From Clostridiales bacterium DTU089 (GTDB lineage Bacteria > Bacillota > Clostridia > Oscillospirales > Acutalibacteraceae): a stretch of DNA of 32,264 nucleotides. The notes below the pieces were generated by a model, which saw only the letters and a program-made list of their open reading frames with translations, was not told where the DNA came from and did not search any database. Each line of letters starts with the position of its first letter. The stretch's first letter is position 1. The stretch lies in the NCBI GenBank assembly GCA_001513045.1, contig LFSB01000018.1, positions 1 through 32,264 on the forward strand, written 5' to 3'. Shown piece after piece: positions 1 to 32,264 of the stretch. The translations under genes were made by a program, and so were the position numbers.

Positions 1-1
1 T

Positions 2-952
2 GACGGCGTCATTGAAATTCAGGCGGTTGCCGTTGTGCTTGCAATGGGCTGTCGTGAGCGTCCGAGAGGTGCTTTGAGCATAGCGGGAACCCGTTGCTCC
101 GGCATCATGACCGCCGGTACGGCACAGAAATATGTTAATCTTGACGGCTATATGCCCGGAAAAACCGTTGTTATTCTCGGCTCGGGCGATATAGGTCTTA
201 TAATGGCGCGCAGAATGACTCTTGAAGGCGCAAAGGTAAAGATGGTATGTGAGCTTATGCCGTACTCGGGCGGACTTACAAGAAACATCGTTCAGTGCCT
301 TGACGACTTCGGAATTCCGCTCAAGCTCAGCTGCACTGTTGTTTCAACTCACGGCAAGGAGCGCCTTGAAGGCGTTACCATAGCAAAGGTTGACGATAAA
401 CTCCGCCCGATTCCGGGAACGGAGGAATATGTTGAGTGTGACACGCTTTTGCTTTCTGTCGGACTTATTCCCGAAAACGAGCTTTCACGCGGAGTCGGGC
501 TTTCGCTTGACCGTGTTACAAACGGCCCTGTTGTTGACCAGAACCGCGAAACTCCTCACAAGGGTATCTTTGCCTGCGGAAATGTTCTTCAGGTGCATGA
601 CCTGGTTGACTATGTTACCGAGGAAAGCCAGATTGCCGGTGACGGTGCCGCGGATTATATTCTCGGTACAAAATCAGATGCCGTATACATCAATACCAAG
701 GGCATCAACGGCGTACGCTATATAGTTCCTCAGCGCATTAACATAAAGCAGGATTCCGAAATAAAGCTTTATTTCCGCGTCGGCGCAGTCTATAAAGGGG
801 CAAAGGTTGTTGCAGAGTGTGACGGTAACATCATATACAGCAAGAAAAAGGTTAAGCTTGCCCCCGGAGAGATGGAAAACATCATCATAACAGCCGACCA
901 GCTTAAAGAAATGAATGAAAACAGCGAGATAATCGTAAGAGTGGAGGAATAA
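2..952 (+). CDS. FAD/NAD(P)-dependent oxidoreductase, 3' part (glycerol-3-phosphate dehydrogenase-associated type)
   Basis: The reading frame is open from the first bases, so this is the C-terminal ~316 residues of a longer protein. It has a nucleotide-binding Rossmann loop GSGDIG (nt 179-196) following a beta strand (TVVIL), the MGCRERPRG segment seen in pyridine-nucleotide-disulfide oxidoreductases, and a C-terminal FAD-contacting stretch around GIFACGNV (nt ~563-586). About 90 residues at the end form an extra domain beyond the flavin fold. The stop lies 2 nt before a DUF1667 gene. In clostridia, a flavoprotein of this type plus DUF1667 usually accompanies a GlpA-like glycerol-3-phosphate dehydrogenase; that gene would lie upstream, outside the window. 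The flavoenzyme call is seen in sequence; the glycerol link is inferred from family context. Confidence 0.85.
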   Translation, partial: DGVIEIQAVAVVLAMGCRERPRGALSIAGTRCSGIMTAGTAQKYVNLDGYMPGKTVVILGSGDIGLIMARRMTLEGAKVKMVCELMPYSGGLTRNIVQCLDDFGIPLKLSCTVVSTHGKERLEGVTIAKVDDKLRPIPGTEEYVECDTLLLSVGLIPENELSRGVGLSLDRVTNGPVVDQNRETPHKGIFACGNVLQVHDLVDYVTEESQIAGDGAADYILGTKSDAVYINTKGINGVRYIVPQRINIKQDSEIKLYFRVGAVYKGAKVVAECDGNIIYSKKKVKLAPGEMENIIITADQLKEMNENSEIIVRVEE

Positions 953-954
953 CG

Positions 955-1308
955 ATGGTAAAGAATATAGTTTGCGTTTCGTGTCCTCTCGGCTGCCCGA
1001 TAGAGGTTACAATTGAGAACGGCGAAGTGGTTTCCGTAAAGGGAAACACCTGCAAAAGGGGAGACAACTACGCAAGAACCGAGATGACTGCTCCGAAAAG
1101 GTCTTTGACCTCCACTGTCAAGGTCGACGGCGGAGTGCTTCCCGTGGTTCCGGTAAAATCCGCGGCTCCCGTCCCCAAGGAGCTTATGTTCGACTGCATG
1201 AAGGAGATTAACAAGGTTACGGTTAAAGCGCCTGTAGCTATCGGTGATGTGGTTATAAAAAACATTCTCAACACCGGCGTGGATATAGTTGCTACTAATA
1301 ACGACTAA
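955..1308 (+). CDS. DUF1667 domain protein, cysteine-motif partner of the upstream flavoprotein
   Basis: This 117-residue protein opens with a C-x2-C-x3-C pattern (C7, C10, C14) and a fourth cysteine at C33 in a TCKRG context, a layout suited to an Fe-S cluster or metal site. The family (DUF1667) is regularly encoded right after FAD-dependent oxidoreductases of the anaerobic glycerol-3-phosphate dehydrogenase cluster and is thought to serve electron transfer. The ATG follows the upstream stop by 2 nt, and a GGAGG-type site lies in the last codons of the flavoprotein, so the two are almost certainly translationally coupled. The electron-carrier role is inference; no enzymatic motif is visible. 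Confidence 0.85.
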   Translation: MVKNIVCVSCPLGCPIEVTIENGEVVSVKGNTCKRGDNYARTEMTAPKRSLTSTVKVDGGVLPVVPVKSAAPVPKELMFDCMKEINKVTVKAPVAIGDVVIKNILNTGVDIVATNND

Positions 1309-1330
1309 AAAATTTAAGGATGGTGTCCCG

Positions 1331-2740
1331 ATGAGCAAGGCTTACGAAATCGCCGCAAATACACTTCCCTCGTCACGCCAGCTGGAGTGGCAAAAAACCG
1401 AGTTTTACGGCTTGATACATTTCGGCATGTGTAATTTTCTCAACCGTGAATGGTCCGACGGAAAAACAAAGGCGGAAAATTTTATTCCCGAGGCGTTTTC
1501 GGCAGAGGAGTGGGTGCAGCTTTGCAAAAGCGCGGGCATGAAGGGCGTTATTCTTAACTGCAAGCCGCATGACGGCTTTTGCCTTTGGAATACCGCATGC
1601 ACCGATTATTCGGTCATGAATGCGGATAACTGGGATACAGACGAGCGCGATATTGTCAAGCTGCTTTCCGAGCAATGCCGCAGATACGGCCTGAAGTTCG
1701 GCATCTCCGTTTCTCCTCTTGACCGCCATGAACCTCTTTTCGGCAGCGGAGACGAGTATAACGAGCATTTCAAAAAGCTGCTTGCTGAGCTCCTGACAAA
1801 CTACGGTGACATTTTCTGTGTGCGTCTTGACGGTTCAAATGAGCCTTCAAAAGACGGCAAAATTCAAAAGTATGACTGGTACGGCTATTATGATGTAATC
1901 CGCAAGCTTCAGCCCAATGCCGTAATAAGCCTTTGCGGTCCGGATGTTCGCTGGTACGGAAATGAGTGGGGCGTCTGCCGTAAAAACGAATGGAGCGTTG
2001 TTCCTAAGCGCTTGTGTATAGATGAGGCAATAAAAAATGCCGAAAAGCCCGAAAACAAAAAGGCTAAGGATAAAATGGAGCTTGACCTCGGAGGACGCAA
2101 ATTTATAAAGAACGATACGGAGTTTATCTGGTATCCGGCGGAGGTCAGCGTGTCCATACGCGAGAGCTGGTATTATCATAAGAGTGATGATTACAGCGTA
2201 AAAACCAAGGATAAGCTGCTGAAGCTTTACTATGAATCCGTGGGTGCCAACGCCGCTCTTATGCTGGGTATTTCTCCCGATAAGGACGGAAAATTCCCCG
2301 ATATAGACACACAAATACTCCGTTCCTTCGGCTATGACCTTGAAAAGATGTTCTCATATGAGGTTTCGTACGATGCAAAGTATTCCGCAAGCAGCGAGTA
2401 CAGCCCCGAATACTCGGTTGAGAATCTCCGCAGCACCGGTGACGACAAGACATGGCGTCCCGCGGATAATGATAAGCATCCCGAAATAATTATCGAGCTG
2501 CCCGAAAAGGATATGTTTGACAAGGTGGTTCTCATGGAAAACATAAAAAACGGTCAGCATGTTGAGGAATTCGAGCTTTTTGTGGATGAGGGCAACGGAA
2601 AGTTCAAAAGGTACGATAAATCCGGAGTTGTAGGCTATAAGCACATTTGTAAATTACGTCCGATGGATGTCAAACGTGTGAAAATAGTCTTCAAGGAGTT
2701 CCGCGGAAAGCTGGATATGTCGTCAATAATAATGTATTAA
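1331..2740 (+). CDS. GH29 alpha-L-fucosidase-like glycosidase with C-terminal F5/8C-like domain
   Basis: This is a 469-residue protein without a signal peptide, hence cytoplasmic. The start at 1331 is preferred over an upstream in-frame start at 1289, because AAGGA at 1316-1320 sits 10 nt before it and the earlier start overlaps the previous gene. GH29 landmarks are visible: LIHFG (res 28-32), KPHDGFCLW (78-86, usually KHHDGFALW), a strand ending VRLDG with the probable nucleophile D167, and GPDVRW (203-208). Residues ~355-469 look like a discoidin/F5-8C beta-sandwich. The family hydrolyses alpha-L-fucosides. The gene lies 22 nt after the DUF1667 gene and may be co-transcribed with it. The nucleophile context (VRLDGSNE rather than WFDG) is unusual, so substrate assignment is tentative. 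Confidence 0.8.
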   Translation: MSKAYEIAANTLPSSRQLEWQKTEFYGLIHFGMCNFLNREWSDGKTKAENFIPEAFSAEEWVQLCKSAGMKGVILNCKPHDGFCLWNTACTDYSVMNADNWDTDERDIVKLLSEQCRRYGLKFGISVSPLDRHEPLFGSGDEYNEHFKKLLAELLTNYGDIFCVRLDGSNEPSKDGKIQKYDWYGYYDVIRKLQPNAVISLCGPDVRWYGNEWGVCRKNEWSVVPKRLCIDEAIKNAEKPENKKAKDKMELDLGGRKFIKNDTEFIWYPAEVSVSIRESWYYHKSDDYSVKTKDKLLKLYYESVGANAALMLGISPDKDGKFPDIDTQILRSFGYDLEKMFSYEVSYDAKYSASSEYSPEYSVENLRSTGDDKTWRPADNDKHPEIIIELPEKDMFDKVVLMENIKNGQHVEEFELFVDEGNGKFKRYDKSGVVGYKHICKLRPMDVKRVKIVFKEFRGKLDMSSIIMY

Positions 2741-2747
2741 ACATAAA

Positions 2748-2785
2748 AAACGGCTGCGTTTTGCAGCCGTTTAATTTTTATTTTG
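2748..2785. terminator. Bidirectional intrinsic terminator between the fucosidase and MFS genes
   Basis: A perfect 10-bp stem (AAACGGCTGC at 2748-2757 with GCAGCCGTTT at 2763-2772) encloses a 5-nt loop. It is followed on the plus strand by a T-rich tract and preceded by an A-run that becomes a T-run on the minus strand. It lies between two convergent genes and can serve both; the T-rich side overlaps the end of the minus-strand gene. Confidence 0.85.
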
Positions 2786-4031
2786 ATTTCTTTTTTCTTG
2801 TTGCCCGTATGAAGAAAAACATCAGTATTGCCGTTATCAGCGGATACAGCGCCGCAACCGCCATTCCTGAGCGCAAGCCCAGCTCCTCTGCGTTGAGAGC
2901 GTATTTTTCGCCGATATCCGCAAGGAGCCCGATGTTGGGGGCGTTGTCTGAAAAATATCCGGTGATTTTCGGGCATACGGCTGCCCCGAAGTCTCCGCCG
3001 AGGGCAAGTATGGCAAAAAGCCACGCTCCCGCCTTGGGATAGCTTTCGGATGCCGCAACAAGAGTGCCGGGCCACAGCATTGATGAAGCAAGACCGGTCA
3101 GCGCACAGGCAACAAGGCTTACCGCCGGTATTGATGAAAATGCTACGGCTGCGTAACAGAATATGCCGAGCACAGAGCAGAAGAACATGAATTTTTTAAG
3201 ATTTATTTTATCTCCGAGCACGCCGTGGAACAGCCTTCCGAGGCCTAACATCAGCGCAAACATGCAAACTCCGAGAGAGTCTCCCAGCAGCTTAGGCAGC
3301 GTCATAACACGCTCAAGGAATGCCGAGCTCCACTGCACCATGGTGTTTTCCGTGCCGGCACCGAAAAACATTATAAGGAAACAAAGAATAAAAATCGGAG
3401 TGAGCATCACCTCGCGCATGCCTTGGCTTTTGGATTCCGGAGGAATATTCGGCATCTTTGAAAACGCGAAAAGGAAGAAGTTTATCAGCGGAGGTACAGC
3501 CCACGCCAGCATAACGTACTGCCATTTTGATGTTCCTGCAAATTGAATGAATACCGCGGTTGTGAGTATTATAAACATCTGTCCCCATGCGTACATTGAG
3601 TGAAGCAGTGCCATGCTGCCGCTTTTTGAGGACGCGGGAAGATTGTCCGTAAGCGGGCTTGTAAGCACCTCTATAAGTCCGCCGCCTATTGAGAAAATGA
3701 CTGTGAAAATCAAGAATCCGGTGTACGGATTTTCAAATATTTCCGGAGACAGCGCAAAACCGATAAATCCTATGCTTATGAGAATATTCGAGAGCATAGT
3801 GAATGGCCTGAAGCCGTATTTATCGGCAACTTTGCTGAACACAAGGTCGCTTGCGAGCTGCACGAAAAAGTTTATGCTCAGAAGTGAGGCAAAGGCCCCG
3901 TAATCAAGTCCCACGGTTTCTCTGATGGAAATAAAAAGCAGGGGAACGAGCATGATTACCGCGGACTGAATAAATGATGCCGCACTGCATGCAATTCGGG
4001 TAAGTATGTATTCGTCTTTTTTTCGGGACAT
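2778..4031 (-). CDS. Major facilitator superfamily transporter
   Basis: This is a 417-residue hydrophobic protein with about twelve membrane segments, the usual MFS length. The cytoplasmic loop after the second segment carries DKYGFRPF (res 70-77), the MFS motif A region, and a longer hydrophilic stretch near the middle (MPNIPPESKSQG) divides the two six-helix halves. It ends in the basic tail RATRKKKSK. The start is supported by GGAGG upstream on the minus strand. The gene lies 19 nt after rnhA on the same strand, so it is probably co-transcribed. The overall look resembles the sugar-permease branch (FucP-like), and a fucosidase lies next door but converges from the other strand, so fucose transport is only a guess. 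Substrate unknown. Confidence 0.85.
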   Translation of the reverse strand: MSRKKDEYILTRIACSAASFIQSAVIMLVPLLFISIRETVGLDYGAFASLLSINFFVQLASDLVFSKVADKYGFRPFTMLSNILISIGFIGFALSPEIFENPYTGFLIFTVIFSIGGGLIEVLTSPLTDNLPASSKSGSMALLHSMYAWGQMFIILTTAVFIQFAGTSKWQYVMLAWAVPPLINFFLFAFSKMPNIPPESKSQGMREVMLTPIFILCFLIMFFGAGTENTMVQWSSAFLERVMTLPKLLGDSLGVCMFALMLGLGRLFHGVLGDKINLKKFMFFCSVLGIFCYAAVAFSSIPAVSLVACALTGLASSMLWPGTLVAASESYPKAGAWLFAILALGGDFGAAVCPKITGYFSDNAPNIGLLADIGEKYALNAEELGLRSGMAVAALYPLITAILMFFFIRATRKKKSK

Positions 4032-4050
4032 AAAAAAATCCTCCGTTTAT

Positions 4051-4500
4051 TCAGGCGTGTTTTTGTGATTGTGCCACGGCAAGGGCGTCGCAACGCTCGT
4101 TTTCCGGGTGGCCGTTGTGACCCTTTATCCACTCAAAGGATACCTCGTGCTTTTCGAGCAGAGGAAGCAGCATTTCCCATAAATCCGTATTCAGCGCAGG
4201 CTTTTTATCTGCTTTTTTCCATCCGTTTGACCGCCATGAATAGACCCAGCGCTTTGTTACGGCATCACACACGTATTTTGAATCGGTTGTAACAGTAACA
4301 CGGCAGGGCTTGTTCAGCGCTTTGAGTCCTTCGATTACCGCGGTAAGCTCCATGCGGTTGTTGGTGGTCGCTTTTTCACCGCCGGACAGCTCTTTTTCTG
4401 TTGAGCGAAAGCGCAGGACAGTACCCCAGCCGCCCGGCCCCGGGTTTCCGGAGCAGGCACCGTCTGTAAAGATTTGCACAAGCGGGAGTTCATTGTTCAT
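4051..4500 (-). CDS. rnhA: Ribonuclease HI
   Basis: This 149-residue protein degrades the RNA strand of RNA-DNA hybrids in the cytoplasm. All catalytic residues of the family are seen: D13 in [17 protein letters not shown]51 in [10 protein letters not shown]73 in TTDSKYV, H128 in KGHNGHPEN and D138 in RCDALA. The basic helix ([19 protein letters not shown]) used to grip the hybrid is present. An in-frame TTG lies 12 nt upstream, but the ATG at 4500 is the better start because GGTGAT, a good Shine-Dalgarno match, sits 4 nt before it. The gene is transcribed away from the nucleotidyltransferase fusion and heads a two-gene unit with the MFS transporter. Confidence 0.96.
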
Positions 4501-4576
4501 AATAATCACCAAATAATAAGGAGTTTTTGCAAAATAAAAAGCATATTTGCGTCCGGCATTGCGGAATTTATCTGTT

Positions 4577-4605
4577 ATCTTAACATCAAAACACCGATTT
4601 TACAA
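4577..4605 (-). promoter_or_regulatory. Candidate sigma-A promoter for rnhA-MFS
   Basis: Read on the minus strand, TTGTAA (4605-4600), a 17-nt spacer and TAAGAT (4582-4577) preceded by TGT (an extended -10 pattern) lie about 77 nt upstream of the rnhA start. Spacing is ideal but both boxes are imperfect. Confidence 0.35.
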
Positions 4606-4686
4606 TAGAAAAACAAAAAATACGGTTATAAACGCCGCCTCAAGGCAATAATAAGGTATCGAAAAATTCTTTTGGAGGCGTTTTTA

Positions 4687-7023
4687 ATGAAAGCGGTAAT
4701 AATGGCGGGCGGAGAAGGAACGAGGCTGCGTCCTCTGACCTGTACTCTTCCTAAGCCGATGGCGCGTCTGTGCGGAAGACCGGTGCTCGAGTATATTCTC
4801 GACCTGCTTTGCGGTGCAGGAATAAACGAGGCGGTAATAACATTAAAATATCTTCCCGATGCTGTGATATCGTATTTCGATTCTGCACCGAGAGAGGGCA
4901 TGAAGCTTGAATTTGTTGTTGAAAACGAACCTATGGGAACGGCAGGAGGGGTTAAAAATGCCCTGAAAGATGCAAATGAGGATTTCCTGGTTATCAGCGG
5001 AGATGCCTTGTGTGACTATGATTTAAAGAAAGCGGTGCAGTTTCATAAAAGCACGAATGCAGATGCAACAATTGTCTGTGCCCGTGCGGATGACCCGAGA
5101 GAATACGGCCTCGTTTCGGCAAATGATGACGGCACGGTGACGGGCTTTATCGAAAAGCCTGCATGGGCGCAGGTTACAACCGATTGTGCAAATACAGGTA
5201 TTTATATCTTCAAGCCTTCTGTTTTAAGCCTTATACCTGACGAAAAGGCATCCGACTTTGCAAAGGACATCTTTCCGCACATGCTTGAAAAAGGCGGAAA
5301 GCTGGTCGCATACAGAGCGGAGGGGTATTGGTGCGATATAGGGGATCTCGCGTCTTATAGAAAATGCCAATCGGACATATTGAACGGCAGGGTAAGGTGC
5401 TCGCTCAAGCCCGTGGCACAGGGAGTGTTTACAGGCGCAAAGCTTCCGTCCGGAAGCTATACGCTTGTTCCGCCAGTGTATATAGGCAGGAATGTTCAGA
5501 TTGAGAGCGGAGCGGTTATCGGTCCGGACAGCGTTGTGGATGACGGAAGTCTTGTCGGACGCGGCGCAACGGTAAGAAGAAGCGTGATGCTGCAAAATTC
5601 GTTTGTCTCTGCGTCCGCAAAGCTGAACGAGGCAATATTGTGCTGCTCAGCCTCGGTAAAAAGAGGGGGACAGATATACGAGGGCGGAGTTCTGGGTCAG
5701 GGCTCGGTTCTCGGTACGGATGCGGTTTTGCGCCAGAATGTCCTTGTGTGGCCGGATAAAAAGATAGATTCCCTCTCAAGCGTCACCGAGAATATAAAAT
5801 TCGGTGAGGGCGTAAGCGCATCAATAAGTGAGAGCGAAATTACAGGTGAATACGGGGTGGAGCTCACTCCCGAAAAATGCGTCTGCCTCGGCGCGGCAAT
5901 AGGCAGTTGCGAATTCGGTAAGCGTGTCGGGATTTCAACGGACGGAGAGAAAACCTCAAAGGTCATGAAGCTTGCAATTACGGCGGGACTTATGTATTCC
6001 GGAAGCCATGTATGGGATTTCGGCGAGTGCTTTGAGGCGCAGAATTCATTTTTTACATCCTTTTGCGGGCTTGAAACAGGCATATTTATTTCCGGAACAC
6101 AGGGCGGGGCATCTGTACGCCTTTGCACAAACGGAGGGCTGAGCCTTCCCAGAAGCGCCGAAAGGGAGATAGACAGCAGGCTGAAAAGGGGAGAATTCAA
6201 CCGTTGCACCGGCGATGACTGCCGTGATATATCCGATATGCGAAGCGTTTATATGATATATAAACGTGAATTGTGTAATCAGGCAACCGGAGAGCTTTAC
6301 GGAATGTCCGCAAGAATTGAGAGCCCCGTGGAGGAAATAAAGGATATAGTGAGCAGTGCACTGGCGCTGCTCGGCGCAAAGGACTCTCCGCAGCTGCTCT
6401 TTCGTATAAATTCAAAGGGAACAAGATTGAGCGCGGAGTATACAGCTACAGGCGAGCATATTCCCTTTGAAAAGCTGCTTGCAATATGCTGCGATTATGA
6501 ATTGAAGAACGGACGGGATGTTGCGCTTCCGTGCGATGCTCCTCAGATGATAAGCTCCTTGGCAACCGGCTACGGCAAGCGTGCGATAAGGTACGCCGGA
6601 ACGCCTGCGGACACCGCGGAAAACGAGGCGAGAAAGCTCGGTGCCAGGCAGATATGGAGCCGTGATGCGCTTTTTATGTGTGTGAAGCTGATGTCGATAA
6701 TGAAGGATACAGGAAAATCCCTTCATGAGCTTCAGGATGAGCTTCCGGGGTTCTATATTGCGAGAAAATATGTCGATATCGATGTCTCTCCGGCGCGCAT
6801 ATCAGATGCTTTGAAGAAGGAAAACTCGGATGTGTCTCACAGCGAGGAGGGCGTGCTGTTCAATAACGGAAACGGCAAAATACTTGTAACGCCGCTGAAA
6901 AACGGGCGTGCTCTGCGTATAATCGCAGAGGCTGTGGATTCGGAAACAGCTCAGGAGCTGTGTGCACTCACCGAACGACAAATACGGCTTGCCGCTCTTG
7001 ACATTGCAGACAATAAGGAGTAA
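4687..7023 (+). CDS. Sugar-1-phosphate nucleotidyltransferase fused to a degenerate phosphohexomutase domain
   Basis: This is a 778-residue fusion. Residues 1-~235 form a nucleotidyltransferase with the NTP-binding signature GGEGTRLRPLT (8-18), PKPM (23-26) and the metal and substrate segments SGDAL and FIEKP. Residues ~255-350 hold left-handed beta-helix hexapeptide repeats. The rest follows the alpha-D-phosphohexomutase layout of mannose-1-phosphate guanylyltransferase/phosphomannomutase fusions. However, the phosphoserine loop (normally TASHNP) reads SGTQGG (469-474) and the metal loop (normally DGDGDR) reads NSKGTR (575-580), so mutase catalysis is unlikely. Start: GGAGG at 4674-4678 lies 8 nt before the ATG, which beats an in-frame TTG at 4672. 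It diverges from rnhA. The NDP-sugar made is unknown; GDP-mannose or NDP-glucose are possible. Confidence 0.85.
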   Translation: MKAVIMAGGEGTRLRPLTCTLPKPMARLCGRPVLEYILDLLCGAGINEAVITLKYLPDAVISYFDSAPREGMKLEFVVENEPMGTAGGVKNALKDANEDFLVISGDALCDYDLKKAVQFHKSTNADATIVCARADDPREYGLVSANDDGTVTGFIEKPAWAQVTTDCANTGIYIFKPSVLSLIPDEKASDFAKDIFPHMLEKGGKLVAYRAEGYWCDIGDLASYRKCQSDILNGRVRCSLKPVAQGVFTGAKLPSGSYTLVPPVYIGRNVQIESGAVIGPDSVVDDGSLVGRGATVRRSVMLQNSFVSASAKLNEAILCCSASVKRGGQIYEGGVLGQGSVLGTDAVLRQNVLVWPDKKIDSLSSVTENIKFGEGVSASISESEITGEYGVELTPEKCVCLGAAIGSCEFGKRVGISTDGEKTSKVMKLAITAGLMYSGSHVWDFGECFEAQNSFFTSFCGLETGIFISGTQGGASVRLCTNGGLSLPRSAEREIDSRLKRGEFNRCTGDDCRDISDMRSVYMIYKRELCNQATGELYGMSARIESPVEEIKDIVSSALALLGAKDSPQLLFRINSKGTRLSAEYTATGEHIPFEKLLAICCDYELKNGRDVALPCDAPQMISSLATGYGKRAIRYAGTPADTAENEARKLGARQIWSRDALFMCVKLMSIMKDTGKSLHELQDELPGFYIARKYVDIDVSPARISDALKKENSDVSHSEEGVLFNNGNGKILVTPLKNGRALRIIAEAVDSETAQELCALTERQIRLAALDIADNKE

Positions 7024-7026
7024 TAT
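6998..7026 (+). promoter_or_regulatory. Candidate promoter for rnj overlapping the end of the upstream gene
   Basis: A perfect TTGACA (6998-7003) is followed after exactly 17 nt by TAATAT (7021-7026). The -35 lies inside the last codons of the nucleotidyltransferase fusion and the -10 begins at its stop codon. This would give an rnj transcript with a leader of roughly 140 nt. Confidence 0.45.
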
Positions 7027-7119
7027 ATTAAAGTATATATTTATTATTCTGGGTTATTATGTAAATCATTTTACTTCTGGCGTATGCCATCGGATATACC
7101 GGTAACAAATATAACAATA

Positions 7120-7151
7120 ATACCGTTGCGCGCGGATAAGCGGCACGGTAT
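7120..7151 (+). promoter_or_regulatory. Leader hairpin upstream of rnj
   Basis: ATACCGT (7120-7126) pairs with ACGGTAT (7145-7151). The stem continues inward through GC/GC and CGC/GCG with single bulges at 7127 and 7130, giving 12 bp around the 6-nt loop GGATAA. It ends 13 nt before the AAGGAG ribosome-binding site. No T-run follows, so it is not a terminator. A role in rnj control is inference. Confidence 0.4.
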
Positions 7152-7176
7152 ACATAAATATTTTAAGGAGAAAATA

Positions 7177-8952
7177 ATGCAAAACAACAAAAAAGAAACA
7201 CTTGAGAAAGCCGTCGTTCGTGAAAAGAAGCCGGCTTCCGAGGGGCGTTCCCATCACTCACGCTATGAAAAGATAAAGCTTCCGCAAAAAGCTCCGTCGA
7301 CCCCGGTAAAAATAGCATTTTTAGGAGGACTCAACGAGGTCGGCAAAAACATGACGCTGTACGAATATAACGGTGATATGTTCATTGTCGATTGCGGACT
7401 TGCCTTCCCGGACACGGAGATGTTCGGCGTGGACTTTGTTATCCCCGATTTCACCTATGTTGAAAGAAACAAGGACAAAATCAAGGGAATAATAATAACT
7501 CACGGACACGAGGACCATATCGGCGGACTCGCATATCTTCTGAAGGCTCTGAAAATTCCCGTATACGCCACAAGACTCACCGCCGGACTCATAGAAGGAA
7601 AGCTTGCAGAGCATAAGCTTGATGACGGCAGTGTGAAAATGAATGTGGTAAAGCCCGGGGACCATGTGAAATTCGGCGCATTTGATGTGGAGCTGATAAG
7701 AGTTAACCACTCCATACCCGATTCTGTCGCCTTTGCCATAAGAAGCCCCGCCGGCCTTATCATACAAACCGGAGATTTTAAAATCGACACCACTCCGATA
7801 GACGGCGGAATGATTGACCTTGCAAGATTCGCGGCTCTCGGCAACGAGGGTGTGCTTTGTATGCTGTCGGATTCCACAAATGCCGAGAATCCGGGATTTT
7901 CACAGAGTGAAAGCAAGGTCGGTGAGTCGTTTGAAAGCCTTTTCCAGAAGGCGGGAAACAAACGCCTTATAATTGCCACCTTTGCCTCGAATATTCATAG
8001 AGTGCAGCAGATAATCAACATCGCCGAAAAAACGGGACGCAAGGTTGTGCTTTCGGGCAGAAGCCTTGAGCATGTTGTGGAGGTCGGCTCTCAGCTCGGC
8101 TATCTCAATATTCCCGACGGCGTACTCATCGGAATTGACATGATAAAAAAATACACCGATGACAAGCTGGTCATAATAACCACCGGAAGTCAGGGCGAGC
8201 CTATGTCGGCGCTTTCCCGAATGGCTCTTTCCGAGCACCGCAAGGTTGAAATAACTCCCAACGATTATGTTATTATATCCGCAAAGCCGATACCCGGAAA
8301 CGAAAAAACAGTATACAGGGTTATAAATGAGCTGTTAAAGCTCGGGGCTGAGGTTATATACGAAAAGATGTATGAGGTTCATGTCTCCGGTCATGCCTGT
8401 CAGGAGGAGCTAAAACTCATGCTGGGGCTTGTCAAGCCGAAATTTTTCATACCCGTGCACGGCGAGCAGAAGCATCTGCGCCGTCACGCCTCACTTGCGG
8501 AGGGTATGGGAATACCCACGAAAAACATTGTTATATCCGATAACGGCTATGAGGTTTCAATCACCTCGGAATCAATAGCAGTCTCTGGAACTGTGCCGGC
8601 AGGCAAGGTGTTTGTTGACGGCTACGGTGTCGGCGATGTCGGAAGCGTTGTAATGCGCGACAGAAGGCATCTCGGTCAGGACGGACTTGTTATTGTCACG
8701 GCTGTAATAGACTCCGCTTCGGGCGAGTTTATTTCCGGGCCTGAGGTCGTTTCAAGGGGCTTTGTATATGTCCGTGAGGCAGAAAAGCTCATAAATGAAA
8801 TCAAGGAATGTGCCGCGGATGTTATGGATTCCTTCTCGGGAACCTCCGATGTCGGCGCTGTCAGGAACAAAATCAAGGACGATATTTCCAGACTTCTCTA
8901 TGAAAGAACAAAGAGAAGTCCCATGGTTCTCCCGCTGATAATAGAGGTGTAA
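7177..8952 (+). CDS. rnj: Ribonuclease J
   Basis: This 591-residue enzyme of the metallo-beta-lactamase/beta-CASP family acts in mRNA decay and rRNA maturation as an endonuclease and 5'-3' exonuclease. The zinc motif HGHEDH is at 109-114, followed by the beta-CASP region (GSQGEPMSAL) and the late histidine motif PVHGEQKH (H428). The C-terminal dimerization domain ends with PLIIEV. Residues 1-~45 form a charged, probably disordered extension before the conserved KIAFLGGLNEVGKN start of the fold. The ATG at 7177 is chosen because AAGGAG at 7165-7170 precedes it by 6 nt; an earlier in-frame ATG at 7084 has no such site. It leads a run of same-strand core genes. Confidence 0.95.
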   Translation: MQNNKKETLEKAVVREKKPASEGRSHHSRYEKIKLPQKAPSTPVKIAFLGGLNEVGKNMTLYEYNGDMFIVDCGLAFPDTEMFGVDFVIPDFTYVERNKDKIKGIIITHGHEDHIGGLAYLLKALKIPVYATRLTAGLIEGKLAEHKLDDGSVKMNVVKPGDHVKFGAFDVELIRVNHSIPDSVAFAIRSPAGLIIQTGDFKIDTTPIDGGMIDLARFAALGNEGVLCMLSDSTNAENPGFSQSESKVGESFESLFQKAGNKRLIIATFASNIHRVQQIINIAEKTGRKVVLSGRSLEHVVEVGSQLGYLNIPDGVLIGIDMIKKYTDDKLVIITTGSQGEPMSALSRMALSEHRKVEITPNDYVIISAKPIPGNEKTVYRVINELLKLGAEVIYEKMYEVHVSGHACQEELKLMLGLVKPKFFIPVHGEQKHLRRHASLAEGMGIPTKNIVISDNGYEVSITSESIAVSGTVPAGKVFVDGYGVGDVGSVVMRDRRHLGQDGLVIVTAVIDSASGEFISGPEVVSRGFVYVREAEKLINEIKECAADVMDSFSGTSDVGAVRNKIKDDISRLLYERTKRSPMVLPLIIEV

Positions 8953-9000
8953 GCAAGCGACATTAAGCATGGCTGATAACGTGTAAAGGAGGCAGACGGC

Positions 9001-10962
9001 ATGAAAATCAAAGAAGTGCTGCACAATCACTGTGTAGCGGTTTCGGCTCTTGCCGCTCTGCTTTTCGTATCTGTTTCGCTTCTGTTTTTCAATATCACGC
9101 TTGCGGCTGTTTCCTTCGCGGTGTTTGCGGGAATAACTATTTTCGCCCTGCTGAGATACCGGAATGTCTACGGGCATATTCAGCGGATAATAAAGTCGGT
9201 TGAATCGTCAATGGATTTTTCCGAGCGGGAGGCTGTGTTCAGTTTTCCGCTCCCGGTTCTTGCTGCGAATGCGGACGGCAGAATAGAGTGGTATAACGAC
9301 CTGTTTGAGCGCGCTCTCATAGGTGATTCAAGGCTTTCAAATCTTCAGATAGAACAGTTTACATCCGGAATAAAGCTTGATGAGCTTGCAATGTCGGGAG
9401 TTGCCGGAGTCACTTGTGCAGGACGCTCATACAGCGTATATATAAACAGAATTTTCTGTGACGGCGCACCTCTCTATCTTTTGTATTTCGCCGACGATAC
9501 GGCTCTCAAGGCCACTGCCGAGGAGTATGAAAAAAGCCGTCCTGTTGTCGCCGTGATGGCAATAGACAACATTGACGACATTTATCAGAACAACTCGGAC
9601 AGCGAATACACCTCAATTGTCGGAGGGATGGAAAGACTCATTGAGGAGTGGTGTGTGCATTACGGTGCGCTGATGCGTAAATACGCCGGCGGAAGATTCC
9701 TTATGATAACCGAGGAAAGGCATCTTCAGGACATGATTGCGGACAGGTTTTACATACTTGACCGCATAAGAGAGTATTCCTATAACGACAAACCCGTGGG
9801 TGCCACAATGTCAATAGGCGTGGGCAGAAGCGCACAGTTCCGGGAGCTTGAAAGCCTTGCGCGTCAGTCGCTCGACATGGCCTTCGGCAGAGGCGGGGAC
9901 CAGGCGGTAATTCACAACAAGGACGGCTTCGATTTTTACGGAGGAGTATCAAAGGGCGTTGAAAAACGCACAAAAGTAAAAAGCAGAATAGTTGCTTCTG
10001 CGATTTCCGAGCTTATATCGGGGAGCGGAAATGTGCTTATTATGGGGCATCGCTTTTCGGATCTTGATTCACTCGGTGCGTCGCTGGGAATGTATTGTCT
10101 TTGTCAGGCGTATTCAAAGCCTGTAAACATCGTCATAGATGAGAGCACTACGTTGGCTTCTCCTCTTATCGAAAGAGTTCGCAGCAGCGGCTTGAAGGAC
10201 CTGATAATTTCACCCGCTCAGGCAGCCGAAGCGGTTAACGCTGACACACTTCTTATAGTTACGGACACTCACCGTCCGGATTTCCTTGAAAGCAGACAGC
10301 TTTATGAATCGGTTAAATCGAAAATAGTTATAGACCATCACCGCAAAATGGCGGATTTTATAGGTGACGCTGTGCTGTTTCATCACGAGCCTTACGCGTC
10401 GTCTGCGTCGGAGATGGTTGCAGAGCTGCTTCAGTATGTGCCCGTCAAAATGAATTTGAGTCAGGTGGCGGCGGACGGCCTTCTTGCCGGAATTATGCTC
10501 GACACCAAGGATTTTGTTCTTCGTGCGGGAGTCAAAACCTTTGAGGCGGCGGCATATCTTCGCTCGAAAAATGCCGATACCGTGGCGGTGAAAAAGCTGT
10601 TTTCCGGAAGCATGGAGGAATACATGCTCAAAAACCGCATAGTTTCATCTGCCGAAAAGTACAGGGACTGTGCAATAGCCTCGCTTGACGGCGACATCGG
10701 CAACAGCCGTATCGCATGTGCCAAGGCGGCGGATGAGCTTCTTAACATCGAAGGCGTAAAGGCCTCGTTTGTTATATTTATGTCAGGGTCAACCGCTAAC
10801 ATTTCGGCGCGTTCTCTCGGCGGAATGAATGTGCAGATAATTATGGAGGCTCTCGGAGGCGGCGGACACCAGACTATGGCGGCGGCGCAGCTGAAGGATA
10901 CCTCGTCTGAGAGGGCAAAGGATATGCTTGTAAACGCAATAAACGAAAAAATTTATTTCTGA
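9001..10962 (+). CDS. gdpP: Cyclic di-AMP phosphodiesterase GdpP
   Basis: This is a 653-residue membrane-anchored DHH-family phosphodiesterase that hydrolyses c-di-AMP. In order: two N-terminal membrane segments (about 11-28 and 31-50), a PAS-like domain (~75-170), a degenerate GGDEF domain in which the signature is replaced by YAGGRF (228-233), the DHH domain with [11 protein letters not shown] (H350, D354, D356) and DHH at 445-447, and DHHA1 with [12 protein letters not shown] (H623). This is the full GdpP/YybT architecture at normal length. AAAGGAGG at 8985-8992 sets the start. The gene is followed at 16 nt by rplI and then dnaB, the conserved Firmicutes order. It likely sets c-di-AMP levels for cell-wall and osmotic homeostasis. 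Confidence 0.96.
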
Positions 10963-10978
10963 ACCGGAGGTACATATA

Positions 10979-11419
10979 ATGGAAGTATTACTAAAAGCGG
11001 ATGTAAAGGGTCTCGGTAAGGCGGGGGAAAAGGTTAATGTTTCGGACGGATACGCAAGAAACTTTCTTTTTCCGCGTAATCTTGCCGCACAGATGAATGC
11101 CCAGCTTGTTACGGAGCTGAAAAACCGCGAAAGTGCCGCGGCACACAAGGCGGCAGAGGAGCTTCGCGCAGCGCAGGAGGCGGCAGCCAAGCTTGACGGA
11201 AAAACACTCAAGCTCGCAGCAAAGGCGGGGCAGAACGGAAAGCTTTTCGGCTCTGTTACATCAAAGGAAATAGCCGAGGGTATAAGCGCATCCTTCGGAG
11301 TGGCGGTGGATAAGCGCAAGATATCCTCGGAGGATATAAAAAATTTCGGAACTTACGAGGCTCAGGTCAAGCTGCACGCACAGGTGACGGCGAAAATTTT
11401 CGTTATGGTCGGTGAATAA
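10979..11419 (+). CDS. rplI: 50S ribosomal protein L9
   Basis: This 146-residue protein has the two-lobed L9 layout. The N-terminal rRNA-binding domain is [17 protein letters not shown], followed by the L9 signature [13 protein letters not shown] (res ~23-35). A long Ala/Glu-rich connecting helix (about 48-75) leads to the C-terminal domain ([14 protein letters not shown]). Length is normal for the family. A GGAGG site at 10966-10970 lies 8 nt before the ATG. It sits between gdpP and dnaB, as in Bacillus, and its stop overlaps the ribosome-binding site of dnaB. Confidence 0.97.
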
Positions 11420-11423
11420 CGCT

Positions 11424-12815
11424 ATGGAGCAAAAAATCATCAGTGAAAATATTGATTCATTGAATCTGCCGTTCAGCATGGAAGCCGAACAGGCGGTTCT
11501 CGGCGCCGTGCTTATGGACCCGGCGTGTATGCCTCAGGTGCTTACACTTTTAAAGCCGGAGCATTTTTATCTGCCGCAGCATAAAGATATATTCAAAACT
11601 ATGGTCAATCTTGATGCGGTGGGCTCGAAAATCGATGTGCTTATAGTGCTCGAACAGCTGAAAAGCGACAACGTGTTTGACGATGCCGGCGGAAAAAACT
11701 ATCTGTTCCAGCTTGCACAGTCCGTGCCGTCCACGGCAAATGTTGAGGCGTATGCGAAAATAGTACGCGAGAAGTTTTATGTCCGGACCCTCATAGGGGT
11801 ATCCCGCGAAATAATCGAATCGGCAACAGGCGGCGACGAAAGCGCCGACGCACTGCTTGATGCGGCGGAGCAGAAGATATACAGCATTCGTCAGGGACGA
11901 GTCTCGTCAGGCCCTCAAAGAATAGGGGACGTAATTTTCAATGACGTTTATGACAGGCTCAACAAGCTTACCTCGCCCGATAAGGACCTTTATAAAGGAA
12001 TACCTACCGGACTTTCCGATCTTGACAGAGTAATTTCGGGGCTTAACCGCTCGGATTTGATTATTCTCGGAGCACGTCCCGCAATGGGAAAAACAAGCCT
12101 TGCGCTCAACATAGCACGCAACGTAGCACTGCTTGCAAAAAAGAAGGTTCTTTTCTTTTCTTTGGAAATGTCAAACGAGCAGCTTGCACAGAGAGTCCTT
12201 TCAACCGAAGCGAGAGTAAAAAGTGAGAAAATGCGCTCCGGCGACCTCAACGACGATGATTGGGTTCGTATCGGTGAGGCGGCGGCGCTTCTTATGAAAT
12301 GTGAGCTTTATTTTGATGACACCTCAAATATAACCGTTCCCGAAATGAAGGCTCGCGTCCGCAGACTCAAGGATGTTGACTGTGTAATTGTTGACTATCT
12401 TCAGCTTATGCAGTCCGCGAAGAAAACCGAAAACCGCGTGCAGGAGGTTTCCGAAATAACCAGAAGTCTCAAGCTTATGGCTAAGGATTTGCAGATTCCG
12501 GTCATAACCTGTGCACAGCTTGCGCGAGGTCCCGAAACGAAGACGAGCACCGGTCAGGGCGTGGCTACACGTAAACCTGTGCTTTCGGATTTGCGTGAAT
12601 CCGGTTCAATTGAGCAGGATGCCGATATAGTGCTTATGCTTTACAGAGAGGCATACGGCAAGGAGGGCAGCTCGGACGCGGCGGAGTACGATTTCAACAA
12701 GGCGGAGCTGGGCGTTGCGAAGAACAGACACGGACCGACGGATAACGTAGAGCTTGCCTGGAGTCCGGAATTTACTCTTTTCTCTACAAAGGAGAAGTAC
12801 CTCGATGAGGAATGA
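11424..12815 (+). CDS. dnaB: Replicative DNA helicase DnaB (DnaC in Bacillus naming)
   Basis: This 463-residue hexameric 5'-3' helicase opens the replication fork. The N-terminal domain starts at the typical LPFSMEAEQAVLGAVLMDP. The RecA-like C-terminal domain has Walker A GARPAMGKTS (216-225), Walker B VDCVIVDYLQLM, and RESGSIEQDADIV near the end, the conserved arginine/sensor region. No intein is present. A GTG at 11412 is in frame, but the ATG at 11424 is preferred: GGTGA at 11411-11415 lies 8 nt upstream and doubles as the end of rplI. The gene overlaps the tilS start by 11 nt. Confidence 0.97.
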   Translation: MEQKIISENIDSLNLPFSMEAEQAVLGAVLMDPACMPQVLTLLKPEHFYLPQHKDIFKTMVNLDAVGSKIDVLIVLEQLKSDNVFDDAGGKNYLFQLAQSVPSTANVEAYAKIVREKFYVRTLIGVSREIIESATGGDESADALLDAAEQKIYSIRQGRVSSGPQRIGDVIFNDVYDRLNKLTSPDKDLYKGIPTGLSDLDRVISGLNRSDLIILGARPAMGKTSLALNIARNVALLAKKKVLFFSLEMSNEQLAQRVLSTEARVKSEKMRSGDLNDDDWVRIGEAAALLMKCELYFDDTSNITVPEMKARVRRLKDVDCVIVDYLQLMQSAKKTENRVQEVSEITRSLKLMAKDLQIPVITCAQLARGPETKTSTGQGVATRKPVLSDLRESGSIEQDADIVLMLYREAYGKEGSSDAAEYDFNKAELGVAKNRHGPTDNVELAWSPEFTLFSTKEKYLDEE

Positions 12816-14169
12816 ACCGCTTGACACAATCCGGAAATATTCCATGATTTCTGCCGGTGACCGTGTAATTGTCGGTCTTTCCGGCGGAGCTGATTCTGTC
12901 ACGCTGCTGCATTATCTCAACTCCTGCAGGGAGGCTCTCGGTGCGGAAATACGTGCTGCACATGTAAATCACATGATACGCGGTGATGAGGCCGACCGTG
13001 ATGAAGAATTTGTAAGACAGCTGTGCAGGCGTGAGAATATACATCTTGATGTTCTGCGCTTTGACGTTCCGGCTACGGCAAGGAGCACCGGAGAGGGTCT
13101 TGAGGAATGCGGAAGACGGATAAGATATGATTTTTTCAACACGCTTTCCGGCGGAAAAGCAAGGATTGCCACGGCGCACAACCTGAACGACTCGATGGAA
13201 ACCTTTATAATGAACCTTTGCCGCGGAGCCTCCTTGAAGGGGCTTTGCGGAATCCCTCCGGTGAGAGGGAATATTATAAGACCGCTTATTTTTACCTCGC
13301 GCACGGAAATTGAGGAGTACTGTAAGGAAAATGCCCTTGAATATGTGACCGACAGCACAAACTCCGACTGTGAGTACACCAGAAACAAAATCCGGTGTGA
13401 GCTGCTGCCTGTTATGTTTGAAATAAACCCGTCGCTTTCCTCTGCATTTCTTCGTTGCACGGAAAATCTCAGCGAGGATGAGGCTTATCTTTCACAGTGC
13501 GCCGCAAAGCTTGCGGATGAGGCTTACTGCGGTGATAACCGTTACAATTCAGTGCTTATAGCCGCGGCTCCGGAGCCGCTGAAAAAACGTGCTGTTGTTG
13601 TCGCATTCGCAAGGGCATTTGACGGCAAAATCCCCGAAAACAGGCACATTAATACTATTTGCTCTATGCTTTCCGAGGGCGGAAAGGCGGAAATTTACGG
13701 CAATTGTTTTGCGCTTGTGCATGGAGGAGTGCTTGAATTTGCCCATGCTGAAGCATCTGCGGAATATTGGGAAATTCCGATTAAATCCGACTTTGCCGAT
13801 TGTGCGTATCCCTACGGTACGCTTCATTTCAGGAAGATTTACAAAAAGGATATAAATAATTTTAAAAATATTAACAATGACGTATTGGATAATTTGATTG
13901 ATTGTGATAAAATCAATGTCACTCCGCTTCTCAGGTGCAGAAAAGAGGGGGACTCCTTCAGGAGCGGAAAAAGGCATATTACAAAGAAGTTGAAAAACCT
14001 TTACAACGAAGCGCATATACCGCTTGCTCAGAGGAACCGTATTCCCTTGATTTCCGACGGCGATGAGATAGTTTGGATAAAAGGCTTCGGGGTTTCGGAA
14101 AAATATGCCGCGTCATCAAAAAGTGAAAGCTGTATACAAATAATTGCGGAGGACAAAAATAATGCTTAA
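12805..14169 (+). CDS. tilS: tRNA(Ile)-lysidine synthase
   Basis: This 454-residue enzyme uses ATP to convert C34 of the CAU-anticodon tRNA(Ile) to lysidine, switching it from AUG to AUA decoding. The N-type PP-loop is SGGADS (26-31), followed by HVNHMIRGDEADRDE and the ATAHNLNDSMETFIMNLCRG stretch of the catalytic domain. A C-terminal TilS_C domain is seen in RCRKEGDSFRSGKRHITKKLK. AAAGGAG at 12788-12794 sets the start, which overlaps dnaB by 11 nt; the 3' end overlaps hpt by 8 nt. Such overlaps suggest translational coupling through dnaB-tilS-hpt. Confidence 0.96.
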   Translation: MRNEPLDTIRKYSMISAGDRVIVGLSGGADSVTLLHYLNSCREALGAEIRAAHVNHMIRGDEADRDEEFVRQLCRRENIHLDVLRFDVPATARSTGEGLEECGRRIRYDFFNTLSGGKARIATAHNLNDSMETFIMNLCRGASLKGLCGIPPVRGNIIRPLIFTSRTEIEEYCKENALEYVTDSTNSDCEYTRNKIRCELLPVMFEINPSLSSAFLRCTENLSEDEAYLSQCAAKLADEAYCGDNRYNSVLIAAAPEPLKKRAVVVAFARAFDGKIPENRHINTICSMLSEGGKAEIYGNCFALVHGGVLEFAHAEASAEYWEIPIKSDFADCAYPYGTLHFRKIYKKDINNFKNINNDVLDNLIDCDKINVTPLLRCRKEGDSFRSGKRHITKKLKNLYNEAHIPLAQRNRIPLISDGDEIVWIKGFGVSEKYAASSKSESCIQIIAEDKNNA

Positions 14170-14701
14170 CGATATCAAGGAAGTTTTAATATCAGAGGAA
14201 GAGCTTAATACACTTGTATCATCTCTCGGAGAGCGCATAACAAAGGACTATGAGGGGAAAAATCTGTTAATGATAAGCATACTCAAGGGCTCTGTTGTGT
14301 TTATGGCAGATCTCATGCGTTCGATAAAAATTCCCTGCAAAATAGATTTCATGTCTGTTTCAAGCTACGGCTCAGGCGTAAAAACCTCCGGAGTGGTAAA
14401 GATAATAAAGGATCTCGACACAAACATAGAAGGAGCCGACCTGCTCATTGTAGAGGATATACTTGACAGCGGAAAAACTCTTTCCTATCTCAAGGAGCTT
14501 CTTATGGCGCGAAATCCAAAAAGTCTTAAAATCTGCACGCTTCTCGACAAGCCGGAGAGGCGGCAGGTTGACCTGTCGGCAGATTATATTGGCAGAGCGG
14601 TTCCCGATGAATTTGTGGTCGGATACGGCTTGGATTATGACGAAAAATACCGCAATCTTCCCTTCGTGGGCATATTAAAAGAAGAAGTCTACAGCAATTG
14701 A
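14162..14701 (+). CDS. hpt: Hypoxanthine phosphoribosyltransferase
   Basis: This 179-residue purine-salvage enzyme makes IMP or GMP from hypoxanthine or guanine and PRPP. The PRPP-binding loop is LLIVEDILDSGKTL (94-107). The flexible-loop residues SYG (68-70) and the C-terminal FVVGYGLDYDEKYRNLPFVG segment are typical of the family. GGAGG at 14148-14152 lies 9 nt before the ATG, inside tilS. The tilS-hpt-ftsH order is widely conserved in Firmicutes. ftsH follows almost directly. Confidence 0.96.
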   Translation: MLNDIKEVLISEEELNTLVSSLGERITKDYEGKNLLMISILKGSVVFMADLMRSIKIPCKIDFMSVSSYGSGVKTSGVVKIIKDLDTNIEGADLLIVEDILDSGKTLSYLKELLMARNPKSLKICTLLDKPERRQVDLSADYIGRAVPDEFVVGYGLDYDEKYRNLPFVGILKEEVYSN

Positions 14702-14702
14702 C

Positions 14703-14710
14703 AGGAGTGA
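14703..14710 (+). promoter_or_regulatory. Ribosome-binding site that points to a non-ATG start for ftsH
   Basis: AGGAGTGA begins 2 nt after the hpt stop and closely matches AGGAGGTGA. Its AGGAG core ends 6 nt before an in-frame ATC (14714) and 9 nt before an in-frame ATA (14717). No ATG, GTG or TTG in the ftsH frame lies within reach; the next in-frame ATG is more than 110 nt away at 14822. Confidence 0.7.
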
Positions 14711-14716
14711 TATATC

Positions 14717-16567
14717 ATATTTAAAGACGGACGATGGAGAGCTATAATCCCGTATATACTTATTCCGGTATGCCTTATAGCGCTTTTATCTGTTTATTCA
14801 ACAACAGAAAAGCGCGATAAGATGGAGTATTACCAGATAATAGAACTCTTCGAAAAAGAGCAAATTGCACAATACAAGCTCAATCTCAGCAGCGGTGTTC
14901 TCAACTACACGCTCAAGGACGGAACGGTCAGCAAATATACCGTACCCAATGTCGGGATGTTTGTTGAGGATATTCATGATGATGTGCTTGCATACAATGA
15001 GGCGAATGCCGAAACGCCGATAAAATACGATTATGACCCCGGCTCCTCGTCCTCGTGGTGGGTGAGTCTGATTCCCACTGCGCTGCTTATTGTTGTCATG
15101 GCGGTAATCATGGTGCTTATGATTCGCAAGATGAATCAGTCCATGAACGCGGAGAACAACCGTGCAATGAGCTTCGGAAAGGCGCGTGTAAAGCAGGGCG
15201 CGGATGAAAAGCGAAAGACTACCTTTGCGGATGTTGCCGGTGCCGACGAGGAAAAGGAAGAGCTTTCGGAAATAGTCGAATTCCTCAGAAATCCGTCCCA
15301 GTTTAATGAGCTTGGCGCGAGAATACCCAAGGGCGTTCTGCTTGTAGGACCTCCCGGTACGGGTAAAACTCTTCTTGCAAGAGCAGTCGCAGGTGAGGCG
15401 GGTGTGCCTTTCTTTTCGATATCCGGCTCTGATTTTGTTGAGATGTATGTCGGTGTGGGCGCGTCCAGAGTGCGCGACCTTTTTGACCAGGCAAAGAAAA
15501 ATGCTCCGGCTATAATATTTATTGATGAAATTGATGCTGTCGGTCGTCATCGCGGCGCCGGAATGGGCGGAGGACACGACGAAAGAGAGCAGACTCTTAA
15601 CCAGTTGCTCGTTGAAATGGACGGCTTCGGAGCAAATGAGGGAGTAATCATCATAGCTGCCACCAACCGCCCCGACATTCTTGACCCGGCGCTTCTCAGA
15701 CCCGGACGCTTCGACCGTCAGATTACTGTCGGATATCCGGATGTCAAGGGCAGGGAGGAAATACTCAAGGTTCACGCCAGAAGCAAACCGCTTGCACCTG
15801 ATGTTGAGTTGAAAAAGATAGCGCAGTCAACCGTTGGCTTTACGGGTGCAGACCTTGAAAATCTTCTGAACGAGGCGGCGCTGCTTGCGGCAAGACGCGG
15901 CAAGAAAGCGCTTACAATGGATGAAATAGACGAAGCAACCATAAAGGTCATCGTCGGAACCGAAAAGAAATCCCACAAGCGCTCCGATGAGGATAAAAAA
16001 ATCACCGCCTACCATGAGGCGGGGCACGCAGTGGCAACTTATTTCCTTGAAGGGCAGGATCCGGTACAGCAGGTTTCTATTATTCCCAGAGGCATGGCTG
16101 CGGGCTTTACGCTTTCACGACCCGAAAACGACCAGATGCACATGTCGCGTTCAAGGATGCTTGACGATATTGTTGTGCTCCTCGGCGGAAGAGTTGCCGA
16201 ATCCATCACAATAGGCGATATCTGCACAGGTGCGTCAAATGACATAGAGAGGGCAACGGGCATGGCGCGCGATATGGTTACGAAGTACGGCATGAGCGAA
16301 ACGCTCGGTCCGATAGCTTTCGGCTCATCAAACGATGAGGTGTTCCTCGGTAAGGATTACAATCACATGCGCAATTATTCCGAGAGTGTTGCCGCGGAGA
16401 TAGACAACGAGGTTGAGAAGATAATTTCCACCTCATACGGCCGTTGCGAGAAGATACTCAAGGAGCATATCGACAAGCTTCAGCTGCTTGCGAAGCACCT
16501 TATGGAGTTTGAAAAAATAGACGGTGCCGAATTCAAGCGTTTAATGACTGCACAGGCGGCGGAGTAA
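14717..16567 (+). CDS. ftsH: ATP-dependent zinc metalloprotease FtsH, probable ATA start
   Basis: This membrane AAA+ protease has 616 residues if begun at the ATA at 14717. The region before the first in-frame ATG (14822) encodes a basic segment and a hydrophobic helix (about [20 protein letters not shown], nt 14741-14800), which is the first FtsH membrane segment. The second is at nt ~15058-15126. Then come Walker A GPPGTGKT (211-218), Walker B IFIDEID (D270), the second region of homology [18 protein letters not shown], and the zinc site HEAGH (433-437). Starting at 14822 would remove the first membrane helix, so that start is rejected. Either ATA/ATC initiates or a base has changed from ATG. 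It ends the core block at a strong terminator. Confidence 0.9.
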
Positions 16568-16577
16568 ACTAATAAGA

Positions 16578-16610
16578 AGCACCCGGTTCATACGAATCGG
16601 GTGCTTTTTT
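16578..16610 (+). terminator. Intrinsic terminator after ftsH
   Basis: A 12-bp stem (16578-16589 with 16594-16605, one G-T wobble) closes on the tetraloop ATAC and is followed by a run of Ts. It ends 15 nt before the stop of the convergent lipoprotein gene and marks the end of the plus-strand core block. Confidence 0.9.
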
Positions 16611-16625
16611 GCTGTGATGTGACAA

Positions 16626-17549
16626 TCAGTAGGTGAGTGTGAACTCCTGCTTCCAGGTGCCGGTTATTTTTGCGTTGATGAGCGGAATGCCTACAAAGGA
16701 AAGCTTGCCCTGAATTCTTACGGGTTCACTTATTTTCAGTGACGTAAGTCTGCCCTGAGCATCAACTGTGGCTGTTATCGTAGCACCTACATAAGTGATT
16801 TCTGCGCTTTTGAGGGTGAAGGGCTTGATGTCCTCGGAGGTTATGGAAAGTGTATCCATGCAAGAGCCGTGATACGGGGGCTTGAAGTTTATGTCGTTGC
16901 CCTTTTCTTCTACAAGTGTGATGACAATCTTGCAGCCGTCGCCCTGTGCTGTGCATACTGCGGATTTTACGCCGCTTGCCGTAAGCTTGCTGGTGTAGTC
17001 CGCCTTATCGGGAGGAAGCATACGCGATAAGGTGTCGCCGTCGCTTGATTTGCCTGCCGTATAGCTGGCTGATTTGTTTTGCGGGTAGTCGTTCGGAAGC
17101 ATTTCCTCCGCCTTGCCGCGAAGACTTTCAATGGATATTTCGTCAAGTGTTGAGGTGGTGCCCTGAGCTCTGGCGATTTTTACAGTTCCGCTGTACTTTT
17201 TCGCGGCATTGGCTGTCGTGTTGTAATAATTGAGTACAGCATCCTTGGCTCCGTTTATAGGCGCATTGTTCTGTATGGGCGCGTTGGTAGGAGCATCGTT
17301 ATTGCCGGTAGGTGTCTCATTGTTATCTGTGTTCTGTACGGAGGCTGTGGTGCTGTCGTCATCGTCGCTTCCGGCGAGAGTTGTGGCAGTGGTGTTTTCT
17401 GTGCCGTTTACGGCATCTGCGGTTGTTCCTGCATCTGCTGCCGCAGTGGTTGTGGTGGTGTCTTCGCTGTTTCCGCCGCATGCCGCAAATGAAGCGAGCA
17501 TTGCAAACACTATTACGAGTGCTGCGATTCTGAAGTGCTTTTTCTTCAT
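16626..17549 (-). CDS. Threonine-rich lipoprotein of unknown function
   Basis: This 307-residue protein begins with a lipoprotein signal peptide: basic KKKHFR, hydrophobic core, then the lipobox SFAAC with C24 as the lipidated residue. Residues ~30-100 are a low-complexity linker rich in Thr, Asn, Ala and Asp, including four Asp in a row. The globular part (~100-307) has a pair of cysteines (near CTAQGDGC) and a C-terminal all-beta look ending GTWKQEFTLTY. No family was recognised. Its start lies 4 nt after the stop of the ceramidase-like gene, and AAGGGG for it overlaps the last codons of that gene, so the two are co-translated. It probably sits on the outer face of the membrane. Confidence 0.85.
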   Translation of the reverse strand: MKKKHFRIAALVIVFAMLASFAACGGNSEDTTTTTAAADAGTTADAVNGTENTTATTLAGSDDDDSTTASVQNTDNNETPTGNNDAPTNAPIQNNAPINGAKDAVLNYYNTTANAAKKYSGTVKIARAQGTTSTLDEISIESLRGKAEEMLPNDYPQNKSASYTAGKSSDGDTLSRMLPPDKADYTSKLTASGVKSAVCTAQGDGCKIVITLVEEKGNDINFKPPYHGSCMDTLSITSEDIKPFTLKSAEITYVGATITATVDAQGRLTSLKISEPVRIQGKLSFVGIPLINAKITGTWKQEFTLTY

Positions 17550-17553
17550 AAAA

Positions 17554-19008
17554 TTACCCCTTTTTATTTTTTATATTTTTAACGGTATTCATCATACCGC
17601 TGAAAACCTCAGCTATCTTCGGCGCGGTGTCCGGACCGAGAGAATTGGTTTCCTCATAGTGACGTCTGCCGAGTCTGTCGATACATTTATCGAGGTAAGG
17701 AATTTCACTGTTAAGCATGAAATCGTTCGGAGGAATTACATATCCGACCTCATCGTTTGCAAGACCGAAAATCAAAAGCTTCTCATCCTCCGCAATTTCA
17801 CACAACGGGGTGGGGTTCATGTCCGACGATTTGCCCTGAGCGGATTCCGCCTCGCTGAGATAGCCTCCGAAAGCAAGCTCCGGGAAAAGCTCACAGGGGA
17901 GAAGCAGCATTTTCAATGAGTCAAGCTCAAGGTAGGTCATCTCCGATTTCAGTGCAAAGTTCAGCGGTGCCGATTTGTCGCCGTATTCGACAACATTGAG
18001 TATTTTTGCCTTCGCCGCCGCCATAAGCACGCTGTTGTCGGCTTGGAAGAAAAACTCCTGACGTATAAGGTTGAGCTTCGCGGAAAGCTTTTTCTCGTCT
18101 TTTATTGAAAGCGCGTAATCGGCGAGCTTCCTGCCTATCATTTTAGTTGAAGTTATTTTATCGTGATGCAAAAGCTCCATGCTTATCATACCGCCTATTG
18201 CACCGACAAAATATATGGTTTCCGCACCGGTCTCCTTCATTATCTTTTCACGCATATAGCAAGGAAAATCCGCACTCACAAAGGAGTTTGAGCCGGAGAG
18301 GGATTCCGAATGCGAAGCAAAGTTGAGCATATATATTTCACGCGTTCCGTCATTCGGAACAAAGCGCAGGCGTGTGAGGATTTTTGAGTATACGACGGGC
18401 AGACGTATATCCTCCTGCATGTCCGGAACCTCTGTTTCTCCGAGGTACAGCGAACCCTCACGGCGGTCAAGATACGCCTTCTTTACTGCGGAGCGAATCC
18501 CGGCGGCAACAATTTCCATGTAGTGCTTATCTCTGCCGGATATCGGAAGCGGCCCCCATATTCCCATGGTGTCTATTCCGGCGTGAGAGTGGGTGCTCAA
18601 TATGTTTATGCTTCTGCAGCCTGTCTCTTTTACGAACTCGGACATCGAATCACGGATTGCGTTCACGTCCGCGCTGAGCATTCCGACATCATCAACGGAT
18701 ACGAACACCACGCCTCCGCGTCCGGAATTGTCATCAAGCCATACCGCGTGTGCATAAGGAGTGTCGAGAACTCCGAGCGCAGGGTTGTTTGAGTTATATC
18801 CGGCTATATAATATTTCTTTTTGTCAAGATCCTTGGGTAAAACCGGTGTTTTGCCGAAGCCCGCAATAAAGTACTCGGATTTCGGCTCGGATATGTAATC
18901 GAATTCCGACGGTACAATCGGAGTTATCGGATTTGTTTTACATTTCCGTGCACCGAGTGCGGTAAAGGTTTTTCGCAGACCTGTTGATACAAGAGAAAGC
19001 GCTTGCAT
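17554..19008 (-). CDS. Neutral-ceramidase-like hydrolase family protein, no signal peptide
   Basis: This 484-residue protein shows the pattern of neutral/alkaline non-lysosomal ceramidases. STHSHAGID (H140, H142) corresponds to their THTHSGP zinc motif, FASHSESL (H233) to FAxHPT, and FVGAIGGM to the NGAQGD segment. GLANDEVGYVIPPNDF near the end corresponds to the ANxYVGY motif. The match is by motif order only, and overall identity to true ceramidases is probably low. The start at 19008 has AAGGGGG upstream on the minus strand; a longer start at 19074 lacks this. It is the divergent paralogue of the gene at 19140 and is coupled to the lipoprotein downstream. Without a signal peptide it is probably cytoplasmic. 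Substrate unknown; an amide or ester lipid is a guess. Confidence 0.7.
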   Translation of the reverse strand: MQALSLVSTGLRKTFTALGARKCKTNPITPIVPSEFDYISEPKSEYFIAGFGKTPVLPKDLDKKKYYIAGYNSNNPALGVLDTPYAHAVWLDDNSGRGGVVFVSVDDVGMLSADVNAIRDSMSEFVKETGCRSINILSTHSHAGIDTMGIWGPLPISGRDKHYMEIVAAGIRSAVKKAYLDRREGSLYLGETEVPDMQEDIRLPVVYSKILTRLRFVPNDGTREIYMLNFASHSESLSGSNSFVSADFPCYMREKIMKETGAETIYFVGAIGGMISMELLHHDKITSTKMIGRKLADYALSIKDEKKLSAKLNLIRQEFFFQADNSVLMAAAKAKILNVVEYGDKSAPLNFALKSEMTYLELDSLKMLLLPCELFPELAFGGYLSEAESAQGKSSDMNPTPLCEIAEDEKLLIFGLANDEVGYVIPPNDFMLNSEIPYLDKCIDRLGRRHYEETNSLGPDTAPKIAEVFSGMMNTVKNIKNKKG

Positions 19009-19045
19009 AAATTTAATCCCCCTTTGCACATACCGATTTAAAAAA

Positions 19046-19074
19046 AGTTTATCACACGAAAAAATAAATGTCAA
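19046..19074 (-). promoter_or_regulatory. Promoter for the minus-strand ceramidase-like/lipoprotein pair
   Basis: On the minus strand, a perfect TTGACA (19074-19069) is followed after 17 nt by TAAACT (19051-19046), which is directly preceded by TGA, an extended -10. It lies about 38 nt upstream of the ATG. Confidence 0.6.
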
Positions 19075-19086
19075 CTTGTGCTGTTC

Positions 19087-19115
19087 TTTTCAGTAAGGTT
19101 GTGCTAAAATATATT
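19087..19115 (+). promoter_or_regulatory. Candidate promoter for the plus-strand ceramidase-like gene
   Basis: TTTTCA (19087-19092) and TATATT (19110-19115) are separated by 17 nt. This lies back-to-back with the minus-strand promoter, with 12 nt between the two -35 boxes, so one regulator could act on both. Confidence 0.4.
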
Positions 19116-19139
19116 CATTAAGAACCGGGAGGAATCAGC

Positions 19140-20735
19140 ATGAAAAAACGCACGATATTTGCCCTCGGAGCCTTGAGCACAATTGCAGCGGGGGCTGTTA
19201 TAAGCAAAAAAACAACTCCGGAACAGCGCAACCGCTTTTCCTACGACAGTGCCGACAAGGGCATCAGAGCTCTGCTGCGCGGCATATGCTCTGTGCTTCC
19301 CGAAAGGAAATGGCAGCTTGAGGAGGAGTACGTGCCGGAAAATTTCTTTTCCGGATATTCTGAGTTTCTCGAAAAATCCGGCAAGCAAGCCTCTTGGAGT
19401 CTCGGATATGCCTGTGAGGACTTAACACCGGAGGACTATCAGACACATAACTATTACATTGCCGGTTATCTGAACTATCCGCCGAATCTTATGCAGGGCG
19501 TTATCGACGGTCAGTTTGTGCGCGCCGTCTGTCTTGATGACGGCACGGGAAGGGGGGCGGTTGTCTTTGCGACAATCGACTGTGTGGGAATCTCCAATAC
19601 CGATATACGCAGGGTGAGGGCGAGGCTTGCCGATTTTGCACAGCAGAACAATATCGCGGCAATCAATATTTCAGCCACACATTGCCACAGCGCCGTTGAT
19701 ACTCAGGGGCTGTGGGGTGATATTATTCCGAACGGGCTTAAAAATAACGTTAAGGCTGTTAAAGAGGGCAGGGAAGAGGACTTAACCTCCGGCAGAGACC
19801 CGAAATTCATGAATAATCTCTACGAGAAGGCCTCGAAGGCTATAACCGATGCCTTTGCTTCAATGAAGAAGGGAAAGCTGTACTCGGCGGTTACGGACGA
19901 CCTTGAATATATGCGTGACAAGCGTCCGCCGGAGGTCGTTGAAAAGGATTTGACGTCACTTCACTTTGTTCCGGATGACGGAAGCGCGGAAACCTATGCG
20001 GTGTTCATGGCGGCGCATCCGGTATGCCTTGGAGCCAAAAACAGGAGCCTGAGCAGTGACTATCCGTTTTATATTGTCGATGAATTCAATAAGCACGGAA
20101 AAAACGGAATCTTTTTTCAGGGCGCCCAGCTTGCTGTTGCAACGAGGCGTGACGGTATAGCTCCCGAAGGCTTTGAAGGCGAAAGCTGGCAGGGCTACGG
20201 CAGGGGTATAGCTCAATTTGTGCTCGGACTTGCTGATGCCGGACGCGAGCAAAAGGTGAAGCCGCTGCTTAACATAAAGCTCAATGAGGTGTTTATTCCC
20301 GGTAAAAATGAGGTTCTTATGCTTGCTGCAAGGCTCGGCTTTGTCAACAACAGGGTTCTGCGTACGGGAAGGAACGATATGCAGGCCGAGTTTGTTACAG
20401 AGGTCGGCTATGCACAGCTCGGTGAAAATCTGAGAATAGCACTTATCCCGGGGGAGCTTGCACCCGAGCTTGCATACGGCGGGGCATATATGAAGGATAA
20501 GGCGTACCGGCACACCGATTGGAAGCTTCCGCCCATGCAGAGCATGGTGAAGGACGGCTCGAAGCTTGTTGTTATAGGGCTTGCGAATGACTCCGTCGGA
20601 TATATTCTTCCCGGCAACGATTACGGCAGCGTAATAGCTCCGCTCCATTATGAGGAGGCAATTTCGTCCGGACCGGATGCCGGTGAAATTATCGTCAAGG
20701 CGTTTTCAAAGCTGGTTGAAGAAACCGGAAGATAA
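19140..20735 (+). CDS. Neutral-ceramidase-like hydrolase family protein with N-terminal signal/anchor
   Basis: This 531-residue paralogue of the divergent gene shares YYIAGY, a LDDxxGRGxVVF stretch, SATHCHSAVDTQGLWG (H181, H183) against STHSHAGIDTMGIWG, AAHPVCL (H293) and GLANDSVGYILPGNDY. The THxHxxxD pattern and later His fit the zinc site of neutral ceramidases. Unlike its paralogue it begins with KKR and a hydrophobic segment (about res 5-22) without a clear lipobox, so it is either exported or anchored. It also carries an insert around 200-225. GGGAGGA at 19127-19133 sets the start. No intrinsic terminator with a T-run was found after it. Substrate unknown. Confidence 0.72.
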   Translation: MKKRTIFALGALSTIAAGAVISKKTTPEQRNRFSYDSADKGIRALLRGICSVLPERKWQLEEEYVPENFFSGYSEFLEKSGKQASWSLGYACEDLTPEDYQTHNYYIAGYLNYPPNLMQGVIDGQFVRAVCLDDGTGRGAVVFATIDCVGISNTDIRRVRARLADFAQQNNIAAINISATHCHSAVDTQGLWGDIIPNGLKNNVKAVKEGREEDLTSGRDPKFMNNLYEKASKAITDAFASMKKGKLYSAVTDDLEYMRDKRPPEVVEKDLTSLHFVPDDGSAETYAVFMAAHPVCLGAKNRSLSSDYPFYIVDEFNKHGKNGIFFQGAQLAVATRRDGIAPEGFEGESWQGYGRGIAQFVLGLADAGREQKVKPLLNIKLNEVFIPGKNEVLMLAARLGFVNNRVLRTGRNDMQAEFVTEVGYAQLGENLRIALIPGELAPELAYGGAYMKDKAYRHTDWKLPPMQSMVKDGSKLVVIGLANDSVGYILPGNDYGSVIAPLHYEEAISSGPDAGEIIVKAFSKLVEETGR

Positions 20736-20769
20736 CGGGTGTAAAAAAACCTTAAATAATATGTTAAAT

Positions 20770-20824
20770 TATATAGTATAATCCTTGAAATCCTACCGCG
20801 TTTGTGGTAGGATTATACTATATA
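20770..20824. repeat. Long inverted repeat/hairpin upstream of the GH13 gene
   Basis: A 15-nt arm TATATAGTATAATCC (20770-20784) has an exact inverted copy at 20110-equivalent position 20810-20824. Inside, TCCTACC (20791-20797) pairs with GGTAGGA (20806-20812) around an 8-nt loop. The inner right arm shares GGA with the outer arm, so the two pairings compete, or combine as a ~19-bp stem with a 9-nt bulge. No T-run follows. It ends 20 nt before the GH13 start and could be an operator or mRNA leader structure. Confidence 0.75.
20777..20782 (+). promoter_or_regulatory. Candidate -10 box inside the inverted repeat
   Basis: A perfect TATAAT lies in the left arm, and its mirror copy lies in the right arm on the other strand. 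The best -35 upstream is only TTAAAT at 20752-20757 with a 19-nt spacer, so the promoter is uncertain. If used, transcription would begin just before the inner hairpin. Confidence 0.3.
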
Positions 20825-20844
20825 TGGAAAGTGGGGTAATGTTG

Positions 20845-22512
20845 ATGAACAATACTTGGTATAAGGACATGGCAGTGTACCAGATATGGCCGCGCAGCTT
20901 TTGCGACGGAAACGGGGACGGTATAGGTGACATCAAGGGTATAATCTCCAAGCTTGATTATATAAAAAGCCTTAATGTGGACGCGATATGGTTTTCTCCG
21001 CTATATAAATCGCCCAATAAGGATTACGGCTACGACATCGCCGACTATAAATCCATATCCGAGGACTACGGCACACTTGATGATTTCAAGACCCTTGTCG
21101 CAGAGGCGCATTCGCGCGGACTCAAGGTGATAATGGATCTTGTTATAAATCACACATCAGACCAGCACAATTGGTTTATTGAAAGCAAAAAATCGAAGGA
21201 TAATCCATATCACGATTACTACATATGGCGCAAGGGTAAGGGCAAGCGCCCTCCCAACAACTGGAAGGCGACATTCCCCGGTCCGGCATGGGAGTATAAC
21301 GAGCACCTCAAGGAGTATTATCTTCATCTGTTCGCCATTGAACAGCCCGACCTCAACATGGATAACCCCAAGGTGCGCGAGGAAATCAAGGACATTATGC
21401 GCTTCTGGCTTGACATCGGTGTTGACGGCTTCCGTGAGGATGTCATAACCTTTATTTCAAAAAAAGAAGGGCTTCCCAACGGCTTCCCGATTCCCGCCGC
21501 CTGCGGCATGGAGCACTATAAAAACGGCCCTCATATCCATGAGTATCTCTCCGAGTTTAAAAACGACGTTCTCAGTAAATATGATTGCTTCACTGTCGGC
21601 GAGGCGCCCATGATGACTCCCGAAATCGCACTTAAATACATAACCGAAGGAAAAAATCAGGAGCTTAACATGATGTTCAACTTCCAGCACATGGAGGCCG
21701 ATTGCTTCATGATGACCTGGATACGCATACCCTTTAACCTCAAAAAGCTCAAAAAAGCTTTTTCAAGCTGGCAGACCGAGCTTTACGGCAAGGCATGGAA
21801 TGCGATTTACATTGAAAATCACGACCAGCCCCGTGTTATCAGCCGGTACGGCAGTGAGGAATACAGAGTTGAAAGCGGAAAGATGCTTGCCACCATGTAT
21901 ATCTGCCAGAGCTGCACACCTTTTATATATCAGGGTCAGGAAATAGGTATGACAAATATAAGACTTCCGGAGCTTGACATGTACGAGGATGTTTTCACAA
22001 AGAACAACTACAAAATGTTCAAGAAGCTCGGCTTCAGTCATGAAAAAATAATGGAAATAGCCAAGTACGCCTCACGCGACAATGCGAGAACTCCCGTGCA
22101 ATGGAATGCCGAAAAGAATGCGGGCTTTACAACCGCCGACAAGGCGTGGTTCCACATAAATCCCAATTACACGGAGATAAACGTCGAGGCCGCGGAGAAG
22201 GATGAGGACAGCATCCTCAACTATTACAGAGCGTTGCTTAAATTCCGCAAGGAGAACCCGATAGTAATCTACGGCGACTACAAGGAGCATTGTAAGAACA
22301 GCAGCGAGCTTTATGTGTATGAGCGTAATTACGAGGGCAAGCGCATGCTTGTTATAAACTCGTTTACCGACAAAAAGGTGGACTTCACGGCGCCGGAGGG
22401 CTTTGATTTGAGCAAGGGCAAGCTCGTTATGACCAACTACAAATACCCCGCAACGTCATATAACGGCTTTAAAACCAAGCCATATGAGACCAGAGTGTAT
22501 ATGTTTGATTGA
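20845..22512 (+). CDS. GH13 oligo-1,6-glucosidase/alpha-glucosidase
   Basis: This 555-residue cytoplasmic enzyme of the GH13_31 type releases glucose from short alpha-glucosides. The (beta/alpha)8 barrel begins at YQIWPRSFCDGNGDGIGD. The catalytic residues are nucleophile D199 in DGFREDV, acid/base E253 in VGEAP, and D327 in ENHDQPR. Val200 right after the nucleophile is the residue typical of alpha-1,6-acting members, so isomalto-oligosaccharides are the likely substrate. ATG 20845 is favoured because GGGG at 20833-20836 lies 8 nt upstream; an ATG at 20839 is only 2 nt away. The gene follows a large inverted repeat and is followed at 28 nt by the dockerin protein gene. Confidence 0.93.
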   Translation: MNNTWYKDMAVYQIWPRSFCDGNGDGIGDIKGIISKLDYIKSLNVDAIWFSPLYKSPNKDYGYDIADYKSISEDYGTLDDFKTLVAEAHSRGLKVIMDLVINHTSDQHNWFIESKKSKDNPYHDYYIWRKGKGKRPPNNWKATFPGPAWEYNEHLKEYYLHLFAIEQPDLNMDNPKVREEIKDIMRFWLDIGVDGFREDVITFISKKEGLPNGFPIPAACGMEHYKNGPHIHEYLSEFKNDVLSKYDCFTVGEAPMMTPEIALKYITEGKNQELNMMFNFQHMEADCFMMTWIRIPFNLKKLKKAFSSWQTELYGKAWNAIYIENHDQPRVISRYGSEEYRVESGKMLATMYICQSCTPFIYQGQEIGMTNIRLPELDMYEDVFTKNNYKMFKKLGFSHEKIMEIAKYASRDNARTPVQWNAEKNAGFTTADKAWFHINPNYTEINVEAAEKDEDSILNYYRALLKFRKENPIVIYGDYKEHCKNSSELYVYERNYEGKRMLVINSFTDKKVDFTAPEGFDLSKGKLVMTNYKYPATSYNGFKTKPYETRVYMFD

Positions 22513-22540
22513 CTGTCTTACCTATTTGAGAGGTGGCTTT

Positions 22541-23986
22541 ATGAAAAAAATTTTTAGAATTCTCTGTTTAGTCATAGCGATGGCGCTTCTCCTTTCAAGC
22601 ACGTCTTTGGCTGCGGGAGTTGTTTCGCCGCCGGACAGATACGGCGTGCTTGAAAACAGCAGACTTGTTGAAAATGCTGGGAAATCTTCGCAGAGCGGTG
22701 TCACTGCACAATACACATATAATGTCGGTTCCCGCTTCTTTTATGACAATATAAACACAAATGCCAAGGCTGTGCAGGATGCTATTTTATCCGCTCCGCT
22801 CGGTACTTCGGAATTTGAGATTACGCTTCCCGAGCCCGAAGAATGGACTCAGATACAGCTTGATGTGCAGGCAGGCGTATATTCTCTTTTTAAGGATCAT
22901 CCGGAGGTGTTTTGGTACTCAGGCGGCTGCAATTACGGAGCAACGAACGGATACTACGGTTCGGGCGGTCAGGTTATTTACACTGTTGCAACGCTAACCC
23001 TTGAATTGAGCAGCGCATATACGGATATTGCCGCAACTAAGGCCGCGCTTGAGGAGGCGGTTGAAAAGTTTGTGGCTCTCGGTGACACACGTTATGAAAA
23101 AGTGAAATCAATTCACGATTTTATTTCGTTAAATGCAGCGTATGATTATTCCTTTACGAATCCGACAGCGCATGAGGCCACAAGCGCATTGCTGGAACCA
23201 TTTCTTCCTGTGTGTGAGGGGTATGCGGAGGCATTTAAAATAATATGCGATAAATACTCGATTCCGTGTGTGCTCGTAACCGGAGAGTCTGTAACCATAA
23301 ATGACAACGGTCAGGAGGAGCGGGGCGGACACATGTGGTGCTATGTCCAGATGGAGGACTTAAAGTGGTACGCTGTTGATGTCACATGGGATGACCAAGG
23401 CTCTTCAATGAACAGAATATTTACCGATTTTCTTCTCGTGGGAAGCACCACCGTAAATACCTATTTCGGAGGAAGAACCTTTGCCACAGAACACATTCCG
23501 AGCGGTCAATGGACGCTGAAAGCGGGTTATATTTTTACATATCCGGAGCTTTCAAGCACTGCTTATGTTCGACCGACCAGGTTCGGCATGGCGCTTCCTG
23601 TCGGTGCGCAGAAAAATCAATCCTCTTTGGAGCTTAGGTTTATTCCCAATGAATACTCGGCTGTTGTGGGCTATTCGGGTGCATATTATAATGCTACAGC
23701 AACAGCTTCTGGAAAAGGCACCGGAGCAACAATCACTCTTCCCACCGGCACCTCAAACGCAAATCAGACATGGAAAATCATTGTCCGCGGCGATGTCAAC
23801 GGTGACGCGCTCACAAATGCCGATGACCTCAACGAAACACTTAAAAAGAGCGTGGGTATGCAGTCGAGTATTTTGCCGGATTCTGATTACGTGAAGGCGG
23901 GGGATATCAACGGCGACGGCGTAATCGACGCCATAGACGCGGCATATATTGAGCTTTATACAAGCGGACACTACGACTTTTCATAG
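22541..23986 (+). CDS. Exported transglutaminase-like protein with C-terminal type I dockerin
   Basis: This 481-residue protein begins with a Sec signal peptide ending near SLAAG (res ~24). A transglutaminase-like core has the triad C225 in PVCEGYAEAFK, H264 in GGHMWCYV and D280 in VDVTWDD, typical of bacterial cysteine protease or amidase members of this superfamily. After a ~100-residue region, the C-terminus has two dockerin calcium loops: GDVNGDALTNADD (417-429) and GDINGDGVIDAID (454-466). A dockerin docks onto a cohesin-bearing scaffold, so the protein is probably displayed on or released with a cellulosome-like complex. GAGAGGTGG ahead of the ATG sets the start; an upstream in-frame start overlaps the GH13 gene. 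Substrate unknown; it may act on a protein or peptide. No cohesin lies in the window. Confidence 0.9.
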   Translation: MKKIFRILCLVIAMALLLSSTSLAAGVVSPPDRYGVLENSRLVENAGKSSQSGVTAQYTYNVGSRFFYDNINTNAKAVQDAILSAPLGTSEFEITLPEPEEWTQIQLDVQAGVYSLFKDHPEVFWYSGGCNYGATNGYYGSGGQVIYTVATLTLELSSAYTDIAATKAALEEAVEKFVALGDTRYEKVKSIHDFISLNAAYDYSFTNPTAHEATSALLEPFLPVCEGYAEAFKIICDKYSIPCVLVTGESVTINDNGQEERGGHMWCYVQMEDLKWYAVDVTWDDQGSSMNRIFTDFLLVGSTTVNTYFGGRTFATEHIPSGQWTLKAGYIFTYPELSSTAYVRPTRFGMALPVGAQKNQSSLELRFIPNEYSAVVGYSGAYYNATATASGKGTGATITLPTGTSNANQTWKIIVRGDVNGDALTNADDLNETLKKSVGMQSSILPDSDYVKAGDINGDGVIDAIDAAYIELYTSGHYDFS

Positions 23987-24000
23987 ATAGGGGATATATT

Positions 24001-24936
24001 ATGGCAATAGTCAGAAAAGAAGCCTATTTTAAATCATCGGACGGTATTCACAGCATCCGTACGCTTATATGGAACGATGACGCTCAGGCTCCGAGGGCTG
24101 TTTTTCAGATTGCACACGGGGTATCGGAGCATATCGGCAGATATGACGATTTCGCTCGTTTTCTCGCATCCAACGGCTTTGTTGTCTGCGGAAACGACCA
24201 TCTCGGACACGGGAAAAGCGTTAACTCCGTGAAGGAACTCGGCTTTTTTGCCGAGGAGGACGGAGACATGCGGCTTGTCGATGATATGCACATTCTCCAC
24301 AACATCATGAGAAAACGCTATCCGGAGCTTCCGTATTTCCTTTTCGGTCACAGCATGGGCTCATTGTGTGCGAGAGTGTATACCGCAACCTTCGGCAACG
24401 ACCTCGCGGGCGCGATATACTGCGGAACGGCACAGGTTCCGGCGGAATTGAATATTCTTGAGGATACCGTGGCGTCACTTGTGCGTAAATTCGGCGCGCA
24501 TACGGTTAATGTCAGGCTTGCCGATTCGCTTAATCTTTTTTCAAGCCTCATGGTTGAGGATGCACAAACAAATCTCGACTGGCTTTCTTTAAGTGAGGAA
24601 AACCGTCTTGCATACGCGAACGACCCGCTCTGCGGCAATCCGCTTTCTCTGGGCGGAATGCGCGATATGATGCAGCTTGCACTGAAAAGCTGCCGTCATG
24701 AATGGGCGGAATGTCTTCCCGAAAATCTCCCGATAATGTTTATATCCGGAGCGAAGGACCCGATAGGTCTTAACGGCAAGGGTGTGCTTCAGGCGGCGGA
24801 TTCCGTTCAGAAAACCGGAAACGAGCCCACGGTTATTCTTTATCCGGGTGACCGTCACGAAATACTCAACGAGGAAGACAGCATAAAGGTGTATTCAGAT
24901 GTCATGAAATGGCTTAACAGCGTTCTCAAAAAATAG
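24001..24936 (+). CDS. Alpha/beta hydrolase, monoacylglycerol-lipase-like
   Basis: This 311-residue protein has no signal peptide. It has the family's HGVSEHIGRYDDFA segment, the nucleophile S118 in GHSMGS, D253 in SGAKDPIG and H286 in DRHEI, a complete catalytic triad. The pattern (HGxxEHxxRY, then DHxGHGxS) is that of bacterial monoacylglycerol lipases and lysophospholipases (PF12146, Hydrolase_4). The ATG lies 14 nt after the dockerin gene, with AGGGGA upstream. miaB follows at 11 nt. It probably cleaves acyl esters in the cytoplasm. Exact substrate not known. Confidence 0.88.
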   Translation: MAIVRKEAYFKSSDGIHSIRTLIWNDDAQAPRAVFQIAHGVSEHIGRYDDFARFLASNGFVVCGNDHLGHGKSVNSVKELGFFAEEDGDMRLVDDMHILHNIMRKRYPELPYFLFGHSMGSLCARVYTATFGNDLAGAIYCGTAQVPAELNILEDTVASLVRKFGAHTVNVRLADSLNLFSSLMVEDAQTNLDWLSLSEENRLAYANDPLCGNPLSLGGMRDMMQLALKSCRHEWAECLPENLPIMFISGAKDPIGLNGKGVLQAADSVQKTGNEPTVILYPGDRHEILNEEDSIKVYSDVMKWLNSVLKK

Positions 24937-24947
24937 GAGGAACCCTC

Positions 24948-26189
24948 TTGGCGGAGTTTGAAAAGCAAAACAAAACCACCTTTGTTTCGGCGGCGGAGCT
25001 TGCCGTACAGGGTGAATATATTCAAAAGGTTCGCGCCGTGCTTGAGGCAAGGTACGGAGAAAATCCCAAGGCCTATGTGCATACCTACGGTTGTCAGGGG
25101 AATGTTGCGGATTCGGAACGCATAAAAGGTATGCTGTGTCAAATGGGGTATACCTTTGCGGAATCTCCCGAAAACGCCGACCTTGTGCTTTATAACACCT
25201 GCGCGATACGGGAGCATGCTCAGGACAGGGTTTTCGGAAATGTCGGTCTTCTTAAACCCATGAAAAAAGAAAAACCGAACATGATTATTGCTCTGTGCGG
25301 TTGCATGATGCAGCAAAAGCATGTTGCCGAAAAAATCAAGCAGAGCTATCCGTTTGTAAATCTTGTATTCGGAACACATGCGATACACAGGCTTCCCGAG
25401 CTTCTTTGCGGAGTGCTGTGTGAGAAAAAACGTGTTTTTTCGGTGGAGGACTCCGCCGGAGTTATAGCCGAGGGCATACCCTCCGTGCGCGACGATACTC
25501 AAAACGCATGGCTGCCGATTATGTACGGTTGTAATAACTTCTGCACCTATTGTGTTGTACCCTATGTAAGAGGCAGAGAAAGAAGCCGTAAACCGGACAT
25601 AATAATCGAGGAAGCGCGTGAGCTTGCCGCAAAGGGCTTCGGGCAGATAACACTGTTGGGGCAAAATGTCAATTCCTACGGTAAAAATTCCGGCTTCGAT
25701 ATGAACTTTTCCGGACTTTTAAGACAGCTTGACGCCATAGACGGCGACTTCAAAATAGATTTCATGACCTCTCATCCCAAGGATTGCACAACGGAGCTTA
25801 TTGATACACTCGCTTCAATGAAAAAGTTTTCCGGGCATCTGCATTTGCCTGTGCAGTCGGGGAACAACCGCATACTTGCCGCGATGAACCGCGGATATAC
25901 CAGGGAACACTACCTCGGACTTGTTGAGTATGCGAAGAAATCGATACCCGGGCTTGACCTTACAACCGATATAATTGTCGGCTTCCCGGGCGAAAACCAT
26001 CAGGAGTTTTGCGATACGCTTTCTCTGGTAAGAGAGGCGCAATTCGCTTCTATGTTCACTTTTATTTTCTCGCCGAGGAAGGGTACAAAAGCGGAAACGC
26101 TACCGGACCCTGTCTCGCATGCGGAAAAGGCCAAGTGGTTCAAAGAGCTCACAGACCTTCAGGAAAAAATAACAAAAGGAGAAATTTAA
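24948..26189 (+). CDS. miaB: tRNA-2-methylthio-N6-isopentenyladenosine-37 methylthiotransferase MiaB, lacking TRAM
   Basis: This 413-residue radical-SAM enzyme adds the 2-methylthio group to i6A37 in tRNA. The N-terminal UPF0004 domain has the auxiliary-cluster cysteines C49 (YGCQ), C85 (NTC) and C119 (CGCM). The radical-SAM cysteines are C195, C199 and C202 in GCNNFCTYC. Translation begins at TTG, with AGGAGG at 24935-24940 seven nt upstream. The protein stops at LQEKITKGEI, just where the C-terminal TRAM domain (about 65 residues) normally follows; family members are usually 440 residues or more. The next gene begins 2 nt later, so there is no room for a frameshifted TRAM. It pairs functionally with miaA at 31223, which makes its substrate. 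Confidence 0.95.
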   Translation: MAEFEKQNKTTFVSAAELAVQGEYIQKVRAVLEARYGENPKAYVHTYGCQGNVADSERIKGMLCQMGYTFAESPENADLVLYNTCAIREHAQDRVFGNVGLLKPMKKEKPNMIIALCGCMMQQKHVAEKIKQSYPFVNLVFGTHAIHRLPELLCGVLCEKKRVFSVEDSAGVIAEGIPSVRDDTQNAWLPIMYGCNNFCTYCVVPYVRGRERSRKPDIIIEEARELAAKGFGQITLLGQNVNSYGKNSGFDMNFSGLLRQLDAIDGDFKIDFMTSHPKDCTTELIDTLASMKKFSGHLHLPVQSGNNRILAAMNRGYTREHYLGLVEYAKKSIPGLDLTTDIIVGFPGENHQEFCDTLSLVREAQFASMFTFIFSPRKGTKAETLPDPVSHAEKAKWFKELTDLQEKITKGEI

Positions 26190-26191
26190 CA

Positions 26192-26605
26192 ATGGATGTA
26201 ATTGCACTTGTCCGTCAGCTCGGAGCAGCGCTTCAGCAGGACGACCGTTACCTCAAGTTCCAGGAAGCCAGAAAGGCAAACGATGCCGATGAGGAGCTCA
26301 ACGCTCTTATAGGTAAAATCAATCTGGTTCAGATGTCATATCAGCAGGAGGCTGCAAAATCGGATGCCAACGAGCAGAAGCTTCAGGCGTATGATAAGGA
26401 ATTCAACGAGATATACGGTCAGGTAATGCTCAACGCCAACATGCAGGCTTATGAAGTCGCAAGAGGCGAGGTTGACGAGCTTATGAACTATATCGTAGGC
26501 ATACTTTCCATGTGCGTCAACGGCGAAGACCCCGAAACCTGCGAGCCTCCCAAGGAGCATGAACACAATTGCGGCGGCGAATGCTCGTCCTGCTCAGGCT
26601 GCTGA
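26192..26605 (+). CDS. YlbF/YmcA (RicA-like) family protein with Cys-rich tail
   Basis: This 137-residue helical protein has the YlbF/YmcA fold (res ~5-105: repeated heptad-like helices with LGAALQQDDRY and FNEIYGQVMLNANMQAYEVA). The last 30 residues carry six cysteines (108, 117, 127, 131, 134, 137), including ECSSCSGC at the very end. In Bacillus, YmcA (RicA) works with YlbF and YaaT in a complex that ligates Fe-S clusters through conserved cysteines and supports RNase Y-dependent mRNA maturation. The gene lies between miaB and mutS, as ymcA does in Bacillus. AAAGGAG, overlapping the last codons of miaB, precedes the ATG. Assignment as RicA rather than RicF rests on neighbourhood. Confidence 0.85.
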   Translation: MDVIALVRQLGAALQQDDRYLKFQEARKANDADEELNALIGKINLVQMSYQQEAAKSDANEQKLQAYDKEFNEIYGQVMLNANMQAYEVARGEVDELMNYIVGILSMCVNGEDPETCEPPKEHEHNCGGECSSCSGC

Positions 26606-26620
26606 AAAATGTAAATCCGA

Positions 26621-26652
26621 CGGGTATCCGTATATTTTAATGCGGATACCCG
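26621..26652 (+). promoter_or_regulatory. Leader hairpin between the ymcA-like gene and mutS
   Basis: CGGGTATCCG (26621-26630) and CGGATACCCG (26643-26652) form a perfect 10-bp stem, extendable to 13 bp with one wobble and a 6-nt loop. It ends 4 nt before AAGGAG of mutS (26657-26662). No T-run follows, so it is not a classic terminator. It may serve mRNA processing, stability or mutS translation. Confidence 0.55.
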
Positions 26653-26671
26653 AAAGAAGGAGAAAAAACAG

Positions 26672-29296
26672 ATGGCAAAGCTCTCTCCGATGATGGAGCA
26701 ATACTTTCAGATAAAACAAAATTATCCCGACACACTGCTGTTCTTCCGTCTGGGTGATTTTTATGAGATGTTTTTCGATGACGCAAAAACCGCATCCAAG
26801 GAGCTCGAGCTGGTGCTTACGGGTAGAGATTGCGGTCAGGAGGAGCGCGCCCCCATGTGCGGCGTGCCTTTTCACAGTGCGGACGGCTATATAGCCCGCC
26901 TTGTCTCAAAAGGATACAAGGTCGCTATATGTGAGCAGCTTGAGGACCCCGCGCTTGCCAAGGGAATCGTCGAAAGAGATGTCATAAGAATTATCACACC
27001 GGGAACGGTCATTGAAAGCAATATGCTTCCTGAGGACAGGAACAATTATCTTGCCGCCGTATATTTCGGCGAAGCCACGGGCGCAGTCTGCTTTGCCGAC
27101 ATTTCAACCGGAGAGGTTCATATAGATGACTTTACTACCGATTCGCACAATGAAAAGCTTCTGAATCTTCTCGGCTGCTTTTCTCCGAGCGAGGTGCTTT
27201 TTAATGAATCCGCGGCGCTCGACCGTTCACTTTCGGCGTTTGTCTCAAAGCGTCTGAAGGTCAACACAGAGGTGCTGGACGAGACATATTTTGAGCCGAA
27301 CAAGTGCCGTGAAATCGTTCTTGGGCACCTTAAAGCGGCGAACTGCAAGCAGGAGGACATCCTTCGTTCGCCTGAAATTGTTGCGGCGTTCGGCGCTGCA
27401 CTGCTGTATCTTGCGGAAACGCAGAAGACCGATATTGAAAACATCGGTTCGGTGGAGCGTTACGATGAAAACGGATACATGTCGCTTGACCTCACCGCGA
27501 GAAGAAATCTTGAAATCACCGAAACCAATGTGCGCCGAGAAAAACGCGGGAGCCTGCTCTGGGTTATCGACCACACAAAAACCGCCATGGGCAAGCGCCT
27601 TATACGCAGCTGGGCGGAGCAGCCTCTTGTAAGCTGTACGCAGATACTTTTCAGGCAGAATGCCGTTGCGGAGCTGTGCGCGGACACTGTGCTTACAGGC
27701 GAAGAAATGCGTCTGCTCGGTGAAATATATGATCTTGAGCGCATAATGACCCGAATACTTTATGAGTCGGCAAACGCCAAGGAGCTGCGTGCTCTTTCCT
27801 TCACCATACAGCGCCTCGGTGAAATAAAATCAAGACTTTCCGGCGTGAAATCAAAAGCGCTTTGCGAAATACACGATGATATAGACCTGCTTGAGGATGT
27901 AAACTCGCTTGTTACGCGCTCAATAGTCGAAAATCCGCCGTTTTCCGTCCGTGAGGGCGGCATGATAGCGCGCGGATACAATACAGAGCTTGACGAGCTG
28001 CATGAAATTGTTGACAACGGCAAGGGCTTTATAGCCGGAATAGAAGAAAGCGAGCAGGAGAAGACCGGAATAAAGAAGCTGAAAATAGGCTACAACAGGG
28101 TTTTCGGCTACTACATTGAAGTGTCAAACTCCTTTAAAGACCAGGTCCCGGAAACCTATATACGCAAGCAGACGCTCTCAAACTGCGAGAGATACATAAC
28201 AAGCGAGCTTAAGGAGCTTGAATCAAAGGTGCTCGGAGCGCAGGAGAGAATAGTTAAGCTTGAATATGAGCTTTTCTGCGATGTCCGCCGTACTGTCGCG
28301 GCAGAGATAGAGCGAGTACGCCGTACGGCAAGAGCCGTTGCAAGGCTTGATGTTCTCGCTTCCTTTGCTTACACCGCAAATCTTAACAATTACTGCTGTC
28401 CGCAGGTCAACAACGGCGACGAGATAGTAATAAAGGACGGAAGACATCCGGTTGTCGAGCTTATGCTTGACGGGGCGCCGTTTGTTCCAAACGATACGCT
28501 GCTCAACTGTCGGGAGGACCGCTGTGCGATAATCACCGGACCGAATATGGCGGGTAAATCCACATATATGCGTCAGGTCGCACTTATAACCCTGATGGCT
28601 CAGATAGGCTCCTTTGTTCCCGCCAGAAGCGCCGTAATCGGCATAGTTGATAAAATCTTTACACGTGTCGGAGCGTCGGATGACCTTGCCGCCGGGCAGT
28701 CAACCTTCATGATGGAGATGACGGAGGTTGCCTCAATACTTGAAAACGCCACGCGGAAAAGTCTTGTTATATTTGATGAAATAGGCAGAGGAACCTCGAC
28801 GTTTGACGGTATGAGCATAGCAAGGGCGGTGCTGGAATATACTGCGGACAAAAAGAAGATAGGTGCAAAGACCCTGTTTGCGACACATTATCATGAGCTT
28901 ACCGAGCTTGAGGGCGAGGTCGAGGGCGTACGCAATTACAGCATAGCGGTAAAAAAACGCGGTGATGATATAACGTTTTTGCGCCGTATAATCAAGGGCG
29001 CTGCCGACGGAAGCTACGGTATTGAGGTTGCAAAGCTTGCAGGCGTTCCGGACGCGGTTGTAAGCAAGGCGAAGGCTGTGCTGAAAAAGCTCGAGGCGGA
29101 CGGAGTCAGGCTTTCGGTAAAAAGCATTGACGCTTCGGACGATGTTGAGCCGGAGGATGAGCTTCAGATGAGCTTTGCCTCAGGCGCGCAGCAGAGTATT
29201 GTTGACACCTTAAAAGCGCTTGATGTTAATACGCTTACACCTATTGAGGCACTTTCGGTGCTCTATGAGCTTTCAAAAAAGGCAAACGGACAATAA
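26672..29296 (+). CDS. mutS: DNA mismatch repair protein MutS
   Basis: This 874-residue MutS1 protein recognises mismatches and recruits MutL. The mismatch-contacting motif FYE is at 30-32 within RLGDFYEMF. The connector, lever and clamp domains follow (YIRKQTLSNCERYITSELKELE). The ATPase has Walker A GPNMAGKST (623-631), the DLAAGQSTFMMEM loop, Walker B FDEIGRGTST and the LFATHYHEL switch. The C-terminal helix-turn-helix region (PIEALSVLYEL) is present. Length is normal. AAGGAG at 26657-26662 sets the start. mutL follows after 34 nt. Confidence 0.98.
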   Translation: MAKLSPMMEQYFQIKQNYPDTLLFFRLGDFYEMFFDDAKTASKELELVLTGRDCGQEERAPMCGVPFHSADGYIARLVSKGYKVAICEQLEDPALAKGIVERDVIRIITPGTVIESNMLPEDRNNYLAAVYFGEATGAVCFADISTGEVHIDDFTTDSHNEKLLNLLGCFSPSEVLFNESAALDRSLSAFVSKRLKVNTEVLDETYFEPNKCREIVLGHLKAANCKQEDILRSPEIVAAFGAALLYLAETQKTDIENIGSVERYDENGYMSLDLTARRNLEITETNVRREKRGSLLWVIDHTKTAMGKRLIRSWAEQPLVSCTQILFRQNAVAELCADTVLTGEEMRLLGEIYDLERIMTRILYESANAKELRALSFTIQRLGEIKSRLSGVKSKALCEIHDDIDLLEDVNSLVTRSIVENPPFSVREGGMIARGYNTELDELHEIVDNGKGFIAGIEESEQEKTGIKKLKIGYNRVFGYYIEVSNSFKDQVPETYIRKQTLSNCERYITSELKELESKVLGAQERIVKLEYELFCDVRRTVAAEIERVRRTARAVARLDVLASFAYTANLNNYCCPQVNNGDEIVIKDGRHPVVELMLDGAPFVPNDTLLNCREDRCAIITGPNMAGKSTYMRQVALITLMAQIGSFVPARSAVIGIVDKIFTRVGASDDLAAGQSTFMMEMTEVASILENATRKSLVIFDEIGRGTSTFDGMSIARAVLEYTADKKKIGAKTLFATHYHELTELEGEVEGVRNYSIAVKKRGDDITFLRRIIKGAADGSYGIEVAKLAGVPDAVVSKAKAVLKKLEADGVRLSVKSIDASDDVEPEDELQMSFASGAQQSIVDTLKALDVNTLTPIEALSVLYELSKKANGQ

Positions 29297-29330
29297 GAAT
29301 ATCAAGGAAACGGAACGGAGGTGACGCCGA

Positions 29331-31208
29331 ATGCCTAAAATCAATCTTTTACCAAAAGAAATCGCAGAGCTTATAGCTGCCGGAGAGGTCGTCGAGCGTC
29401 CTTCCTCGGTAATAAAGGAGCTTGTCGAAAATTCCATCGACGCCGGCGCAAAAAATATAACCGTTGAAATAAAGAACGGCGGCAAGACCTTCATGCGCAT
29501 ATCCGATGACGGCTGCGGAATAGAGCGCGATGATATACCTCTCGCAGTTACAAGTCATGCAACAAGCAAAATAAAAAGCAGGACAGACCTGGACGCTATA
29601 GCTACCCTCGGCTTCAGAGGGGAGGCGCTTGCGTCCGTTTGTGCAGTGTCAAAGGTGGATATTCTCACAAAAACCGCCGAAGAAGATGTAGGAACGGCAT
29701 TTTCCGTGGCAGGGGGAGTATGTGCGCCTGCCGAGGATGCGGGCTGTCCGGACGGCACTACAATTGTAATCAGAGAGCTGTTTTATAATACTCCCGCGAG
29801 AATGAAGTTTTTAAAGAAGGATGTATCGGAGGCCAACTTTGCCGCCTCTGTTATTGATAAAATTGCCATAGCATATCCCGGAATCGCGTTTAAATTTATA
29901 CGCGACGGGCGCCAGACGCTTTCAACCTCCGGCAACGGCGATATGCTTTCGGCGGTGTATTCCGTATACGGACGCGAGTTTGCGGAATCGCTCGTAAAGG
30001 TGTCATATTCGCTCGACGGAATAGGGGTTGAAGGCTATGTCTCATCGCCCTTGCATTCAAGGGGCAGCCGCGGAATGCAGCTGTTCTATATAAACAACAG
30101 GCTCATATCAAACCGCACGGCGGTTGCCGCTCTTGAGGAGGCATATAAGAACTCCATAATGATAGGCAAGTTCCCGGCATGTGTCCTGAACATCTCGGCT
30201 CCGTATGAGAGCATAGATGTAAATGTTCACCCTGCCAAAACCGAGGTTCGTTTTGCCGACGAAAGGCGCATATTCAATGCTGTGCACTATGCGGTGAAAA
30301 ACGCCATAGATACCGCGCCGGCAAGACCTGCTGTCAGCATTGACACTGCCCCGGTGCGTCCTCAGCCGGTATTCGGCGAGCAAACCTCACTGAATACTCA
30401 GCACATAAAAATAACCCATATAGGCACTCCGGGCTCTGCCCCGCTTGTTATAAACTCACCGAAAACAGATTCGGAATCCGCTTGTGAGCACGCAGATATA
30501 CCTGTTTTCACAGATGTAATATCTGTGAATCCCACACCGGACAGCGGGAGCGTCCCGCAACCGCAAACAATTGATTTCCTTTCGGACGAGCCCTTGCCCG
30601 AGGTAAGACGCAATGTTGATGAAAAAACGGCTGTTGTGCCGGATTTTCGTGTGGTGGGGGAGGTCTTTCGTACTTATATACTTGTGGAGTGCGAGGACAA
30701 GCTGCTTGTAATCGACAAGCATGCGGCACATGAACGCATGCTTTTTGAAAAGATGAAGGCTCACGGGCGCAGCACTCACCAGCAGATGCTTTTGAAGCCT
30801 GTCATAGTTACGCTGAGCAAGGAGGAGTATTCGGCTCTTATTGCTTCTGTTACGGAGTTGTCCGCAGCAGGCTTCGACATAAAGGATTTCGGCGACGGAA
30901 GCGTCAAGATTTCCGCTTGTCCCGCGGCGTTGGGTGAATGTGACATAACTGCGGTAATCACCGAGATTGCCGGCAAGCTTTTAAACAGCTCGCGTGATAT
31001 TTCCACAGATTCACTTGAGCGTATATACAGCACGGTTGCCTGTAAGGCCGCTGTTAAGGCGGGGCAATATACCTCGGATTATGAGCGTGACCGATTTGTA
31101 GCAGAGCTGCTGTCAAGCAACGAAATACGCTTTTGCCCTCACGGAAGACCGGTTATTACCGAGCTTTCGCGTCATGAGCTTGAAAAGCAATTCAAGCGCA
31201 TAGTATGA
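29331..31208 (+). CDS. mutL: DNA mismatch repair endonuclease MutL
   Basis: This is a 625-residue protein. The N-terminal GHKL ATPase shows the MutL box: IAAGEVVERPSSVIKELVEN, DDGCGI and ATLGFRGEAL. A Pro/Ser/Thr-rich linker (~330-430) leads to the C-terminal dimerization and nicking domain. The metal-binding endonuclease motif is DKHAAHERMLFE (462-473), with Lys where the consensus DQHA has Gln. ACKAAVKAG and CPHGRP complete the nuclease site, so the protein is of the nicking type found in bacteria without MutH. GGAGGTGA at 29317-29324 sets the start. The stop lies 14 nt before the miaA ATG. Confidence 0.97.
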   Translation: MPKINLLPKEIAELIAAGEVVERPSSVIKELVENSIDAGAKNITVEIKNGGKTFMRISDDGCGIERDDIPLAVTSHATSKIKSRTDLDAIATLGFRGEALASVCAVSKVDILTKTAEEDVGTAFSVAGGVCAPAEDAGCPDGTTIVIRELFYNTPARMKFLKKDVSEANFAASVIDKIAIAYPGIAFKFIRDGRQTLSTSGNGDMLSAVYSVYGREFAESLVKVSYSLDGIGVEGYVSSPLHSRGSRGMQLFYINNRLISNRTAVAALEEAYKNSIMIGKFPACVLNISAPYESIDVNVHPAKTEVRFADERRIFNAVHYAVKNAIDTAPARPAVSIDTAPVRPQPVFGEQTSLNTQHIKITHIGTPGSAPLVINSPKTDSESACEHADIPVFTDVISVNPTPDSGSVPQPQTIDFLSDEPLPEVRRNVDEKTAVVPDFRVVGEVFRTYILVECEDKLLVIDKHAAHERMLFEKMKAHGRSTHQQMLLKPVIVTLSKEEYSALIASVTELSAAGFDIKDFGDGSVKISACPAALGECDITAVITEIAGKLLNSSRDISTDSLERIYSTVACKAAVKAGQYTSDYERDRFVAELLSSNEIRFCPHGRPVITELSRHELEKQFKRIV

Positions 31209-31222
31209 CGGGGGAGTGCACA

Positions 31223-32161
31223 ATGGAGAAAATACCCGTAACAGCGGTTACCGGGCCTACCGCATCCGGAAAAACAAGGCTTGCGGTTGAGCTTGCACAT
31301 CGTTTCAACGCAGAGGTTGTTTCTGCGGATTCCATGCAGGTATACAAGGGCATGGACATAGCTACGGCAAAGCCCACTGTTGAGGAAATGCAAGGCATAA
31401 AGCATCATCTTGTGGATTTTCTTGACCCCGGCACGCCCTTCAGCGTTGCAAAATACTGTGCTCTTGCCGGAGAGTGTATATCCGATATTCACAAAAGAGG
31501 GAAAAATGTCGTGCTTGCCGGCGGCACCGGACTTTATATCGAGCATCTTCTTGAAAATATACAGCTTACAGAAACGCCCTGCGAGCCCGGGCTGCGGGAG
31601 CATCTGAGAAAAAGGCTTGAAGACGAGGGTGCAACGGCTCTTTTAAAGGAGCTTGAGAAAACAGACAGTCAAACCGCGGCAAGGCTTCACCCGAACGATA
31701 CGGGAAGGATAATAAGAGCCCTTGAAATATATTATTCCTCCGGCATTACAATTTCCGAGCAGACAGCCCGTTCGCGTTTGCAACCCTCTCCGTATGACCC
31801 TCTTTATCTGGGACTTGATTTTAAAGACCGCGGCAAGCTGTATGAGCGCATAGATGCGCGCGTCGATAAAATGCTTGAGGACGGTCTTGTCGAGGAGGCT
31901 AAAGCCTTTCTTGCTTTGCCGGAAGCTGCCACGGCATCGCAGGCGATAGGCATAAAGGAGCTGCAACCGTATTTTAACGGAGAATGCACTCTTGAACACG
32001 CCGTCTGTGAGATAAAAAAATCCACACGTCATTACGCCAAGCGGCAGCTTACATGGTTCCGCCGGAACGATAAAATGAATTTTCTCTTTGTTGATGAATA
32101 TGACAGCTTTGATGCACTTGCCGAGGCAGCCGCAGAAAAAGTAAAAGCTTTTAAGAGGTGA
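31223..32161 (+). CDS. miaA: tRNA dimethylallyltransferase
   Basis: This 312-residue enzyme transfers the dimethylallyl group to N6 of A37 in tRNAs reading U-starting codons. The P-loop is TGPTASGKT (10-18), followed by VSADSMQVYKGMDIATAKP and KHHLVDF. A glycine-rich GGTGLYIEHLL segment and the C-terminal TRHYAKRQLTWFRR motif bind substrate and tRNA. Two starts are possible: ATG 31205 overlaps the mutL stop, and ATG 31223 has GGGGAG 6 nt upstream; the latter is chosen. It acts before MiaB, encoded at the head of this block, so both steps of ms2i6A37 synthesis flank mismatch repair. Confidence 0.96.
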   Translation: MEKIPVTAVTGPTASGKTRLAVELAHRFNAEVVSADSMQVYKGMDIATAKPTVEEMQGIKHHLVDFLDPGTPFSVAKYCALAGECISDIHKRGKNVVLAGGTGLYIEHLLENIQLTETPCEPGLREHLRKRLEDEGATALLKELEKTDSQTAARLHPNDTGRIIRALEIYYSSGITISEQTARSRLQPSPYDPLYLGLDFKDRGKLYERIDARVDKMLEDGLVEEAKAFLALPEAATASQAIGIKELQPYFNGECTLEHAVCEIKKSTRHYAKRQLTWFRRNDKMNFLFVDEYDSFDALAEAAAEKVKAFKR

Positions 32162-32168
32162 GATATAT

Positions 32169-32264
32169 ATGGAGAAAAAACTGAAATATATTCTTTGCTC
32201 TGCAGCGGGAATTCTCATTGTGGCATACCTGTGCTACCAGGCGTATATGTCCACCTATGACCCG
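32169..32264 (+). CDS. Start of a membrane-anchored protein, cut by the window end
   Basis: An ATG with GAGGTGAG a few nt upstream opens a frame that stays open for 32 codons to the end. It begins with KKLKY and one hydrophobic segment (about res 7-25), then AYMSTYDP. A short cytoplasmic basic end plus a single helix suggests a membrane-anchored extracytoplasmic protein. HlyD-like membrane-fusion proteins of clostridia often start this way, but too little is visible to assign one. It begins 7 nt after the miaA stop, so it is probably in the same transcript. Confidence 0.7.
   Translation, partial: MEKKLKYILCSAAGILIVAYLCYQAYMSTYDP

Follow-up and report, generated by a model that had tools for sequence, protein, structure and literature searches.

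The ftsH gene of a clostridial lineage very probably starts at a near-cognate AUA or AUU codon positioned by a Shine-Dalgarno (SD) sequence, and such a start would be inefficient and keep the rate of FtsH synthesis low. The gene lies in a stretch of 32,264 nucleotides from Clostridiales bacterium DTU089 (contig LFSB01000018.1), referred to here as the window, where the proposed start codon is ATA at 14717..14719 on the forward strand. This codon stands at the SD spacing typical of its genome, is conserved among relatives as ATA or ATT, and is followed by a stretch that evolves as coding sequence.

The ftsH locus and its start region

The window ftsH (14717..16567, forward strand, as are the neighboring genes and the elements of the start region) encodes an AAA+ membrane metalloprotease in which a Pfam AAA domain (PF00004, E = 6.7e-51) is followed by a Peptidase_M41 domain (PF01434, E = 5e-68), the architecture by which FtsH is recognized. 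No other M41 match turned up in the assembly of 59 contigs. The translation contains HEAGH, which fits the HExxH zinc motif of FtsH, and its N-terminal region has two hydrophobic stretches, identified by eye only. Upstream lie a tilS-like gene for a tRNA-Ile lysidine synthetase (12754..14169; PF01171 and PF11734) and then an hpt-like phosphoribosyltransferase ORF (14144..14701; PF00156), whose name is inferred from gene order; the coordinates of both are those of the ORFs. Just 3' of ftsH, an inverted repeat trailed by T's (16580-16612) looks terminator-like by eye.

The hpt-like ORF stops at TGA 14699-14701, leaving 15 nt before ATA 14717. This interval contains the SD motif AGGAG (14703..14707), within AGGAGTGA (14703-14710), and a TGA (14708..14710) that closes the ftsH frame upstream. 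After this TGA the frame reads TAT ATC ATA TTT AAA GAC GGA CGA TGG AGA GCT, and its first canonical start codon (ATG, GTG, or TTG) is the ATG at 14822..14824, 35 codons past ATA 14717. The absence of a canonical start between the TGA and 14822 had been pointed out in a preliminary description of this DNA, and the sequence confirms it. The same description held that codons 14723-14821 encode the basic start and first membrane helix expected of FtsH; by eye, the translation of 14720..14821 does contain a basic start and the first membrane helix, and the substitution pattern described below agrees. The predicted fold of 14660-14780 was no better than that of shuffled sequences (z -0.34), and we claim no structural regulation.

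Two codons, ATC 14714..14716 and ATA 14717, had been proposed as suitably placed for the SD. Over roughly 1.08 Mb sampled from this genome, the window being part of the sample, the best ATG starts backed by an SD match of at least 6 bases show an aligned spacing that peaks at 7-8 (119/216). Spacings from the window SD are 5 for ATC 14714, 8 for ATA 14717, and 11 for TTT 14720. Since a spacing of 8 fits the genome's own mode better, ATA 14717 rather than ATC 14714 is most probably the ftsH start; the ATC codon is also not conserved in the genus. Initiation at ATC 14714, or at TTT 14720 as the homolog of a UUG start found elsewhere in the family, is unlikely. ATC is likewise near-cognate, and TTT takes the place of UUG when sequences are aligned on the following AAA, with AGGAG-N12-TTG common in the family by eye; however, both spacings are off the genome mode, the codon before ATA/ATT is GTT, GTC, or ACT in most other same-genus loci, and the TTT position is GTA in locus L003 and ATC in L006 while the preceding ATA is constant.

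Our start calls are simple SD matches, and an SD-based caller cannot prove starts; it also requires a rough anchor for matches that begin late (e.g., L188, L377, and L378). The SD match of the window ftsH is 5 bases long, compared with 6-7 in the other 18 non-AUG loci of the genus.

Conservation of the start codon within the genus

The genus set comprised 22 genomes including that of the window. A match to the query was found in 21, that in G007 being a weak AAA match only, and in G014 there was none; the ftsH 5' end was readable in 20. Genus and family are here the groupings of the tool used. Loci in relatives were located by tblastn, earlier regular expressions having missed most of them. 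Loci L060-L139 were read but stand outside the tallies, and apparent repeats (e.g., L065 = L011) were counted once.

The preliminary description had weighed a rare natural start against a consensus error and had proposed comparison with close relatives as a check. In 19 of the 20 readable loci the sole SD-backed start is ATA (10) or ATT (9), with an SD match of 5-7 bases and an aligned spacing of 8-9, and ATG occurs only in L019. This supports the natural start. A consensus or assembly error hiding an ATG at 14717 would take a single substitution, in an assembly of 59 contigs, but it is extremely unlikely: ATA or ATT recurs at this position in separate genomes, L003 and L006 have ATA there as the window does, and a second clade spanning three genera (see below) has AUA, AUU, or AUC (hereafter AUH) in 8/8 genomes.

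Two arrangements were seen, AGGAG-N9-ATA in the window, L003, and L006, and AGGTGA-N6-AT(A/T)-AAA in the other 16 loci. The two codons ahead of the start vary (GCT GTT, CTT ACT, TAT ATC, and others) while the start itself stays ATA or ATT. ATC is never found at this position, though 17 of these genes together use it for 130 of their 834 Ile codons. The loci are related to one another, and hence no probability is attached to this conservation. In L006 an extra ATG lies two codons upstream of ATA, only 3 nt past AGGAG.

We then have a pattern of the kind known for infC: AUA, AUU, or AUC at SD distance, no SD-backed canonical start, and conservation across species, here in 19/20 same-genus loci and 8/8 second-clade genomes. 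It is this conservation across loci, and not the genome screen described below, that makes the ftsH start more than chance.

Coding pattern downstream of the start

Substitutions were compared in 16 close pairs with amino-acid identity of at least 70%. After ATA/ATT, differences at codon positions 1, 2, and 3 were 0.173, 0.081, and 0.373; of the codon differences, 135 were synonymous and 127 non-synonymous. From -45 to -16 the corresponding values were 0.49, 0.63, and 0.49 (120 triplets, pairs with a short upstream region dropped). These position-specific rates indicate coding evolution downstream of ATA but not ahead of the SD.

This bears on whether translation begins instead at ATG 14822, in which case FtsH would lack the first membrane helix. 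That codon is the first in-frame ATG, GTG, or TTG, but no SD was found for it and the codons ahead of it evolve as coding, so such a start is very improbable. The next canonical codon lies 6 to 37 codons downstream of the start in the 19 non-AUG loci, and in all 19 it lacks an SD match of 5 or more bases; this includes L004, L005, L007, and L021, where an in-frame ATG or GTG follows after only 6-9 codons, again without an SD.

We give next to no credence to entry into the ftsH frame from elsewhere, either from an out-of-frame GTG within the SD (14707) followed by a frameshift or by readthrough from hpt. A GTG does precede the start by 10 nt in 19/19 non-AUG loci, but it belongs to the SD consensus, and in the window, L004, and L010 its frame soon reaches TAA, within 4-5 codons (by eye). 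As for readthrough, hpt and ftsH share a frame in the window, but the gap between them ranges from 13 to 95 nt and the frame is common to both genes in only 3 of 18 measured non-AUG loci.

Start codons of ftsH in the family, class, and phylum

For more distant genomes the start was called as the best SD-backed codon ahead of the first helix. The family set consisted of 108 loci from 111 matching genomes of other genera, with 3 late-starting matches and one second copy excluded. TTG predominates among them (80), followed by ATG (18), GTG (6), ATC (2), ATA (1), and one TTG without an SD. The pattern extends to the class, where 29 loci from 30 other genomes gave TTG 24, ATG 3, GTG 1, and one doubtful call (L376, ATG without an SD), and to the phylum (28 loci: TTG 22, ATG 5, GTG 1). 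The loci of this UUG-start survey are L032-L059, L140-L219, and L350-L406.

The neighboring hpt gene, wherever a start could be called for it, served as a control. Its start is ATG in 16/19 loci of the genus (the other 3 being GTG without an SD), in 21/26 of the family (13 genomes without a match and 69 incomplete loci excluded), in 17/21 of the class (two of these without an SD, and two further loci without a canonical codon), and in 5/8 of the phylum (20 without a match excluded). In the sample of the window genome, the best SD-backed starts are ATG 442, GTG 62, and TTG 56, so that TTG makes up 56/560. Judged by these hpt controls and the genome sample, ftsH starts at UUG clearly more often than the measured background. 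By automated calling, weak starts of ftsH are common well beyond the window's genus, which itself went further; the widespread UUG is the more general point beyond the AUA/AUU start itself. A DNA pattern search across the family was too narrow to be informative (7/398 genomes), and no near-copy of the start region was found in viral contigs.

A second clade with AUH starts

Three loci with AUH starts from three other genera (L146, L155, and L169) form one clade with support 1.0 and UUG neighbors in an FtsH tree built from the first 288 columns. With five additional genomes from two of these three genera, an AUH codon stands at SD distance at ftsH in 8/8 second-clade genomes (3 by automated calling and 5 by eye; loci L146, L155, L169, and L411-L416). 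Canonical codons do occur nearby: an ATG abuts the SD in L146, L411, and L416, all of one genus, as does a TTG in L413, and a GTG overlaps the SD in L155. Going by their positions in the sequence, these codons are too close to the SD for a normal start.

The 288-column tree did not resolve the placement of the window FtsH. In a full-length FtsH tree its sister is a genus with a UUG start (L032; support 0.971), and ftsH in this sister genus begins with TTG in 5/5 genomes. Because the sister is a UUG-start genus, a single origin of AUH within the window's genus is not established; there may have been one gain with reversals, or several gains. For the family as a whole, the sequences suggest that AUH at ftsH probably arose at least 2 times.

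infC and rseP

infC is the expected positive control for AUH starts. By eye, GGAGG-N9-AUH is present in 20/20 scored same-genus infC loci (ATC 14, ATT 5, ATA 1), L227 being left out of the scoring since it lacks the motif. The window genome's own infC (L220, contig C37) has GGAGG-N9-ATA followed five codons later by an ATG, and L240 likewise has an ATG a few codons past its AUH.

A second membrane protease gene, rseP (site-2 protease), shows a similar tendency. In the window genome (L243:7258, minus strand, contig C3) its start is apparently ATT, behind GAGGTGAT. AUH was called in 14/20 scored same-genus rseP loci (ATA 10, ATC 3, ATT 1), with L264, which reads TTG, unscored. In the same-genus AUH loci the SD contains a GTG that shares the rseP frame and could conceivably serve as the start, though no SD was found for it. 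Among other genera, for which the most similar 28 of 101 genomes with a match were taken, AUH was called in 9/26 loci. Loci L322, L335, L336, L347, and L349 (G118, G023, G131, G038, and G049, respectively) have AUH at SD distance and no SD-backed canonical start. The calls in L326, L331, and L338 are uncertain, a canonical codon following soon after in each. The rseP match in L274 (G019) was reported with one internal TAG.

Genome screen for AUH starts

A filtered screen of 969 ORFs in about 1.08 Mb of the window genome returned 12 candidates for ATA, ATT, and ATC combined. Under the same filter, 14 control codons returned 0-15 candidates each and 39 in total (AAA 15, AAT 7, the rest 0-4). With control codons giving comparable numbers, the raw AUH count is not above background and the filter has no power of its own. 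Only ftsH and rseP were clear by eye among the 12, and 2-3 candidates were left aside. Most of the others were rejected, either because the Ile codon closely follows an ATG or because the gene has a plausible canonical start. An initial screen that included CTG gave 11 candidates, rseP among them, and a looser form gave 71, mostly internal codons. A tRNA scan of 57 stretches, less than half of the genome, found one tRNA-Met and nothing strikingly unusual, leaving room for an altered initiator tRNA in the remainder.

A model for low FtsH synthesis and its relation to known systems

In the mechanism that we propose, the SD would bring the AUA or AUU of ftsH into the ribosomal P site, where initiator tRNA would read it with a third-position mismatch, making methionine the predicted first residue. 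Start-codon proofreading by IF3 would then reject most of these complexes, so that initiation would be inefficient and FtsH synthesis low, perhaps in a manner sensitive to IF3. The lineage probably inherited the weak UUG ftsH start common in the phylum, and AUA or AUU would have replaced UUG without repair to AUG. Excess FtsH is thought to be harmful, and a low rate would make sense.

The expectation of a low rate is drawn from measured cases in Staphylococcus aureus, where, in poor medium, reporter output from an AUA or AUU start was about 10% of that from AUG, and the ccpN reporter came to as much as 30% in rich medium (PMC13009471). By this analogy, the low expression that the preliminary description suggested for FtsH is plausible, and the conservation of the AUA/AUU start in nearly all close relatives examined suggests that FtsH production is limited as early as translation initiation. 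The S. aureus genes ccpN (AUA), cvfC1 (AUU), and citZ (AUA) combine non-canonical starts with an extended SD (PMC13009471); they differ from the present case in being other genes, and the word ftsH is absent from the main text of that paper.

Only a few genes, infC above all, are believed to use a start codon outside the set AUG, GUG, and UUG. The AUA start of S. aureus infC has been mapped by Ribo-Ret, and E. coli infC is stated to be autoregulated through IF3 (both PMC13009471). The ftsH start resembles that of infC in having a near-cognate AUH behind an SD at similar spacing, but ftsH encodes a membrane protease. We know of no feedback of the ftsH product on IF3. In E. coli, ftsH also has a weak start codon, identified by tetracycline ribosome profiling and backed by lacZ fusions (PMC4909307), but this is UUG, a canonical minor start, as opposed to AUA or AUU here. 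Among open-licence PMC papers we found none describing ftsH with an AUU or AUA start, which does not prove absence. AUH starts are thus of an already known kind (infC, ccpN, and others), with ftsH as a new gene among them.

Changes of start codon were surveyed in 36 groups of prokaryotes by Belinky et al. (2017; PMC5622118). In the counts given there, 2,468 ancestral UUG starts changed to AUG in 43 cases, to GUG in 35, and to CUG in 1, with none to AUU or AUA; the switches to AUU were one from AUG and one from GUG. In contrast, a change from UUG to AUH would have occurred here in at least 2 lineages.

For annotation, gene finders limited to ATG, GTG, and TTG would annotate FtsH only from 14822 on and miss its first membrane helix. 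For experiment, ftsH offers a natural series of start codons (AUG, UUG, AUU, AUA, and AUC) with which dose control could be tested. A more speculative possibility, which we hold only tentatively, is that infC, ftsH, and rseP form a small IF3-discriminated set in this family, through which two membrane proteases would track the supply of initiation factor, and that the weak ftsH start is ancient and selected and became weaker still, from UUG to AUH, on two or more occasions. Taken together, a conserved AUA or AUU start on a widely conserved protease and the UUG start of ftsH in most of the genomes sampled from the phylum suggest that the dose of FtsH is restrained at initiation.
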